DNA of 64,000 bases from Alloprevotella sp. (GTDB taxonomy: Bacteria; Bacteroidota; Bacteroidia; Bacteroidales; Bacteroidaceae): NCBI GenBank assembly GCA_017478625.1, contig JAFVDF010000016.1, positions 124,001 to 188,000 on the forward strand, read 5' to 3'. The first letter of the stretch is position 1; each line of letters opens with the position of its first letter. Below, piece after piece: positions 1 through 64,000 of this stretch. The notes beneath the pieces are model-generated. The model was not told where the DNA came from and searched no databases. It saw only the letters and a program-made list of their open reading frames with translations. A program made the translations under genes and the position numbers.

Positions 1-3000
1 CTGATGTTGCTGGCCGTTGCATTGCCTTCTATGGCTTTTGCAGAAGATGATTTAGGAAATGTAGATGCCGACGAGAGCGCTGCTATGGCCAAATCGAAAG
101 AGGGTGCTATCGTATGGCAAGAGACCGACCCGACGGGAGCCAATTACTTAAGCGCCCGACGCGCTTTGGTAGGGCGAAATTGCGCTGTGAACCGCGTAAT
201 TAATGTGGTGGCAGTGGGAACGGGCACCAGTGGGCTTGAAAATTTAACCAATGAAGACATAGACGACTATGCCACCTTCCCGCAGGTGATTTCTGCTACT
301 GTGGCAGTCAGCCCTACAGTCAGTGTGCGTGACTTGAAGTATTACTATGCAGCAGGCACTACGGCTGGATTCTGTATAGTGGCTGGCGCGGGTAGCGTGC
401 TTAATCTGGATATTGTCAAGACTATGCACATCTGGTTCTACAAAGATGGTGTCCGTGTGGATGACAAGACTGTGCGCGAAGCCAACGGAGGTGCAGGCGT
501 ACGCATCCAGCTGGGAAACATCCCCGGTAGTGATCAGGCTTGTGCCAACCTTACCGCGGTTTCAGACAAAGAGTTTGATGAGGTAGCACTGGTTCAAGGT
601 GGCGCAGTAGATGCTGCAGTCGGTTCTGTAATGATGATAAAATATGCGTTTGTGGGAGATAATCATGACGTGTATATGACCACGAACGGAATCAAGAATT
701 ATTGTGAGCAGAAAGGCTTGCCAACGTATGCAGTGGCTTGTGATGCCTTTATGCCTTCGCCTTTGGTGGGTGGAATTCCTATTCCGATGGCCAGTTCCGC
801 CCGTGCTCGTGTAATAGACGATAATCTGGATAATCGTATAGCCTTAGTTAGTGCTGTCCAGCTGGCTAGTGTGGCCTTCAAGGGTCGTGTTAGATTGGAA
901 GTGACTAATGATGACAAATCGTTGCCGGAATTGTTTGAAGCAGGAGACCAAGTAGGCTTCAAGTATGACTATGGTGAGGCGCTGAATCTTATTTCGGCAG
1001 GCACATGGGTGGACATAAAACTTTATGACCATAATGGGGACGCAACAGAAACCATAACCATTCCAGCCAACGTATTAGCCGTGGGTATTGCTTCTGGTGG
1101 AGACCAGACCGCTTACGTAACAGCAACAAAACCTTTCAGCGGTGCAGAAATTACATTCTATAATGCGCTTGGCGTGTTGGATGTAGGTAGCGGTTATGGT
1201 GTCTATTATGGATTTGTACGCCCCAAGGCTACGATTGACCACAAGTGTCAGATTAATCCATCGGCTAGTACAAATATCTGCTACACTCAGACTTCGCTCC
1301 AACTGAAGCATAATCCAGAGGTATCGGTTACTTGGTCAATAGTTAAACAGCCTGCAGAAAATGCCAATCAGGCTACAGTTGATCCAAACACGGGTTTCTT
1401 GAGTGGAATGTTTGCTGACGGAGAATACATAATCCGTGCGACTTCTACAGACGGTAATGAGCAGTGCTACGAAGACCTTGTAATCAATCACGGTGACAGT
1501 GAAGATTTTCTGGAAGAGCCAGTTGAACATGTACTCTACAATGCAGATCCGACAAATCCCGATTACGCGCTCAGCGATAACCTTCACGGCGAGACCTCGG
1601 CTAATCTGCTATCCATAAGCGATATGACTAATCCCGACAATATCCTTTCAGCACAATTTGACGACGCAGCTTCTTACACAGGCGGTCTGCAATTATTGGG
1701 CTCCAATGGTGTAATTGTCGGAATCAAAAAGCTTGACGCCTCCGATCCTTATATATACGATGGCTCCAAGGCTTCTGCAAAAGAATCAGTACGCGTGGGC
1801 TTTGTAATAGAAATGGAGCAAACGGCGCTTGGACTTAACCTGTTGAATTCTTTCCAAATCCGCTGTTACGACGAGACAGGCGCACGCACATATAGCCATA
1901 TTGTAGAAGATGCGGGTGTGCTTGGCTTGAATGTGGTAAGTAGCAATGAGAAAAACAACAAGCTTCGCCTGAGCATCACAGTACCTAAGACAAAAGATGG
2001 AGTACCTGTAAAGATTAACGAGATACAATTGTGGAAAATTGGTGCTATCGACCTGAAAGTATCCGATATTAAAATCTATTATGGATTCTGGGATGATCCT
2101 ACGGATGCTAAGAATAATATCATACGCGATGGTGCAACCGTTGTAACCTATGAAGGAATGGGTGCAAATGTTAATCTGGGCACTCAGGTAAATGTTGCTA
2201 GCGTCGGAGGTGTTACTACAAATCTCTCAAACATTATAGATATTGACGAAGAACTTGAGACTTACTGCCTAATGCAGAAGACAGTCGAGAGTGGCTCTAC
2301 TACAATTATCGTAAAACTTGGTCGCGTCGTTGATTTCCGCCATCAAGTGGGAGTAGTAGTCAATAACGATATCGTGGCTCTTAATGCCAATTTGGGTAGT
2401 GTGCTTAAAATCGCCACCTATTATAATGGGACGAAAACAGGAGAGGAATCTACTAACTGGAATGTTCTTGGCGCGAATGTAATACAGGGTAGTGGCAAGA
2501 CGGTTCTCCTTGTTCAGCCTACATCCGATTATGATGAGATTCGAATCATTGCTGGCGAGGGCCTAGCGGCTAATCGTACAATCAAAATATATGGTATTCT
2601 ACTCCGAAACGACGTAGATCACGACGGAGTGCCCGATAACCGTGACGAAAGTAGCTGTTCTGATGCCATAAATGCTATTACGGTAAGTCAAGTGTGTGAG
2701 GGTGGCCAACTAGCCATTACTGCAGAAGGTACAACGGCTACGGTTTATTACATATCGCTCCCAGATCAGGATTTGGTAGTGGCTGAAGGCGAGCCGGGTG
2801 TTAAGGTAACGAGCAATGAGAGCGGACATATTTACGAAACCTTTACAGTAAACAATGCAGGGCGTTATACAATGTATTTCTACGATGGTAGCGGAGTGTT
2901 CTTAACCTCTCAGGAATACACGGTGCATCCTACAAATACTACATGGCGTAAGAATATTACCAGTAAAGACTGGAATGTCTGGGAAAACTGGACTGAAGGT

Positions 3001-4650
3001 TCTCCATATCTCTGTACCAATGTGGTAATACCTAGTGGGGCCAATTCATACCCCTCTCTTGACGAAACAGTAACTAAGGGCGATTTGTTTGGCTGTAATA
3101 ACATCCGCTTTGAGAGCGGTGCAGCCGTGGAAAAAGTCTTTAAGTTGAACTATGCCAAGGCTTGGGTAGATCTGACGCTTGAACCTAATCGCTACTATAT
3201 GCTTTCCGCACCGTTGAAGTCTATGTACACAGGTGATATGTATATTCCGGTCAGCGTAGGCGAACTTGGAACATTTGAAGAACTTACGGATCTTAATTAT
3301 ACGCAGAACCGCTTTGCTCCGAGAGTATATCAGCGCTTGTGGGAAAAGTCTGCCCAGAATTTGCTTAGCGACGGTGGATACGGCAACGCAACCATACAGG
3401 AGACTCGCTGGTCTAAGCGTTTCAATGCATTGAAGTATGGATATTCTCAAGGCGAGGGCTTCTCTCTGTTCGTAGCACCAGAGGAAAACACCGCTTCCGA
3501 TTTTACATTCCGTTTCCCGAAGAACCAAACGGCTTATTACTACTTCAACGAAATGGATAAGTCCCAGTCTGAATTCAAGGAGATAGATCTGGACCGTACG
3601 GATAACCATCGTTTCATTTATGAGAGTGATGCCACCAAATCGTCCGATTATTCTTACACGGGACTGGAGGTTAATGAGCGCTCGTTGTATAATCGTATCA
3701 GCAGCATCAGCGTTACGGCCGAGGCACAGGCTAATACAACTACATTCCTTGTGGGCAATCCGTTCATGAGTCATATTAATGTAGAAAAGTTCTTGGCTGC
3801 CAATAGCGAAAAAGTGGCTGCAGTAAAAGTCTTCAATGGTAGTACGACCGCATCTGCCGTATCTATAGACGGGACAGGTACGCTTGTAACCAACGATGAT
3901 CTTACAACCATCCGACCGATGGAAGCTTTCTTTGTGACGGCTAAGGCCGAGGCTACACACCTTGATATCGTCTTTACAGAGGATATGTTTTATCGTGAAG
4001 TTGTCGATGAAGACATAGAAGCCGAGCGTGCTTCTGTTTCGGCCCTCAAGATTACAGCCGAATCTGACGGACTAAAAGCGTCGGCACTCCTTGTAGATGA
4101 CGAAGTAGAGGTTGCTGAGACGTTGTTTGATAATGAAGCCCTTCCCAAGCTGGCTGTTTTCACACTAGACAGTGATCGTGCACTCGATATCCGTAAGAAG
4201 GCCAGCAAGGAGATTATTCCTATTGGCGTATATGTGGACAATGCGAAAGAGGTGAAACTTTCTTTCAGTCTGCAAGGCGATATGGAGATGTCAGACTATG
4301 TACTTCTCGACCGAGAGACGGGTATAACCTACAACCTCAACGAAGATGTTCCTACATTTGAGGGACTTCAGACCACGATGAACCGATTCGCCCTCGTGCC
4401 AGGTGCTGTTACAGGCATCGATTTGGCCACCTTAGATGGTGTAAGCATAAGCGTGTCCAATGGCAAGGCTATTGTGAAGAGTGGCAAATCTGATCTGCGC
4501 AATGTAAGCGTATTTGCACCGAATGGTCGCCTTGTCAGCCAGGCTCATGGCACGGCACAAGTTACAGTTGATGTTACTTATGGCGTAAATCTCATAAGGG
4601 TAGAACGTGATGGTGCACCCACTCGCTCATACAAAGTGCTGGCCGATTAG
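1..4650 (+). CDS. Giant secreted surface protein with type IX-like C-terminal domain (5' end cut by window)
   Basis: The reading frame is open from the first base. The earliest Met (position 4) lies inside a hydrophobic signal-peptide core ending in a signal peptidase I-like AFA/E site, with no basic n-region, so the true start is outside the window. About 1,549 residues remain. Around residues 860-870 there is an Asp-rich DVDHDGVPDNRDE stretch like thrombospondin type 3 calcium loops. A W-rich segment follows near residue 980 (WRKN...WNVWENW), common in Bacteroidota surface proteins. The last ~70 residues (NVSVFAPNGRLV ... GVNLIRVERDG ... KVLA) resemble the Por/type IX secretion sorting domain that is removed at the cell surface. 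Inference: exported by the type IX system and surface-attached or released. Substrate or ligand unknown. A hairpin terminator follows the stop codon. Confidence 0.8.
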   Translation: MMLLAVALPSMAFAEDDLGNVDADESAAMAKSKEGAIVWQETDPTGANYLSARRALVGRNCAVNRVINVVAVGTGTSGLENLTNEDIDDYATFPQVISATVAVSPTVSVRDLKYYYAAGTTAGFCIVAGAGSVLNLDIVKTMHIWFYKDGVRVDDKTVREANGGAGVRIQLGNIPGSDQACANLTAVSDKEFDEVALVQGGAVDAAVGSVMMIKYAFVGDNHDVYMTTNGIKNYCEQKGLPTYAVACDAFMPSPLVGGIPIPMASSARARVIDDNLDNRIALVSAVQLASVAFKGRVRLEVTNDDKSLPELFEAGDQVGFKYDYGEALNLISAGTWVDIKLYDHNGDATETITIPANVLAVGIASGGDQTAYVTATKPFSGAEITFYNALGVLDVGSGYGVYYGFVRPKATIDHKCQINPSASTNICYTQTSLQLKHNPEVSVTWSIVKQPAENANQATVDPNTGFLSGMFADGEYIIRATSTDGNEQCYEDLVINHGDSEDFLEEPVEHVLYNADPTNPDYALSDNLHGETSANLLSISDMTNPDNILSAQFDDAASYTGGLQLLGSNGVIVGIKKLDASDPYIYDGSKASAKESVRVGFVIEMEQTALGLNLLNSFQIRCYDETGARTYSHIVEDAGVLGLNVVSSNEKNNKLRLSITVPKTKDGVPVKINEIQLWKIGAIDLKVSDIKIYYGFWDDPTDAKNNIIRDGATVVTYEGMGANVNLGTQVNVASVGGVTTNLSNIIDIDEELETYCLMQKTVESGSTTIIVKLGRVVDFRHQVGVVVNNDIVALNANLGSVLKIATYYNGTKTGEESTNWNVLGANVIQGSGKTVLLVQPTSDYDEIRIIAGEGLAANRTIKIYGILLRNDVDHDGVPDNRDESSCSDAINAITVSQVCEGGQLAITAEGTTATVYYISLPDQDLVVAEGEPGVKVTSNESGHIYETFTVNNAGRYTMYFYDGSGVFLTSQEYTVHPTNTTWRKNITSKDWNVWENWTEGSPYLCTNVVIPSGANSYPSLDETVTKGDLFGCNNIRFESGAAVEKVFKLNYAKAWVDLTLEPNRYYMLSAPLKSMYTGDMYIPVSVGELGTFEELTDLNYTQNRFAPRVYQRLWEKSAQNLLSDGGYGNATIQETRWSKRFNALKYGYSQGEGFSLFVAPEENTASDFTFRFPKNQTAYYYFNEMDKSQSEFKEIDLDRTDNHRFIYESDATKSSDYSYTGLEVNERSLYNRISSISVTAEAQANTTTFLVGNPFMSHINVEKFLAANSEKVAAVKVFNGSTTASAVSIDGTGTLVTNDDLTTIRPMEAFFVTAKAEATHLDIVFTEDMFYREVVDEDIEAERASVSALKITAESDGLKASALLVDDEVEVAETLFDNEALPKLAVFTLDSDRALDIRKKASKEIIPIGVYVDNAKEVKLSFSLQGDMEMSDYVLLDRETGITYNLNEDVPTFEGLQTTMNRFALVPGAVTGIDLATLDGVSISVSNGKAIVKSGKSDLRNVSVFAPNGRLVSQAHGTAQVTVDVTYGVNLIRVERDGAPTRSYKVLAD

Positions 4651-4678
4651 TTGCCTGCACGATTGAATTCTTTAAAAT

Positions 4679-4720
4679 ATGGGCCGTGTCGATTTGTGCG
4701 ATACGGTCCATGTTTCGTTT
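4679..4720 (+). terminator. Intrinsic terminator after the surface-protein gene
   Basis: Two 13-nt arms, ATGGGCCGTGTCG and CGATACGGTCCAT, pair around a 7-nt loop with two wobble positions. A T-rich stretch follows. It starts 29 bp after the stop codon of the surface-protein gene. Confidence 0.7.
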
Positions 4721-4731
4721 GTGACTTATAT

Positions 4732-4770
4732 AAAAATAAAAAATAGGACTTCCTCTTCAGAAGTCCTATT
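4732..4770 (-). terminator. Intrinsic terminator of tRNA-Lys
   Basis: Read on the minus strand, AATAGGACTTC and GAAGTCCTATT form an 11-bp perfect stem. It is followed at once by a T-rich run. It lies 4 bp beyond the tRNA 3' end. Confidence 0.85.
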
Positions 4771-4774
4771 AACT

Positions 4775-4850
4775 TGGTGATCCGTCTGGGGCTCGAACCC
4801 AGGACCCCCACATTAAAAGTGTGATGCTCTACCGGCTGAGCTAACGGATC
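4775..4850 (-). tRNA. tRNA-Lys (anticodon TTT)
   Basis: The minus strand folds into a full cloverleaf. The 7-bp acceptor stem is GATCCGT/ACGGATC and the D-arm carries AGCTCAGCCGGTAGAGC. The anticodon loop CTTTTAA sits on a CACA/TGTG stem and gives anticodon TTT. The T-arm holds GGTTCGAGCC. The discriminator base is A and the 3' CCA is encoded (4775-4777). It is a single gene, followed by its own terminator. Confidence 0.97.
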
Positions 4851-4966
4851 TACCTAATTTGCCGTTAAGCGAGTGCAAAAGTAGAGTTTTATTTTTACAT
4901 AACAAATAAAAAGGAACTTTTTTTCTCACTCCTCCGTTCCGTAGCCGGAAACGAATTTGCCCTCGT

Positions 4967-5002
4967 TTTGTTTCATTTTATCTGTTTTTATCTGTATATT
5001 TG
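4967..5002 (+). promoter_or_regulatory. Candidate Bacteroides-type promoter for the GT5 gene
   Basis: TATATTTG at 4995-5002 fits the Bacteroidota -7 element TAnnTTTG. A TTTG lies at 4967-4970, but the 24-bp gap is longer than the usual 19-21 bp, so the -33 assignment is weak. The start codon is 140 bp downstream, which implies a long leader. Confidence 0.4.
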
Positions 5003-5142
5003 CAAATTAAGAGACGAGCCCCTTGTCGGACGGTGGGATTATGGGAGTCTTTTAAAACCACTTCTGATACTTGTAAAACATAAATCTCCAGACGGATAAG
5101 GACCTGTTTCTAATTGCTTGCGATATTGCACAAACAAATTAT

Positions 5143-5955
5143 ATGGATCTCGAGAAAATTCTTTTTATCGCACAGGAAGTGGAGCCTTATGTAGAAGGTT
5201 CCAAGATGGCTGAATTAGGCCGTAAGTTGCCCTTGCAAGTCTATGACTCAGGCAAACAAGTGCGAATGTTTATGCCACGCTGGGGTTGCGTTAATGAGCG
5301 TCGCAACCAGTTGCATGAAGTTATCCGGTTGTCCGGACAAAATCTTATCCTCGACGATACGGATCACACGTTAGTGCTTAAAGTGGCTTCATTGCCCTCG
5401 TCGCGTCTGCAAGTTTACTTTATAGACAACGAAGATTACTTCTATAAACGCGGTATGGTAGCCGACGAAAAGGGCAGAGAATATGCCGACAATGTCGAGC
5501 GGGCTATCTTCTATGCGCGCGGAGTTCTTGAAACAGTCAAGAAGTTACGCTGGATGCCCGACATCATACATTGTCAGGGCTGGATGTCGGCTTTTGTGCC
5601 ATTGCTTCTTAAGACAACCTATAAAGACGACCCCATCTTCCAGAAGGCAAAAGTAGTTTGTACGCTTTACGGACAGGTGCCTAAAAAGAATCCAGCAAAG
5701 AATGTGCGCGAATGTCTGAAGTTAAGAAACATTACAGACGAGGTGTTTGCTCATGCCAAGATTGATTTGAAGTCGCCCTCTATTTATCAGCGCGTAGCCA
5801 TAGCCTTTTCAGATGGCGTGATACAGGCCGATGCCGGAGTGGCCGAAGATGCACTGATTTATGCTAAGGAACGAGGCGTACAGGTTATGACCTATCCCGA
5901 TACAGATTTGGGCGAGGCTTATCAAAGTTTCTTCGAGGAAGTTTTCCAAGTATAA
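5143..5955 (+). CDS. Glycogen/starch synthase-like protein, N-terminal GT5 domain only
   Basis: The 270-residue protein begins LEKILFIAQEVEPYVEGSKMAELGRKLPLQV, the opening of GT5 starch/glycogen synthases, with a shift at the usual K-x-G-G-L/M-A-D-V nucleotide-sugar motif (here SKMAELG). It also keeps the PDIIHCQGWMSAFVPLLLK segment of the N-terminal Rossmann half. Complete GT5 enzymes are about 470 residues. The C-terminal Rossmann half that binds ADP-glucose is absent, and the protein ends cleanly at a stop codon before a strong terminator. Short GT5-like proteins next to DUF4270 lipoproteins are a recurrent Bacteroidales arrangement, so this is probably a family in its own right and not a decayed gene. 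Whether it transfers glucose is unclear. Confidence 0.75.
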   Translation: MDLEKILFIAQEVEPYVEGSKMAELGRKLPLQVYDSGKQVRMFMPRWGCVNERRNQLHEVIRLSGQNLILDDTDHTLVLKVASLPSSRLQVYFIDNEDYFYKRGMVADEKGREYADNVERAIFYARGVLETVKKLRWMPDIIHCQGWMSAFVPLLLKTTYKDDPIFQKAKVVCTLYGQVPKKNPAKNVRECLKLRNITDEVFAHAKIDLKSPSIYQRVAIAFSDGVIQADAGVAEDALIYAKERGVQVMTYPDTDLGEAYQSFFEEVFQV

Positions 5956-5962
5956 TTACAAA

Positions 5963-6003
5963 GCGTCCCTGCCTTTGATGGGTGGGGACGCGCTTTTTTT
6001 TTG
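5963..6003 (+). terminator. Strong intrinsic terminator
   Basis: GCGTCCC (5963-5969) pairs with GGGACGC (5985-5991) and is followed by nine or more T residues. It closes the GT5 transcription unit. Confidence 0.9.
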
Positions 6004-6044
6004 CCTATTAATCCTTTCTGTAATTGCCAAAAAATGTGAAATCT

Positions 6045-6075
6045 TTTGAGGCAATTATCAAATGCACTATTTTCG
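6045..6075 (+). promoter_or_regulatory. Bacteroides-type promoter for the DUF4270 lipoprotein
   Basis: TTTG (6045-6048) and TATTTTCG (6068-6075) are separated by 19 bp, matching the -33/-7 layout with one change from TAnnTTTG. The ATG is 30 bp downstream. Confidence 0.6.
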
Positions 6076-6105
6076 CAGTTTGTTAGCGAAATTCCATAAT
6101 TTGAT

Positions 6106-7590
6106 ATGTCCAAACGATATTACTATCTCATTCTTCTCATATTCTCCGTTTTTGCAACTGCTTGCGATGAAAACACGGCCACTGTGGGCTATTCCGTTTT
6201 GCCCGATGCCGATGCGCTTAGCACCTCGATGGGCGTATTTCCCATAGTATCGCGCACCATAGAGTCCGGCCCCGTGCTCGCTAACACAAGTGAGTGTTAT
6301 TTGGGGAGCGTGGTAGATCCCGAAACCCACGCTACAACGACTTGTAGCTTCCTTGCGCAGTACCATTTGAGAGAAGGAATGACATTTCCGCAGGAAGCTT
6401 ATATGATGAAGAATACATCGGGCGAGATCGTGGCAGACTCTTGTTTTCTTGTCCTATATTTCAGCAATTATTATGGAGATTCGCTTACGACGATGAAAGT
6501 ACAGGTCCAGGAGCTAGATCCCGCGCATGTGCTGGAAGAAAACATCAATTATTACACATCTCTTGACCCGTCAGATTATCTGAGCAACAATCCGTCCATT
6601 GACATAACGCAAACTTATACTGTGCGCGACCTGACAAAGAACGTATCTACTACGTCGGACGCTTACAGTACGGTATCCATCAAGTTGCCTGTTGAATATG
6701 CTCACAAGATATTGCGGGCATACTATACCAACCCCGAATATTTCCGCAACTCCTATACATTCATCCGTAGCCTCTGTCCGGGCTTTTATTTCAAGTCTAT
6801 CGGTGGCGTAGGCTCAATGTTGAATGTGCGGATGTCATCATTGGATATTTACTTCCGATACCATATGCTGAACGCCAATGGCAACGACTCTGTCTATAGT
6901 GGCTTCCAGCGAATGGCTGCGACAGAGGAAGTTATCCAGACCACGGTGTCGGACAACCGTATCCCAGACGCGATGCTTGATGCCAATAATGCCTACACTT
7001 ATGTGAAGTCTCCGGCGGCACTTTTGACAGAGCTGACGCTTCCCGTCTCAGATATTGTCGGAGGGACGCATTATGCAGATAGTCTGAATCAGGTGCGTAT
7101 CTCCATAGGCCGTTATCACGACAGTACAGACAGCCAATATACTCTCGATCCTCCCTCTAGTATTTTGATGCTTCCCCTTGCCGAGGTGCAGCAGTTCTTT
7201 GCGGAGAAGCGATTGGGCGATGGCGTGACTTCCTTCATTACGGAGTATTCATCAGAGAATAATCGCTATACTTTCGACAATATTGCCCCCTATGTATCCT
7301 ATCTTCGTAGGGTTCGGGATGCTGGTGCAGGTGTGACGGGCGAAGATACAGAGGCCCAGCGTCTGGCTAAATATGCCGTGTGGGAGGCTGCCAATCCCGA
7401 TTGGAATAAGGTTGCACTCGTACCTGTCAGTGCGGATTATTCAGAAACTACCAACGGCTACACCAATACAACCACGAAGACGCTCCTTCGCGTACGCAAT
7501 GAGCTCGGTCTGTATTCCGCTCGCTTGCAAGGTGGCCCCAATGGCTCCGACCTCTATACCGAGGTGATTTATAGTAGGTTTGCACAATAA
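6106..7590 (+). CDS. DUF4270 family lipoprotein
   Basis: A 494-residue protein with a lipoprotein signal: a short basic n-region (MSKR), a hydrophobic core and a Cys at about residue 20 in FATAC. The maturation site would leave CDENTATVGYSVLPDAD. The body is long and beta-rich and carries the DUF4270 pattern: a conserved start (VGYSVLPDADALS), then domains listing residues such as DSCFLVLYFSNYYGD and LEENINYYTSLDP. DUF4270 proteins are outer-membrane lipoproteins of unknown function, typical of Bacteroidales and found next to the short GT5 gene as here. The next gene starts 6 bp downstream, so the two are probably cotranscribed. Confidence 0.8.
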   Translation: MSKRYYYLILLIFSVFATACDENTATVGYSVLPDADALSTSMGVFPIVSRTIESGPVLANTSECYLGSVVDPETHATTTCSFLAQYHLREGMTFPQEAYMMKNTSGEIVADSCFLVLYFSNYYGDSLTTMKVQVQELDPAHVLEENINYYTSLDPSDYLSNNPSIDITQTYTVRDLTKNVSTTSDAYSTVSIKLPVEYAHKILRAYYTNPEYFRNSYTFIRSLCPGFYFKSIGGVGSMLNVRMSSLDIYFRYHMLNANGNDSVYSGFQRMAATEEVIQTTVSDNRIPDAMLDANNAYTYVKSPAALLTELTLPVSDIVGGTHYADSLNQVRISIGRYHDSTDSQYTLDPPSSILMLPLAEVQQFFAEKRLGDGVTSFITEYSSENNRYTFDNIAPYVSYLRRVRDAGAGVTGEDTEAQRLAKYAVWEAANPDWNKVALVPVSADYSETTNGYTNTTTKTLLRVRNELGLYSARLQGGPNGSDLYTEVIYSRFAQ

Positions 7591-7596
7591 TTTGAG

Positions 7597-8343
7597 ATGA
7601 AGGCGCTGATTTTTGCGGCAGGCAAAGGCACGCGCCTGAAGCCACTTACCGACACACGGCCCAAAGCTCTGGTGGAGGTGGATGGTCGCACCCTTTTAGA
7701 ATGGGCTATCGTGAGATTGCGCAATAGTGGCGCCGACGAATTAGTGTGTAATGTCCACCATTTTGGAGAGCAGATTATCCAGTTTCTCCATACCCACGAT
7801 TTTAAAGTGCCCGTAGGAATTTCAGACGAGCGTCTTATGTTGCTGGATACGGGTGGAGGGCTCCGACAGGCGGCTTCGCTCTTTTCGCATCTGGATGAGC
7901 CCTTGTTGATACATAATGTGGACATCCTGAGCAATGCTCGGCTGGATGCGTTCTATAAGGCTCCGCTCCAAGGGGCTGTTGCTTCCTTGTTGGTAAGCCG
8001 TCGCGAGGCTTCGCGCTATCTTTATTTCGACGAGCAGATGCGCCTGCGTGCATGGCAGAATGCGCGTACCGGCGAGGTGCGTAGTCCCCTGGCGTCAGTA
8101 GATTTGTCGGCGCTTCAGCGCTATGCTTTTAGTGGCATACATCTTTATTCTCATCGTCATCTTGACCTGCTCGACAGTCAGCCCGAGGCATTCCCCATCA
8201 TGGACTTTTATCTGAAAATATGTGCCGATTATGATGTGCGCGGATTTGTGCAGGACGATTTGCGCCTACTTGATGTCGGAAAGCCTGAGACCCTTGAGCA
8301 AGCCCCTCAGTTTATAAGCCAATTGGCAGAATACAGGCTCTGA
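7597..8343 (+). CDS. Sugar-1-phosphate nucleotidyltransferase (MurU/GlmU-N-like)
   Basis: A 248-residue protein opening with the NTP-transferase signature FAAGKGTRLKPLTDTRPKAL: the glycine-rich nucleotide loop (G8-x-G-T-R) and a catalytic Lys. Later motifs are NVHHFGEQI, the metal/sugar-binding HNVDILSN, and FSGIHLYS. It has the length of single-domain enzymes such as MurU (MurNAc-1-P uridylyltransferase) or related mannose/glucose-1-P nucleotidyltransferases, without the left-handed helix domain of GlmU. Bacteroidales often pair such a gene with a sugar kinase. Here the next gene is a PfkB kinase, but a 215-bp gap with a repeat array separates them. The exact sugar is not decided. Confidence 0.8.
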   Translation: MKALIFAAGKGTRLKPLTDTRPKALVEVDGRTLLEWAIVRLRNSGADELVCNVHHFGEQIIQFLHTHDFKVPVGISDERLMLLDTGGGLRQAASLFSHLDEPLLIHNVDILSNARLDAFYKAPLQGAVASLLVSRREASRYLYFDEQMRLRAWQNARTGEVRSPLASVDLSALQRYAFSGIHLYSHRHLDLLDSQPEAFPIMDFYLKICADYDVRGFVQDDLRLLDVGKPETLEQAPQFISQLAEYRL

Positions 8344-8412
8344 TAGGTCCGTATCTCCTTTCTTTTTGTCAAAAGCCGTATTCGGTCTGTCTGTGGGACG
8401 GACTTGATTTCC

Positions 8413-8511
8413 AGTTCACACTGTGAACTCTGCGTTTCACACTGTGAAATTTGAATTTCACAGTGTGAAATAGAAAATCCGACTATACAATTTTAGCCTT
8501 CTCTTATGGCG
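8413..8511. repeat. 21-bp-phased palindrome array (three TTTCACA-S-TGTGAAA units plus flankers)
   Basis: Three near-perfect odd palindromes are centred at 8421, 8442 and 8463, exactly 21 bp apart: AGTTCACA-C-TGTGAACT, TTTCACA-C-TGTGAAA and TTTCACA-G-TGTGAAA. The spacers are CTCTGCG-like and TTTGAA. The phase continues weakly at 8484 (GAC-T-ATAC) and more clearly at 8505 (CTCT-T-ATGGCG). It fills the gap between the nucleotidyltransferase and the PfkB kinase. The same unit type recurs near 22.3, 31.3 and 47.9 kb. Confidence 0.9.
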
Positions 8512-8558
8512 TATGTCCGTGTAAAGCATTAAATTTCGGACACAATTATATTAATGGT

Positions 8559-9440
8559 ATGCAATCCTTGTTCAATCCAATCGTAGGTTTAGGCGAGGTT
8601 CTGTGGGACTTATTGTCTACGGGTCCCCGATTAGGTGGTGCGCCCGCCAACTTTGCCTTTCACGCATCGCAATTAGGCACACCGGCAGTTGTCGTATCGG
8701 CTGTAGGGAAGGACGAGTTGGCAGAAAAGACCCGCCAGCAGTTGGAGGTCAGTGGCTTAGGCTTTCTTTTCAGTACCAATAGTCATCCTACGGGTGAAGT
8801 AGCGGTGTCTGTAGATGACACGGGCTCTGCCACGTACGACATACGCCCCGATGTGGCTTGGGACTATATGGAGCTTTCCAAGGATATGCGTCAGTTAGCC
8901 AAGTCTGCCCGGACCGTGTGCTTCGGCACTTTATCTCAGCGTAGTCCGGTCTCACGCGCCGCGGTAAGGGAGTTCCTGGAAAATACCTCCGATGCCTGCC
9001 TGCGCATCTGCGACATTAATTTGCGTCCGCCCCACTATTCGGCTGAAGTCATAGAGGAGTCTATCCGTTTGTGCAATATACTGAAAGTAAGCTCCGACGA
9101 ACAGCGCGAAATCAATGTGCTGTTAGGGCTCAACGCAGAGTCGCCCATCGCCACAAGCCACCTGTTGCTCCAGCGGTATGGGTTGCACATACTTATCGTT
9201 ACCTGTGGGGAGCACGGAAGCCATGTTTACACGCCGGAGAACCACTATTTTATTCCTGCAAAGGCCGTCACACTTGCTGACACCGTGGGGGCTGGCGATT
9301 CCTTTACCGGAGCGTTTTGCGCAGCCCTGTTGCGTGGCGACAGCATAAGGCAGGCGCATCAGCTGGCCGTGGAAGTTGCAGCTCATGTATGTGCTCATTA
9401 CGGGGCAATGGTGGCGTGGCCTAAAAGATTGACCTTATGA
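8559..9440 (+). CDS. PfkB-family carbohydrate kinase (fructokinase-like)
   Basis: A 293-residue ribokinase-fold kinase. It opens with IVGLGEVLWDLL and the PfkB signature 1 region LGGAPANFAFHASQLG. Signature 2 is DTVGAGDSFTGAF near residue 245, where the GAGD Asp is the catalytic base. The GEVLWD and GGAPANFA pattern is typical of fructokinases (ScrK group), so fructose is the likeliest substrate. The stop codon overlaps the next ORF (ATGA), which implies translational coupling. The start used is the ATG at 8559; a nearby ATG at 8554 is out of frame. Confidence 0.82.
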   Translation: MQSLFNPIVGLGEVLWDLLSTGPRLGGAPANFAFHASQLGTPAVVVSAVGKDELAEKTRQQLEVSGLGFLFSTNSHPTGEVAVSVDDTGSATYDIRPDVAWDYMELSKDMRQLAKSARTVCFGTLSQRSPVSRAAVREFLENTSDACLRICDINLRPPHYSAEVIEESIRLCNILKVSSDEQREINVLLGLNAESPIATSHLLLQRYGLHILIVTCGEHGSHVYTPENHYFIPAKAVTLADTVGAGDSFTGAFCAALLRGDSIRQAHQLAVEVAAHVCAHYGAMVAWPKRLTL

Positions 9441-10558
9441 AAAAGTTAAAGACTTCGCGAGTGGGGCGCACTTATACAATCTGTCCGGCTCAGCCATCGG
9501 ATGCGCCACAACTGGCTTCTCTCGTCATGCGGGCTATGGGCAAGGAATGTTGCCAATGGTTTGTGGGCAAAGGCAAAAAGGTTTCCGATTTCAAGAAGGC
9601 CCTCATCTCCCTGATGGAGCAACCAGCCACGCAATACTCTTATCAGAACACATTGTGTGCCTATGTCAATAATCAGTTGGCAGGAGTGCTGATTGCTTAC
9701 GACGGAGCAAAACTTCACTCACTCCGTGCGCCTTTCATACAACTGGCTCAGGAGCGTTGGCAGCGCGATCTTTCCGATATAGCCGACGAGACCTCTGCCG
9801 GCGAACTGTATGTGGACACCCTTGCCGTAAAGTGGAAATTTCGTCGGCAAGGCATTGCCACATCGCTACTGCGCGCAGCGGCAGAGCGGGCCACTAGGTT
9901 GGGCATTGAGCGTATAGGCTTGCTCGTAGATGACAGTAACCTGCAGGCCCAAAAGTTTTACGACAAGGTCGGTTTGAAGCAGGTAGGTGTCAATATGTGG
10001 GGTGGCCACGCCATGCGCCACCTCCAGTTAGACCTCAGTGCAGGAGTAGATAATGTGTTTCCCTATACTACCGTCATAATAGATACCCCATTCGGTCCGT
10101 TGAGGCTTTGTGGCGATGCGCATGCGCTCGTTAAATGCCAGTGGGCTGATACGCTGTCTCCAGCGGAAAGATTAGTCAGTACAGATGACGCTCAGGCGGA
10201 AGAGTTGCAGAGTATGATTTTGGCCAAAAAGCAACTTACGAACTACCTCAAGGGTCGTCGGCGCACACTGCGCCTGCCTCTGCGTCTGCAGGGGACACCT
10301 TTCCAGCAGAAAGTGTGGCAAGCCTTGCGTCAGATACCGTTCGGCCAGACCATTAGTTACAGCGAACTCGCGGCCCAGTTAGGATGTCCGTCTGCAAGTA
10401 GAGCCGTGGCGCAGGCCGCACGGAGTAATCCACTCAACCTGTTAGTTCCTTGCCACAGACTCGTAGGAGTGCGCTCTCTGGGTGGCTACTGTGGGAGCGT
10501 GCCCGCAGGCCTCAGGCTGAAAGAACAACTGCTTTCGCTGGAAGGTGCGCGCTTATAG
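9437..10558 (+). CDS. GNAT acetyltransferase fused to O6-alkylguanine-DNA alkyltransferase
   Basis: A 373-residue two-domain protein. Residues ~10-195 are a GNAT acetyltransferase: DTLAVKWKFRRQGIATSLLRAA carries the R/Q-x-x-G-x-G/A acetyl-CoA loop and is followed by LVDDSNLQAQKFYDKVGL. Residues ~205-373 are an Ogt/MGMT domain: TPFQQKVWQALRQIPFGQTISY, then SRAVAQAARSNP (helix-turn-helix Arg finger), then the active-site PCHR with acceptor Cys339. The reading frame is uninterrupted between the domains. The Ogt part would remove alkyl groups from O6-guanine. The role of the acetyltransferase, and whether it acts with repair, is unknown. Confidence 0.85.
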   Translation: MKKLKTSRVGRTYTICPAQPSDAPQLASLVMRAMGKECCQWFVGKGKKVSDFKKALISLMEQPATQYSYQNTLCAYVNNQLAGVLIAYDGAKLHSLRAPFIQLAQERWQRDLSDIADETSAGELYVDTLAVKWKFRRQGIATSLLRAAAERATRLGIERIGLLVDDSNLQAQKFYDKVGLKQVGVNMWGGHAMRHLQLDLSAGVDNVFPYTTVIIDTPFGPLRLCGDAHALVKCQWADTLSPAERLVSTDDAQAEELQSMILAKKQLTNYLKGRRRTLRLPLRLQGTPFQQKVWQALRQIPFGQTISYSELAAQLGCPSASRAVAQAARSNPLNLLVPCHRLVGVRSLGGYCGSVPAGLRLKEQLLSLEGARL

Positions 10559-10586
10559 GCCACGGCATAATCCTGCAAACAGGGTA

Positions 10587-10620
10587 TTGCAAGTTTTGAA
10601 AATGGCGCATAATTTTGCGC
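10587..10620 (+). promoter_or_regulatory. feo promoter with an inverted repeat over the -7 element
   Basis: TAATTTTG (10610-10617) matches TAnnTTTG. A degenerate -33 (ATTG, ending at 10589) lies 20 bp upstream. The -7 element sits inside an inverted repeat, GCGCA-TAATTT-TGCGC (10605-10620), as expected for a metal-sensing repressor. The dyad at 10611 is 42 bp (2 x 21) from another GGCAT-A-ATCC at 10569. Confidence 0.45.
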
Positions 10621-10663
10621 TCGAAAAAGCCTATTTTCGCTATTCAAAACACCAATCTATAGC

Positions 10664-13063
10664 ATGACACGAGACAAAAATGCTCCAGTAACGCTCCGCG
10701 ATTTGTCTGTCGGACAGGTGGCGCGAGTTACCAGCGTAGGAGGACAGACCGTTTTGAGGCAACACTTTTTGGACATGGGCCTGTTGCCAAATACGCTGAT
10801 TAGGGTAGTAAAATTTGCCCCTCTCGGAGACCCTGTTGAGATAAGCCTGCATGGCTATTCACTTACCCTACGCCTTGATGATGCTGCTCAGATTGCAGTA
10901 GAGGTGGTTGGAGTAGAAGAATTCAATAAGGCAACTCAGCCACAGCCTCATATTGATGCGCCCAAGCCTATATACGAATACGAAGAACAGCATCCGGGAT
11001 TAGGAGAGGGCGGTCGCTATCACGACTACAAGCATCAAAATCCGCTACCCGACAAGGCAAGGCTCACGTTTGTCCTTGCAGGCAATCAGAACAGCGGTAA
11101 AACGACGCTGTTCAATCAGCTGACGGGCGCAAATCAGCATGTAGGAAACTTCCCGGGGGTTACTGTGGATAAGAAGAGCGGGCCTATACGCACCGTGCGT
11201 AATTCTGTCATTACAGACCTGCCTGGCATCTACTCGCTTTCGCCGTGCAGTCAGGAAGAAATCGTAGCCCGCAACTTTATCCTAAATTCCCATCCGCGCG
11301 GAATTATAAACATCGTGGATGCTACCAATATTGAGCGTAACCTTTACCTTACGATGCAACTCCTGGAACTAGGCCTTCCGATGGTTATCACGCTCAACAT
11401 GATGGATGAGGTAAAGAACAATCACGGTACCATACGAGTGAACGAGATGGAGCGTATGCTGGGAGTTCCCGTCATACCGATTTCGGCTATGAAGAACGAG
11501 GGCATTGGCGAACTCATAGAGCACGCCGTTCACGTGGCCCACTTTCAGGAATATCCACTACGTCAAGATTTCTGCGACAAGCAGGCACACGGTGGCGCAG
11601 TACACCGTTGTATCCATGCCGTAATGCACTTGATAGAAAACCACGCCGAACGGGCCCACATCCCTGTGCGTTTTGCCGCTACGAAACTCATAGAAGGAGA
11701 CCAGATGGTTACGCAGGCTCTCAGGCTGGAGAAGTCGGAACAGGAAAGTATAGAAAGCCTCATCCGCATAATGGAACACGAGCGGGGACTAGACCGTGCA
11801 GCCGCCATTGCCGATATGCGCTTCGCTTTCATAAATCATCTCTGCGCCCACACAGTAGTAAAACCTCAACTTAGTAAAGAACGCCGCCGGAGCGACCGCA
11901 TCGACCGATTGCTCACAGGACGTTGGACAGGAATACCAGCCTTCTTTGCCATTATTGCATTGATATTTTATCTGACATTCTTCGTAATCGGAACTCCCTT
12001 GCAGGATTTGGCTACAGATGGTATGGATGCACTGGCCGACGGGATAGGGGAATGGCTCCAGCGGTGGGAGGTAAATGCAGTGGTGGCTTCGCTTGTGACA
12101 GACGGAATAGTGCAGGGAGTCGGTACAGTAGTCACATTCTTGCCCTTGATAGTGACATTGTTCTTTTTCCTCTCGATGTTGGAAGACAGTGGCTACATGG
12201 CGCGCATTGCCTTTGTGGCAGATTCATTTTTGCGCAAGATAGGACTCAGTGGGCGCAGTATCGTACCTCTTCTGATAGGCTTCGGCTGTAGTGTCCCTAG
12301 CGTGATGGCTACCCGGACCCTCTCGTCGGACCGCGACAGGAAGCTGACGGTCATGCTCATACCCTTTATGTCGTGCACGGCTAAGTTACCGATCTACGGA
12401 TTCTTCTGCGCTGCATTTTTCCCTCAGCAAGCATGGATTATCATAACTGCATTGTATTTTATCGGTATTGCGGTGGGCATAGGCTTTGCTTTCTGTACGC
12501 GCAGAACGCTCTTCCGAGGCGATCCGGTACCTTTTGTGATGGAATTGCCCGTTTACCGAATACCCGGCATAAGGAACGTGATCCGTTTGCTATGGGACAA
12601 AGCCCGCGACTTCCTCCAGCGCGCCTTTACCGTTATCTTCTTAGCCACGATTGTAATCTGGTTCCTCCAGACCTTTGACTTTCATCTCAATCTGGTTAAT
12701 GAACCGAGCGACTCAATATTGGCGACAGTGGCCAGCTTTGTGGCCCCGGTATTTTCGCCTATGCATTTTGGCGACTGGCGCGTAGCAACCGCTCTCGTTA
12801 CGGGCTTTATGGCCAAGGAGAGCGTAGTGGCAACCACCGGGATGCTCTTTGGGAGCACTGCCAATATGGTAGCAGTGCTTACCCCGCTTGCAGCGTTCGC
12901 CTTGTTAGTGTTCTGTCTGCTCTACACGCCCTGTGTGGCCGCTGTGGCTAGCATACGGCGCGAGCTCGGTATGCGCTGGATGGTGGGTATTATAGTTCTA
13001 CAATGTGTCATAGCCTGGCTGGTATCTTTCATCGTGTATCAGATAGGTGCACTTATCCTATAG
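10664..13063 (+). CDS. feoB: Ferrous iron transporter, FeoA-FeoB fusion
   Basis: A 799-residue protein. Residues ~8-85 are a FeoA SH3-like domain (LRDLSVGQVARV ... LRQHFLDMGLLPNT). A ~50-residue linker follows. The FeoB G-domain has G1 GNQNSGKT at 140-147, then FPGVTVDKKSG, DLPGIYSLSP and LNMMDE. The C-terminal membrane part contains the Gate motifs GFGCSVPSVMATRTL and MSCTAKLPIYGFF, with the conserved Cys residues, and YTPCVA. FeoB imports Fe2+ across the inner membrane. The FeoA-FeoB fusion is usual in Bacteroidota. The companion Cys-rich gene follows 12 bp downstream. Confidence 0.95.
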   Translation: MTRDKNAPVTLRDLSVGQVARVTSVGGQTVLRQHFLDMGLLPNTLIRVVKFAPLGDPVEISLHGYSLTLRLDDAAQIAVEVVGVEEFNKATQPQPHIDAPKPIYEYEEQHPGLGEGGRYHDYKHQNPLPDKARLTFVLAGNQNSGKTTLFNQLTGANQHVGNFPGVTVDKKSGPIRTVRNSVITDLPGIYSLSPCSQEEIVARNFILNSHPRGIINIVDATNIERNLYLTMQLLELGLPMVITLNMMDEVKNNHGTIRVNEMERMLGVPVIPISAMKNEGIGELIEHAVHVAHFQEYPLRQDFCDKQAHGGAVHRCIHAVMHLIENHAERAHIPVRFAATKLIEGDQMVTQALRLEKSEQESIESLIRIMEHERGLDRAAAIADMRFAFINHLCAHTVVKPQLSKERRRSDRIDRLLTGRWTGIPAFFAIIALIFYLTFFVIGTPLQDLATDGMDALADGIGEWLQRWEVNAVVASLVTDGIVQGVGTVVTFLPLIVTLFFFLSMLEDSGYMARIAFVADSFLRKIGLSGRSIVPLLIGFGCSVPSVMATRTLSSDRDRKLTVMLIPFMSCTAKLPIYGFFCAAFFPQQAWIIITALYFIGIAVGIGFAFCTRRTLFRGDPVPFVMELPVYRIPGIRNVIRLLWDKARDFLQRAFTVIFLATIVIWFLQTFDFHLNLVNEPSDSILATVASFVAPVFSPMHFGDWRVATALVTGFMAKESVVATTGMLFGSTANMVAVLTPLAAFALLVFCLLYTPCVAAVASIRRELGMRWMVGIIVLQCVIAWLVSFIVYQIGALIL

Positions 13064-13075
13064 ACGATTAGGCGT

Positions 13076-13210
13076 ATGAATTGGCAAAGTTGGTTAGTCC
13101 TTGCAATCGTTGCCGTTGCTGTGGTCGGCGCATTGTATATTCGTCTGCGAAAACCGCGCAGAAGGAAAGGTGATGCCGGATGTTCCGGCAATTGTTCATC
13201 TTGCCACTAA
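13076..13210 (+). CDS. FeoB-associated Cys-rich membrane protein
   Basis: A 44-residue protein. Residues 6-22 are one hydrophobic segment, followed by a basic stretch (RLRKPRRRK) and a C-terminal CSGNCSSCH with three Cys and a final His. This is the layout of the small FeoB-associated proteins found directly after feoB. It is proposed to help metal handling at the inner membrane. The ATG lies 12 bp after the feoB stop codon, so it is surely in the same operon. Confidence 0.85.
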   Translation: MNWQSWLVLAIVAVAVVGALYIRLRKPRRRKGDAGCSGNCSSCH

Positions 13211-13241
13211 GAGCGCTTCAGATAATAGAAGAAAACAGCCC

Positions 13242-13296
13242 AAAGTACCCACAAAATAATGCGATAAGCGAAAAATTCGTGGGTACTTTAATTTTA
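13242..13296 (+). terminator. Hairpin terminator of the feo operon
   Basis: AAAGTACCCAC (13242-13252) and GTGGGTACTTT (13279-13289) form an 11-bp perfect stem with a 26-nt loop, followed by AATTTTA. The loop is long, so it may be a weak terminator. It separates feo from the cit operon. Confidence 0.55.
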
Positions 13297-13469
13297 TGCG
13301 GATTTTAATTAGTCTTTTTGAAAAACAATACTTTAATTTGCCTATAAATTAAGTGGACAGACCTAATGGTCTGTACTACAAACCTACAAAACCATCCAAT
13401 TATGACATAGCAGCCTGTCTTCAGCAGACAGCACGCTGCTGTCAATTTTTAAATCTATCAATCCTTACT

Positions 13470-13745
13470 ATGGAGTTACAGACTGCGTTCGCGGGAACGC
13501 TTGAATCGGGCGACATCTTTGTGCGCATATCTCCCGCAACCGACCAACTGACCATTAACCTTAAGAGTGACGTGGCTTATCAGTTTGGAGAACAAATCAA
13601 GTCCGTTGTATCAGAAACCCTTACCGAGCTGGGTATCGACAAAGCCGTTGTAGATGTGACCGACAAGGGCGCGCTCGACTGCACCATAAGGGCACGAGTT
13701 ACTGCTGCGGCTGTCCGCGCTACCGGAAAGGACGTTTGGAAGTAA
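13470..13745 (+). CDS. citD: Citrate lyase acyl carrier protein (gamma subunit)
   Basis: A 91-residue protein from the ATG at 13470. The frame is open further upstream, but that extension does not look like CitD and CitD proteins are about 90-100 residues. The N-terminal AGTLESGD motif holds the Ser (Ser13) that receives the phosphoribosyl-dephospho-CoA arm. This is the carrier subunit that shuttles acetyl and citryl groups between CitF and CitE. It is first in the five-gene operon citD-E-F-X-CG, 21 bp before citE. Confidence 0.9.
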   Translation: MELQTAFAGTLESGDIFVRISPATDQLTINLKSDVAYQFGEQIKSVVSETLTELGIDKAVVDVTDKGALDCTIRARVTAAAVRATGKDVWK

Positions 13746-13766
13746 AAACCTAAGAAACCTAAATAT

Positions 13767-14654
13767 ATGAAACGCTTAAGAAGAACTATGATGTTCGTGC
13801 CGGGAAATAACCCTGGCATGATGCAAGATGCGTTTATCTACGGTCCCGATTCCATTATGTTGGACTTGGAAGACTCTGTAACTATGGCCGAAAAAGACGC
13901 TGCGCGCCTTTTGGTGCATAATGCGCTGAAATCCATTGACTATGGAAACACCGAGATGGTGGTTCGCGTCAATCCGCTCAACACGCCCTATGGACGCAAA
14001 GACGTAGAGGCTGTGATAAAAGCAGGCGTTAATGTTATCAGAATGCCTAAGACGGAGACAGCCGAAGAGATAGTAGAGCTTGAACGCGAGGTAGAAAAAG
14101 TAGAACGTGAAATAGGCTGTCTGGGCAGAACTCAGATTATGGCGGCGATAGAAAGCGCGCTTGGCGTAGTTAATGCCTACGCTATTGCTACAGCTTCGCC
14201 CCGTATGATGGGAATAGCGCTTGGAGCAGAAGATTACTGCGCCAATCTGAAAACTCAGCGTACGCCAGAAGGTAGCGAACTACTGTTGGCGCGTGAGACA
14301 ATAGTTGTAGCAGCCCGTGCAGCAGGTATTGACGCGCTCGACACCGTATATTCCAACTTGAACGATATGGAAACATTCCGTCGCGAGGTAGAAACCATCA
14401 AGAAACTCGGTTTTGACGGTAAGTCCATCATCAACCCCCGACAGATTGAAATAGTAAACGAAGTGTTTGCTCCGACGCAGAAAGAAATAGATAAAGCCCG
14501 CACCATTCTGGCAGCCATTAAGGAGGCTGAAGAAAAGGGTTCTGGCGTAATTGCAGTAAACGGCAAGATGGTAGATCGTCCCGTTGTGCTCAGAGCACAG
14601 CGCACTATAGATCTTGCAATAGCATCTGGCATTTTAACAAAGGAGGATTTATAA
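13767..14654 (+). CDS. citE: Citrate lyase beta subunit (citryl-ACP lyase)
   Basis: A 295-residue HpcH/HpaI-type TIM barrel starting RLRRTMMFVPGNNPGMMQDA, as in CitE. SIMLDLEDSV carries acidic metal-site residues, VVRVNPLNTPYG carries a conserved Arg, and MAAIESALGVVNAYAIA holds a metal-ligand Glu. It cleaves citryl-ACP to acetyl-ACP and oxaloacetate. The stop codon overlaps the citF start (TAATG), and the gene's 3' end contains a strong AAAGGAGG ribosome-binding site for citF. Confidence 0.93.
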   Translation: MKRLRRTMMFVPGNNPGMMQDAFIYGPDSIMLDLEDSVTMAEKDAARLLVHNALKSIDYGNTEMVVRVNPLNTPYGRKDVEAVIKAGVNVIRMPKTETAEEIVELEREVEKVEREIGCLGRTQIMAAIESALGVVNAYAIATASPRMMGIALGAEDYCANLKTQRTPEGSELLLARETIVVAARAAGIDALDTVYSNLNDMETFRREVETIKKLGFDGKSIINPRQIEIVNEVFAPTQKEIDKARTILAAIKEAEEKGSGVIAVNGKMVDRPVVLRAQRTIDLAIASGILTKEDL

Positions 14655-16198
14655 TGAGCACCTATAAAGAAAGAGCAAATCTCGTAGCCGAGCAGGCACA
14701 GGCTATGGGAAAACCAGTATATGACGAAGCTTCCTTCCAGAAGAATACGCAAGCCCACGCAGACGAGCCTTTGAAAGGCCCCAAAGTGGTTACGCTTGAA
14801 GAAGCCATCCGTCGGAGCGGCTTGCAGGACGGTATGACCATCTCGTTCCACCATCATTTTCGTGGTGGCGATAAGGTAGTCAATCTGGTGGTCGATAAGT
14901 TGGCAGAGATGGGATATAAGAATCTGCATCTTGCTGCCTCCAGTCTGATTGATGTACATGAGCCATTGATAAAGCACATAGAGAATGGTGTCATTACCAA
15001 TATCAGTACGTCTGGTTTGCGCGGGGAATTGGCCCGTCGTATATCGAAAGGATTAATGAAGAACCCCGTAGTATTCCGTAGCCACGGCGCACGTGGTAGC
15101 GCAATAGCCAACGGAGACATTTCTATAGACGTAGCGTTCATCGGCGCCTCATCTTCCGATCCGGCAGGTAATGCTTGTGGATATTCGCGCTCAGAAAATG
15201 CAAAAAGTATCTGTGGCTCGCTCGGATATGCCCTTCCTGATGCCCAATACGCTAAGAAAACCGTCATTTTGACCGATGATCTCGTTCCGTATCCTAATAC
15301 GCCGAATTCAATCAGCGAGCGAAATGTAGATTTTGTCGTAGAAGTGGAGTCGGTGGGCGATTCTTCCAAAATAGCCAGCGGTGCAATCCGCGACACCAAG
15401 AATCCGCGCGACATATTACTGGCTCAAACAGCTGCAAAAGTTATTGTAAACAGTGGATATTTCAAGGACGGTTTCTCGATCCAAACGGGTAGTGGCGGTG
15501 CAAGTCTGGCCGTTGTGAAATTCCTGCGTGAGCAGATGATTCGCGACAATATCAAAGCCAGTTTTGCCTTAGGCGGAATCACGGCTCACATGGTGAAATT
15601 GCACGAAGAGGGCCTGATAGACCGGCTTATTGACGTGCAATCGTTCGACAAGGTAGCAGCAGAATCGCTGAAGAACGATCCAAAACACAAAGAAGTTTCT
15701 GCTAACGAATACGCCAGTAAGGATGAGAGTGGATCGGCCGTACATTTCCTTGACATAGTTATTCTGTCCGCATTGGAAGTGGATGTAAATTTCAATGTGA
15801 ACGTACTTGTCGGCTCAGACGGTATTATCCGTGGAGCAATAGGAGGCCACCCCGACACAGCAGCAGACTCCGCTTTGTCAATTATAGTATGCCCGCTGCT
15901 CAGAGGCCGTATTCCTTGTGTCGTAGATGAGGTTACTACGCTGATTACTCCGGGTAATACGATAGATGTAGTAGTTACCGAGTACGGCATAGCCGTTAAT
16001 CCTCGTCGTCCAGAGTTGGCCGAAAAACTTAGAGCCGCTGGTCTGAATATTGTAGAGATCCAGACGTTGAAAGACCGTGCACAGAAAATCATAGGTACTG
16101 CCGCACCATTGCCTTTCGGAGACAAAGTTGTCGGTATTGTTATGAACCGTGACGGCTCTGTTATGGATGTCATCAAGAACATAGAAGATCCCGCATAA
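14654..16198 (+). CDS. citF: Citrate lyase alpha subunit (citrate:acetyl-ACP transferase)
   Basis: A 514-residue full-length CitF. It has GLQDGMTISFHHHFRGGDKVVN, the SGLRGELARRISKG segment, the FIGASSSDPAGNACGYS loop and IQTGSGGASLAVVKFL, followed by the GAIGGHPDTAADS motif. It swaps citrate for acetate on the carrier protein. The start codon overlaps the citE stop and is preceded by AAAGGAGG, an unusually good Shine-Dalgarno for this phylum. This may set high CitF output in a complex needing equal subunits. Confidence 0.95.
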   Translation: MSTYKERANLVAEQAQAMGKPVYDEASFQKNTQAHADEPLKGPKVVTLEEAIRRSGLQDGMTISFHHHFRGGDKVVNLVVDKLAEMGYKNLHLAASSLIDVHEPLIKHIENGVITNISTSGLRGELARRISKGLMKNPVVFRSHGARGSAIANGDISIDVAFIGASSSDPAGNACGYSRSENAKSICGSLGYALPDAQYAKKTVILTDDLVPYPNTPNSISERNVDFVVEVESVGDSSKIASGAIRDTKNPRDILLAQTAAKVIVNSGYFKDGFSIQTGSGGASLAVVKFLREQMIRDNIKASFALGGITAHMVKLHEEGLIDRLIDVQSFDKVAAESLKNDPKHKEVSANEYASKDESGSAVHFLDIVILSALEVDVNFNVNVLVGSDGIIRGAIGGHPDTAADSALSIIVCPLLRGRIPCVVDEVTTLITPGNTIDVVVTEYGIAVNPRRPELAEKLRAAGLNIVEIQTLKDRAQKIIGTAAPLPFGDKVVGIVMNRDGSVMDVIKNIEDPA

Positions 16199-16204
16199 AG
16201 ACCT

Positions 16205-16708
16205 ATGCAAGGAGTCGAGATAACACTCGAACAGATGCTCGCGAGCCGTGATGCACGCCAGCAGAAACAGCAAAGTTTGTTGCACGATAATCCGGCAAAA
16301 ACGCTTGTCTGTCTGACCGTAGTGTTTCCTGGCTCCATTAAGCGAAACGCTGATTCGCTGATAGTGGCGCATAAGGCAGTCAAAGCATTGCAGGAATCCT
16401 TCCCTGACTCAGATATAGAGATCAGCGATTTGCCTACAGGTTTTGAAGCTTTTCTGCTGACCGACGAACCGGCACATGCAGTGAAACAAAAAACAGTCCG
16501 CATTGAAGATACTCACCCCTTAGGGCGTCTCTTCGATGCGGACGTTCTTACTGCTGACGGCATACCACTTTCGCGTCACGATATAGGGGCTCAGCCTCGA
16601 AAGTGCCTACTGTGTGACCACGAGGCGCGTTATTGTATGCGCAACCATACACATTCTACAGACGAACTATTGCAACACATCCACAACTTGGTGGCCTTAA
16701 ATGTTTGA
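16205..16708 (+). CDS. citX: Apo-citrate lyase phosphoribosyl-dephospho-CoA transferase
   Basis: A 167-residue protein with the CitX hallmarks: a basic N-terminal helix (LEQMLASRDARQQKQ), LVCLTVVFPGSIK, and HPLGRLFDADVLT, which is near-diagnostic. The C-terminal half has RKCLLCDHEARYC and a His-rich tail. It transfers the triphosphoribosyl-dephospho-CoA made by CitG onto the CitD serine. It starts 6 bp after citF and overlaps the next gene by 8 bp. Confidence 0.9.
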   Translation: MQGVEITLEQMLASRDARQQKQQSLLHDNPAKTLVCLTVVFPGSIKRNADSLIVAHKAVKALQESFPDSDIEISDLPTGFEAFLLTDEPAHAVKQKTVRIEDTHPLGRLFDADVLTADGIPLSRHDIGAQPRKCLLCDHEARYCMRNHTHSTDELLQHIHNLVALNV

Positions 16709-18446
16709 GACTTTCGACATCAGAGAAGTACCATTAAGTCTGAATTCAGCGCGGGCAAAGGTGCAGACATTCCTATCTGAGCGTGAGCTTAGATATGATG
16801 AAGCACTGGAATACTATGTCGGAGCGTTCGACGGAGCCGACAATCTCGTGGCGGGAGGAGGCTTGGCGAAGGGGAGCATACGTTGTCTGGCTGTAAGTTC
16901 GTTGGCCGAGGGCGAAGGTCTGGCGGCTAAAATCGTTTCGCGTTTGCTTTCAGAAGCGGCAGGGAGAGGCTGGACAAATGTAAGTCTCTTTACAAAGCCG
17001 GAACATAGAAAACTTTTTGAAGGCTTAGGCTTCTTCTTACTTGGACAAGCAGACAAGGCCATACTCTTAGAGAGTGATGCGCAGGCACATATTGCTTTCC
17101 AGGACAACTTAAGGAAGTTGGCTCGTGGGAACCGTGTGGGAGCCATCGTAATGCATGCAAATCCGTTTACGCTGGGACATCTTCATCTGTGTGATTATGT
17201 AGCGAAGCGGGTGGACACGCTTTTTGTGCTGGTACTTAGTTCTGAAACCTCACTGTTCCCCACTGCAGAACGCTTGGATATGGTTCGGCGCGGAGTGGCC
17301 CATTTGAAAAATGTACAGGTCATTGAAGCAGGCCGATACGCCATTTCTTCCGACACCTTTCCTACCTATTTTCTCAAAGAACTCAGTCAGGCATCTAAAA
17401 CGGAAATGCAACTTGATTTAGATGTCTTTGCTAACATCGTGGCGCCGGCTCTGAATGTGAACGTGCGCTATGTGGGCAGTGAACCCTACGATGAGATGAC
17501 TGCGACCTATAATGAAATAATGGAGCAAGTGCTTCCTGAGAAAGGGATAGAGGTTGAAGAAATTGAGCGCTATGGGTACGACGAACCGATATGTGCCTCC
17601 TACGTGCGGGCGCTATTAGAGGAGGGCGGATTCATAGATTGTTATGATTTGGTACCTCGGACTACTTGGCCCACGCTAATGGCTTTCCTGGCCACGGATG
17701 CCTTGCGTAAGGAGCTAAGTCTGACTCCAAAGCCCGGGTTGATAGACCAATCTGACAACGGGTCGCACAACGACATGGATTACTCCCTGATGCAGGCCAG
17801 TCTCTCGGCTCTGCATCCGTATTTCTTAAAGATAGCACATCAGGGATTTAGCGCGTCATTACCCACGACAGAGGAACTGAAGCGCATCGGCCTTGAAGCA
17901 GAAAATGCAATGCTCCGGGCCACGGGCGGCATAAACACGCATAAAGGTGCGCTATTTTCTCTTGGGCTAATGCTTGTTGCCGCCTCCCATTCTTATTATA
18001 TAAATACCAGGTCCAACCGTACAGAGGTGCGTACAGCTCTTTCGGAAATGGCTAAAAGTCTGTCGCAGGTGTCCGGAACTCACGGAGCCGAGGCTATACA
18101 ACGCTTCGGAGTGCGTGGCGCCTTATTGGAAGCCAGTTCGGGCTATGAGCATCTATTCGAAGAATGGTTGCCTTATTACTTTAAAAGCACATCTGAATTT
18201 CCATTGCATCGTCTGTTGCTGAAAATTATAAGCCAACTAGACGACACTAATATCCTCTATCGAGGAGGCATAGAGGCACTTGATTTTGCAAAGCAGGCTT
18301 CATCCCATGCGTTGGAGCTTCCAGACGAGTGTCTTATGGCTGAACTCGAAAACCTTAACAAACGATTCAAAGAGAAGCATATTTCTCCCGGAGGTGCGGC
18401 AGATATGCTGGCATTAACTATTTTTGCAGCATCACTAGGTATTTGA
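16701..18446 (+). CDS. citC: Citrate lyase ligase - triphosphoribosyl-dephospho-CoA synthase fusion (CitC-CitG)
   Basis: 581 residues in two enzymes. Residues 1-~325 are CitC: a GNAT-like N-terminal lobe, then the nucleotidyltransferase HANPFTLGH at 152-160 (HxGH-type ATP site) and a TAERLDMVRRG segment. This part acetylates the CitD arm using ATP and acetate. Residues ~325-581 are CitG: LTPKPGLIDQSDNGSHNDMD at 341-360, GGINTHKGALFSLG from 409, and SPGGAADMLALT near the end. This part makes the prosthetic-group precursor from ATP and dephospho-CoA. The CitG part has its normal length and motifs, so both activities are expected. CitG is more often free or fused to CitX. It closes the cit operon. 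Confidence 0.9.
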   Translation: MFETFDIREVPLSLNSARAKVQTFLSERELRYDEALEYYVGAFDGADNLVAGGGLAKGSIRCLAVSSLAEGEGLAAKIVSRLLSEAAGRGWTNVSLFTKPEHRKLFEGLGFFLLGQADKAILLESDAQAHIAFQDNLRKLARGNRVGAIVMHANPFTLGHLHLCDYVAKRVDTLFVLVLSSETSLFPTAERLDMVRRGVAHLKNVQVIEAGRYAISSDTFPTYFLKELSQASKTEMQLDLDVFANIVAPALNVNVRYVGSEPYDEMTATYNEIMEQVLPEKGIEVEEIERYGYDEPICASYVRALLEEGGFIDCYDLVPRTTWPTLMAFLATDALRKELSLTPKPGLIDQSDNGSHNDMDYSLMQASLSALHPYFLKIAHQGFSASLPTTEELKRIGLEAENAMLRATGGINTHKGALFSLGLMLVAASHSYYINTRSNRTEVRTALSEMAKSLSQVSGTHGAEAIQRFGVRGALLEASSGYEHLFEEWLPYYFKSTSEFPLHRLLLKIISQLDDTNILYRGGIEALDFAKQASSHALELPDECLMAELENLNKRFKEKHISPGGAADMLALTIFAASLGI

Positions 18447-18511
18447 ATACTTCAATTGCATAATTTCATTACAATCATAACAATAACCTTTTTAACTTAA
18501 ACCCAAACAAA

Positions 18512-20755
18512 ATGGTAGAACTCATTAATCAAGGTGTTTATCTCATTGACGGCTCAACCATCACGACCGACCCGTCAAATCTTCCAAGCCCGGAAGAAGC
18601 TCGCGAAAGTACAATAGCGTACGGCATCCTTAGAGCGCACGATGTGGACGGCTCGAAGGGAGACAAAATGCGTATCAAATTTGACGCTATGATGTCTCAC
18701 GACATTACCTATGTCGGTATAATCCAAACGGCGCGTGCTTCTGGTCTGGAAAAGTTCCCTCTTCCCTACGCAATGACTAATTGCCACAACTCATTGTGCG
18801 CAGTAGGTGGTACAATCAACGAAGATGACCACGTTTTCGGTCTTTCTGCAGCCAAGAAGTACGGAGGTATCTACGTGCCCGCCAATCAGGCAGTCATCCA
18901 CCAATATGCTCGTGAAGCAATGGTTGCTTGTGGCAATATGATTCTCGGTTCAGATAGCCACACGCGTTATGGTTCGCTCGGAAACATGGGCGTTGGCGAA
19001 GGAGGCGGCGAACTTGTGAAGCAACTCCTTAATAATACATGGGATATCAATGCTCCGGAAGTGGTACTGGTTTGGCTTGAAGGAGCACCGCGTAAGGGAA
19101 TCGGTCCACACGACGTGGCCATTTCGCTTGTTAAAGCCACATTTGAAAGCGGATTCGTAAAGAATAAGATTCTGGAATTTGCCGGACCTGGCGTCAAGAA
19201 CCTTCCAATTGATTTTAGAAACGGCATAGATATTATGACCACGGAGACGACGTGTCTCAGCTCTATCTGGGTAACCGACGAAGAGGTGAAACATCACTAC
19301 GAGCTTCACAAACGCCCCGAAGGATACCGCGAACTGAAACCTGGAAAGGTTGCATATTACGATGCAATGATTCGCATTGATCTTTCAAAGCAGGAGTCGA
19401 TGATCGCCTTACCATTCCATCCGTCAAATGCCTTTACTATTCACGAATTGCAGGCTAATCCGGAAGAGATTCTCCGTCGCGTCGAAGAAGATACCAAGAA
19501 AAGATTTGGTGAGAAGGTTCAAGTGGACCTCGTAGATAAGATTGTCGATGGAAAAGTCCATGCAGATCAGGGAATCATCGCTGGTTGCTCCGGCGGTACT
19601 TATGACAACCTCTCCGCAGCGGCTTCAATTCTGAAAAACCAAAGTGTAGGTAACGACTTCTTCACGATCTCTGCTTACCCGCAATCTACCCCCGTATATC
19701 TTTCTGTATCACGCAATGGCATTGCAGGTGAACTTCTGGAGGCTGGCGTAGTGATAAAACCCGCTTTCTGCGGTCCGTGCTTCGGTGCAGGCGATGTACC
19801 CGCCAACAATGGGCTCTCAATTCGCCATACAACCCGCAATTTCCCCAACCGCGAAGGTTCGAAGCCCGGTCAGGGCCAGATTTCGCTCGTTGCGCTTATG
19901 GATGCTCGTTCTATCGCGGCCACCGCAGCCAATGGAGGCGTGATAACAGCCGCCACTGACGTGGAATTTGAAGATACTCATAAGCCATACGATTATGACT
20001 CTAAGATTTACGACCACCGTGTATATAACGGCTTTGGAAAAGCTAATCTGGAAGAGCCACTCCGCTATGGCCCGAACATTAAGGACTGGCCTAAGATGTA
20101 TCCGATGCAGGAGAATATGTTGCTTGAATTAGCCGCTGTAATTCATGATCCTGTTACGACAACTGACGAACTTATCCCGTCCGGCGAAACATCCAGCTAT
20201 CGTTCTAATCCGCTTAAGTTGTCAGAGTTTGCGCTCTCTCGTCGAGTTCCCGAGTACGTTGGCCGTGCTAAACGCATACAGGAAGCCGATCGCGCCCGCC
20301 GTGCAGGCAATTGTCCGCAGGAAGTTGCAGATGCTTTGGCTAAGGTTGGTGCTACGCCCGATAATACTTCGTTTGGATCCTGTGTATTTGCCAACCGTCC
20401 CGGTGATGGTTCTGCCCGCGAGCAAGCCGCTTCTTGCCAAAAGGTACTTGGTGGCGATGCAAACATCTGTTATGAATACGCAACCAAGCGTTACCGTAGC
20501 AATTGCATCAATTGGGGAATCGTGCCCTTTACTCTGGCTCCCGAAACTCCCTTTGATTATTCTGATGGCGATTATGTATTCGTTCCAGGCATCCGTGCCG
20601 CAATGGCAGAAGGCCGTGAAGAAATAGACGCCAAAGTCATAACCAAAGAAGGAGTCCGTGATATCCATCTATACTTCCGTAATCTGACAGCCGACGAACG
20701 TACAATCCTTATGGAAGGCTGTCTGATGAACTACTATGCTTCACAAAAGAAATAA
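18512..20755 (+). CDS. acnA: Aconitate hydratase, mitochondrial type
   Basis: A 747-residue aconitase of the mitochondrial/Bacteroidota group. Visible motifs are MTNCHNSLCAVGG, LGSDSHTRYGSLGNMGVGEGGGE, the cluster Cys regions IAGCSGGTYDN and CGPCFGAGD, and RSIAATAANGG. It interconverts citrate and isocitrate with a 4Fe-4S cluster. It starts 66 bp after the citCG gene and 24 bp before icd, in the same direction, so citrate lyase, aconitase and IDH could be one transcription unit. In many Bacteroides the neighbour is citrate synthase; none is present here. Confidence 0.95.
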   Translation: MVELINQGVYLIDGSTITTDPSNLPSPEEARESTIAYGILRAHDVDGSKGDKMRIKFDAMMSHDITYVGIIQTARASGLEKFPLPYAMTNCHNSLCAVGGTINEDDHVFGLSAAKKYGGIYVPANQAVIHQYAREAMVACGNMILGSDSHTRYGSLGNMGVGEGGGELVKQLLNNTWDINAPEVVLVWLEGAPRKGIGPHDVAISLVKATFESGFVKNKILEFAGPGVKNLPIDFRNGIDIMTTETTCLSSIWVTDEEVKHHYELHKRPEGYRELKPGKVAYYDAMIRIDLSKQESMIALPFHPSNAFTIHELQANPEEILRRVEEDTKKRFGEKVQVDLVDKIVDGKVHADQGIIAGCSGGTYDNLSAAASILKNQSVGNDFFTISAYPQSTPVYLSVSRNGIAGELLEAGVVIKPAFCGPCFGAGDVPANNGLSIRHTTRNFPNREGSKPGQGQISLVALMDARSIAATAANGGVITAATDVEFEDTHKPYDYDSKIYDHRVYNGFGKANLEEPLRYGPNIKDWPKMYPMQENMLLELAAVIHDPVTTTDELIPSGETSSYRSNPLKLSEFALSRRVPEYVGRAKRIQEADRARRAGNCPQEVADALAKVGATPDNTSFGSCVFANRPGDGSAREQAASCQKVLGGDANICYEYATKRYRSNCINWGIVPFTLAPETPFDYSDGDYVFVPGIRAAMAEGREEIDAKVITKEGVRDIHLYFRNLTADERTILMEGCLMNYYASQKK

Positions 20756-20779
20756 CCCTATAATCCTTTCAGAAAACAC

Positions 20780-21985
20780 ATGGAAAAAATCAAAATGTCC
20801 ACGCCTATCGTGGAAATGGACGGCGATGAAATGACCCGAATCCTTTGGAAAATGATTAAAGACGAACTTATTCTGCCGTTCGTTGACCTTAAAACCGAAT
20901 ACTACGACCTTGGTCTGGAACACCGTGATGCTACTGCCGACCAGGTAACCCGTGATGCAGCCGAAGCAACTAAGCGTCTGGGCGTAGCGGTTAAGTGCGC
21001 AACGATCACGCCTAATAAGCAGCGTATGTCCGAATATAATCTGCATGAAATGTGGAAGAGTCCTAACGGAACAATCCGTTCTATTCTTGACGGCACCGTA
21101 TTTCGTGCTCCAATAACTATTCCGACGATTAAGCCGGTGGTTAAGAATTGGGAAAAGCCCATTACGATCGCCCGTCACGCTTATGGCGACGTTTACAAGA
21201 GCGTAGAAATCCGCGTAGAAGAAGCTGGAACCGCCAAATTAGTATTTGAGGGTGAGAGCGGAAAACGCGAAGAAGTAGAAATACATCGCTTCAAGGGTCC
21301 TGGCGTATTACAGGGTATGCACAATGTAGATAAGTCGATAAAATCTTTCGCCCACTCATGCTTCAAATACGCTATTGATACGAAGCAGGACGTATGGTTC
21401 TCGACCAAGGACACTATCTCAAAGAAATACGATGGCCAGTTCCGCGCAATCTTTGACGAGGTATTCGCTGAATATAAGGAGGAATTTGAGCGTCTGGGTA
21501 TTACTTATTTCTATACCCTTATTGACGACGCTGTTGCTCGCGTGATACGAAGCAAGGGTGGCTATATTTGGGCCTGCAAGAACTATGACGGTGACGTTAT
21601 GTCCGACATGGTAAGCACGGCCTTTGGCTCGTTGGCCATGATGACTAGTGTATTGGTAAGTCCGGAGGGGAATTATGAATACGAAGCAGCCCACGGAACT
21701 GTCACAAGGCACTACTACAAATATCTCGCCGGCGAAGAGACCAGTACGAACCCGATGGCAACCATTTTCGCCTGGACGGGAGCTTTCCGCAAGCGCGGAG
21801 AAAAAGACAACCTGCCCGAATTGCAGCGTTTTGCCGATTTGTTGGAGCAGGCCTGCCTTGATACGCTTAACGAGGGTATCGCAACGAAGGATCTCGTAGG
21901 CCTGATGGAAGGCATTACGCCTCAACAGGTTAATTCGCTGGACTTCATTCGTGCTATCCGTACGCGTCTGGAAAAGAAGCTTTAG
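20780..21985 (+). CDS. icd: NADP-dependent isocitrate dehydrogenase, eukaryotic-like type
   Basis: 401 residues. The start KMSTPIVEMDGDEMTRILW, the substrate-site NGTIRSILDGTVFR, the metal site LIDDAVARVIRSKGGYIWACKNYDGDVMSD, and GTVTRHYYKY (NADP pocket) place it in the homodimeric eukaryotic-like subfamily. It converts isocitrate to 2-oxoglutarate, or the reverse with CO2 and NADPH. It is downstream of aconitase and is closed by a terminator at 22028. Confidence 0.95.
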   Translation: MEKIKMSTPIVEMDGDEMTRILWKMIKDELILPFVDLKTEYYDLGLEHRDATADQVTRDAAEATKRLGVAVKCATITPNKQRMSEYNLHEMWKSPNGTIRSILDGTVFRAPITIPTIKPVVKNWEKPITIARHAYGDVYKSVEIRVEEAGTAKLVFEGESGKREEVEIHRFKGPGVLQGMHNVDKSIKSFAHSCFKYAIDTKQDVWFSTKDTISKKYDGQFRAIFDEVFAEYKEEFERLGITYFYTLIDDAVARVIRSKGGYIWACKNYDGDVMSDMVSTAFGSLAMMTSVLVSPEGNYEYEAAHGTVTRHYYKYLAGEETSTNPMATIFAWTGAFRKRGEKDNLPELQRFADLLEQACLDTLNEGIATKDLVGLMEGITPQQVNSLDFIRAIRTRLEKKL

Positions 21986-21993
21986 AAGTAGGT

Positions 21994-22012
21994 TTGTAGC
22001 ATAATGCTACAA
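21994..22012. repeat. Perfect 19-bp palindrome TTGTAGCAT-A-ATGCTACAA
   Basis: Nine-base arms are perfectly inverted around A22003, 9 bp after the icd stop codon. The core GCAT-A-ATGC is that of the phased arrays, and its centre is exactly 9 x 21 bp from the array unit at 22192. The phase may continue between the two with a CT-T-ATG unit at 22066 and CAT-A-CTC at 22129. Positions between those are unconvincing. Confidence 0.8.
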
Positions 22013-22027
22013 GGCTGTATAAACGAG

Positions 22028-22056
22028 TAGAACCGCCTCAGGGCGGTTCTATTTTT
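22028..22056 (+). terminator. Intrinsic terminator of the cit-acn-icd region
   Basis: TAGAACCGCC (22028-22037) and GGCGGTTCTA (22042-22051) form a perfect 10-bp stem with a TCAG loop. TTTTTG follows. Confidence 0.93.
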
Positions 22057-22185
22057 GTATAAACTTATGTAGCCTGCCGGTAGGACTGCGATACGGCCCA
22101 GTCAGAGGGCGGATTTCGGGTGGCTCATACTCTGTCCGAGGCAGGGTAGGGGCCTGGGGAATGGTTTTACAGGTAAATACGGGTG

Positions 22186-22325
22186 GCAGATATTGCAATC
22201 GTTACCCGGTATTATGTAGTAGGGAGAGAGTATAATACCCTTTGGAAAAAGGCTTATGGCGTGGTCGATTTCACAGTGTGAACTCTGCGTTTCACAGTGT
22301 GAAATTTGAATTTCACACTGTGAAA
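22186..22325. repeat. 21-bp-phased palindrome array, mixed unit types
   Basis: Dyad centres are at 22192 (CAGAT-A-TTGC), 22213 (GGTAT-T-ATGTA), 22234 (GTAT-A-ATACC), 22255 (GGCT-T-ATGGC), 22276 (TTTCACA-G-TGTGAAC), 22297 (TTTCACA-G-TGTGAAA) and 22318 (TTTCACA-C-TGTGAAA). All are exactly 21 bp apart. The array lies between the convergent icd and rfbB genes, so a promoter role for either is unlikely here. The remainder of the 350-bp gap (22057-22185) shows no gene. Confidence 0.9.
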
Positions 22326-22335
22326 TGACTTGCTT

Positions 22336-23460
22336 CTACCTTTTGCCGTACATTTTCTCGTAGTAATTTTGATATTCCCCCGTAGTTACATTGTCGAGCC
22401 ATTCTTGGTTGTCGAGATACCAGCGCACGGTGCGTTCTATTCCTTCTTCAAATTGCAAAGAAGGTTCCCAGCCCAGTTCACGTTGAAGTTTGCGCGAGTC
22501 GATGGCATAGCGGGCGTCGTGACCAAGCCTGTCGGTTACATAGGTTATAAGGTTGAGGTCTTCGCCTTCCTTACGGCCTAGCAATCTGTCCACAGTCTTA
22601 ATGAGAATACGGACTATATCTATGTTCTTCCATTCGTTGAATCCGCCGATGTTATAAGTCTCCGCAATCTTTCCCTTATGGAAGATGAGATCTATAGCGC
22701 GTGCGTGGTCTTCTACATAGAGCCAATCGCGCACGTTCTCGCCCTTTCCGTAAACTGGCAGAGGCTTGCGGTGGCGTATGTTATTTATGAAGAGCGGAAT
22801 GAGCTTCTCGGGAAATTGGTAGGGCCCGTAGTTGTTCGAGCAGTTGGTCACGATGGTCGGCAGGCCGTAGGTATCGTGAAATGCGCGTACGAAATGGTCG
22901 CTCGAAGCCTTGCTGGCACTGTAGGGGGAATGGGGAGCATATTTGGAAGTCTCTACGAAAAAGTCGTCGCCATATACTTCGTGTGCGCTAAACTCTGCCG
23001 CCTTTCCCTCCGGGCAGGTTAAGGCCAAGGCGCCATATACTTCGTCTGTGGAGATATGGTAGAATCGTTTGCCCTCATATTTCTCTGGCAGACTTTCCCA
23101 GTAGGTACGAGCGGCTTGAAGGAGGCTGAGCGTACCAAGGACATTGGTACGAGCAAACGCAAATGGGTCGCTGATGGATCGGTCCACGTGACTTTCAGCT
23201 GCCAGGTGGATAATGCCGTCCACGTGCTTTGTGCGGAGCAAGGCTAAGATGGCATCAAAGTCGCAGATATCCAGATGTGCAAATTCGTAGTTCGGCTTGT
23301 CGGCTACATCAGCCAGATTGGCCAAGTTGCCTGCGTAGGTAAGCGCATCCAGGCAGATGATGCGATACTCTGGGTACTTATTGACAAATAACCTTACGAC
23401 GTGGTTGCCTATAAACCCCGCGCCGCCAGTAATAACTATGGTACGCTTATATGTGTCCAT
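22336..23460 (-). CDS. rfbB: dTDP-glucose 4,6-dehydratase
   Basis: A 374-residue short-chain dehydrogenase. The NAD-binding loop is TGGAGFIGNHV near the N-terminus, followed by HLAAESHVDRSI, ISTDEVYGAL and the catalytic YSASKA (Tyr-x-x-x-Lys). NCSNNYGPYQFPEKLIP is characteristic of RfbB/RmlB. It forms dTDP-4-keto-6-deoxyglucose for rhamnose and related surface sugars. The other rml genes are not in the window. It is last in a minus-strand surface-polysaccharide block. Confidence 0.95.
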   Translation of the reverse strand: MDTYKRTIVITGGAGFIGNHVVRLFVNKYPEYRIICLDALTYAGNLANLADVADKPNYEFAHLDICDFDAILALLRTKHVDGIIHLAAESHVDRSISDPFAFARTNVLGTLSLLQAARTYWESLPEKYEGKRFYHISTDEVYGALALTCPEGKAAEFSAHEVYGDDFFVETSKYAPHSPYSASKASSDHFVRAFHDTYGLPTIVTNCSNNYGPYQFPEKLIPLFINNIRHRKPLPVYGKGENVRDWLYVEDHARAIDLIFHKGKIAETYNIGGFNEWKNIDIVRILIKTVDRLLGRKEGEDLNLITYVTDRLGHDARYAIDSRKLQRELGWEPSLQFEEGIERTVRWYLDNQEWLDNVTTGEYQNYYEKMYGKR

Positions 23461-23477
23461 GGTCTGAATTGAATGTA

Positions 23478-24020
23478 TTAGAATTTGAGTTGTTTTAGCG
23501 GTGTGCCGTCAAGATGGTATAAGGTTACGGCTTCGGCATCCAAGATAGCATAGGTCGGCGGATTATCCTGCTTCGGAAAAGTTATGCTCCCCGTGTTACA
23601 GACAAGTATGCCGTCCTCCCGTCTATGTAGGCTTGGTAGGTGAGTGTGGCCTTGAAAAATGGCCTCATAGCCACTGGTGGGCAACTGCGAAGTTCCGACA
23701 AGATGACCATGCGTAAGCAAGACTCTGCGCCCATTATCTACCAGCATGGTATATGCTGACAGGACAGGGAACGTCAATAGCATCTGGTCCACTTCGCTGT
23801 CGCAATTTCCCCGTACACCTATGATGCGGTCCTGTAACTGGTTCAGGCGCTGGGCTACAGCCGGTGCATTTAGTCCGTCAGGTACGCCATTGCGTGGGCC
23901 GTAGTTGAGAAAGTCGCCGAGCAGACAGAGCATGTCGCACTTTTCGCACTCAAATCGGGCGAGCAGTGCCTCCAAGGCAGGCAGAGAACCGTGTATGTCA
24001 GATGCTAAGAGGTACTTCAT
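23478..24020 (-). CDS. yfcE: YfcE/MJ0936-type metallophosphoesterase
   Basis: A 180-residue calcineurin-like phosphoesterase. Metal ligands are seen in SDIHGSLPAL (D-x-H), LLGDFLNYGPRN (GD), VRGNCDSE (GNCD), LLTHGHL (GH) and FQGHTHLP (GHTH). This family hydrolyses small phosphodiesters; the natural substrate is unknown. It sits 17 bp from rfbB and 2 bp from manA, so it is cotranscribed with sugar metabolism genes. Confidence 0.88.
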   Translation of the reverse strand: MKYLLASDIHGSLPALEALLARFECEKCDMLCLLGDFLNYGPRNGVPDGLNAPAVAQRLNQLQDRIIGVRGNCDSEVDQMLLTFPVLSAYTMLVDNGRRVLLTHGHLVGTSQLPTSGYEAIFQGHTHLPSLHRREDGILVCNTGSITFPKQDNPPTYAILDAEAVTLYHLDGTPLKQLKF

Positions 24021-24022
24021 AC

Positions 24023-24994
24023 TTAGGGAATACAGGTTTCAATGCACGCGAACTCACCTTTTGGTTCAAAGGTCAGACTTTCTGTCGTGGCGGGTAGCAG
24101 TACGCTTTCGCCTGCATTAAGAAGGAATGAATTTCCTTCGTTGTCCACGCAACGTGCACTGCCTTTGTGGGCGATGAGAATGACAAACGAATCAATATTC
24201 TTATAGTCCGTCGTGAACGTCTGGTTGAGTTGGTAGGAGGAAGTAGTAAATGCACTGCTTTCTACCAGCACTACGCGCTCATTAGCCTTCGGGATGTAAT
24301 TCTGCTTATGGGCGTCAAGATCGCCAAAGTCCAACGCTTCCTTAGCCTGCTCGACGTGAAGTTGGCGCTTATTGCCTTGTGCATCAGTACGATCGAAGTC
24401 ATAGACGCGAAAGGTGTCGTTACTCGATTGCTGGATCTCTACGAGAAAATTATTAGCCCCGATGCTGTGAATACGGCCTGCTGGGATGAAAAAACAATCG
24501 CCTGCACCCGTCTGATGCTTCTGTAGCGTGTTTAGAAAAGTTCCTTCATTGAGCCGACGCTCATAGTCGTCAGGAGAAATATGTTCTTGGAATCCTGCAT
24601 ACAGGCTACTGTCGGCGCCACCGCTCAGGATGTACCACATCTCGGTCTTGCCGTACGGATGGCCCATTCTTTGTGCCATTTCGTCGTCTGGATGTACCTG
24701 TATGCTTAGGTCCTGGGCTGCTGAGATAAACTTGATGAGCAGTGGGAACGTCGTGCCGTAGCGTTCAAGGTTTTTACGGCCTACAAAGTCGGCACCATAT
24801 TTTTCTATGAGCGTGCTGAGTGTCTGTCCGCTGTCTGCACCACCCACTACGGGCGTTTCGTTGCCTGGCACGCCACTGATTTCCCAGCTTTCGCCTATGT
24901 TTTCAGGCGCGTTCTCTATGTTTTTCAGTCGGATGATTTCCTGACCGCCCCAAAGGGTAGTCTTATAAATCGGTTGGAAGAAGAAAGGTTTCAT
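24023..24994 (-). CDS. manA: Mannose-6-phosphate isomerase, class I
   Basis: 323 residues from the ATG at 24994, giving MKPFFFQPIYKTTLWGGQEI. The frame stays open for 78 more codons upstream, but that extension runs into the phosphatase gene and has no family similarity. The cupin motifs are visible: SIQVHPDD with metal ligands Gln and His, KTEMWYIL with the Glu ligand, and FFIPAGRIHSIG with a His. It interconverts fructose-6-P and mannose-6-P to feed GDP-mannose/fucose for surface glycans. Confidence 0.93.
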   Translation of the reverse strand: MKPFFFQPIYKTTLWGGQEIIRLKNIENAPENIGESWEISGVPGNETPVVGGADSGQTLSTLIEKYGADFVGRKNLERYGTTFPLLIKFISAAQDLSIQVHPDDEMAQRMGHPYGKTEMWYILSGGADSSLYAGFQEHISPDDYERRLNEGTFLNTLQKHQTGAGDCFFIPAGRIHSIGANNFLVEIQQSSNDTFRVYDFDRTDAQGNKRQLHVEQAKEALDFGDLDAHKQNYIPKANERVVLVESSAFTTSSYQLNQTFTTDYKNIDSFVILIAHKGSARCVDNEGNSFLLNAGESVLLPATTESLTFEPKGEFACIETCIP

Positions 24995-25055
24995 ATCTAC
25001 CTGTTTATTTGTAAAAAAGAGACGCAACACTTTCCGCAGAAAGGTGGCGTCGCAC

Positions 25056-25781
25056 TTAATCATTAAGAAATTCGTAATTGAAATGGACTTGTGAGAGTAT
25101 TTCCTTGGTAAATACTTTCGCGTCAAGAGCTTTCTGATAGGAAGAAAGGCGGTGTAGGTCAGAGCCCCAAAGATTGTAGTAGCCTTTCTTAAGAAGATGG
25201 AGCGCCCGACGGCGTTGTGGCTCGCCATACATACCCACTATGGAAGGCAAATTGACCTGAAAGCGCACATTCATATCTTTTAGCTCGTCGTAACCGGACA
25301 TTTCCAAATACAAGTACCGCTCAGGATGCGCTAGTATAGGATGATAGCCTGCTTGCTGTATGCGACGGAGCGTTCCCTTAAGGTCATAGGGCGGATTGAA
25401 GTAGGAGGTTTCTACCAGCAGGTGGTTGCCGTCTTGTCCGATAGGGATGACTTCGCCTGCCTCAAGCCTTTCGTCAAAAAGGCTATCCATCATGTGTTCG
25501 GCGGCCAGGTGGAGTTTGATGGGGCCATTATACGATTCGCACAAAAGCTCATAGCGTTCTCGCAGACGTGCCGGTGTGTTGGGAATATCGACCATAATGT
25601 GTGGCGTAAGCCATATCGTGTCGATTCCCAACTGCTCGTAGTAGGCCAGAACCGCTAATGAATCTTCCAGTTTCTGTATGCCATCATCTACGCCGGGTAG
25701 GATATGACAGTGCCAGTCGGTGTTGCCAGCGAAAAAGCCACTTTCAACAATGTTTTTCTTGCTTTTTAAGAATCCAAACAT
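25056..25781 (-). CDS. CpsB/CapC-type PHP phosphotyrosine phosphatase
   Basis: A 241-residue PHP-fold protein. NTDWHCHILPGVDDG near residue 20 is the family's metal-binding start (HxH...DDG). TPHI follows, then AEHMMD, LVETSY, ILAHPERY and GSDLHR, all carrying metal ligands. In capsule loci such enzymes dephosphorylate the Wzc-type tyrosine autokinase. It lies between manA and a Wza-like export lipoprotein. No Wzc kinase is seen in the window. Confidence 0.9.
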   Translation of the reverse strand: MFGFLKSKKNIVESGFFAGNTDWHCHILPGVDDGIQKLEDSLAVLAYYEQLGIDTIWLTPHIMVDIPNTPARLRERYELLCESYNGPIKLHLAAEHMMDSLFDERLEAGEVIPIGQDGNHLLVETSYFNPPYDLKGTLRRIQQAGYHPILAHPERYLYLEMSGYDELKDMNVRFQVNLPSIVGMYGEPQRRRALHLLKKGYYNLWGSDLHRLSSYQKALDAKVFTKEILSQVHFNYEFLND

Positions 25782-25813
25782 GGGCCTATGAATCGAGGGG
25801 ACAGACTTACAGG

Positions 25814-26632
25814 CTATTTGAATATTAGCACAGCCACAGAGGTCAGCAGTGAGGCCAGCGAAATCCAGAAGGATGTGGAGCGCATATTATTGCCGTTGAT
25901 AGTAGCCTCGCGCATTTTTTTGTCGTTAGGGTTCACATAGACCACATCATTCTGCTGTATGTAGAAAGCAGGCGAGGCAAAGAGTTCTTGTCCCTTGGTC
26001 AGATCTACTTGATAGATCTCTTGGCCTGTTTCCGTCTGGCGCACTACCGTTACATCGTTGCGTCGGCCGTTAATAGTGAGGTCTCCAGCCAACGAAATAG
26101 CATCGAAAATTGTAAACCGGTCGCGTGCAATGGAATAACGTCCGGGTTGGTTTACTTCTCCGATGACCGACACACCCAGATTCAGAAATTCAATGGTAAC
26201 TACAGGGTCGGAAATCTGTCCGCTTGCGATAAGTTTGTCCTTGATATAGTTGCAGGCCTGTTCGCGCGTCAGACCTCCTATTTTAATCTTTCCAATCACG
26301 GGGAAGTCTATCTCACCGTTGGTATCAACAGTATATCCGGAAATATTCTGCGAGATGTTTACGGAACCTACATCAGAGTTTGTGGCAGAAGCTCCATCAC
26401 CTACGCGACGGGCATAATAGGGTAGGTTGAAAAGTGCGGCCACTTGTGGGTTCTTACTATTGACGATGATTGTTACTTGGTCAAGTGGCTGTAGCGTAAT
26501 CGTCTTGGCTTCTGCGGAAGTAATCTGCGTGTTGTTCGTGAGGTCCTGCATATAAGCAATGTCTGACGGAGTTTTGCACGCACATAAGGTGATGACTGCA
26601 GCCATAATGGCGATAGTGTGTTTCGCTTTCAT
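25814..26632 (-). CDS. Polysaccharide export lipoprotein (Wza/OPX family)
   Basis: 272 residues from the ATG at 26632 (MKAKHTIAIMAAVITLCAC), chosen because it gives a proper lipoprotein signal with the lipobox LCAC. The SLBB/poly-export pattern follows: LQPLDQVTIIV, GEIDFPVIGKIKIGGLTREQACNYI, the beta-grasp VSVIGEVNQPGRY, then DAISLAGDLTINGRR. A C-terminal hydrophobic helix (ISLASLLTSVAVLIF) would cross the outer membrane, as in Wza. It is the first gene of the minus-strand polysaccharide block. Confidence 0.9.
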   Translation of the reverse strand: MKAKHTIAIMAAVITLCACKTPSDIAYMQDLTNNTQITSAEAKTITLQPLDQVTIIVNSKNPQVAALFNLPYYARRVGDGASATNSDVGSVNISQNISGYTVDTNGEIDFPVIGKIKIGGLTREQACNYIKDKLIASGQISDPVVTIEFLNLGVSVIGEVNQPGRYSIARDRFTIFDAISLAGDLTINGRRNDVTVVRQTETGQEIYQVDLTKGQELFASPAFYIQQNDVVYVNPNDKKMREATINGNNMRSTSFWISLASLLTSVAVLIFK

Positions 26633-26683
26633 ATAGTTTTGTTTGATTATGCAATGAAAAGAAGAAAGAATACCGTATTTCTG

Positions 26684-26691
26684 CAAAGGTA
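26684..26691 (-). promoter_or_regulatory. -7 element for the polysaccharide-export block
   Basis: On the minus strand TACCTTTG matches TAnnTTTG, 51 bp before the export-protein start. No convincing TTTG lies at -33. Confidence 0.5.
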
Positions 26692-26805
26692 TAAAATTCT
26701 ATTATTAAATAATTGTATCGCCACATAAATTTAGGCATCCGTCCCAAACAAGGGCTCTTTGCGCAAAAAGAAATATGCCGTAGTGCCGTTTTTGGCTTTT
26801 TGTGC

Positions 26806-26813
26806 TATATTTG
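26806..26813 (+). promoter_or_regulatory. -7 element for dxs
   Basis: TATATTTG matches TAnnTTTG and lies 44 bp before the dxs ATG at 26858. This supports that start over an upstream in-frame TTG. The -33 element is not clear. Confidence 0.5.
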
Positions 26814-26857
26814 CCAAAATAGTGCACTCGCAAGTGCCTACTCCGAACGGATTTCCT

Positions 26858-28780
26858 ATGGAAAATTATAAATATTTGCTGAACATTGACTCTCCAAGTG
26901 CCTTGCGCCAGTTGCCCGAAGAGGCACTGCCTACGGTTTGTGAGGAGTTACGCAGATTTATCATAGATGCTTGCTCACGTAACCCGGGCCATTTGGCTTC
27001 CAGTCTAGGTGTTGTTGAACTGACTGTGGCTCTGCATTATGTTTTCGATACTCCCGAGGATCAGATTGTATGGGATGTGGGGCATCAGGCTTATGGACAT
27101 AAGATTCTGACAGGTCGGCGCGAAGCGTTTGATACGAATCGTCAGCTGGGCGGGCTTCGGCCGTTTCCGTTTCCCGAAGAAAGCGAATACGATACCTTTG
27201 TTTGTGGCCACGCCGGTAATTCCGTAGCCGTAGCGCTCGGATTAAATATGGCAGACATTAAGGCAGGCAACCGAAAGCGTAAGGTTGTGGCCGTAATCGG
27301 TGATGGTTCTATGAGTAGTGGCCTTGCTTTCGAGGGAATGAATAATGCGTCGAACGTACCCAATAATCTGCTTATCATACTCAATGATAACAACATGAGT
27401 ATTGACCGTAGCGTGGGCGGAATGAAGAAATATCTGCAAAAATTCCATACTTCTTCAGGCTACAACAAAGTTCGTTTTTCGCTGTCGCGTAGTCTGAGGC
27501 GGGCAGGGCTCTTTTCTGACAATCAACGTCGCCGGATAATTCGCTTCAACAATGCGCTGAAAAGTTTCTTTCTGCATCAGCAGAACATGTTTGAGGGACT
27601 TGACATTCGCTATTTCGGACCGGCAGACGGACATGATGTGGTAAATCTTGTGCGGGTGCTTCGGGAGATTAAGGATATGGGTGGTCCCAAACTGCTTCAT
27701 ATTAACACCGTCAAGGGCAAGGGACTTACCGTCGCAGAAGAGGCTCCCACCATTTGGCATGCACCGGGAACGTTTGATCCCGATAGTGGCGAACGGTTGG
27801 AGCATAATACAGAGAACCTGCCCCCTAAGTTTCAGGAAGTTTTCGGACATACATTGCTTGAATTGGCGCGTCAGAATGATCGGATAGTGGGAGTAACACC
27901 GGCAATGGCTACGGGATGTTCCATGGACATTATGCGCGCTGAAATGCCAAAGCGTGTTTTTGACGTAGGCATCGCAGAGGGTTTTGCGGTAACCTATTCG
28001 GGCGGAATGGCCAAAGCCGGTTTACAGCCGTTCTGCAATATCTATTCCGCTTTTGCACAGCGTTCTTACGATAATATCATACACGATGTGGCTATGCTCG
28101 GCTTGCCCGTGGTGTTATGTCTGGACCGTGCAGGAATTGTAGGCGAGGACGGGGCTACGCACCATGGTGCGTTTGATATTTCCTCCCTCCGGACTGTACC
28201 CAACATAACGCTGTCGTCTCCTTACGACGAGCAAGAGTTGCGCCGGCTAATGTACACGGCACAGTTGCCCGACAAAGGACTCTTTGTCATACGTTATCCG
28301 CGCGGACGTGGCCGACTTGTCGATTGGCACTGCCCACTTGAGGCCGTAGAGGTGGGGCGTGGCCGTCTGTTGCATAAAGGAACCGACATGGCTGTGCTTT
28401 CTTTTGGGCCAATAGGTAATGTGGCCGCCGATGCCATTCGTCAGATTGAAGCAGAAAAAGGTGTAAGTGTGGCGCACTATGATTTGCGTTTCGCCAAACC
28501 TCTTGATGCCGACTTGCTCAACGAGGTTGCCAGCCGATTTGACCGTGTGCTGACCATAGAGGACGGCGCTTTGCAGGGAGGTGTGGGTTCTGCCGTCTTG
28601 GAGTTCTTTTCTGACCACGGACAGAAGCCTACTGTACGCCGATTGGGCCTGCCCGATGAGTTTGTAGAACATGGTAGTTGCGCACAACTCTATCACTTGC
28701 TCGGACTGGATAAGGAGGGCATAATAAAGGCTATTAGCGAAATGCTACAGATAGAAACAATCAAAACAGGAGATAAATGA
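26858..28780 (+). CDS. dxs: 1-deoxy-D-xylulose-5-phosphate synthase
   Basis: 640 residues from ATG 26858 ([19 protein letters not shown]). Key regions are [40 protein letters not shown], the thiamine-diphosphate motif [22 protein letters not shown] ending in NDNNMSI, and the transketolase-like [17 protein letters not shown]. It makes DXP from pyruvate and glyceraldehyde-3-P for MEP isoprenoid, thiamine and pyridoxal synthesis. The stop codon overlaps the trkA start (ATGA). Confidence 0.97.
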
Positions 28781-30120
28781 AAATTGTGATTGCCGGCGCG
28801 GGTGCGGTAGGTACCCATTTGGCCAAGCTCTTTACAAGGGAGAAGCACGACATTACGCTTATCGATTCCGATGAGAGTCGTATGCAATCGATCAACGCCA
28901 ACTACGACTTGCTTACTTTGGCGGACGATCCGATGAACATCTCTACCTTGCGTGAAGCTGAGGCGGGGAAAGCGGACCTTTTTATAAGCGTGACGCCCGA
29001 TGAAGCCCAGAACCTGAGCATCAGTATGCTTGCAAAACAACTTGGAGCCAAGCAGACGGTTGCCCGCGTAGATAATTATGAATTTTCTATACCTCGCAAT
29101 GTTGAACTTCTTAAGGGAATGGGTATAGACAGCGTGGTGTATCCGGAGATGCTTGCTGGCGAAGAAATTTGTAATAGTATCCAACGCAGCTGGACAAGGC
29201 TTTGGTTACCCATTAAAGGCGGTGCGCTGACACTCGTCGGCGTGAAAGTTAGAAAAGGGTGCCGACTTTTGAACATTCCCTTACGTGAAGCCAGTTCGCC
29301 CGATAGCCCTTATCACGTGGTGGCTATTAAAAGGCGTGGAGAGACCCTTATCCCGCACGGAGACGATTGTCTGATGGAGCGAGATGTGGTTTATTTTATG
29401 ACAACCGACCCTCGTGCCGAATACATTAAGGAGATAACCGAAAAGAGCGATTATCCGGAAGTGAAAACCGTCTTTTTCCTTGGTGGAGGGCATATTACGG
29501 AGCGTGCATTGGCTTTACTCCCCAACCATTTGCAGGCCAAAGTTTTCGAATCGAATCCTCAGAAGATTGTGCGCCTTAGTGGCATCGTTGATACGAAGCG
29601 GATAATGTGTATAAATGCCGATGGCAGAAGTCTGGATGTCCTTACTGAGGAAGGAATACAGCATGCTCAGGCTTTTGTAGCTACTACCAGTTCGTCGGCC
29701 ACTAATGTGCTGACTTGTCTTAATGCTCGTAAACTCGGCGTGCGTAAGACAATAGCCATGATTGATAATTCCAACTATATGTCTATGGCCGACAATCTGG
29801 ATATCGGAACGATTATCGATAAAAAAGTATTGGCCGCAGGAAAGATTTATCAGCGTATATTGAAAGCTGACGTTACGAGTGTGAAAAGTCTGACTATTGC
29901 AAATGCCGACGTGGCCGAGTTTGTAGTGCACAAAGGCTCGAAGGTGACGCGCCACCAAATCAAAGATCTTTCTTTGCCCAGTCTGATAACGCTTGGCGGT
30001 ATGGTACGCAAAGGAAAAGGCGTGCTCATCAGTGGCTCAACGCAGTTGCAGGAGGGCGACATCGTAATAGCCTTCTGCCTGGAGGGAGGAATCAAGAAAC
30101 TCGAACATTTCTTCTATTAG
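28777..30120 (+). CDS. trkA: Trk potassium uptake regulatory subunit
   Basis: 447 residues with two RCK modules. The first opens with the NAD-binding [19 protein letters not shown]. The second opens with [20 protein letters not shown], and each is followed by a TrkA-C domain. It is the soluble gating subunit of a Trk/Ktr K+ channel. Its start overlaps dxs by 4 bp. The partner membrane subunit trkH, commonly adjacent in Bacteroidales, is not present downstream. Confidence 0.93.
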
Positions 30121-30166
30121 CAACCGCCTTGTATCAGGTCATCCGTTAAACAAAACCTCAATCACT

Positions 30167-30610
30167 ATGATAGCAACTATCCTTATCTATCTTCTTGTGG
30201 CTCTCTTGGCCCTTGTATTTATCTGTGGCTATGTCCGCTATTATTCTGCTCCCAAACCTATAGAGCCGGTAGTCCGTGATGCCGAAGCATGGCAGGCTAA
30301 ACGTGAAGCATTGGAGGAGCAATATGGTTTATTGACAAGAGAAATCATCTTCACCCATTATCAGGACGACGTGTCGGATAATGCCTTTGTGTTCGACGAC
30401 AGCGAAGTGCTTCTCTTAATGGGCCGTCCTATCGCATACGATAAGATAGAACGTGCCACGCTGGAGTTTGCAGGTGAATATGTGCTTAAAATCTGGGTGG
30501 AGGGTATAGAAGGTCATTATCTTACCCAAAGCACCGATAACGGCTCTGCGGCCAACGAACTGAAAGCAGAGTTGGATAGGATTATTGCTCTTCACACATC
30601 TGCAGAATAG
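30167..30610 (+). CDS. Small membrane-anchored protein of unknown function
   Basis: 147 residues. Residues 2-25 are one strongly hydrophobic helix (IATILIYLLVALLALVFICGYV), followed by a soluble, acidic domain with alternating hydrophobic strands. There is no signal-peptide cleavage site, so it is probably anchored in the inner membrane. It follows trkA by 46 bp in the same direction. Its last 29 bp overlap the 3' end of the convergent AlkD-like gene. I do not recognise a family. Confidence 0.6.
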   Translation: MIATILIYLLVALLALVFICGYVRYYSAPKPIEPVVRDAEAWQAKREALEEQYGLLTREIIFTHYQDDVSDNAFVFDDSEVLLLMGRPIAYDKIERATLEFAGEYVLKIWVEGIEGHYLTQSTDNGSAANELKAELDRIIALHTSAE

Positions 30611-31199
30611 ACGCAGCCATCCGCTCTTGCGGCAGACCTTGATCTGCAAAACGCTCTACGGCACGGCACGCCGCGTGTCGCAGGAATAGAGGGCCCTCTT
30701 GTATCTGCGCGCGGGCCTGGTCCAGAAATTCGTGGGCGTCGCGCGTAGTTAGCGTGAAGCCTTCTGTCAGCAGGCGTGTCAGTATCTGAAGAGCCGTGTA
30801 ACGGAGTAAATCCTCTTCAGCAGCCAGCCATCGGAAGGCCACATTGGAGGCGTAGTTCATCCGGCGTAGCAAATAGAACACAAGAACGTCGGCTTCTTCG
30901 GGAAAACGGAGTTGTAAGACCCATTCTTCGGCCAAATCTTCTGCAAAAGCCTCTTCCGGCATCAGCATAGGAGCCAATAGCCTACACTCTCGGATGTCTT
31001 CTTTCCAAAGAAGCCCGGCCAGCCCTGCATCAGGAGTAAATGTTGTCGCAAATGCCTGCAAGCGGGGGAGCTCTACACCGTAGTTGATGCGATAGATAAG
31101 CCCTTTTTCACGCATAGACCTACTGGCTACTCCGTTCATCATAGCGTGGAGAGACTGCTTTATGGTGCGCAGATTTTCAATGGCGGAAGTCTTGGACAT
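30582..31199 (-). CDS. DNA alkylation repair (AlkD/HEAT-like) protein
   Basis: A 205-residue, all-helical protein. The size, the helical repeats and the sequence around GLAGLLWKEDIRECRLLAPML (an AlkD-like W/K-E-RE-R-A motif) suggest the ALK/HEAT-repeat family that includes 3-methyladenine glycosylase AlkD. In its favour, many Bacteroidales carry such a ~210-residue protein. I cannot see all the catalytic aromatic and acidic residues, so it may be a related HEAT protein without glycosylase activity. The gene is monocistronic, with a palindrome array directly upstream. Confidence 0.55.
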   Translation of the reverse strand: MSKTSAIENLRTIKQSLHAMMNGVASRSMREKGLIYRINYGVELPRLQAFATTFTPDAGLAGLLWKEDIRECRLLAPMLMPEEAFAEDLAEEWVLQLRFPEEADVLVFYLLRRMNYASNVAFRWLAAEEDLLRYTALQILTRLLTEGFTLTTRDAHEFLDQARAQIQEGPLFLRHAACRAVERFADQGLPQERMAASILQMCEEQ

Positions 31200-31237
31200 A
31201 AGTTAGAAATCGGTTGCAGAAAGATTTGTCTGCGAAA

Positions 31238-31441
31238 ATACAATAATTCGGTCTCACCGTGCAATTATTGTATCTTTTTGTGGCATAATACCCTTTTTCG
31301 TTTCACACTGTGAAATTTCAATTTCACAGTGTGAACTCTGAATTTCACAGTGTGAAATCTGGCAGGCCCTTATTGGGCAAATGAGGCGTATAATGGAGTG
31401 AATACATACAATATACGTCCTGACGGATGGCCTTATGGCAG
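31238..31441. repeat. 21-bp-phased palindrome array, ten positions
   Basis: Centres are at 31245 (CAAT-A-ATTCG), 31266 (CAAT-T-ATTG), 31287 (GGCAT-A-ATACC), 31308 (TTTCACA-C-TGTGAAA), 31329 (TTTCACA-G-TGTGAAC), 31350 (TTTCACA-G-TGTGAAA), 31371 (GCCCT-T-ATTGGGC), 31392 (GCGTAT-A-ATGG), 31413 (weak) and 31434 (GGCCT-T-ATGGC). The spacing is exactly 21 bp throughout. It fills most of the 330-bp gap between the AlkD-like gene and the hsp20 terminator. The three TTTCACA units sit in the middle with the other type on both sides. Confidence 0.88.
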
Positions 31442-31462
31442 TCTCTCCGAACAGGTACTTAC

Positions 31463-31499
31463 AAAAAGAGCCGTCCTACCTCTGGATGGGCAGGACGGC
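31463..31499 (-). terminator. Intrinsic terminator of hsp20
   Basis: On the minus strand GCCGTCCT pairs with AGGACGGC (with further partial pairing inside), and TCTTTTTG follows. It is 31 bp beyond the hsp20 stop codon. Confidence 0.85.
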
Positions 31500-31529
31500 C
31501 GATTCACTAAATTCAAAGGTTCAAAATCT

Positions 31530-31961
31530 TTACTTCACCTCAATGTGCTGCATCAGTTGCTGTTTCTGCTCTGGTGTCTGCTTGGGAAGTTCAACGAGAA
31601 GTACACCGTTTTCCACTTTCGCGCTGATCTCTTTGCGATCTACATCATCTGGCAGAATAAGGGCCTGCTGGAATTTCGTATAGTTGAATTCTCTGCGCAG
31701 ATAGCGACGTTCTTTCTGTTCGTTGGAAGTTTCTCCCTTGCGCTCCATGCTTATGACGAGATTGTTGTCTTCATCTATGTGGATATGGAAGTTTTCTTTT
31801 GACATGCCCGGAGCAGCTACTTCTACTTCGTAGGCCTTTTCCGTTTCGGCTACGTTGATGGCTGGAGCCGTTGCATTAGTGCGTTTCATCCAGTCGTAGT
31901 CAAAAAAGTCATCAAAAATACTTGGAATCCAGTTCTGATTGTAACGTTTAGTAGGTAACAT
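31530..31961 (-). CDS. Hsp20/alpha-crystallin small heat-shock protein
   Basis: 143 residues. The alpha-crystallin domain spans ~35-130: NVAETEKAYEVEVAAPGMSKENFHIHID, then SMERKGE and FNYTKFQQALILPDDVD, and the hallmark AKVENGVLLVELPK (A-x-x-x-n-G-v-L). It is an ATP-independent holdase that prevents protein aggregation. It is monocistronic, with its own terminator, a strong Shine-Dalgarno, and a possible sigma-54-like promoter upstream. Confidence 0.95.
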   Translation of the reverse strand: MLPTKRYNQNWIPSIFDDFFDYDWMKRTNATAPAINVAETEKAYEVEVAAPGMSKENFHIHIDEDNNLVISMERKGETSNEQKERRYLRREFNYTKFQQALILPDDVDRKEISAKVENGVLLVELPKQTPEQKQQLMQHIEVK

Positions 31962-31969
31962 AATTGTGT

Positions 31970-31977
31970 CCTCCTTT
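31970..31977 (-). promoter_or_regulatory. Strong Shine-Dalgarno of hsp20
   Basis: AAAGGAGG on the minus strand, 8 nt before the ATG. Most genes here lack such a site, as usual in Bacteroidota. It suggests high translation on demand. Confidence 0.75.
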
Positions 31978-32078
31978 TGTTTAATAGTTTAATTGTTGTT
32001 TCTTCTTTGTTTCGGTTGAAAGCCTTGTGCCGTAGGCTGATTGCCTTATAGCAGAATGGGCTTACATCCTCTAATAAT

Positions 32079-32095
32079 TCAAAAGGTGTGCCAAG
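32079..32095 (-). promoter_or_regulatory. Possible sigma-54-like promoter upstream of hsp20
   Basis: The minus strand reads TTGGCAC-ACCTT-TTGA. This matches the -24 TTGGCAC block and the 5-bp spacing to the -12 block of sigma-54 promoters (TTGC expected, TTGA seen). It could be chance: no activator site or activator gene is seen. Confidence 0.25.
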
Positions 32096-32128
32096 TAAGT
32101 TCACACCCTGTTTCTGCGAAAAAACGGC

Positions 32129-32176
32129 ATAAAGAAACCGACAATTTGTCATATTTCGCTGACAAAATGTCGGTTT
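32129..32176 (-). terminator. Long hairpin after sufB
   Basis: Arms of 17 nt (32135-32151 and 32160-32176; AAACCGACA... and ...TGTCGGTTT) pair with one mismatch around an 8-nt loop. It is 24 bp beyond the sufB stop and is followed by a weak CTTTATG tract. It most likely terminates the rimP-sufB transcript and separates it from hsp20. Confidence 0.65.
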
Positions 32177-32200
32177 GTGTGGTTCTGTGGTATATTTCTT

Positions 32201-33685
32201 TTACCCGATACTTCCTTCCAGTGATACGCTAAGCAGTTTCTGTGCTTCGACGGCAAATTCCAACGGAAGTTTGTTAATGACTTCTTTTGCGTAGCCATTG
32301 ACAATCAGATCGACAGCAGCCTCAGGTGGAATACCACGCTGGTTGCAATAGAAAAGTTGGTCCTCGCTTATCTTCGAGGTTGTAGCTTCGTGTTCGACAA
32401 TGGCATTGGGATTGTGCACGTCAATATAGGGAAATGTGTGTGCCCCGCTTGTGTCGCTCAGTAGCAGGGAGTCGCAGGATGAATAATTGCGCGCTCCGTC
32501 GGCTGAGGGGGTGCATTTTACTAATCCGCGGTAACTGTTTTGGCTTTTCCCTGCCGAGATACCTTTGGAAATAATGCGTGAGCGTGTATTGCGCCCGATA
32601 TGTATCATTTTGGTACCCGTATCGGCCTCTTGGTGCTTGTTAGTTACGGCTACGCTATAGAACTCTGCCTGCGAACCCTCTCCCGAGAGCACACAGGACG
32701 GATATTTCCATGTAATGGCACTTCCGGTTTCAACCTGCGTCCAAGAGAGTTTTGCATTAGCCCCGCGCAGATGACCACGCTTCGTGACCAGATTATATAC
32801 GCCTCCCTTTCCTTCTGCATCGCCAGGATACCAGTTTTGTACGGTACTATACTTTACTTCTGCATCCTTGTTTACTACGATTTCTACAATAGCCGCGTGG
32901 AGTTGATTCTCGTCGCGTTGTGGCGCAGTACAGCCTTCCAGATAGGAAACATATCCCCCGTCGTCGCACACGATAAGCGTGCGTTCGAATTGGCCCGTGT
33001 TGCGCGCGTTGATGCGGAAGTAAGTGGAGAGTTCAATAGGGCACCGAATGCCTTTGGGTATATAGACGAAGGAACCGTCGGAGAAAACGGCAGAATTGAG
33101 GGCTGCAAAGAAATTGTCGCGGTAGGGGACAACACTTCCGAGGTATTTACGGACTAGTTCAGGGTTCTCGCGAACGGCTTCGCTTATGCTACTGAAGATA
33201 ATCCCTTTCTCTTGGAGCCGTTCCTTATAGGTAGTCTTTACGCTGACGCTGTCCATAACCGCATCTACCGCTACTCCAGCCAAAGCCATACGTTCTTCCA
33301 GCGGAATACCCAGTTTGTCGAACGTCTTAAGTAATTCTGGATCGACTTCGTCGGGGCTTTTTCGGTTTTTTGTGGGATCTGCGTAATAGGAAATGGCTTG
33401 GTAGTCGATAGGGGGTAGAGCTACATGCCCCCAGGTGGGTTGGCTGAGCGTTTGCCAATATCGAAAAGCGTTCAAACGGAATTCAAGTAGCCACTCCGGT
33501 TCTTCTTTGCGCCGGGAAATCTCTCGCACAGTTTCTTCGCTGAGTCCTTTTTGTATAATATCGGTTTCTACATCAGTAGTAAACCCATATTCGTAGGATT
33601 TCTCAGCTACTTCGCGCACAAATTCATTGTCGCGTTGAGGCTGTTGTGGCTCGGTGGCAGTCACGTCTTTATGCATTTCGCTCAT
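32201..33685 (-). CDS. sufB: Fe-S cluster assembly protein SufB
   Basis: A 494-residue SufB with the usual landmarks: [58 protein letters not shown], the beta-helix region with [10 protein letters not shown], and the C-terminal [31 protein letters not shown]. It is the scaffold of the SufBCD complex. Bacteroidales usually continue with sufC, sufD and sufS. Here a terminator and hsp20 follow instead, so the partners must be elsewhere. It is 6 bp after the CvpA-like gene. Confidence 0.95.
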
Positions 33686-33691
33686 TGGTAC

Positions 33692-34237
33692 TTACTGCTT
33701 GGCGGCTTCAGGTTGCAAATCAACCCAAATGGTGTCGGATGACTCCTCGGAATTATTCTGGCGGTCTGCCACATAATGGGACAATTGTCTGAACCCTATG
33801 CTGAGTACACTTTGTACGGGTTCATAAAGCCTTGAGTCCTTGGTGCGCTCATTGTCCATAATGTGGAGCACAGACATCACATTGAAGACGCAACTGAGTA
33901 ATATCAAATACTTCAGCATACTTACCAAGGTCCCAGCCAGACTATTGAACAGGCCCAGCTTGATAACCTTAAGCGTCTTGGTGATAACGTTAGCTACAAA
34001 TCCAAGAGCGATAGGCACGATAATCCATAGAAGGAAGAATGCTACGACGCTGGTAAAGGCATTCATCTCCGTGCCCCCAATGGATAGGTACTCACCGAAG
34101 GTACGATAGCATAATGCTGCAACAACAAGGCCTATTATTACACCGACGCTGGATACGACTTGCTTTAGAAAACCGTCGCGCCATCCGTGGTAGGCGGCCC
34201 AAATCATTACGGCCAATATGAAAATATCTGTCATCAT
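33692..34237 (-). CDS. CvpA-family membrane protein
   Basis: 181 residues with about four transmembrane segments. The CvpA pattern is DIFILAVMIWAAYHGWRDGFLKQVVSSVGVIIGLVVA, followed by VNVITKTLKVIKLGLFNSLAGTLVSMLKY, with the conserved G-W/F-x-x-G and L-N-x-x-x-G positions. CvpA proteins affect colicin V production and envelope stress in other bacteria; the exact role is unsettled. It lies between infB and sufB, a gene order known from other Bacteroidales. Confidence 0.85.
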   Translation of the reverse strand: MMTDIFILAVMIWAAYHGWRDGFLKQVVSSVGVIIGLVVAALCYRTFGEYLSIGGTEMNAFTSVVAFFLLWIIVPIALGFVANVITKTLKVIKLGLFNSLAGTLVSMLKYLILLSCVFNVMSVLHIMDNERTKDSRLYEPVQSVLSIGFRQLSHYVADRQNNSEESSDTIWVDLQPEAAKQ

Positions 34238-34275
34238 GGAACCTGTGGATTAAGGGAATAATGCCGTCAATAGAT

Positions 34276-37152
34276 TTAGAGCTTTTGTTTGATTTCTATT
34301 TCCTCGAAGGTTTCTATCAGATCCCCTTCTTTCATGTCATTACAGCCCACCAGACTGATACCACACTCGAAATTCGTACCTACTTCCTTGACGTCATCTT
34401 TAAAGCGCTTGAGTTGGTTGATGGCACCTGTGAAGACCACGATTCCGTCGCGGATGAGACGTGCTTTGTCCGAGCGCTTGACTTTTCCGTCAATGACGTA
34501 GGCTCCGGCTACTATGCCGACTTTTGATATGTGGTACACTTGGCGCACTTCGACGGTTGCGGTAACCTGTTCTTTAAGGATAGGCTGCAACATGCCCTCC
34601 ATAGCTTGGCGTACATCGTCAATGGCGTCGTAGATGACGGAGTAAAGACGAATTTCCACACCTTCCTTGTCTGCTAACTTACGGGCATCCTGATTGGGGC
34701 GTACTTGGAAACCTACAATAACGGCTTGTGATGCGGCGGCCAATGATACATCGTTTTCGCTGATCTGACCTACGCTCTTGTGGATTACATTGACTGAAAT
34801 GCTTGGAGTACTGAGCCGGATGAAAGAATCGGAGAGTGCTTCAACAGATCCGTCCACATCGCCTTTCACAATGATATTCAGTTCTTGATAATTACCCTGT
34901 TTGAGACGACGACCGATTTCGTCAAGCGTCAGACGGGTGTGTGTGCGCAAATCTTGCTCACGCTGCAACTGAACACGTTTGTTGGCAATATCGCGAGCCT
35001 CCTGCTCCGTCTCCATAACATGAAATTGGTCACCAGCCTGTGGGGCACCGTTAAATCCAAGTAGGGTGGCGGCCATTGCCGGGGCTACATCTTTTACACG
35101 CTGGCCTCGTTCGTTGAACAGAGCCTTGACGCGTCCATAATTTGTGCCTGCAAGCACAATGTCTCCCTGATGTAGCGTTCCGTTGCCTACTAAGACAGTT
35201 GCCACATAGCCACGTCCTTTGTCGAGGGCCGATTCAATGATTGTACCCGAGGCATTACGGTTTGGATTGGCTTTAAGTTCGAGCATATCGGCTTCCAGAA
35301 GAACTTTTTCCAATAGTTCTTTTACTCCGATACCCTTTTTGGCTGAGATGTCTTGGCTTTGATATTTTCCGCCCCAGTCTTCTACAAGGAAATTCATGGC
35401 AGCCAGTCCTTCCTTAATCTTCTCGGGATTGGCCGCAGGCTTATCGATTTTATTAATTGCAAAGACAATAGGAACGTTGGCAGCCACTGCGTGATTGATG
35501 GCTTCCTTGGTTTGAGGCATTATATCGTCATCGGCTGCAATTATTATTATGGCAATGTCTGTCACCTGGGCACCACGTGCACGCATGGCTGTGAAAGCTT
35601 CGTGTCCGGGCGTGTCAAGGAAAGTTATTTTCCTGCCGTCTTCTAATGTGACATTGTAAGCGCCAATGTGCTGGGTAATACCACCCGCTTCGCCCGCGAT
35701 AACGTTGGCGTTGCGTATGTAGTCCAACAACGAGGTCTTTCCGTGGTCCACGTGTCCCATTACGGTTACAATTGGTGGGCGCGGAACAAGATCTTCCTCA
35801 TTGTCTTCTTCTTCCGCTACGGCATTTTGGACTTCTGCGCTTATGAATTCTGTGCGGAATCCAAATTCTTCAGCCAACAATTCTATTGTCTCAGCGTCCA
35901 GTCGCTGGTTTATGCTGACCATCATACCGATATTCATACATGTGGCTATGATTTGAGTCACGGGAATATCCATCATGGTAGCCAACTCGTTGGCGGTTAC
36001 AAATTCGGTAAGTTTTAGAATTTTACTCTCCTCATTTTGCTCTTTACGCAACTGAGCTTCTTGAGCACGAACCTGCTCGCGCTTTTCTTTACGATACTTG
36101 GCTCCCTTGGCCATCTGCGTCTTCGAAGAGAGGCGAGCCAGAGTGTCGCGTACTTGCTTGGCTACATCTACATCGTTAGCCTCTTGGCGTTGATCGCGAC
36201 CACCCTTTCCGTGTTTTTTATTATTGCCGGCATTGTTTGGTCCGTTTTGTCCTTTGCCACCATTGTTGCGATTGTTTCCACCATTGTTATTGTCCGTAAT
36301 CTGATTGGCGGCGGCGTTGATATCTACACGCTGACTGTTGCCAATGCGGTTGCGCTTTTTCTTTTCTTTGTTTTGCGCATTGGATGCTATGGCCTTGTTG
36401 CGTTCATCACGCTCTTTTTTCTTCTCTTCTTTCGTCTTTTTCTTTGGACGGGTGTCGGAATTGATAGTGGAAAGGTCTATTGTGCCGAGAATCTTGGGCT
36501 TGGCAATTTCAGGCGTATTGCGTAGTTCGAAAATGCCGTCCTTTATTTCACCAATCTGCAGAGAGCGCTCTTCAGCAGAGGGTTTTGCTTTAGCGGGCTT
36601 GTTTTCTTGACCGGGAGCAGGCTCTGTCGGTTTAACCACAGGCTGAGGCTCTTTGACCGCAGGTTTTTCCTGCTTGACTTCCGGCTTTGAGTCCTCTTTA
36701 ACCTCAATCTTTTCTTCTACGGGTTGAGGGGTGGCCTTGACAGGTTCTTCCTTTTCTGTCTCAGGCTTAGGCTGCTCTTCTTTTTTTGCCTTTTCGGTCT
36801 TGCGTGAAAGGGCGTCTAAATCAACTTTTCCCTTGATTTCAAGTTTTGGCTTCAGCTCTTCTGGAATATCTGTCTTGATTTCTTCTACAGGCTTTGGCTC
36901 TGTCTTGGCAACGTCTTTCTTTTGTTGCTCTTGCTGTTTCTCGGCCTGCCGGGAAAGGCGCTGACTTTCGACTTCCTTACGATCCTGCTGATCCGACTTG
37001 TACTTTTGCAACACAAGTTCGTAGGCTTCATCGGAAATCTTAGTGTTAGGATTTGGACTGTCCAGTTCTATACCATTTTCTTGTAGAAATGAGACCACTG
37101 TATCAAATCCGACGTTACATTCTTTTATTACTTTATTAAGACGAATAGGCAT
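34276..37152 (-). CDS. infB: Translation initiation factor IF-2
   Basis: A 958-residue IF-2. The N-terminal [27 protein letters not shown] module is followed by ~350 residues of low-complexity K/E/P/Q and N/G-rich linker. Then comes a conserved N2 domain and the G-domain ([29 protein letters not shown]). Domains II-IV follow, ending with the fMet-tRNA-binding C2. It delivers initiator tRNA to the 30S subunit. It is cotranscribed after nusA. Confidence 0.97.
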
Positions 37153-37237
37153 AAATTAAATTTCAAGGTAAAAACGGATGGTGGAAAGGTTTGCATCGAC
37201 CGGTTGAGTCCGGAGGTTGAGGTAGTCAATAATCAGA

Positions 37238-38527
37238 TTACTGATTAGGTTCTTCTTGTGCAGGTGCTTCTTCAAACTCTGCACGCAGTACATTAAGAAC
37301 TAAATCTACAGTACTTTCCTCTAAGTCGGCATCTTCGATGAGTTTGCTACGTTCTGCATTCAATACGTCTTTTGCAGTTTCCAACCCAACGCCTTTTATG
37401 GCTTCGATAACCCACGGGTCTATTTCGTCGGCAAATTCGTCAAGATAAATATCGTCTTCGGTATGAATTTTGTCTTCAACCTCACGGAATACATCAATAG
37501 TGTACTCGGTGAGTAGAGAAGCCAGCTTAATGTTTAAGCCGCCTTTACCGATGGCCAGAGAAACTTCTTCGGGGTTTAGATAAACTTCCGCACGATGTGC
37601 GTCTTCATGCAGTTCAATCCGATTGACTTTAGCGGGGCTGAGTGCGCGCTGGATAAGGAGAGTCGGATTGGAGGTAAAGCTGATGACGTCAATGTTCTCG
37701 TTATGGAGTTCACGGACTATGTCGTGGATGCGGCTGCCTTTTACGCCAACGCACGCGCCTACGGGATCGATTCGCTCATCGTAACTTTCTACAGCTATCT
37801 TTGCTCTTTCGCCCGGAATGCGGGCTACGCGTTGCAGACTGATAAGGCCATCGGCAATTTCGGGTATCTCGCGTTCCAACAGGCGACGCAGGAACTGGTT
37901 GCTGGTGCGACTAAGGTAAATTTTAGGTTTACCATTTGTGTTGTCCACACGTTCTATCACGGCAGATACCATGTCGCCGTTGTGGAAAAAGTCGCGCGGA
38001 ATTTGTTTATTCTTAGGCAATATGAGCTCTGTACCCTCCTCATCAATGAGAAGCGTTTCGTTTTTCCATGCCTGATAGACTTCTGCGGTCAGAAGCTGGC
38101 CTTCTCGTTTCTTATACTTATTGTAAAGCGCATCGTGTTCGAGTTCCAGTATTTTGCTAGCCAGCGTCTGGCGTAGCGTAAGGATTGCCCGGCGACCAAA
38201 TTCGTTGAAATTAACGGTTTCACTGACATCTTCGCCTACTTCATAGTCCTCGTCTATCAAGCGTGCATCAGTCAGGGAAATTTGCTTATTTGTGTCAGTC
38301 ACCTGACCATCTTCCACTACTTCTCGACTACGGTATATCTCGCAGTCTCCTTTGTCTGGATTGACAATTACGTCAAAGTTTTCGTCTGAACCGTAGATTT
38401 TAGCAATTACAGACCGGAAACTTTCTTCCAGCACACCAATGAGAGTGGTGCGGTCTATGTCTTTTGTTTCTTTAAACTCAGAAAAGGTGTTAATGAGACT
38501 TACTGTCTCCGTAGATTTCCTTGCCAT
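37238..38527 (-). CDS. nusA: Transcription elongation/termination factor NusA
   Basis: 429 residues: an N-terminal RNA-polymerase-binding domain, an S1 domain around residues 135-200 (GQLLTAEVYQAWKNE ...), then two KH domains (RIDPVGACVGVKGSRIHDIVRELHNENIDVI and SLAIGKGGLNIKLASLLTEY). A C-terminal helical domain follows with an acidic tail. It modulates pausing, termination and antitermination. It sits between rimP and infB as in most bacteria. Confidence 0.97.
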   Translation of the reverse strand: MARKSTETVSLINTFSEFKETKDIDRTTLIGVLEESFRSVIAKIYGSDENFDVIVNPDKGDCEIYRSREVVEDGQVTDTNKQISLTDARLIDEDYEVGEDVSETVNFNEFGRRAILTLRQTLASKILELEHDALYNKYKKREGQLLTAEVYQAWKNETLLIDEEGTELILPKNKQIPRDFFHNGDMVSAVIERVDNTNGKPKIYLSRTSNQFLRRLLEREIPEIADGLISLQRVARIPGERAKIAVESYDERIDPVGACVGVKGSRIHDIVRELHNENIDVISFTSNPTLLIQRALSPAKVNRIELHEDAHRAEVYLNPEEVSLAIGKGGLNIKLASLLTEYTIDVFREVEDKIHTEDDIYLDEFADEIDPWVIEAIKGVGLETAKDVLNAERSKLIEDADLEESTVDLVLNVLRAEFEEAPAQEEPNQ

Positions 38528-38554
38528 AGGTTGATATGTTTATTTTATTATTTT

Positions 38555-39022
38555 CTATTTGAAGTCTATGAACAGACGAGTCTCTTTAACGTCGTCGTAG
38601 TTGAAGGTTTTGTTTTCGGAATATAATTTAGGCCGTTTGTCGCCTTCGCGCTTCTCTTTGACGGTATAGGACAGAGTGAAAACATCTGCTTCGACATCTT
38701 CCAAAGTACCGATAAGCCTGCTTCCTTCTTTAGTTAATACTTCTACTTCATCACCTTCGTGGATGACATATTGCTGGTGGACGAGGAAAGGTTGGCCCAG
38801 TCCGGCACTTCCTACCTCTAGCTCAAAATCTTCTTCGTCACGGTTGAGCCGTTCTTCTATATAGCGACTTAGTTCGACGCAGTCTTCTATCCATACGCCG
38901 TCTTTATGGTCAATTTCCACTAAGATGCGGTTATCTTCCGTAACGTCTATTTGGGTCAGGAAGTATTCGTTCTTCTCCAACCACTCTTCTACAATTTGTT
39001 TTACTAAATTTTTGTCTGTCAT
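38555..39022 (-). CDS. rimP: Ribosome maturation factor RimP
   Basis: 155 residues, the first gene of rimP-nusA-infB. It has the RimP N-domain with the pattern ILVEIDHKDGVWIEDCVELSRYIEERL and the conserved ELEVGSAGLGQPF, followed by the SH3-like C-domain beginning around QYVIHEGDEVEVLTKEGSRLIGTL. It is needed for 30S subunit assembly. Confidence 0.93.
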   Translation of the reverse strand: MTDKNLVKQIVEEWLEKNEYFLTQIDVTEDNRILVEIDHKDGVWIEDCVELSRYIEERLNRDEEDFELEVGSAGLGQPFLVHQQYVIHEGDEVEVLTKEGSRLIGTLEDVEADVFTLSYTVKEKREGDKRPKLYSENKTFNYDDVKETRLFIDFK

Positions 39023-39044
39023 GCCTTATGAAGCCATCTTGTTA

Positions 39045-39077
39045 CTAAAAGAAATGAGGAACTTTCTCAAGTCCCTC
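39045..39077 (-). promoter_or_regulatory. Leader hairpin of the rimP-nusA-infB operon, possible attenuator
   Basis: On the minus strand GAGGGACTT and AAGTTCCTC form a 9-bp stem with a GAGA loop (one G-T pair), followed by ATTTCTTTTA. It lies between the promoter (39091-39120) and the rimP start, so read-through or termination here would control nusA. The T-tract is imperfect. Confidence 0.45.
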
Positions 39078-39090
39078 ACTCAGTCCGATG

Positions 39091-39120
39091 CAAAAATACA
39101 TTTTTTTTATAATAAAGAAA
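39091..39120 (-). promoter_or_regulatory. Promoter of rimP-nusA-infB-cvpA-sufB
   Basis: On the minus strand TATTTTTG (39091-39098) fits TAnnTTTG exactly. A TTTC lies 18 bp upstream as a degenerate -33 element. The same TATTTTTGCA -7 block precedes nusB and glmM. Confidence 0.6.
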
Positions 39121-39138
39121 GTTTGCCACGCTTTTTTT

Positions 39139-40257
39139 CTATTGTTTTTCTGCTTTTTGCACGATTCTTTGATAAGCCAGTCGTTCGTCACCATTATTTA
39201 AGTAAATGATACCGCAATATTGGAAGTCGTTCCGAAGAAGCAATTTCTGCATAATCTTATTGTCGCGGTGCGTATCTATCCGCAGATTGTCTGACCGATT
39301 ATTGCAGAAACGGAGAATGTCGTCGAACACTCCCCTAGGGCCAGTTCTTTTACCTATGCGATGAAGGACCCAATAGGGAGTGGTATCGTCCTTCCATGCA
39401 CCATTATAGATATGTGTGTAGGTACTATCGGGACCTGGCATAAATACGAAGGATGCAATGATCTCGTTATGGCGTTCAACGACAAAGGAATAGCCCTTGC
39501 TAATATCTTCCCGCACTAGTTCAACGCTGGGGTAGTTGTTGATCCATTGCTTGAGGTTGCCACTGGAGCGCATTATGGTCCGAGCTTCGGCAAATATGTG
39601 CATCATCTGTGGCAAGTCGCTTTCTGTGGATTGCCTTATTGAAGTTTTTGGGTAATCAGAAGGGTGGGCAATGAGGTCAAGGATGGAAGAAATGTCCGGC
39701 TTCTTTCCGTCTGGATTCATAATGACGAGATCTGTCCGAAGCCGTTTCTCCTCTTCGGGCATTTGCCGATCCATCCATTGGCTTACTGTTTGGGCGTCCA
39801 TGTGGCTCCGCTCGATTACCCGTTGCAGTCTGGTGGGAGTATCAGCATATACTAATATGCTTCGATCTACTAATGCATCGAAACCCGATTCGAAGAGCAA
39901 CGCGCACTCTACGAAAACGGCCTTGTCCGACTGACATTCGGCCCAATACAAGAAGTCTGTTTTGACAGCAGGGTGTACAATCTGATTTATCCGATCCACA
40001 TTTTCAGCGGAATCTTGCATAAATGAACGCAAGGCATCCTTGCGTAGCTGTCCGTCTGCAGTCAGAATGGATTGGCCTATAAGTGTAGAAAGTCTGCGGA
40101 TTACGTTTTCGTTTGTTTCCATAATCCGTTTGGCTGCACCGTCGCAGTAATATACCGTGAAGCCAGCATCTTCCAGCAGTTGGCACACGAGCGTTTTTCC
40201 GCTACCTATGCCACCTGTTATGCCCACTACTAGCGGTTTATTTTTTTTGCTGTTTGC
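39139..40257 (-). CDS. coaE: Dephospho-CoA kinase fused to a GNAT-type acetyltransferase
   Basis: 372 residues from the Met giving MANSKKNKPLVVGITGGIGSGK. A Met nine codons earlier is possible but overlaps ybbR further. Residues ~8-205 are CoaE: P-loop GITGGIGSGKT, YYCDGAAKRIM, and the VFVECALLFESG motif, phosphorylating dephospho-CoA to CoA. Residues ~208-372 are a separate GNAT-like domain (IRQSTESDLPQMMHIFAEARTIM ... NLRIDTHRDNKIMQKLLLRNDFQYCGII) of the type common as a free Bacteroidales protein. The frame is continuous. Its acceptor is unknown. It overlaps ybbR by 20 bp. Confidence 0.85.
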   Translation of the reverse strand, partial: ANSKKNKPLVVGITGGIGSGKTLVCQLLEDAGFTVYYCDGAAKRIMETNENVIRRLSTLIGQSILTADGQLRKDALRSFMQDSAENVDRINQIVHPAVKTDFLYWAECQSDKAVFVECALLFESGFDALVDRSILVYADTPTRLQRVIERSHMDAQTVSQWMDRQMPEEEKRLRTDLVIMNPDGKKPDISSILDLIAHPSDYPKTSIRQSTESDLPQMMHIFAEARTIMRSSGNLKQWINNYPSVELVREDISKGYSFVVERHNEIIASFVFMPGPDSTYTHIYNGAWKDDTTPYWVLHRIGKRTGPRGVFDDILRFCNNRSDNLRIDTHRDNKIMQKLLLRNDFQYCGIIYLNNGDERLAYQRIVQKAEKQ

Positions 40258-41236
40258 CATCGGCTGCAATATCTTCGATGACATATTCTACCTCTTCCGG
40301 CTGGATTTTCACCCTCTTGACGCCTTGCGGCATGGATTTAAGGGTGACTTTTATGCGAGAAGTGGAGTTTTGCAACAGGTCGTCGTAAGTTATCACTATG
40401 ATAAAATCGTCGGGAGTTATATCTCTATACTGTTGCATACCCACCTGAAAATTTACAGTTACTTTCGACGGGAATGTGCGCAGTGCTTTCTCGGCAGGAA
40501 AGTTGGCTTGCTGGATAGGAACTTGGAGCGATTTTTCAACAAGCCTGTCTGTTTTGATGAGAACCTTAACAGCTGAGGGCTCATACTTGACACCCGGAGA
40601 CATTTCAAGTTCCGTTTCTACGGTTACAGTGTCCGACACATTATGCATATAGAGAGGCTTGGTCTTGGCTGTGACTAGTGTGTCCAGCGTACTAGGACGC
40701 GCGTAAACGGTAACGCTGTCAGGCTCTGCCAGGAGGGATAATATGAAATACTGATTATCCGAAACGACATTTCCTACCACTTCTACAGGGACACGCTTCT
40801 TCTCTCCATAGTTATAATAGAAAGAAACCTGCTGTGGTCTTATTGCAACGATGTGCGTATCTCCACTAATCTGTTTGGAAATCTGCCGGGTCAGTTCGGC
40901 CGATGATATAGTGCCCATCCCGTTGGCTTGCGTGGCTTCATTAAAGTCTATAGTTATAGGCTTCAACTTATTAGAAAGCCGATAGGATAACAGAGCCCAT
41001 CCTTTGTCGGTAAGCGATACATTAATCTCCTTAGGTGGTGCGGTTGTGATAACTACCTCCGCGGGCACACCCTCGAGTTGTAAGGGAATGGCATAATCTT
41101 GCTGATAGGTCCCATTGAGTTTTGTTATCAGCCAAAACACAATAGAGAGAAAAAGAAAGAAGCAGAACGTCAGTGTCTGCTTATTCCAGATAAGAGCAAG
41201 GATGGAACGGCTTGTTTTTCTGCGGTTGTTATCCAT
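40238..41236 (-). CDS. YbbR/CdaR-like domain protein
   Basis: 332 residues: a short cytoplasmic basic start (MDNNRRKTSRS), one transmembrane helix at ~18-38 (TLTFCFFLFLSIVFWLITKL), then several YbbR-like beta repeats outside the membrane (VSLTDKGWALLSYRL and SVTVYARPSTLDTL are recognisable). In Firmicutes, YbbR proteins regulate the c-di-AMP cyclase. In Bacteroidota the gene is kept between yajC and coaE and its role is unproven. Confidence 0.8.
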   Translation of the reverse strand: MDNNRRKTSRSILALIWNKQTLTFCFFLFLSIVFWLITKLNGTYQQDYAIPLQLEGVPAEVVITTAPPKEINVSLTDKGWALLSYRLSNKLKPITIDFNEATQANGMGTISSAELTRQISKQISGDTHIVAIRPQQVSFYYNYGEKKRVPVEVVGNVVSDNQYFILSLLAEPDSVTVYARPSTLDTLVTAKTKPLYMHNVSDTVTVETELEMSPGVKYEPSAVKVLIKTDRLVEKSLQVPIQQANFPAEKALRTFPSKVTVNFQVGMQQYRDITPDDFIIVITYDDLLQNSTSRIKVTLKSMPQGVKRVKIQPEEVEYVIEDIAADGKQQKK

Positions 41237-41300
41237 AGTGACCTACCTTTTCTGCACTTCCATACAATAATGGAAGTGCAGAGGAGTTAAGGGGGTGAAT

Positions 41301-41627
41301 TTATGCTTTTGTTTCTCCAGCAGGGGGAACAATGGCAGATTTTTCAAAGACGAGGTCAACGCCCGTAGCCACATTTACGACAAGGGTGTTATTCTCCTCG
41401 TTGATTCGCTTTACTGTTCCGTGCAAACCTCCGACGGTTACCACGTCGCTACCTACATGTAGTGCTTTGCGATACTCGTCTATGGCTTTCTGACGTTTGT
41501 TCTGAGGACGAATCATAAAGAAGTAAACAATCGCAAATAAGATTGCCATCATTACCAGCATGGAAGTCATGCCGTCGGCAGGGGTTTGACCGGTTCCTTC
41601 TAGGAGAGAAAAAAGTAGTGTAATCAT
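41301..41627 (-). CDS. yajC: Sec translocon accessory subunit YajC
   Basis: 108 residues with one membrane helix (MLVMMAILFAIVYFFMI) followed by RPQNKRQKAIDEYRKALHVGSDVVTVGGLHGTV, which is the YajC consensus. It associates with SecDF. It sits between nusB and ybbR, 38 bp from nusB. Confidence 0.94.
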   Translation of the reverse strand: MITLLFSLLEGTGQTPADGMTSMLVMMAILFAIVYFFMIRPQNKRQKAIDEYRKALHVGSDVVTVGGLHGTVKRINEENNTLVVNVATGVDLVFEKSAIVPPAGETKA

Positions 41628-41665
41628 AGCATTGAATTGTATTTAGTTGTAAATTGATGCAAGGG

Positions 41666-42595
41666 CTATTTTAAGAGCTTTCCCTCTGCACGTAGTTTTT
41701 TTACTACGTGGTCCAGCAGTCCGTTAATATATCGTGAACTCTTCGGAGTGCTGTATATTTTAGCTATGTCTAAGTATTCGCTGAACGACACATTGAGCGG
41801 AATATCGTTGAAAGTCAGAATTTCTGCTAAGGCTATCTGCATAATGATAATGTCCATAAATGGTAGTCGGGAGAACTCCCAATTCTGCGCATTCTCCTGT
41901 ATCAGTTGGCGGGTTTCTTCTTCGCGTTCAAGTACGGCCTTATATAGTCGTTGTCCAAATTCTTCGTCTTCTTGGCTGTCATATTTGGGCAACAATTCCT
42001 CTTCGGGCTTTAAGTTGGGATTATAGCGACGGATGGTCTTCAGCACAAAGCTGTCCACGATTTCCTTGTCGTCATTCCAGTACAGGCTATGGTCTTCGAG
42101 CAATTGCTCAAAGTCGTCGTTCTGGCAGATTATAGTCTTGTAGAGTCTGCGTATGATTTCACGATCGGCTTCATAGGAAAAATCTTCCGCGTCAAGATAA
42201 GCCTGAAAATCGTCGCTTTGTGTAAACCGGTTGTATAGGTCTTTGATAAAACTGGGCTCTTCTTCCCATTCCTCACGCCTTTCCCGATATTGAGCCAAAG
42301 TCGGATTTTCTTTCAATTGTAATAGGATTTTATTTTCAGAAAACCGTTTGTCGGCAAAGGCCAGGTTTTGATTCAGATTCATTCGTGTGGCCCGTGCTTC
42401 CAAAGCTTCTGCTTTTCGTTCTCCATATTCTTGGAGGCTGACAAGTTGATTGAGCAGATAAAAATACAGTTCGTATGCTTTGCTCAGACTGAAGTCCAAT
42501 TCTTTTAGAGCCGTTTCAGGCGTTTTTTCACCATCTTTATAGTATGCATATACTAACTGAACCACTTTCAGCCTTATGAGTGCTCTATTTATCAT
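41666..42595 (-). CDS. nusB: Transcription antitermination factor NusB (long Bacteroidota form)
   Basis: 309 residues from the Met at 42595 (MINRALIRLKVVQLVYAYYKDG). The frame is open 47 codons upstream, but that stretch spans the promoter and is not conserved-looking. The C-terminal half holds the NusB fold: MDIIIMQIALAEILTFNDIPLNVSFSEYLDIAKIYSTPKSSRYINGLLD. Bacteroidota NusB carries an N-terminal extension, which explains the length against ~140 residues in E. coli. It acts in rRNA antitermination. Confidence 0.92.
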   Translation of the reverse strand: MINRALIRLKVVQLVYAYYKDGEKTPETALKELDFSLSKAYELYFYLLNQLVSLQEYGERKAEALEARATRMNLNQNLAFADKRFSENKILLQLKENPTLAQYRERREEWEEEPSFIKDLYNRFTQSDDFQAYLDAEDFSYEADREIIRRLYKTIICQNDDFEQLLEDHSLYWNDDKEIVDSFVLKTIRRYNPNLKPEEELLPKYDSQEDEEFGQRLYKAVLEREEETRQLIQENAQNWEFSRLPFMDIIIMQIALAEILTFNDIPLNVSFSEYLDIAKIYSTPKSSRYINGLLDHVVKKLRAEGKLLK

Positions 42596-42630
42596 AATTC
42601 TATAAGGAGACCCACTTATGTTCTCCGTTG

Positions 42631-42638
42631 CAAAAATA
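42631..42638 (-). promoter_or_regulatory. -7 element for nusB-yajC-ybbR-coaE
   Basis: TATTTTTG on the minus strand fits TAnnTTTG, 35 bp before the nusB ATG. No TTTG is seen at -33. Confidence 0.5.
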
Positions 42639-42877
42639 ATGCTTTTTTCTGGCTTCTGCTTTTTCCTTATGAAATTTCGCCTGCTTTTGGCCTCTGTCAC
42701 AGGACAAAATGATAGAAAAATAGGTTTCTTTGTCATTAACTGACATTTTTTTAGAAAAATATTTGGGTTTTAATAGTTTTAGACCGACTTTTGAAACCGC
42801 AACAGGTTGTTGTAAGTCTTTGGGAATTAGTAATTAAAAGAAAAGCCTATCAAGTCTGTAGGCGCAAACCTTAAAAA

Positions 42878-43189
42878 ATGGTAGATTTCAAACAATCGGA
42901 TCGGGAGATTCTTTTTTTTCGCGAGGTTAAAGCCGGAAAACGCATTTACTATATTGATGTAAAGAGGGACCGTAATGGTGATCATTATATCTCCCTTACA
43001 GAGAGTAAACGCATTAAAGCAGGAACAGAGGGGGAGAAGCCTGTTTTTGAGAAGCATAAAGTGTTCTTTTATGTAGATGATTTGGAGAAATTGTCCAAGG
43101 CAATGGACGATGTAAGGAATTATCTGAGAAACGAAGTGCCTACAGAAAAGCCTTCCAAACTTCTGGAAGATTTCTCATTTGATCTTTAA
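42878..43189 (+). CDS. DUF3276 / bacterial PUR-alpha nucleic acid-binding protein
   Basis: 103 residues matching the single PUR repeat of Bacteroidota and spirochaetes: REILFFREVKAGKRIYYIDVKRDRNGDHYISLTESKR, then KHKVFFYVDDLEKLSKAMDDV. The fold binds single-stranded DNA or RNA as a homodimer. Its cellular targets are unknown. It is monocistronic, and the leader (42800-42870) can form small nested stems (GACTT/AAGTC, AACC/GGTT). A 27-bp perfect hairpin follows. Confidence 0.9.
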   Translation: MVDFKQSDREILFFREVKAGKRIYYIDVKRDRNGDHYISLTESKRIKAGTEGEKPVFEKHKVFFYVDDLEKLSKAMDDVRNYLRNEVPTEKPSKLLEDFSFDL

Positions 43190-43248
43190 TACTCTCCGTT
43201 TTAACGTAAAAAGAAGAACAGTCAATACATTTATATTACAGTTGTATC

Positions 43249-43311
43249 ACACTATCAGTCAAGGGGCTTTGGTTTTCAATCCTGAAACCAAAGCCCCTTG
43301 ACTGATAGTGT
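43249..43311. terminator. 27-bp perfect hairpin between convergent genes
   Basis: Arms 43249-43275 and 43285-43311 are perfectly complementary around a 9-nt loop. Arm landmarks are ACACTATCAG, CAAGGGGCTTTGG and their complements. It lies between the convergent PUR-alpha and GH20 stop codons, so it can end transcripts from both sides. The stem is far longer than a normal terminator and lacks a strong T-run. Confidence 0.75.
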
Positions 43312-43323
43312 AGTGCGAGGTGA

Positions 43324-44994
43324 CTATTTAACTAGGATTTCGTCTAAGAAGATCCAATCGTCCGGCGTGGGCGATGAGGCAACAATGTGGATATAACGTG
43401 CTTTTTGTTTGCCGGTCCATCCCAGATTCTGAAAGAATAATCGGTTGGAAGGACGCTTCACAATCTTGAAGTTGGCTACCTCATTATATGTTTTTCCGTC
43501 AGCCGATAAGGCAATGGTAAGTTCGGACGGCAGATAGATCCAAGCCACGTCCGACTGCATGAAGTCCATGCCGACAGAGGATATCTCTATTGCTTTACGC
43601 AAATCAACCGTGACATCCAGGCAGTTCTTACCCTTGAAGCCTTGCCAGCGCTTGTCGTTGTGATTCCAGTCGCCTCTTTTGCCGTCTATCAGGGCATTTT
43701 CGCCTGACGCGGGGTAGGTTTCGTTCATTGGCTGGTTATAGATGACACGTCCCTTGCTGGCACGATTGACTATATCTACCAGACTCTCTGAGCGATGGCC
43801 CTGTTCTGTGCGCAGGTCAAATGTGTTATAACCGTTCTGGCTCAATTGATTCAGCGTATGCAGGGTGTTGAAGCGGAACTCTTTGAAAGGTTCAATCTCT
43901 TTACCCGCTTTTCCGATTTCGGCTATGGCAATGATACGCGGATAAAGCATATACTCTGCATGAGCGCCCGTAGGAATAAATTCAGTCCAGAGATTTCCCT
44001 GTACGCCTAATACGTGAGGCGAATCGATAAGCGCATCTTTCAGCAGGTAGGTCTGTTCCAAAGGCAGGTACGTTCCAAAAGCGTAAGGCTCTACTATGGG
44101 TGCATCTTGGTAATAGTCTAAGTAACAATAGGCCGATGGCGAAAGGATTACATCATAGCCCAGATCCACAGCGTGTTGGGCTTTTTCCAAACCACGCCAG
44201 ACCATGATGACACTACCTTTGGGCAATCCTTCACAAAGGGCTTCGTCCCATGCGATAGGTTTGCGCCCCTTGCTTATCACATATTGCATCATTTCTCTGA
44301 CAAAATGGTCCTGCAATTCTTGATTGCTCTTTATGCCTAATTCTGCCTTGCGCTGACTGCAGGACGCACACTTTTCCCACGCTGCCATACTGGCCTCATC
44401 GCCACCGATATGGATATATGGAGAGGGGAATATGCTCATAACCTCGTCGAGTACATTCTGCATAAATTGCACCGTCAGGTCGTTGCTGGGACATAGGTCG
44501 CCCTGTCCGTCAAAGATGCCGTTACAAGCTAATTTCGGGTAAGTGGCCAATACCTCCTCGCTATGCCCCGGCATCTCTATCTCTGGTACAATTTCCACGC
44601 CTCTATCTGCTGCGTAGGCTACGAGGTCGCGCATCTGCTCCTGTGTATAATAACCACCATAGGCACCTGGAGTAAATTCCGAGGCATATCGGCGGTCATT
44701 GTTTACCCACCATTTGTTCCAGTCCTCTTGTGTGCGCCAAGCGGCTTTACTTGTCAGCAGAGGATAGCGTTTGATTTCCAGACGCCAGCCTGCGGCATCT
44801 GTGAGGTGGAGATGTAGTTTGTTGATACCAATATCTTGAAACGCGTCAATCTGTTTCTTTAAGAAATCTACTGAAAAGAAATGACGTGACACGTCTATCA
44901 TACATCCACGCCACTCATAGGCCGCGCTTTGGGCGGATAGAGAAACAATGAAGGCACAGGTGGCCATCAATGTGAAGATACGTTTTTTGAACAT
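43324..44994 (-). CDS. Secreted beta-N-acetylhexosaminidase (GH20)
   Basis: 556 residues with a Sec signal peptide (KKRIFTLMATCAFIVSLSAQSA). The TIM barrel begins directly after it (YEWRGCMIDVSRHFFSVDFLK), so the usual GH20b N-terminal domain is missing. HLHLTDAAGWRLEIKRYP and the catalytic pair D199-E200 in YIHIGGDEAS are intact; WRTQEDWNKWW and YYQD line the sugar pocket. Residues ~410-556 look like an F5/8-type C-terminal carbohydrate-binding domain. It releases terminal GlcNAc/GalNAc from glycans. Confidence 0.92.
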   Translation of the reverse strand: MFKKRIFTLMATCAFIVSLSAQSAAYEWRGCMIDVSRHFFSVDFLKKQIDAFQDIGINKLHLHLTDAAGWRLEIKRYPLLTSKAAWRTQEDWNKWWVNNDRRYASEFTPGAYGGYYTQEQMRDLVAYAADRGVEIVPEIEMPGHSEEVLATYPKLACNGIFDGQGDLCPSNDLTVQFMQNVLDEVMSIFPSPYIHIGGDEASMAAWEKCASCSQRKAELGIKSNQELQDHFVREMMQYVISKGRKPIAWDEALCEGLPKGSVIMVWRGLEKAQHAVDLGYDVILSPSAYCYLDYYQDAPIVEPYAFGTYLPLEQTYLLKDALIDSPHVLGVQGNLWTEFIPTGAHAEYMLYPRIIAIAEIGKAGKEIEPFKEFRFNTLHTLNQLSQNGYNTFDLRTEQGHRSESLVDIVNRASKGRVIYNQPMNETYPASGENALIDGKRGDWNHNDKRWQGFKGKNCLDVTVDLRKAIEISSVGMDFMQSDVAWIYLPSELTIALSADGKTYNEVANFKIVKRPSNRLFFQNLGWTGKQKARYIHIVASSPTPDDWIFLDEILVK

Positions 44995-45040
44995 AGGAGA
45001 TAAGTCAAAAAGTTTTTTCTATAATAGTCTGTGCAAAGTA

Positions 45041-45081
45041 AATAAAAAATCCCGATTCCAGCCATTGGGAGTCGGGATTTT
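45041..45081 (-). terminator. Intrinsic terminator of clpB
   Basis: On the minus strand AAAATCCCGA pairs with TCGGGATTTT in a 10-bp stem, followed by a T-rich run. It lies 47 bp beyond the clpB stop. Confidence 0.88.
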
Positions 45082-45127
45082 CCATAATGCAATTTGCAGG
45101 AGCAAAGTATGACTGTGCTGATAGTTC

Positions 45128-47728
45128 CTATTCGTTTCGGAATGTCAGTTTGCCATCGGCTACTCCAACGAAAATAGTTTTCTCTTTGTCTATTGTTCCA
45201 GCCAGCAGGTCTTTTGACAGATTGTTGAGTAGCATCCTTTGCAGTGCGCGCTTGATGGGGCGAGCTCCAAACTCGGCGTCAAATCCTTCTTGCGCTATCA
45301 AGTGGATAGCTTCGTCGTCCACGTGGAGCCGTACGTCTTGTGCTTCGAGCCGTTGGATGATAGTCTGTGTCTGCAGCCTTACGATGTCGGCAATTTGTTC
45401 CTCTGTAAGCGGTTCGAACATTATGATATCATCTACGCGGTTTAGGAATTCTGGCCGTATGGTCTGTTTAAGCATATCTAACACGCCTGTGCGCGCCTCG
45501 TCAATAGCCTTTTCGCGCTGGGCCATAGTGGCACCCTCCAATGCGCCTAGTTTTTCTTGTATGAAGCGACTTCCCAGATTCGACGTCATTATGATAATCG
45601 TATTTTTGAAGTTCACCACGCGTCCTTTGTTATCTGTAAGTCGTCCGTCGTCTAGGACTTGGAGCAATATGTTAAAGACGTCGGGGTGTGCCTTCTCTAT
45701 TTCGTCGAATAAGACCACGCTGTATGGTTTCCGCCTTACGGCCTCGGTCAGTTGCCCGCCCTCTTCGTAGCCTACATAGCCCGGAGGTGCACCGACAAGC
45801 CTTGAAACACTGAATTTCTCCTGATATTCAGACATATCAATACGGGTCATCAGATTCTCGTCATTAAAGAGATATTCTGCAAGTGCCTTGGCTAGTTCGG
45901 TTTTGCCCACACCAGTGGTTCCCAGAAATATGAACGATCCAATCGGTCGCTTGGGATCTTGCAATCCGGCCCTGCTACGGCGCACTGCATCACTGACGGC
46001 GGCAATGGCCTCGCCTTGTCCTACGACGCGCTTGTGTAGTTCGTCTTCGAGATGTAGGAGCTTTTCGCGCTCACTCTGTAGCATTCGGTTTACGGGAATA
46101 CCCGTCCAGCGCGAAACCACATCCGCTATGTCATCGGGCGTAACCTCTTCGCGCACAAGTGCATCGTTTCCCTGCTGGTCTCGGAGTTTTTTCTCCACAC
46201 TGTTTATCTCGTCTTCCAATGCGCGTAGTTTTCCGTAGCGTATCTCAGCCACCTTGCCGTAGTCTCCCTCTCTCTCAGCGCGTTCGGCCTCGAAGCGGAG
46301 TTGTTCCATAAGTTTACGGTTCTCTTGAATCTTGGCAATCAGCTGTCGCTCACCTTCCCATTTTGCACGGAAAGCACTTTCGCGCTCCTGCAATTCGGCA
46401 ATTTCTTTGCCCAATTGGGCTAGTTTAGGCTCGTCGTGTTCTCTCTTGATGGCCTCGCGTTCTATTTCCAGCTGGCGTAACCGGCGAGAAATCTCGTCTA
46501 ATTCTTCGGGCTGAGAGTCGTGTTCCATGCGTAATTTTGCCGCGGCTTCATCCATAAGGTCTATAGCCTTGTCTGGCAGAAAACGGTCGGATATGTAGCG
46601 GTGGGAGAGTTGTGCGGCGGCTATAAGGGCATCGTCTTCGATACGTACCTTATGGTGATTCTCATAACGCTCCTTCAGACCACGTAGAATACTTATTGTG
46701 TCTTCTACACTCGGTTCGTCCACCATTACAGTCTGGAAGCGGCGCTCAAGTGCCTTGTCCTTTTCAAAATACTTTTGGTATTCTTCCAGCGTAGTAGCGC
46801 CGATGGTTCTTATCTCCCCGCGTGAGAGAGCCGGCTTAAGTATGTTGGCTGCATCCATAGCGCCTTCACTTTTACCCGCACCCACCAGCGTATGAATCTC
46901 ATCAATGAAGAGGATTATATTACCCTCCGATTGCGTTACCTCATTCACTACGCTTTTAAGTCGTTCCTCAAACTCGCCCTTATATTTTGCACCGGCCAGC
47001 AGTGCCCCCATATCGAGCGAGAAGAGTTGCTTGTCGCGCAGATTGTCTGGGACGTCGCCACGTACTATACGCTGGGCTATTCCTTCCACTATGGCCGTCT
47101 TACCGGTGCCCGGCTCACCAATCAGGATGGGGTTGTTTTTCGTGCGACGCGATAGGATTTGAAGTACACGGCGTATCTCGTCGTCGCGACCAATCACTGG
47201 GTCGAGGTGTCCGCTCTGCGCTTCATCAACCAGGTTGCGCGCATATTTTTGCAGAGCCTGCCATGTGTCTTCGCTAGACGGACTGTCTGTGGTCTTTCCA
47301 CCTCGGAGCTGGGTAATGGCCTGACTTACGATTTCACGGCTTAGACCTGCGTCACGAAGAATGTGGCCTGCAGTACCATTGGAACTGGTAAGTGCCAGGA
47401 GCAACGTTTCAATACCGACGAAAGTGTCACCTTGTTTGCGGGCCAGTTCTTGCGCCTGAAGCAACACTTGGTTGGCCTCTTTGTCTAGATAAGGTTCACT
47501 GCCGGTCACACGGGGTAGCCGGCCGATTTCATTATGTACAGCCTGTACCAAGGGTTGCAAGGCTACACCAGCCTTATTGAACAGAAATTTTATCACATCT
47601 TCGCCTACGGCAAGTACGCCGGCGAGCAGATGCAAGTCTGTGATAGCTTGTTGTCCGCCTGTAGAAGCTTTGTCTATGGCGGTCTGAATGCTCTCTTGAG
47701 CCTTGATGGTAAAATTATCTAACTTCAT
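45128..47728 (-). CDS. clpB: ATP-dependent disaggregase ClpB
   Basis: 866 residues, the normal ClpB length: a Clp-N double repeat at the N-terminus, AAA1 with Walker A GEPGTGKT and [13 protein letters not shown], then the ~120-residue coiled-coil middle domain ([20 protein letters not shown] ... KLRDQQGN). AAA2 follows with Walker A GTTGVGKT and [16 protein letters not shown]. It solubilises aggregated proteins with DnaK. It is monocistronic, with a 21-bp palindrome array directly upstream. Confidence 0.98.
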
Positions 47729-47779
47729 ATTTTTCTACGTTTGGTTTCTGTCTTTCTATTACTCAAACTTCTTGCCAAA

Positions 47780-47960
47780 CGCCATTATGCGGTCGTTTTG
47801 TCAGATTATGGGCCTAAATTGCAGGTTTACAGGCTGACAAAATGGCATAATTCCCGTTGTGTGTAGCATAATGCCATTTTCTATTTCACAGTGTGAAATA
47901 TGAAGTTCACACTGTGAAATGTGGAGTTCACACTGTGAACTGAAACAGCGGATTATATAA
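47780..47960. repeat. 21-bp-phased palindrome array, nine positions with both unit types
   Basis: Centres are at 47786 (GCCAT-T-ATGC), 47807 (AGAT-T-ATGGG), 47828 (GGTT-T-ACAGG, weak), 47849 (GGCAT-A-ATTCC), 47870 (AGCAT-A-ATGCC), 47891 (TTTCACA-G-TGTGAAA), 47912 (GTTCACA-C-TGTGAAA), 47933 (GTTCACA-C-TGTGAAC) and 47954 (GGAT-T-ATAT). All are 21 bp apart. It fills the gap between trpB (3' end) and clpB (5' end), both minus strand. No other gene is visible in this 301-bp gap. Confidence 0.92.
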
Positions 47961-48029
47961 CAGACAGACCGCACGGACTTGCTGGCAAATCGGTGCGGTC
48001 TGTAGTAGTGACAGTATAGACTTATTTTG

Positions 48030-49391
48030 TTAAATCTTTGGTACGCTGGCCAATGTCTTGGCAATGTCGGCGTCGGAGATGTCGTAATTCTGCAAGTCGC
48101 CATTCAAGAATTGGTCGTAGGCAGTCATGTCGATGAGTCCGTGGCCTGAAAGGTTGAAGAGGATGGTCTTCTGCTCGCCACTCTCCTTGCAACGCAGCGC
48201 TTCGCGTATGGTAGCGGCGATGGCGTGGCTACTTTCGGGAGCAGGAATGATGCCTTCGGTCTGTGCAAAGAGCAAACCGGCCTGGAAACTTTCCAGCTGC
48301 GGAATATCAACGGCCTTAATATACTGGTCCTTTAAGAGCTGGCTGACAATGGCTCCCGCACCGTGGTAGCGAAGCCCGCCGGCGTGGATGTTGGCCGGTC
48401 TGAAATCGTGGCCGAGCGTGAACATGGGAATCAGTGGCGTGTAACCGCTTGCGTCGCCGAAGTCATATTCAAATTTGCCTCTTGTAAGTTTTGGGCAACT
48501 ACTGGGCTCTGCAGTTATGAACGTGGTCTGCTTTCCGTCCAGTAAGTTATGGCGCAGGAACGGGAAGGCCAGACCGCCGAAGTTACTTCCGCCACCGAAG
48601 CAGGCTATGACAATGTCAGGATACTCACCTGCCTGCTCCATCTGCTTCTCTGCTTCCAGTCCGATAACGGTCTGGTGGAGCGATACATGGTTCAGTACGG
48701 AGCCGAGCGTGTATTTACAGTTGGGTGTGCTTATGGCAAGTTCTATTGCTTCGCTGATGGCTGTTCCCAGCGAGCCGGGATTGGTCGGGTCGGCCGTGAT
48801 AAAATCTTTTCCTGCGCGTGTGGACATTGAAGGAGAGCCTTCTACCGTTGCTCCAAATGTGCGCATCATTATGCTCCGATAGGGTTTCTGTTGCAGACTA
48901 ATCTTTACTTGATAGACCGCAGCTTCCAAACCGAAAGTGCGAGCCGCATAACTCAGCGCGGCACCCCACTGGCCTGCGCCCGTCTCGGTAGTAACATTCG
49001 TGATGCCCTGTTCTTTGAGGTAATAGCATTGTGCGAGGGCGGAATTGATCTTGTGGGAGCCAAGCGGATTGACGCTCTCGTTCTTGAAATAAATATGAGC
49101 GGGTGTATCCAGTGCTTTCTCCAGGTCGTAGGCACGGACGAGTGGCGTGGCGCGATAGGACTTGTATTTTTCCAGAACGGGTTCCGGAATGTCTATAAAG
49201 GAGTGTGTTTGGTCAAGTTCCTGCCGTGCACATTCTTCTGCGAAGAGCGGAAAGAAATCTTCAACTTTCACAGGCTCGTGAGTGGCCGGGTTGAGTGGCG
49301 GAAGGGGCTTATTGACCATGTCTGCCTGGATGTTGTACCACTGTGTAGGGATTTCGCTCTCTTGGAGCAAGAAACGCTTTTGTTTAGTCAT
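48030..49391 (-). CDS. trpB: Tryptophan synthase beta chain, TrpB2 type
   Basis: A 453-residue TrpB2-family enzyme with the long N-terminal segment (QWYNIQADM ... PPLNPAT). The PLP lysine is K114 in NPLGSHKINSALA, TETGAGQWG forms the active-site loop, and FGGGSNFGG binds the PLP phosphate. It condenses indole and serine to tryptophan. No trpA or other trp gene is adjacent, so it may salvage indole. It is controlled by a tryptophan attenuator directly upstream. Confidence 0.95.
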   Translation of the reverse strand: MTKQKRFLLQESEIPTQWYNIQADMVNKPLPPLNPATHEPVKVEDFFPLFAEECARQELDQTHSFIDIPEPVLEKYKSYRATPLVRAYDLEKALDTPAHIYFKNESVNPLGSHKINSALAQCYYLKEQGITNVTTETGAGQWGAALSYAARTFGLEAAVYQVKISLQQKPYRSIMMRTFGATVEGSPSMSTRAGKDFITADPTNPGSLGTAISEAIELAISTPNCKYTLGSVLNHVSLHQTVIGLEAEKQMEQAGEYPDIVIACFGGGSNFGGLAFPFLRHNLLDGKQTTFITAEPSSCPKLTRGKFEYDFGDASGYTPLIPMFTLGHDFRPANIHAGGLRYHGAGAIVSQLLKDQYIKAVDIPQLESFQAGLLFAQTEGIIPAPESSHAIAATIREALRCKESGEQKTILFNLSGHGLIDMTAYDQFLNGDLQNYDISDADIAKTLASVPKI

Positions 49392-49460
49392 GGGATAATG
49401 ATTTTAGATTATATAAGAAATGTGTATGTCGGATAGATGTGTCGGATAGTGGGAGAAGTG

Positions 49461-49497
49461 AAAAGAAAAAGGCCTGTCGTAAGAACGGCAGGCCTTT
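49461..49497 (-). terminator. Attenuator terminator in the trpB leader
   Basis: On the minus strand AAAGGCCTGCCG pairs with CGACAGGCCTTT (one C-A mismatch) around loop TTCTTA, followed by TTCTTTTC. It sits 69 bp before the trpB ATG and 31 bp after the leader-peptide stop codon. Confidence 0.88.
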
Positions 49498-49528
49498 GTA
49501 TCTTTATGTATCTACACGGCGACGTTGC

Positions 49529-49591
49529 TCACGACTGTCTGAGTCTTGAGTTGCGCCACCACCAATTTGCAGATAATTGTTTCATTTTCAT
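49529..49591 (-). CDS. Tryptophan leader peptide (trpL-like), 20 residues
   Basis: On the minus strand an ATG at 49591 opens MKMKQLSANWWWRNSRLRQS and a TGA stop ends at 49529. A second in-frame ATG is at 49585. Three consecutive Trp codons occupy 49556-49564. The ORF starts about 20 bp after a good promoter and ends 31 bp before a terminator. GUCGUGAG (49528-49535, overlapping the stop codon) can pair over 8 bp with CUUACGAC (49476-49483) in the terminator loop and 3' arm. A ribosome stalled at the Trp codons would leave this antiterminator free; one reaching the stop would cover it. GGUGGCG and CGUCGCC can also form a competing hairpin. Confidence 0.9.
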   Translation of the reverse strand: MKMKQLSANWWWRNSRLRQS

Positions 49592-49611
49592 GTAAGTGAG
49601 TCTTTCGTGTA

Positions 49612-49643
49612 CAAATGTATGGGATGTGATATTACGAACCAAA
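49612..49643 (-). promoter_or_regulatory. Promoter of the trp leader and trpB
   Basis: On the minus strand TTTG (49640-49643) and TACATTTG (49612-49619) are separated by exactly 20 bp. This is a full Bacteroides -33/-7 match. The expected start site is only about 15 nt before the leader ATG. Confidence 0.85.
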
Positions 49644-49752
49644 CTTTTTGCCGAAAAAAGTAGGTTTTTTCTTTCGTTTTGTAATTCTTTGAGGTGTCGG
49701 AATGCTGAAAGGCGCCTATTTGATAGTTAGAGTGTGCACAATGTGCGCGTTT

Positions 49753-50274
49753 TTATTCAGTATCAAGCCCGTTGGCACGCCGTGCATATTCAAATAGTGC
49801 AGAGGGAAGATGACAATAGCCGTCAGGATGCTTCTGCAAGTAGTCCTGATGGTACTCGTCGGCCGCATAGAAGTTCCGAAGTGGAAGTATCTCCGTAGCA
49901 ATCGGCTCGGAGTAAGACTCTGCCACCTTGGCGCATATTTCTTTGGCCAGATGCTCCGTTTCTGCATCCTCATAGTATATGCCTGTGCGATAGCGAGTAC
50001 CGATGTCATGGGCCTGCCCATTAACTTGAGTGGGATCTATGGCCTTGAAAAACATTTCCAGAAGCAGGTGTAGGCTGACTACATCGGCGTCATAGATGAT
50101 ATGTACGGCTTCTGCATATCCCGTAGTATCGGTATAGACTTCTTTATAGGTGGGCGCTTCGGTATCTCCGTTTGCGAAGCCTGTTTCTGTACTCAGTACG
50201 CCACGGACTTGCTTGAAATAATGTTGCGTGCCCCAGAAGCAGCCTCCTGCAAGGTAAAGATGTTTTTCGGTCAT
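49753..50274 (-). CDS. msrA: Peptide-methionine (S)-S-oxide reductase
   Basis: 173 residues with the catalytic GCFWG at 11-15 (Cys12 nucleophile), YAEAVHIIYD, and FFKAIDPTQVNGQAHDIGTRYRTGIYY. This is the standard MsrA core without a fused MsrB domain. It repairs oxidised methionine. It lies 4 bp after the sulfatase gene on the same strand, so it is probably cotranscribed. The start codon is the ATG at 50274. Confidence 0.96.
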   Translation of the reverse strand: MTEKHLYLAGGCFWGTQHYFKQVRGVLSTETGFANGDTEAPTYKEVYTDTTGYAEAVHIIYDADVVSLHLLLEMFFKAIDPTQVNGQAHDIGTRYRTGIYYEDAETEHLAKEICAKVAESYSEPIATEILPLRNFYAADEYHQDYLQKHPDGYCHLPSALFEYARRANGLDTE

Positions 50275-50278
50275 AATC

Positions 50279-51907
50279 TTATAGTGTAAAATCGTTGAGT
50301 ATTGGGTCGTGATATTGGAGTTGCAGGCGTTTTAACTCTTTGCGCATACGCCTGGTAGCCTTCTCTGTGCCCGGCTGACCATAGATGTTATGCAGTTCAT
50401 GAGGATCCGCTTGCAAGTCATAGAGTTCCCAAGCGTCAATATCTTGGTAGAAATGAATCAGCTTATAGCGTCCGTCAAATACACCGTAATGACGTTTTAC
50501 ACTGTGCTCGGCTGGAAACTCATAATAATGGTAGTAGAGACTGTGACGCCAGTTTTTCGGATGTTCTCCTTTGAGCAGTGGCAAGAGAGACACACCGTCC
50601 ATATCTGCAGGAACCTGTGCGCCGGCAAGTTCGAGGAAAGTGGGCGCGTAGTCTATGTTTTGTACCATTTCGTGTATCAGTCCGTCGTCGCCCTTATCGT
50701 GCAGATTGGCTTCACGCTCTTTTTGCAGGGTGCGAGGCAGTTGCATTACCAGTGGAGTGGCAAATGATTCCTGATACATAAAGCGTTTGTCGAACCAGCC
50801 GTGTTCGCCCATATAAAAGCCTTGGTCGCTGGTATATACGATAAGGGTGCTGTCCGTCAGACCTGCATTTTCCAGATAATCTAACAGTCGGCCCACATTG
50901 TCGTCCAGCGTCTTTACCACTTTGGCATAATCGCGCATGTAGCGCTGATATTTGAATTCAGCCAGCGCACGGGCTCTCTCGCTGTATTGGCTGGGCTTCT
51001 GGGTCTCCAACTCATTCTGGAGTTCGTGGAAGTCGGGGAAACGATTCAGAAAATCTACAGTGAGCGAATCGTAGAAGAAGGAATAGGCCAACTGGTCTCT
51101 GCCGTCAAGTCGGGTGACCATATTTTTGTAATGCTCAGATAGGCGCGTGTGTTCATAAGGCTGATACATCTTGGTGTCGTACACGAGGTCCATATCTTTT
51201 GCAATATGCATTTCCTGTGTTTGAGCCGCGCGACGCCCGTCGAAATCATCGTAGAAAGTGTCAGGAAGCTGAAATTCCTGATCTTCATACTCGTGCAGGT
51301 ATTTTATTTCGGGCAACCAATCGCGGTGTATAGCCTTGTGATGGACGAGTATAAGGAAAGGTTTTTCCTTGTCGCGTTTATTCTCCAACCAGTCTATGGC
51401 CTTGTCCGTAATGATATTGGTAAGGTATCCTTTCTCGGTGCTTGTAGTGCCGTCCATATTGATGAACGGCGGGTTGTAGTAGTCGCCCTGTCCTGGCACT
51501 ATGTTCCAGAAATCAAAGCCCGTCGGGTCGCTTACGAGGTGCCACTTACCAATCAGTGCAGTCTCGTAGCCTGCCTGCTGGAGTAACTTGGGCATCGTCT
51601 GCTGGCTCCCGTCAAAGATTCCGTGCTCGTTGTTGGTAAATCCATTATTATGACTGTGTTTCCCCGTAATCATACAGGCACGGCTGGGCCCACTGAGCGA
51701 GTTGGCTACATAGCTTTGCGTAAATCGGAGCCCGTTTTCGGCTATGCGGTCAAGGTTGGGCGTCTGTATGTGGCTTCTGTCGTAGCACGACATCATCTGT
51801 GCCGTGTGGTCATCCGTCATAATATACACCACATTATAGCGCTGGGCCGATGCCGCTATGGGAAGGAGCGACAGCACAGCGGCCATTTTACCGTAGGTCT
51901 GTTTCAT
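50279..51907 (-). CDS. Secreted Ser-type sulfatase
   Basis: 542 residues from the Met giving a signal peptide (MKQTYGKMAAVLSLLPIAASAQ); an earlier in-frame Met precedes it but would bury this signal. The sulfatase motif is S72-G-P-S-R, where Ser72 would become formylglycine. Ser-type enzymes need an anaerobic sulfatase-maturating enzyme, which is not in the window. MTDDHTAQ binds calcium, LIGKWHLVSD is the second signature, and YTSDQGFYMGEHGWFDKR completes the site. It resembles glycan O-sulfatases. It is 28 bp after glmM. Confidence 0.92.
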   Translation of the reverse strand: MKQTYGKMAAVLSLLPIAASAQRYNVVYIMTDDHTAQMMSCYDRSHIQTPNLDRIAENGLRFTQSYVANSLSGPSRACMITGKHSHNNGFTNNEHGIFDGSQQTMPKLLQQAGYETALIGKWHLVSDPTGFDFWNIVPGQGDYYNPPFINMDGTTSTEKGYLTNIITDKAIDWLENKRDKEKPFLILVHHKAIHRDWLPEIKYLHEYEDQEFQLPDTFYDDFDGRRAAQTQEMHIAKDMDLVYDTKMYQPYEHTRLSEHYKNMVTRLDGRDQLAYSFFYDSLTVDFLNRFPDFHELQNELETQKPSQYSERARALAEFKYQRYMRDYAKVVKTLDDNVGRLLDYLENAGLTDSTLIVYTSDQGFYMGEHGWFDKRFMYQESFATPLVMQLPRTLQKEREANLHDKGDDGLIHEMVQNIDYAPTFLELAGAQVPADMDGVSLLPLLKGEHPKNWRHSLYYHYYEFPAEHSVKRHYGVFDGRYKLIHFYQDIDAWELYDLQADPHELHNIYGQPGTEKATRRMRKELKRLQLQYHDPILNDFTL

Positions 51908-51935
51908 AGATTGAGGAAATTGGAGAATGAAAGGA

Positions 51936-53321
51936 TTAGAGGAATTTATGGACTTCCGCCATAACGGCTTGGGCAATTTGTTCGGCTTCTTCGGATGTGT
52001 GGGCTTCAGAATAGACGCGAATGATAGGTTCTGTATTGCTTTTGCGTAGGTGTACCCAACTGTCGGCGAAGTCTATCTTCACGCCATCTATGTCGGTGAT
52101 GTGTTCAGAAGCATACTTTTCTTTGATGGCAGCCAGTAGTCCGTCGATATCTGTGCCGGGCTGGAGGTCAATGCGGTTCTTCGCCATAAAATAGGGCGGA
52201 TAACTTTTACGCAACTCCGATGTTTTCTTCCCGCTCTTAGCCATATAAGTCAGCATAAGGGCTATACCGACCAGCGTGTCCCTGCCGTAATGAGATGCGG
52301 GATATATCACGCCACCATTCCCTTCTCCGCCAATGACAGCCCCGGTCTCTTTCATCTTCAAAACTACGTTGATTTCTCCGACGGCCGCAGGTGCATAGGT
52401 ACAGCCATAGTTTTCGGTTACATCGCGTAGGGCTCTGGTTGAAGAAAGGTTAGAAACCGTAGCGCCGGGAGTATGTTTCAGTACCCAGTCGGCACAAGTG
52501 ACGAGCGTGTATTCTTCTCCGTACATTTCGCCGTCTTCTTGTATAAAAGCCAAACGATCTACGTCGGGGTCGCATACAAAACCAATGTCGTAACCGCCTT
52601 GTGCCATCAGACTGCATATTCCGTCAAGGTGCTGGCGTAAGGGTTCTGGATTATGGGCAAACTGGCCGTCGGGCGTTCCATTAAGTACCGTGTAGTTTTC
52701 TACGCCGAGGGCGCGCAGAAGCTTGGGAAGTACGATGCCTCCTACGGAGTTGATGGTGTCGAGGCATACACGGAAATTTGCTTTCTTTATGGCCTCAGCA
52801 TCTACGAGGTCAAGATCGAGAATCTTCTGTATATGTATTTCATCGTAGATAGGCTTGCTCTCGTAGTGGCCCAAGTTGTCCACGTCTGCATAGATGAAAT
52901 CTTCCGCGTCGGCTATGCGAACCACTTCGGAAGCCTCTGCAGGAGGTAGGAACTCGCCTTTTTCGTTTAGAAACTTAAGCGCATTCCATTGGCGGGGATT
53001 ATGGCTGGCTGTCAGTATTATGCCACCGAGTGCTTTCTCCTCTGTGACTGCAATCTCGGTAGTGGGCGTCGTAGCTAGGCCTATGTCCACCACGTCGAGG
53101 CCCATACCCATCAGCGTGCCACATACGCAATGGTTCAGCATGGAGCCACTGATGCGTGCGTCGCGACCTACAACGATTTTCTTAGACAGTCCGGCCGACT
53201 GACGTAAGCGTAGCGTAGCGTAGGCACTTACTGATTTGGTAATATCGAGTGGATTTAGAGTGTTGCCGGGGGCACCTCCGATGGTACCGCGAAATCCGGA
53301 AATAGATTTAATCAGTGTCAT
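51936..53321 (-). CDS. glmM: Phosphoglucosamine mutase (or phosphohexomutase)
   Basis: 461 residues of the alpha-D-phosphohexomutase family. The start KSISGFRGTIGG, catalytic Ser106 in TASHNP, metal loop DPDVDRLAF, sugar-binding GEGNGGVIYP and phosphate-binding RKSNTEPIIRVYSEA are all intact. The SGFRGTIGG start and length favour the Bacteroidota GlmM/ManB-like group, so GlcN-6-P to GlcN-1-P is likely but mannose or glucose phosphates are possible. It is first of glmM-sulfatase-msrA. Confidence 0.88.
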   Translation of the reverse strand: MTLIKSISGFRGTIGGAPGNTLNPLDITKSVSAYATLRLRQSAGLSKKIVVGRDARISGSMLNHCVCGTLMGMGLDVVDIGLATTPTTEIAVTEEKALGGIILTASHNPRQWNALKFLNEKGEFLPPAEASEVVRIADAEDFIYADVDNLGHYESKPIYDEIHIQKILDLDLVDAEAIKKANFRVCLDTINSVGGIVLPKLLRALGVENYTVLNGTPDGQFAHNPEPLRQHLDGICSLMAQGGYDIGFVCDPDVDRLAFIQEDGEMYGEEYTLVTCADWVLKHTPGATVSNLSSTRALRDVTENYGCTYAPAAVGEINVVLKMKETGAVIGGEGNGGVIYPASHYGRDTLVGIALMLTYMAKSGKKTSELRKSYPPYFMAKNRIDLQPGTDIDGLLAAIKEKYASEHITDIDGVKIDFADSWVHLRKSNTEPIIRVYSEAHTSEEAEQIAQAVMAEVHKFL

Positions 53322-53359
53322 AGTTAGGGTGGATTATGCAATGAGTTTGGTTATCAGTG

Positions 53360-53367
53360 CAAAAATA
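53360..53367 (-). promoter_or_regulatory. -7 element for glmM
   Basis: TATTTTTG on the minus strand fits TAnnTTTG, 38 bp before the glmM ATG. A degenerate TTG lies about 17 bp upstream. Confidence 0.5.
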
Positions 53368-53475
53368 CACGAAAACCCCGAAAGCAATATAAGGAATTAA
53401 GGAATAATTCAGATTCAGAGACAGGCCGGTTTCTTTCATCCTGCACATTTCTGACCCCAGTGAGTAAAAGGCTCA

Positions 53476-53551
53476 TTCCATTATGCCGTCGGGTAATAAA
53501 AAGAAGAAAAAAAGACGTTAAATTATGTTATGATATTGCGGAATTATGCTA
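53476..53551. repeat. Possible short 21-bp-phased array before the TonB receptor
   Basis: TTCCAT-T-ATGCCG is centred at 53482, AAAT-T-ATGTTA at 53524 and GGAAT-T-ATGC at 53545. These are separated by 42 and 21 bp. The position between (53503) shows no unit and no TTTCACA unit is present. It lies within the divergent 329-bp gap between glmM and the TonB receptor, which otherwise holds only promoter-like AT-rich sequence (TATTTTCG at 53550). Confidence 0.45.
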
Positions 53552-53650
53552 TTTTCGCACCGTGTTAAGCAAAAGCTTAAAAGGAAACTTTTTATAGTTG
53601 CCTACATCTTTCAGTGAAACCAACCAATTATTCACACAAAATTTTCTTTT

Positions 53651-56600
53651 ATGTTTACATTCAAAAGAGTTGTGTTTGCAATGGTTGCAAGCCTTTTGGC
53701 TATAGGCCTGCAAGCACAGGTGACGACGTCTGCTATTGGCGGACAAGTAACCGACAATGAAGATCTTCCAGCCGTGGGAGTTGCCGTTAAGGCCACCCAT
53801 CTTACATCTGGAACGGTCTATCGTGCAGTTACGAATGCCAAAGGACGCTACACGATTCAAGGTTTGCGCCCAGGCGGTCCATACACCATCGAGTTCAATT
53901 ACTTGGGTTATGCACCTGCAAGACTGGACGACATTTATTTGGAACTGGGTAACGAGTATCCGCTAGACACTAAATTGGCTCTTCAAGAGACTAATTTGGG
54001 CGAAGCAGTAGTCGTTGCAATGCGTCGAGCCTCTGCGGGTTCTGGGGAAAACTTCTCTTTAGAGAGAATACAGACCTCTCCAACAATTAACCGCGACGTT
54101 TATGACATCGTAACTACTTCTCCGATGGTTATGAGTTCGAAAATTGGCGGTATAAGCATTGTTGGTTCGAATAACCGTTACAATTCATTCCAAATAGACG
54201 GCGTTGTAGCAAATGACGTATTTGGTCTGAGTGCCGGAGGTACGAATGGAGCCCAGACAGGGGCCAATCCTGTATCTCTTGACGCTATTGAAGAAGTTCA
54301 AGTAGTGGTTGCGCCCTACGACGTACGCCATGGCGGATTTACAGGCGGTGGCATCAACGCAGTGACCAAGAGCGGAACGAACCAATTACACGGTTCTGCT
54401 TATGCATATTTCAACAATCAGAATATGTATGGCCGTTACAGCGTACTGCAGAACTATGCCAAAAATCCTCTGACCGACCAGTTCGACCGTACTTTCGGCG
54501 GAACGCTCGGAGGTGCTTTTGTAAAGGATAGACTATTCTATTTCTTCAGTGTAGAGAATAAGAAGAAGAGTTATCCGTCTTCTCTCTGGCCAGGCTTCGA
54601 CGATAAATATATTACTACTGAGGTAGCACAGCAGATTGCCGACAAATACTATGAAATGACAGGCATTCGCGAAACATTCGGCCGTCATGATGTAGATAGC
54701 CATAGTCTTGGCATTCTGGGTCGCCTTGATTGGAACATAGACGAGCGTAACAAACTGACGTTGCGTTATCAGTTCAATAATTCCTATAAGGATGCCTATA
54801 GCCTCGGTTCTACTTCTTACACATTTGAGCGCAGTGCATATCGCTACAATAATCTGACCCACTCCATTGTGCTTGAACTCAACAGCCACATCAGCGACAA
54901 AGTGAGCAACGAACTGCGTGTAAGTGGTAGCTGGATACGCGACCACCGCGACGTGCCCTACCACGGACCCAACGCGCAGATTACAAATGTAAACGGAGCC
55001 GACGGAACGCGCCGTATCACGGTCAATATTGGTACCGACTATAGCTCGGGAGCCAACATCCTTGACCAAAACACGTATTCCTTTGAGGATAATCTCTCTG
55101 TTTACCTTGGCAACCACACGCTGACCTTCGGAACGCACAACGAGATATTCAAAATCCGCAACCTCTTTATCCAGGCAGCTTATGGTGCGTGGTACTTCAA
55201 CTCGCTGGACAACTTCTTGAACGATAATCCCTACCAGTTCAAGTACAACTATACCGATCCGACCTACACTAAGGGCGACGTATTGTTTGCGCCTAACATG
55301 GGTGCCGGTCAGTTTGGCCTGTACGCTCAGGACAAGTGGAACGTGACGCGCGACTTTAATGTAACGTATGGTTTGCGTATAGACATTCCCACTCTCTTTA
55401 ACCGCCCGATGAAAAACCAGGAATTCAACGCTTACGCAGCCGAGCAAGGCTTCGACGTAAGGGTTGGCGAGAATCCTAAGGCTCATGTGATGTTCTCTCC
55501 GCGCCTCGGATTCAACTGGTACTTAAACAAGAAACACAGCGTCCTGTTGCGCGGAGGTACGGGTATATTTACAGGTCGCGTTCCCTTCGTTTGGTTGAGC
55601 AATACCTTTAACAACACGGGCGTTGAGAAGAAGGGAACCACTATTTCCCGTAACGTACCGGGCATGAGCGACTACCAAAATGCACTTCAAGAGGTGATAG
55701 ACGCTGGTAGCAATAGCCTGAAGCCCGACATCGTAACGGTAAGTCGCGATTTCAAGTATCCGCAAGTATTCCGCTCCAACCTCGCTCTCGAAGCAACCCT
55801 TCCACTGGGCATCAAGTTTACCCTTGACGGAATCTACTCCAAGACGCTGAACAACGTGTTCTTTGAGAATCTCGCTATCACGAGCAACGAAAATATCTAC
55901 GCCGTTCCAGGCGTTGCCGCATCGGCCACTCCTTATTATAATATAGAGAGCAGTGCTTACTACAGCATCGTAAACCTTAAGAACACCTCTAAGGGCTACA
56001 CATACGCTGTTTCCGCTATGTTAGAGAAGGACTTTGATTTCGGTTTGAACGTAGCTGCCAGTTACACCTTCGGACATGCCAAGAGCGTGAATGATGGTAC
56101 GTCTTCAGTGGCTTATTCTAACTGGAAGTACAACTACTCCCACGACACCAATGGTAAGGGCGAACTTGGCTATTCTAAGTTTGATGTGCCTCACCGCATT
56201 ATGGCGCGCCTCACTTACAACTCCAAGCGCTACCTCGGTGGTCTCTTCTCAACCAATCTCGGTATTACCTACAACGCTACGAGCGGTCAGCGCTACTGCT
56301 TGACTATGTATGAGAACGATGACTTTAATGGCGACGGATATCGCGGTAACAACCTGCTCTATATCCCCACCAAGATGGAACTCGGTGCTATGCAGTTTGA
56401 AGACACCTATGTCAACGGTGTACTCAAGATGGATGCCGATGAAAATCGTGCCGCATTTGAGCGTTGGATCGAGAGTGACAGTTACGCAAAGAACCATCGC
56501 GGACAGTACGCCGAGCGCAACTCTAATCTGACAGATTGGGAGCACGAAGTAAATCTCCACTTCGGACAAGCCATTCACCTTAAGAACTATGTCAAGGCAG

Positions 56601-56818
56601 AGTTCACGCTGGATATCATCAACTTTGCAAATTGCCTCAACAAGAAGTGGGGAGCCCAGTACGGTAGCGTATATAACTACTCGCCACTCTACTTGAGCAG
56701 CATCACTACCGTAAACGGTCAGAAAGTACCCGTGTTCCAATACAACGAGACCACGCTGACCAAGAGCGATATCTACAGCCGCTGGCACATGCAGCTCGGT
56801 TTCCGTCTGACGTTCTAA
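53651..56818 (+). CDS. Oar-like TonB-dependent receptor with N-terminal carboxypeptidase-regulatory domain
   Basis: 1,055 residues. A signal peptide (MFTFKRVVFAMVASLLAIGLQAQ) is followed by a CarboxypepD_reg-like domain at ~27-105 (GQVTDNEDLPAVGVAVKAT ... GRYTIQGLRPGGPYTIEF). The plug domain contains NRYNSFQIDGVVANDVFG and VKSGTNQLHGSAYAYF-type Oar motifs, and a beta-barrel ends with an aromatic residue (MQLGFRLTF). No SusD-like partner follows, so it is Oar-type and not a SusCD glycan importer. Oar proteins are proposed to take part in export or envelope transport. Confidence 0.9.
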   Translation: MFTFKRVVFAMVASLLAIGLQAQVTTSAIGGQVTDNEDLPAVGVAVKATHLTSGTVYRAVTNAKGRYTIQGLRPGGPYTIEFNYLGYAPARLDDIYLELGNEYPLDTKLALQETNLGEAVVVAMRRASAGSGENFSLERIQTSPTINRDVYDIVTTSPMVMSSKIGGISIVGSNNRYNSFQIDGVVANDVFGLSAGGTNGAQTGANPVSLDAIEEVQVVVAPYDVRHGGFTGGGINAVTKSGTNQLHGSAYAYFNNQNMYGRYSVLQNYAKNPLTDQFDRTFGGTLGGAFVKDRLFYFFSVENKKKSYPSSLWPGFDDKYITTEVAQQIADKYYEMTGIRETFGRHDVDSHSLGILGRLDWNIDERNKLTLRYQFNNSYKDAYSLGSTSYTFERSAYRYNNLTHSIVLELNSHISDKVSNELRVSGSWIRDHRDVPYHGPNAQITNVNGADGTRRITVNIGTDYSSGANILDQNTYSFEDNLSVYLGNHTLTFGTHNEIFKIRNLFIQAAYGAWYFNSLDNFLNDNPYQFKYNYTDPTYTKGDVLFAPNMGAGQFGLYAQDKWNVTRDFNVTYGLRIDIPTLFNRPMKNQEFNAYAAEQGFDVRVGENPKAHVMFSPRLGFNWYLNKKHSVLLRGGTGIFTGRVPFVWLSNTFNNTGVEKKGTTISRNVPGMSDYQNALQEVIDAGSNSLKPDIVTVSRDFKYPQVFRSNLALEATLPLGIKFTLDGIYSKTLNNVFFENLAITSNENIYAVPGVAASATPYYNIESSAYYSIVNLKNTSKGYTYAVSAMLEKDFDFGLNVAASYTFGHAKSVNDGTSSVAYSNWKYNYSHDTNGKGELGYSKFDVPHRIMARLTYNSKRYLGGLFSTNLGITYNATSGQRYCLTMYENDDFNGDGYRGNNLLYIPTKMELGAMQFEDTYVNGVLKMDADENRAAFERWIESDSYAKNHRGQYAERNSNLTDWEHEVNLHFGQAIHLKNYVKAEFTLDIINFANCLNKKWGAQYGSVYNYSPLYLSSITTVNGQKVPVFQYNETTLTKSDIYSRWHMQLGFRLTF

Positions 56819-56854
56819 TCCGTTCGTCCGTCGGACTTCCGATACCGTTTCATA

Positions 56855-56887
56855 GCCCTGCGCTCCTACGAGAGCGTGGGGCTTTTT
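56855..56887 (+). terminator. Intrinsic terminator of the TonB receptor gene
   Basis: GCCCTGCGCTC (56855-56865) pairs with GAGCGTGGGGC (56872-56882) over 11 bp including two G-T pairs. Five T residues follow. Confidence 0.88.
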
Positions 56888-56952
56888 CATGCGTTAAAGT
56901 TGAGGTGTCAGCGAATAGTCCGTTTCTCAGTTTGGTGCTTCGTCTGCGGAAA

Positions 56953-57091
56953 TTGCATTATGGCGTCAATTTATTGCATTATGCAATCGCGTGATTGTAT
57001 AATGCAATTTTCAAATCCGATTATGCAAAAACTGTACGGCATAATGCAATATATCGGTAGTATAATTGTACCGAAATTTCCTGCTTATTCC
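56953..57091. repeat. 21-bp-phased palindrome array, TTGCAT-W-ATGCAA type only
   Basis: Centres are at 56959 (TTGCAT-T-ATGGCG), 56980 (TTGCAT-T-ATGCAA, perfect), 57001 (TTGTAT-A-ATGCAA), 57022 (CGAT-T-ATGCAA), 57043 (GGCAT-A-ATGCAA), 57064 (TAGTAT-A-ATTGTA) and 57085 (CTGCT-T-ATTCCG). All are 21 bp apart. The last unit lies inside the 32-bp direct repeat. It is downstream of the TonB receptor terminator. The rest of the 660-bp gap is AT-rich with a 12-bp tandem repeat and one promoter. Confidence 0.9.
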
Positions 57092-57112
57092 GTGGCGGGA
57101 GAGATGAGGGCT
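57081..57112. repeat. Left copy of the 32-bp direct repeat (tail of an MmeI-like gene)
   Basis: Identical to 59638-59669 at 30 of 32 positions. On the minus strand it encodes the last residues and TAA stop of the MmeI-like protein (ALISPxTE), but the sequence beyond 57113 does not continue that gene. It is either a duplicated insertion target (att-like) or a remnant of an earlier gene copy. Confidence 0.85.
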
Positions 57113-57247
57113 ACCTACGCGTTGGATTAAAGAATGATGAAAATGCATGTACATGCTTATTTCAAGTATGTATTTATATTCTTCTTTGTACGATTTGTAT
57201 GTAGAATTCACTATTTTCGTTGAATAGATTGAGTTTTCAAGATTTCA

Positions 57248-57294
57248 TTCTAATTCTTGTTCCAATTCTTGTTCTAATTCTTGTTTTAATTCTA
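57248..57294. repeat. 12-bp tandem repeat, about four copies
   Basis: TTCTAATTCTTG, TTCCAATTCTTG, TTCTAATTCTTG and a partial TTTTAATTCTA follow each other without gaps. The repeat could vary in copy number by slippage. It lies in the AT-rich leader region before the first insert gene. Confidence 0.85.
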
Positions 57295-57426
57295 TTACCA
57301 AAAGTTTTTAAGACTGTGATGTATATATAGGTTAAAACTGCTTTAAAGTTAAAAGTTATTATTATTATTGTAAACATGTTTAATTATAAATGAGTGAAGA
57401 ATAGGTGAAAAATTTTCAATATAAAG

Positions 57427-57458
57427 TTGGAGGCTATTAGCAGAATTGTGTAATTTTG
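57427..57458 (+). promoter_or_regulatory. Promoter of the first insert gene
   Basis: TTGG (57427-57430) and TAATTTTG (57451-57458) are 20 bp apart. The ATG is 20 bp downstream. Confidence 0.65.
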
Positions 57459-57478
57459 TAGGAAAATAATAGAAGACG

Positions 57479-57874
57479 ATGTTGACAATATTAAAACCCC
57501 AAGATTTTAGTTGTAAACTGAAGGCAACCGTACAAAGTTCCGGAAAATTAAACTTTACTGATGCGACAGCTCAGGAGCTTGGCTTGGAAAAAGTACGCAG
57601 TGTGAAATTTGCACTGGATGAACAGAATAATTTATATATTGCACTTTTGAGTGAAAAGGTTCCTGATGCTTTTTTGTTGTGTCGGTCTGGTCGGTACTAT
57701 TATGTACAGGCCAGGTTGATTTTTAATTCTTTGGGGATAGACTATGTAAACAATACTGTTATATGTGATCTGCGACGATACATAGAGGCAGATGAAGAAA
57801 TGGTGGGGAAAGCATATAAATTGATTATACGCGTTAAGCCACAAAAAGGAAAGGAGGATGTCGGTGAGGTTTAA
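57479..57874 (+). CDS. Unknown protein, first gene of the AT-rich insert
   Basis: 131 residues, no signal peptide or membrane segment. Predicted as a compact mixed fold with two halves (SGKLNFTDATAQELGLEKVRS and a C-terminal domain ending in basic KPQKGK). The first half could be a swapped-hairpin-like strand set, but I do not recognise a family. It has its own promoter and a hairpin after the stop, so it is a separate transcription unit from the next three genes. Confidence 0.6.
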   Translation: MLTILKPQDFSCKLKATVQSSGKLNFTDATAQELGLEKVRSVKFALDEQNNLYIALLSEKVPDAFLLCRSGRYYYVQARLIFNSLGIDYVNNTVICDLRRYIEADEEMVGKAYKLIIRVKPQKGKEDVGEV

Positions 57875-57887
57875 ATAGCAAAAAAAG

Positions 57888-57916
57888 TGCCCGAACAAGT
57901 GCAAGTTGTACGGGCA
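57888..57916 (+). terminator. Hairpin after the first insert gene
   Basis: TGCCCGAACAA pairs with TTGTACGGGCA (one internal mismatch) around a short loop. There is no strong T-run after it, so termination efficiency is uncertain. 57917-58076 has no gene. Confidence 0.5.
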
Positions 57917-58076
57917 GGGAGTTTCCCCGAATGTGGATAGGGGGATGCCAAAGATTTGATTGTTGAGTTTGGCTTTAGTTTTGCAAAAATAGATTATACT
58001 TCCTTTTTTTGCAAGCTATATCCCATATAATATCAAGATTCCACTAGTTTTTTTTCATAATTTTAAACTGATTTTT

Positions 58077-58784
58077 ATGGGACAATTTTTGTTTTCTAAA
58101 GATGAAATGCAAACATTAAAGGTTTTACCTGAAGTATCAGATACTAGAAAATATAAAGGTATGCTTATACCTAAAGAATTAATTATACCCCATTTTACGG
58201 ATGGGCCATTTGACATACCTTTACTGTCACCTTATGATGGGAATCTGCCTGACAAATTAGTTCATTTTACACGGTTATCAACACAGAAAGGTAACTTATG
58301 CAATAGTGGTATTTCTCTTTTTATGGACGATGAACTTCAGAATTATTTGTGGAATAATCCTTCTTATTATTTGTCTCGTTTGAAATATGCACAGTGCGTA
58401 ATGGGATTAGATTTTTCCTTATATGTAGAATATGATTTTTCTGCAAATCTCTGGAATATATATAGAAATCGCCTTCTTTCTTATTATTATCAAGTAAATG
58501 GCGTTGGCTTTATTCCAACTGCATGTTTTGGCAATTCTAATACATTTTCATACTGTTTTGCAGGATTGCCCGAAAATAGCCCAATAGCCATAAACCATTC
58601 TGTTATTGGGAATAATCCGTATATGAAACAGCTAATTCGTCTTGGAGTGGAGGAATTAGTTAAACAGAAACACCCCAATCCCTTAATTATATATGGTTTT
58701 CCATTGGATTTCGAGGTTCCTGTGCAAGTCTTATATTACGAAAGCAATATTCAACGATTACGTCAACTTAAAAAAGTTTCTTAA
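58077..58784 (+). CDS. DUF4417-like protein
   Basis: A 235-residue AT-rich gene. The central part DFSLYVEYDFSANLWNIYRNRLLSYYYQVNGVGFIPTACFGNSNTFSYCFAGLPENSPIAI has the pattern of the DUF4417 family (Y-x-x-YRNR, P-x-x-x-F/W, CF-x-G-x-P, I). DUF4417 proteins occur in mobile and phage-linked regions and their activity is unknown. There is no signal peptide. The next gene starts one base after its stop codon, so the three downstream genes form an operon. Confidence 0.65.
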   Translation: MGQFLFSKDEMQTLKVLPEVSDTRKYKGMLIPKELIIPHFTDGPFDIPLLSPYDGNLPDKLVHFTRLSTQKGNLCNSGISLFMDDELQNYLWNNPSYYLSRLKYAQCVMGLDFSLYVEYDFSANLWNIYRNRLLSYYYQVNGVGFIPTACFGNSNTFSYCFAGLPENSPIAINHSVIGNNPYMKQLIRLGVEELVKQKHPNPLIIYGFPLDFEVPVQVLYYESNIQRLRQLKKVS

Positions 58785-58785
58785 T

Positions 58786-59172
58786 ATGAAAAAGAAAGTT
58801 ATTACCCCCTTACCCGAAAAGGATTTTCGCTTGTTTGAAGATATGTCTGATAAATATGTCTCAGAGCCTGAGCGGAAATTCTTTGAGACTCTTAGACAGC
58901 GGGAGGAAGATTATGCCATTAATTGGGATTGGCTCATAAATGAGCATAAAAATCCAGAGCACATCTCGCTTATTCGCTATTACAATAGTGAGTATAAGGT
59001 AGGTTGCCTGGATACGAATGGAAAATATTATCGGATTGCTTATGTGGATTCCTTAGCAGAAGCATTGGAAGTTGTTGTTCCCGTAGCTGGCAATCGTTTG
59101 GGCTCTTTAGTTGATTGGCTACGTAATTCACACTATACTTATGTTTCATATAATGGAGTGGAGGAGTTATAA
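58786..59172 (+). CDS. Unknown acidic protein, second gene of the insert operon
   Basis: 128 residues from ATG 58786 (MKKKVITPLPEKDFRLFEDM). A longer frame upstream would lie inside the DUF4417 gene and is not used. It is acidic and mixed alpha/beta, with no signal peptide. Its stop overlaps the start of the next gene (TAATG), so it is translationally coupled. In its size and pairing with the next ORF it resembles an immunity or antitoxin partner, but I recognise no family. Confidence 0.6.
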   Translation: MKKKVITPLPEKDFRLFEDMSDKYVSEPERKFFETLRQREEDYAINWDWLINEHKNPEHISLIRYYNSEYKVGCLDTNGKYYRIAYVDSLAEALEVVVPVAGNRLGSLVDWLRNSHYTYVSYNGVEEL

Positions 59173-59594
59173 TGGGGGGACCTAAGCAAGCAATAAGTTC
59201 TGGCGGTTTCACGGAATTACGCTATCATCAAGTGGGAGAAACTATTTCTGCTGGTGGGTTGTCTGGCAAGATAATTGCCTATAATGAAACATTTGATTAT
59301 CACGAGGGGCTTCCTAGTATGTCTAATACGTCAAATATTTACTTTAAATTAGCTGATGGCGGACAATATGTAGAACAGATGCGCGTCTATAAAAATAGGA
59401 AAGTTGTATTTGACTTTGATTGGGGACATGGTCATGAAGGATTCAAAAGTGGTGTCGTTCATGTGCATCAATGGGAAGAAGACGCCAACGGAATACCTCG
59501 ACGAACAGGTATAAAAAGGTATATGAATAATTACGAAATGAAAAAGTATGGTTCTATTATACGTAAAGCAAATCCAAAAGTGAAGTTTAGATAG
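59172..59594 (+). CDS. Unknown His-rich protein, possible toxin-like domain
   Basis: 140 residues starting MGGPKQAISSGGF. The core GGQYVEQMRVYKNRKVVFDFDWGHGHEGFKSGVVHVHQW contains an Asp-rich strand and two HxH motifs, a look shared with metal- or nucleic-acid-acting domains at the tips of polymorphic toxins. The N-terminus is not a secretion signal. Together with the preceding small acidic gene it could be a toxin-immunity pair, though the order is unusual. This is inference only. Confidence 0.5.
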   Translation: MGGPKQAISSGGFTELRYHQVGETISAGGLSGKIIAYNETFDYHEGLPSMSNTSNIYFKLADGGQYVEQMRVYKNRKVVFDFDWGHGHEGFKSGVVHVHQWEEDANGIPRRTGIKRYMNNYEMKKYGSIIRKANPKVKFR

Positions 59595-59637
59595 TTTAGA
59601 TTAATATCAATAGCCATATTAATCATAATATATTTTT

Positions 59638-59669
59638 CTGCTTATTCTGTGGTGGGAGAGATGAGGGCT
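59638..59669. repeat. Right copy of the 32-bp direct repeat (3' end of the MmeI-like gene)
   Basis: This copy is the functional gene end: minus strand codons ALISPTTE then TAA. It matches 57081-57112 at 30 of 32 positions, both differences being C/T changes. Confidence 0.85.
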
Positions 59670-62410
59670 TGGTAGCGGCGGAAGAGGGCTGTAACAATGT
59701 CGGACTCGGAGATGCTGCTGGGGAAGCCGTAGGCGGCAAGGACGGCGCGGTCGTTCTGCTGATGGGCGCGTCGGAGTTCGGGCGGCATGGTTCGCGGGTC
59801 GTAGAGGTCGGCCAGCGTGGAGTCGGGGTATAAGGCGCGCGCATCGAGGATGGCTTGGGCGGTGGTTTCTATCCGTGCGGTCTGTTCGCTGGACACCTCG
59901 GGCCAAGGGAAGTTATTATACACTACATCCTTGGAATAGCGGTAATCGCTTTTTAAGCGGCCGCAGACGGCGCGCATCCACGCCATGTGTACCGACGACA
60001 TAAGCACGCCGAAATGGTAGAGCGTCGCATCGGGGATGATGAGCGTAGCGTTGGTTGAGACGAAGTCCTTACCAAGAAATCCCATAGGGATGTATGGGCG
60101 ATTCTCTGAAGAAAGAGAAGGAATAAGTAAGAATGTTTCTGGATTGTTGGTTTCTCTAAACAGATGGGGCATATCTGCCAGCCTGCGAGTGGCTGCATCA
60201 GAACTGGCCAAGCGCATAGCGTGCACACGCTCCATACGTTGTAAGACAAGAGGCATAGCGCGTAACTCTGCGGGAGTGGCATCTTTAAGCCAAAGACAAT
60301 AGCGTGGCTTGTTGTTAATATATTCTTTAGCCCCAACGAGTTGCTTTATGAATTTTTTTGCCTTGGGCTCTTCTCGTAGAAAGTCTTCTAATTCTGCCGC
60401 ATCTATGATAAGATTTCCTCCGTCTGTGGGCTGATTCCCTTTCCTTATGGGAGGAATGTCTTCCAAAGGTCTGTTCCTGCTCCTAATAAAGATATCGGGA
60501 GCATCCATAAGGTAGGCATTGATGTTCTTAACGGAAATTTTTTGTCCGTTGTCATATATGAATTTGTCAGACGGCGTAATTTGCGCATAGCTAAATCCAA
60601 TTATAACACAATGCACGTGGGCCGTGTTGTTTGCCTCGCTGTCCCAGCGGAAAGTACGGTGCGCAAAATCTATATGTAGTCCGTCTGCAAAAAGAGGTGC
60701 CCACAAGTTGGGTACTTGTTCGCCTTGACAAATGCTATTAGTAGATACAAATGCTGCGCGAATAGGGCTTCCTTTCATAAAGTCTGAGGCCTTTTTAAAC
60801 CAGCCTGTGACATAGTCCATTTCACCTATGTTCCGCCACCTTGGCCCGAATAAATTGACCAAATCCCTATGCTGTTCGGGGCTCATGTTATTTGCGCCGA
60901 TAAAAGGAGGGTTACCAATTATATACAACTGCCCATTGTGTTCTGGGATGAGGCTCTGCCAGTCCATTTGGAGGGCGTTGCCTTCGTGGATGTTCGTGTA
61001 GGTTTTTAGTGGGAGGAAGTCGAGGTCTTGCTGGACTATGCGCTCGGTCTCTGCCATCATCTGATTTTCAGATATCCATAGGGCGGTGGTGGCTACGGCT
61101 ACGGCGAAGTCGTTTATCTCTATGCCGTGGAACTGCTGGATGCTGACGCGAATAGGGTTCAGGCCCGCGCCCCACACTTTCTGCTCGCGGAAACGCTCGC
61201 GGATGGCTATGTTCTCCAGACGGCGCAGGGAAAGATACGTCTCGGTCAGGAAGTTTCCGCTGCCGCAAGCCGGATCGAAGAAAATGAGTGAGGCGAGTTT
61301 TTCCTGATAAGCGGTGAGCAGGCTGACGCGACGCTTCTCTATGCGCTCAGCCAGTATGGCGTCGAGTTCTGCGCGCAGGCTGTTGAGAAAGAGCGGGTCT
61401 ATAACTTTGTGTATGTTCTCGATGCTGGTGTAGTGCATACCACCCTTGCGTCGCGTATCGGGGTTGAGCGTCGATTCGAATACCGCGCCGAATATCGTGG
61501 GCGATATTTCGCTCCAGTCGAAACCTTTGCTGGCATGTTCTACGAGTAATTCGCGCAGGCTGAACGTGAACTGCGGCACTTCGATAGACTCGCTGAAGAG
61601 TCCGCCGTTGGTATAGGGGAAGGCCTTAAGACTTTCTTTCAGATAGGGGGTTCGCTCGGCTTCGGGCGTATTGAGCACGTCGAACAACTCCAAGAGGGCC
61701 GCGCGCAGGTCCTCAGAATTGCAGTGGGCGAGGTAGTCGTGAAACTGGTCGTGGCTAAAGATGCCCGCGTCCTCGGCGTAAAGGCAGAATACGAGCCTGA
61801 CGCAAAGAATGTTGAGCCAGCGCTGGGCCTGCGGGCTGGGGTCGTTGTACTGCCGGAGCAGTTCGTCGTAGATTTTGCCCACGATTTCGCCAGCCTGCAT
61901 ACTGACTTGCATCTCGCGTTGCAGATGGGCGGCACCACTCTCTACGAGAAAGCGCAGACGGTAATATTCCTTGCCCAAATCCTTGAGGAAAATCTGCTGA
62001 GGCTCCGCGTGGGGCTGCTCCATGTCATAGACGAGAAATTCGGCAAAATTACACGTCACGATATAGCGAGGGTGCTGCGAGAGCGGTAGTCCGAGCACGT
62101 AGCGACGCGCCTGCTCAAACGGCGTCAGTTCTATACCTCCGCTCTGCCTGATAGGCTCGCGCAGGTTGCGGCCAAGGCTTTTTTGCTCGATAAGTACCTT
62201 GGTGGAGGGGATATGTGCGTCGATGAAGTTGGTCGTATCGACCTTTACTTGTTCTTCATAACGTATGAAGGTAGATGGATTGGGAATGCCGAAAACTTCT
62301 GCGAGCAGTTCGGTCCAAAACACCTGCGAGTCGCCCTTCTCATAGCCGCGTCCCTGCCAACGTCGGGCAAACGCGGCTGCTGCCTTAGCCTGTTGTTTGT
62401 TGCTCTTCAT
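59642..62410 (-). CDS. MmeI-like type IIL restriction-modification enzyme
   Basis: A 922-residue single-chain enzyme. The N-terminal RWQGRGYEKGDSQVFWTELLAEVFG is the MmeI-family start. The nuclease site D64...E75-x-K77 (IDAHIP, then IEQKSLG) is intact. Methyltransferase motif I is FDPACGSGNF at 378-387, motif IV is NPPF at 500-503, and a target-recognition region follows to the end (DYRYSKDVVYNNFPWP near residue 830). Such enzymes methylate adenine in an asymmetric site and cut at a distance when the site is unmodified. The recognition site cannot be read from the sequence. Cognate specificity subunits are not needed. It lies 12 bp after the antiporter gene. Confidence 0.88.
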   Translation of the reverse strand: MKSNKQQAKAAAAFARRWQGRGYEKGDSQVFWTELLAEVFGIPNPSTFIRYEEQVKVDTTNFIDAHIPSTKVLIEQKSLGRNLREPIRQSGGIELTPFEQARRYVLGLPLSQHPRYIVTCNFAEFLVYDMEQPHAEPQQIFLKDLGKEYYRLRFLVESGAAHLQREMQVSMQAGEIVGKIYDELLRQYNDPSPQAQRWLNILCVRLVFCLYAEDAGIFSHDQFHDYLAHCNSEDLRAALLELFDVLNTPEAERTPYLKESLKAFPYTNGGLFSESIEVPQFTFSLRELLVEHASKGFDWSEISPTIFGAVFESTLNPDTRRKGGMHYTSIENIHKVIDPLFLNSLRAELDAILAERIEKRRVSLLTAYQEKLASLIFFDPACGSGNFLTETYLSLRRLENIAIRERFREQKVWGAGLNPIRVSIQQFHGIEINDFAVAVATTALWISENQMMAETERIVQQDLDFLPLKTYTNIHEGNALQMDWQSLIPEHNGQLYIIGNPPFIGANNMSPEQHRDLVNLFGPRWRNIGEMDYVTGWFKKASDFMKGSPIRAAFVSTNSICQGEQVPNLWAPLFADGLHIDFAHRTFRWDSEANNTAHVHCVIIGFSYAQITPSDKFIYDNGQKISVKNINAYLMDAPDIFIRSRNRPLEDIPPIRKGNQPTDGGNLIIDAAELEDFLREEPKAKKFIKQLVGAKEYINNKPRYCLWLKDATPAELRAMPLVLQRMERVHAMRLASSDAATRRLADMPHLFRETNNPETFLLIPSLSSENRPYIPMGFLGKDFVSTNATLIIPDATLYHFGVLMSSVHMAWMRAVCGRLKSDYRYSKDVVYNNFPWPEVSSEQTARIETTAQAILDARALYPDSTLADLYDPRTMPPELRRAHQQNDRAVLAAYGFPSSISESDIVTALFRRYQALISPTTE

Positions 62411-62422
62411 GTGTCAGTCAGT

Positions 62423-64000
62423 TTATTCTTTCTTTTCTGCGATTTCTGCAAGACGCTTCAGGGCGGCATTATCGCCTGCCACCCAAAGGCGGTCTCCGAC
62501 TTGGATGACACGGCTGGCCTGTGCCATTTCGATAGTGTCATCGCCTTCTTCCTGACTTTCGAAGCCTACGACGAGGCAGTCGTAACGGTCGCGGATATGG
62601 CTTTCGCTCAGCGGAAGGCCTGCAAGAGGCGACAGCGCCGAGATGTGTACGCTTCGGACGGAGAGAGGCTCTACGGCGAGGGCACTCTGATCCTGCGCTA
62701 CGCTTGTCTTGACGCGTTGTACAAAGGCTTGCAGACTTTCGTCATTGCCCAGCACTTCGAGCTTATCATGTGGAAAGACGCGCGAGGTAGCCCTCGGCGT
62801 ATGCAAGCGCTGACCACCGCGCACGATGGCTGCAATGAGTACACCGTCGGTCTGACCGATGCGGAGTTCCTGCAGTGTTTTTCCACCCCAGGTACTGCCT
62901 TCGGGCAAAACTACCTCTGACAGGTGGATGTCGTGCTTGCTCAGCGCTACGGCATATTTGGGTCTTGAGGATTCCTGCTTGCGTTCACGCAGATGGAGGT
63001 TGTCGCGGAAGATAAGTTCTAGTTGTCGGCTGGCACGTTTGATGAGTAGGGCAACGGGATTGGGAAATCCGATATTTTCACAGCAGAATAGCAATGTGAT
63101 AAGTACAGAGGCGAGGATGTGCCAGTACCAGCGTGCAGGGCTCAGGAAGTTGAGTACATAATAGACTATTGAACAGACTAAGGCAAAGCGGACAAGTACC
63201 GTCAGCTGGAAGATACGGTAATTTAACTGTCTCGATTCCGTGCGCCATATATCCACTTGCTCTGAACCAAACTTCTTCATTACTATGGGGCGCAGGAAGA
63301 GAGAACAGAGGCCTATGGTGAGGATACCACAGACCGCATTGCCGACCCAATGTCCAAAGATACCGCGCGATACGGGCAGAAGAGCAGAGAGCGAGAACGT
63401 CATCACAGTCAGGGCGAGGATGAGAAATACACCGCCAATCATTACTTGGCGTTGCAACATCTTCTGCCAAGGATGTCCGGGCTCTGTATCGGTCTGTACT
63501 TCGGGACGTTGCGAAAGGCGCAGTGCTACAGAGTCGGGCAGGTGGCTCTCTAAGAACGAATAGGCAGGCTCGGCAAAACGCATCATATAGGGCGTGAAAA
63601 ATGTAGTTATGATGGACACGGCCACCACAATGGGGTATAGGAAGTCATGGGTTACGCCGAGCGAATGGCCTAGGGCCGCAAGGATAAAGGCGAACTCACC
63701 AATCTGCGCCAAGGAGAAACCGCACTGCATGGCTATTCGGAGTGACTGTCCCGATATGAGAAATGCCAGCGTGCCCAAGATGGCCTGCCCCAGTATGACG
63801 GCGAGGGTCAGCACGAGTATGGGCACAGCATATTGCACCAGGATTTGAGGATCTACGAGCATGCCGACGCTCACGAAGAAAATGGCGCTGAACAGGTCTT
63901 TAACGGGACCTACAACTTTCTCTATGCTTTCAGCTTCTACGGTCTCTGCAAGGATGCTTCCCATCATAAAAGCACCAAACGCGCTGGAGTAACCAGCCTG
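62423..64000 (-). CDS. Kef-type CPA2 cation/proton antiporter with two RCK-C domains (5' end cut by window)
   Basis: The frame is open to the window end, so the N-terminal half of the membrane domain is missing. What remains shows transmembrane segments of a Na+/H+ exchanger (LFSAIFFVSVGMLVDP is the typical CPA2 motif; GFSLAQIGEFAFIL is a conserved helix), then extra membrane helices near residues 175-300. Two TrkA-C/RCK-C modules close the protein (SEVVLPEGSTWGGKTLQEL and VHISALSPLAGLPLSES). Such proteins exchange K+ or Na+ for H+ and are gated by ligand binding at the RCK domains. Confidence 0.85.
   Translation of the reverse strand, partial: QAGYSSAFGAFMMGSILAETVEAESIEKVVGPVKDLFSAIFFVSVGMLVDPQILVQYAVPILVLTLAVILGQAILGTLAFLISGQSLRIAMQCGFSLAQIGEFAFILAALGHSLGVTHDFLYPIVVAVSIITTFFTPYMMRFAEPAYSFLESHLPDSVALRLSQRPEVQTDTEPGHPWQKMLQRQVMIGGVFLILALTVMTFSLSALLPVSRGIFGHWVGNAVCGILTIGLCSLFLRPIVMKKFGSEQVDIWRTESRQLNYRIFQLTVLVRFALVCSIVYYVLNFLSPARWYWHILASVLITLLFCCENIGFPNPVALLIKRASRQLELIFRDNLHLRERKQESSRPKYAVALSKHDIHLSEVVLPEGSTWGGKTLQELRIGQTDGVLIAAIVRGGQRLHTPRATSRVFPHDKLEVLGNDESLQAFVQRVKTSVAQDQSALAVEPLSVRSVHISALSPLAGLPLSESHIRDRYDCLVVGFESQEEGDDTIEMAQASRVIQVGDRLWVAGDNAALKRLAEIAEKKE

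Follow-up and report, generated by a model that had tools for sequence, protein, structure and literature searches.

The window, the whole stretch of 64,000 nucleotides analysed here, belongs to an Alloprevotella assembly (G000; 1.26 Mb, 59% complete, 18 contigs) and carries a phased array of palindromes in an intergenic stretch between two genes that we take, by the look of their sequences, to be clpB-like and trpB-like:

45128..47728, minus strand: clpB-like gene, 866 aa, left neighbour of the array
47783..47789, no strand: outer unit CATTATG, centre 47786
47805..47809, no strand: outer unit, ATTAT core, centre 47807
47847..47851, no strand: outer unit, ATAAT core, centre 47849
47866..47874, no strand: outer unit GCATAATGC, centre 47870, in the 21-bp register of the triplet
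47885..47939, no strand: strong triplet, TTCACAGTGTGAA / TTCACACTGTGAA / TTCACACTGTGAA, centres 47891, 47912 and 47933, 8-bp linkers
47952..47956, no strand: outer unit, ATTAT core, on the opposite side of the triplet, centre 47954
48030..49391, minus strand: trpB-like gene, 453 aa, right neighbour of the array

The triplet (47885–47939) lies 156 bp from the ATG of the clpB-like gene. Over 7 bp, the palindromes centred at 47891 and 47933 pair at 7/7 positions and that at 47912 at 6/7 (TTTCACASTGTGAAA type), which bears out the three TTTCACA-S-TGTGAAA units in one phase described in an earlier sequence-only reading of this DNA. That reading had counted nine palindromic centres at 21-bp spacing; eight of them hold, with the outer ones individually weak (in the ATWAT-core units, four pairs precede the first mismatch at 47870, three at 47786 and two each at 47849, 47807 and 47954), but register position 47828 pairs at the innermost position only and is not a palindrome. 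The number of in-phase dyads was never reached in 1000 base shuffles of positions 47729–48029: the best 21-bp phase holds six dyads with at least 4/6 pairs (at most five in shuffles) and four with at least 5/6 pairs (at most three). An inverted repeat read by eye (ACAGACCGCAC...GTGCGGTCTGT), possibly a terminator, occupies window 47964–48002, on the side of the array that faces the trpB-like gene. A 12-bp tandem repeat, TTCTAATTCTTG, is present in 3.8 copies at window positions 57248–57293.

Forty triplets in one genome

The pattern recurs across G000, in which TTCACASTGTGAA forms 40 triplets with an exact 21-bp step, up to three mismatches being allowed (control, 0). Exact copies of the 13-mer number 104, with 99 inside triplets, two forming a pair (C10:190320) and one standing single (C5:119438). 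Four triplets (8415, 22270, 31302 and 47885) lie in the window and contain all twelve of its 13-mers with at most one mismatch; the three besides the one described above are:

8415..8469, no strand: second triplet, between a nucleotidyltransferase-family gene (7597-8340, plus strand) and a pfkB kinase-family gene (8559-9437, plus strand)
22270..22324, convergent: third triplet, between an ORF (20780-21982, plus strand) and a GDP-mannose dehydratase-family gene (22339-23460, minus strand)
31302..31356, no strand: fourth triplet, between a DNA-alkylation-repair-family gene (30585-31199, minus strand) and an Hsp20 gene (31533-31961, minus strand)

All 40 triplets fall in gaps between long ORFs and look intergenic; seven are overlapped by mechanical frames of 92–150 aa, which we treated as spurious. 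When superimposed, with both strands used, the 40 arrays yield a near-invariant core, TTCACA-S-TGTGAA, with either C or G at its centre, linkers that tend towards A-T-N-Y-R-N-A-T, and a flanking-unit consensus of.a.AT.gCATAATGCCATTTT at centre −42. Unit by unit, the information per position amounts to 0.39, 0.22, 0.17, 0.10, 0.08, 0.05 and 0.05 bits, with about 0.04 from −189 on, and the in-register signal of the outer units fades across approximately six units. The GCATWATGC-like flanking dyads noticed at the single locus are real: at offsets 36–136 around the 40 triplets, ATNAT occurs in 62 of 400 positions of the 21-bp phase and in 0–6 of 360–400 positions of each of the 20 other phases. 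Strong units number three in each of the 40 arrays, besides the one pair and the one single, and none of the G000 triplets proved to have a fourth.

Several familiar identities were tried and set aside. A MITE-like repeat, one of the options first offered for this locus, finds no support in the G000 arrays, which are alike in cores and register only; judging by the flanks read and the 40-array profile, the signal is at background outside the 21-bp register. We rejected a simple minisatellite on account of the variable linkers and near-constant unit number (three in the 40 G000 arrays; in the relative G080, 23 of the 27 chains have four), the REP/BIME tag because GTAG/CGTC is absent from the 40-array profile, and a terminator or RNA hairpin because the arrays occur whether the neighbouring genes are divergent, convergent or tandem. 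A particular tie to clpB was likewise dropped (6.4 arrays per 100 kb near clpB in relatives, inside the genus range of 0 to 8.8), as was the idea that the motif came from phages (0 viral contigs with the exact pair). The other option first offered, an array bound by a dimeric protein of nucleoid, segregation or regulator type, gains support from the 40 recurrences, the conserved cores, the variable but constrained linkers and the exact register, and is further backed by a copy that precedes the ATG of one HU-family gene in G000 by 125–180 bp.

A candidate HU-fold binder

The likely binder of the arrays, as predicted from sequence, is an HU-fold protein (PF18291) with a probable C-terminal winged helix. 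L055, L224 and L177 score 59.4, 65.2 and 78.1 bits against PF18291 (HU-HIG), all above the cut-off of 26.2, and L055 also exceeds the cut-off of 68.6 for TIGR01201 (HU_rel) with 75.6 (L224, 64.6; L177, 53.8). Winged-helix matches are weak (PF22168 at 7.8e-5 for L177, below cut-off; the ArsR-type chain 2kko at 0.0056 for the A1 profile), and ‘wHTH’ serves here as a working label for the C-terminal part of the candidate proteins. HU-HIG matches were present in 58/58 genus genomes searched. An HU-HIG gene adjoins the G000 array at C14:117072 (Pfam scan of flanking products), and in G080 one lies just 3′ of one of the genome's own arrays.

By our count, 52 of the matches listed for the A1 model extend into its C-terminal part; 50 were read and classed as HU+wHTH, the others being the misfiled L287 and one unfetched, and 48 HU+wHTH genes with at least 200 bp upstream were testable. 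By TRF, an array of 20–23 bp period lies at most 350 bp upstream of 35/48 HU+wHTH genes compared with 1/34 HU-only genes, in a set that comprises every such match fetched with a model itself built mostly from array-bearing genes. The sole HU-only positive, L287, is an N-truncated HU+wHTH gene that the length rule sorted wrongly, and the 13/48 promoters negative by TRF include that of G000, whose triplet scores under the cut. Among sampled genes of six genomes, HU genes included, 37/808 have an upstream array (Fisher, 2e-31), as do 31/403 of those with at least 150 bp free upstream. Downstream arrays accompany 0/50 HU+wHTH genes compared with 7/35 HU-only genes. Eleven named Bacteroides, Parabacteroides and Phocaeicola records matched, and 8/10 homologs read in them are preceded by an array that TRF detects. 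The records carry a plasmid label and a non-mobilizable typing; we take them to be chromosomal pieces because the Parabacteroides record carries ribosomal protein operons. Viral homologs in the contigs examined match the HU part only. The HU-only rule is broken by two near-identical viral contigs (IMG/VR L299 and L300), in which a three-unit 21-bp array directly precedes the genes of HU-only relatives.

The triplet of the G000 HU+wHTH gene occupies −180 to −125 of its ATG, with TAACTTTG at −80. In Bacteroidetes, the −7 element is TAnnTTTG. Because 20/35 array-bearing HU+wHTH promoters have TANNTTTG at most 60 bp from the array (shuffles: mean 1.4, maximum 5; n = 300), the promoter array probably represses the gene.

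The same layout with other sequences

The exact TTCACASTGTGAA pair occurs in none of 60 other genomes, 36 of which are of the same genus; among contigs of other genomes, it was met only in HAN085 (Prevotellaceae, one stretch) and in one Elusimicrobia assembly (two loci). The latter, Zod_Metabat.39, belongs to another phylum and has TTCACASTGTGAA at 21 bp at L024/L298 and L026, perhaps as sites of an unrelated regulator. HAN085 also contains a related array (L296 from 2229) of TTCCRCANTGTGGAA-like units at 21 bp, perhaps that of a paralog. Many species of the same genus carry different arrays with a period of 20–23 bp. Around clpB in 29 relatives, 10/12 intergenic tandem repeats (period 14–40) have this period, and its share in sampled stretches is 7/7 in G080, 3/3 in G019, 2/2 in G015, 3/5 in G061, 0/0 in G016 and 1/21 in G003, where ten of the 21 have a period of 18 bp; nine genomes of other families (307 kb) gave 2/6. 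A common layout with unrelated sequences in relatives suggests an undescribed, fast-changing form of chromosome organization or control.

Two further kinds of repeat were seen. G003, a single contig sampled to 14%, is almost without 21-bp arrays, and its samples (L098, L102, L105, L110 and others) hold many 9/18-bp repeats such as CGAAGTTAA, some of which recur at 65- or 73-bp steps. Long 23-bp arrays, distinct from the short fixed-size ones, occur at L092 (G027; 4155–4414) and at G080 C6:907026, with 11.6 and 14.8 near-identical copies, respectively.

G080 has its own version of the layout, with 268 GTTTG-N7-CAAAC pairs at 21 bp (control, 0). Of its 27 chains in 480 kb, 23 have exactly four units, one has six and one three, and the remaining two are chance-like pairs with mismatches; 17 gaps have a minimum of 4177 bp (P = 0.0003), and at least two further families have a 22-bp period. 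Family C of this genome looks like a dispersing cassette:

C6:213873, C6:647874, C5:279082 and C5:613203: family C arrays
C6:214142, C6:648141, C5:279345 and C5:612628: the corresponding HU-HIG genes
C5:808158 and C5:813135: also family C

The cassette repeats 136-aa HU-HIG genes, six near-identical ones having been read, with a 22-bp dyad-symmetric array approximately 150 bp downstream (by eye; TRF finds 3/5 scored), and about ten more G080 rows are of similar length and score. Together with the turnover of motifs between species, this is the kind of evidence expected if the arrays were selfish REP/BIME- or MITE-like elements spreading with an HU-HIG helper. As a general explanation we consider this improbable, given that copies in G000 and in G080 family A are alike in cores and register, with linkers and flanks that vary by locus, and that the unit number is almost fixed at three or four; no transposase or target duplication happened to be noticed.

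Promoter and dispersed arrays share motifs in several species

We compared promoter arrays with dispersed arrays in 12 species. In G000, G080, G036, G012, G067, HAN085 and Phocaeicola massiliensis, an HU+wHTH promoter carries the motif of arrays at other places in its genome. Same-species scores were 53 (G036), 47 (G080), 38 (G012) and 32 (G067), and modest in G027 (15) and G034 (14), relative to an off-diagonal mean of 9.3 (0/20,000 permutations). Arrays scored at background against their own HU+wHTH promoters in G007, G019, G078, G014, G016 and G018, the genomes that lack an own-promoter match being incomplete and paralog-bearing; the G007 array matches a G019 promoter instead (47). Two paralogs in G080 match separate families, L177 family A (47) and L288 family B (34), and the L198 and L275 promoters of that genome match no array; G012 and G067 each have one matching promoter out of two (L233 and L240, respectively, fail). 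HAN085 has three four-unit TTCACANTGTGAA arrays, one of which is 5′ of its HU+wHTH gene. The wHTH sequences of HAN085 and G000 are 23% identical despite the common motif. The closest wHTH to that of G000 (L264; 49%) has a promoter motif with, by eye, the same TTTCA-N5-TGAAA half-sites.

Stretches of three P. massiliensis records contain 12 repeats of period 20–23, coding repeats included. One is the p49 promoter itself, three others match that promoter (53, 47 and 28) and the p12 promoter has two matches (30 and 29), so that 2/4 promoters tested match dispersed arrays. The two HU+wHTH genes concerned lie at OY726023.1:27875-28471, with arrays of its motif at OY726023.1:28550, 50950 and 78076 and OY726012.1:77632, and at OY725986.1:47840-48421, with arrays at OY726012.1:61726 and OY725983.1:106184; p38 and p9 match none, and six of the 12 repeats match none of the four promoters. 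A further 22-bp family, TACGCGTGACCCGATGCGTACG-like, is present at OY726023.1:113637 and OY725983.1:75411 and is matched by none of the four HU promoters tested. In 50-kb samples of P. distasonis and B. finegoldii, no array resembling their HU promoters was seen by eye.

A different protein could bind the dispersed arrays, the HU+wHTH gene being just one of its targets. G061 and G015 have 21-bp arrays and no full-length HU+wHTH gene among the matches to the A1 model, HAN085 and G000 have a common motif and dissimilar wHTH sequences, and the TetR-family regulator gene that adjoins the array at C14:137965 encodes a possible binder. However, the array stands upstream of HU+wHTH genes in many species and with many motifs (35/48, plus 8/10 of the Bacteroides, Parabacteroides and Phocaeicola homologs), and paralogs within one genome (G080 and P. 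massiliensis) match different array families; we give this explanation little credence.

Distribution along the chromosome

Genes neighbouring the 40 G000 triplets are convergent in 13 cases, divergent in 13 and tandem in 14. The smallest of 34 gaps between located sites (pair and single copy each treated as a site) is 7874 bp, although gap figures could shift with the two of the 104 exact 13-mers that are unlocated; from intergenic-like slots, about nine gaps below 7.8 kb would be expected, and there were never fewer than two in 3 × 5000 trials. On C14, inter-array gaps between 35 and 146 kb measure 7.9–17.4 kb. Triplet density differs between contigs (C14, 12 per 155 kb; C15, 6 per 403 kb, none beyond 264 kb). 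No bias of the arrays towards origin or terminus could be demonstrated from dnaA, skew, gene order or a dif candidate: dnaA had no match in G000, skew keeps a single sign on sampled stretches of most contigs and is near zero on C14 stretches, gene order relative to a sampled 400 kb of G003 is too scrambled (29 mapped genes), and a dif-like 22-mer beside C14:66004 was rejected, as it occurs in 2/58 genomes (at most three mismatches), one being G000 itself. An FtsK-family match lies at C10:19.3k.

The main rival to an architectural role, our best guess, is that HU+wHTH proteins are ordinary multi-operator repressors and the dispersed arrays the operators of a large regulon. In favour of operators, the HU+wHTH gene's own array often sits beside a −7-like element, some arrays lie upstream of genes such as clpB, and 12 of the 38 arrays in scored gaps (at least 80 bp) occupy divergent regions (10.4 expected by length). 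The same 38 gaps include 13 convergent regions, where 8.8 are expected, and are depleted in tandem ones (13 compared with 18.9). A Pfam scan of the 40 shortest of the 80 array-flanking products assigned families to 34 (mostly metabolism, translation and repair) and none to six, and revealed no common functional theme among these neighbours; moreover, the located sites are at least 7.9 kb apart, a spacing that no regulon would need. We regard a large regulon as unlikely, and favour architecture because of the regular spacing and the indifference to gene direction, considerations that tilt the balance and do not separate the two.

Proposed mechanism

From the arrays, their register, dispersal and unit number, the promoter arrays and the motif match in several species, we infer physical binding, winged-helix reading, repression, outward spreading and chromosome folding. 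We propose, with a probability of roughly 0.62, that the arrays are nucleation sites for a dedicated architectural dimer of HU fold with winged helices. In each HU-fold dimer (PF18291/TIGR01201), the C-terminal winged helices would read both half-sites of a palindrome, and adjacent dimers, two helical turns (21–22 bp) apart, would stack along a single DNA face. Direct reading would involve the three central units, after which the complex could grow outward over the weaker AT-centred units in register. HU and IHF dimers bend DNA through the minor groove and favour flexible steps; HU arms would account for the tolerated C/G swap and the Y-R step. The HU+wHTH gene is probably self-repressing through its own promoter array, and the dozens of dispersed arrays—several kb apart, intergenic and next to genes of any direction—would fold or anchor the chromosome. 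Paralogs would each have their own motif, and motifs would be replaced wholesale between species. More tentatively, and as a possibility short of even odds, the chromosomes of the order may be organized by fast-diversifying, sequence-specific HU-winged-helix proteins, each with its own genome-wide set of fixed-size phased arrays from which an extended nucleoprotein structure would start, the two turning over together between species. On this view, the weak outer units might even be remnants of an older motif displaced by newer core units.

Comparison with known systems

To our knowledge, chromosome organization in the Bacteroidota, a major gut group, is poorly known, and the titles and opening abstract lines of the open literature that we searched describe neither such arrays nor target arrays of HU-HIG proteins. 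The present analysis supplies a named protein family, likely sites in many species and a test organism, Phocaeicola massiliensis, and poses the general question of how dozens of sites and their protein switch specificity together. Should the architectural reading fail, a cis-regulatory code serving a large expansion of the HU family would remain.

In Enterobacteria, MatP, a ribbon-helix-helix protein, binds matS, a 13-bp palindrome (GTGACRNYGTCAC) confined to the terminus. The arrays resemble this system in having a palindromic 13-bp site in tens of chromosomal copies and, putatively, a dedicated protein with an architectural role, but comprise three or four phased sites, have an HU-type candidate, form several families per genome and carry a species-specific motif; matS itself was rejected, as the motif is TTCACASTGTGAA and the candidate is HU-type. 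Noc/NBS and ParB/parS likewise provide palindromic nucleation sites across the chromosome from which protein spreading is suggested; the arrays differ from them in being multi-unit, in their HU-type candidate and in a predicted extension in 21-bp steps with sequence preference. Dispersed palindromes and dimers on DNA are also found with SlmA, a TetR-type protein that, unlike the candidate here, has a different fold, binds single sites and keeps a motif conserved across genera. BIME/REP elements with RAYT transposases are intergenic, palindromic and regularly spaced; in contrast, the arrays have symmetric cores, no tag in the profile, a near-fixed unit number, an HU-type protein and a likeness limited to cores and register. 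The candidate binder is a member of the HU-HIG family (PF18291/TIGR01201), for which the Pfam description mentions fusions only. If site sets and reading domains do turn over together, the system would be a bacterial parallel to centromere DNA and its fast-evolving proteins.
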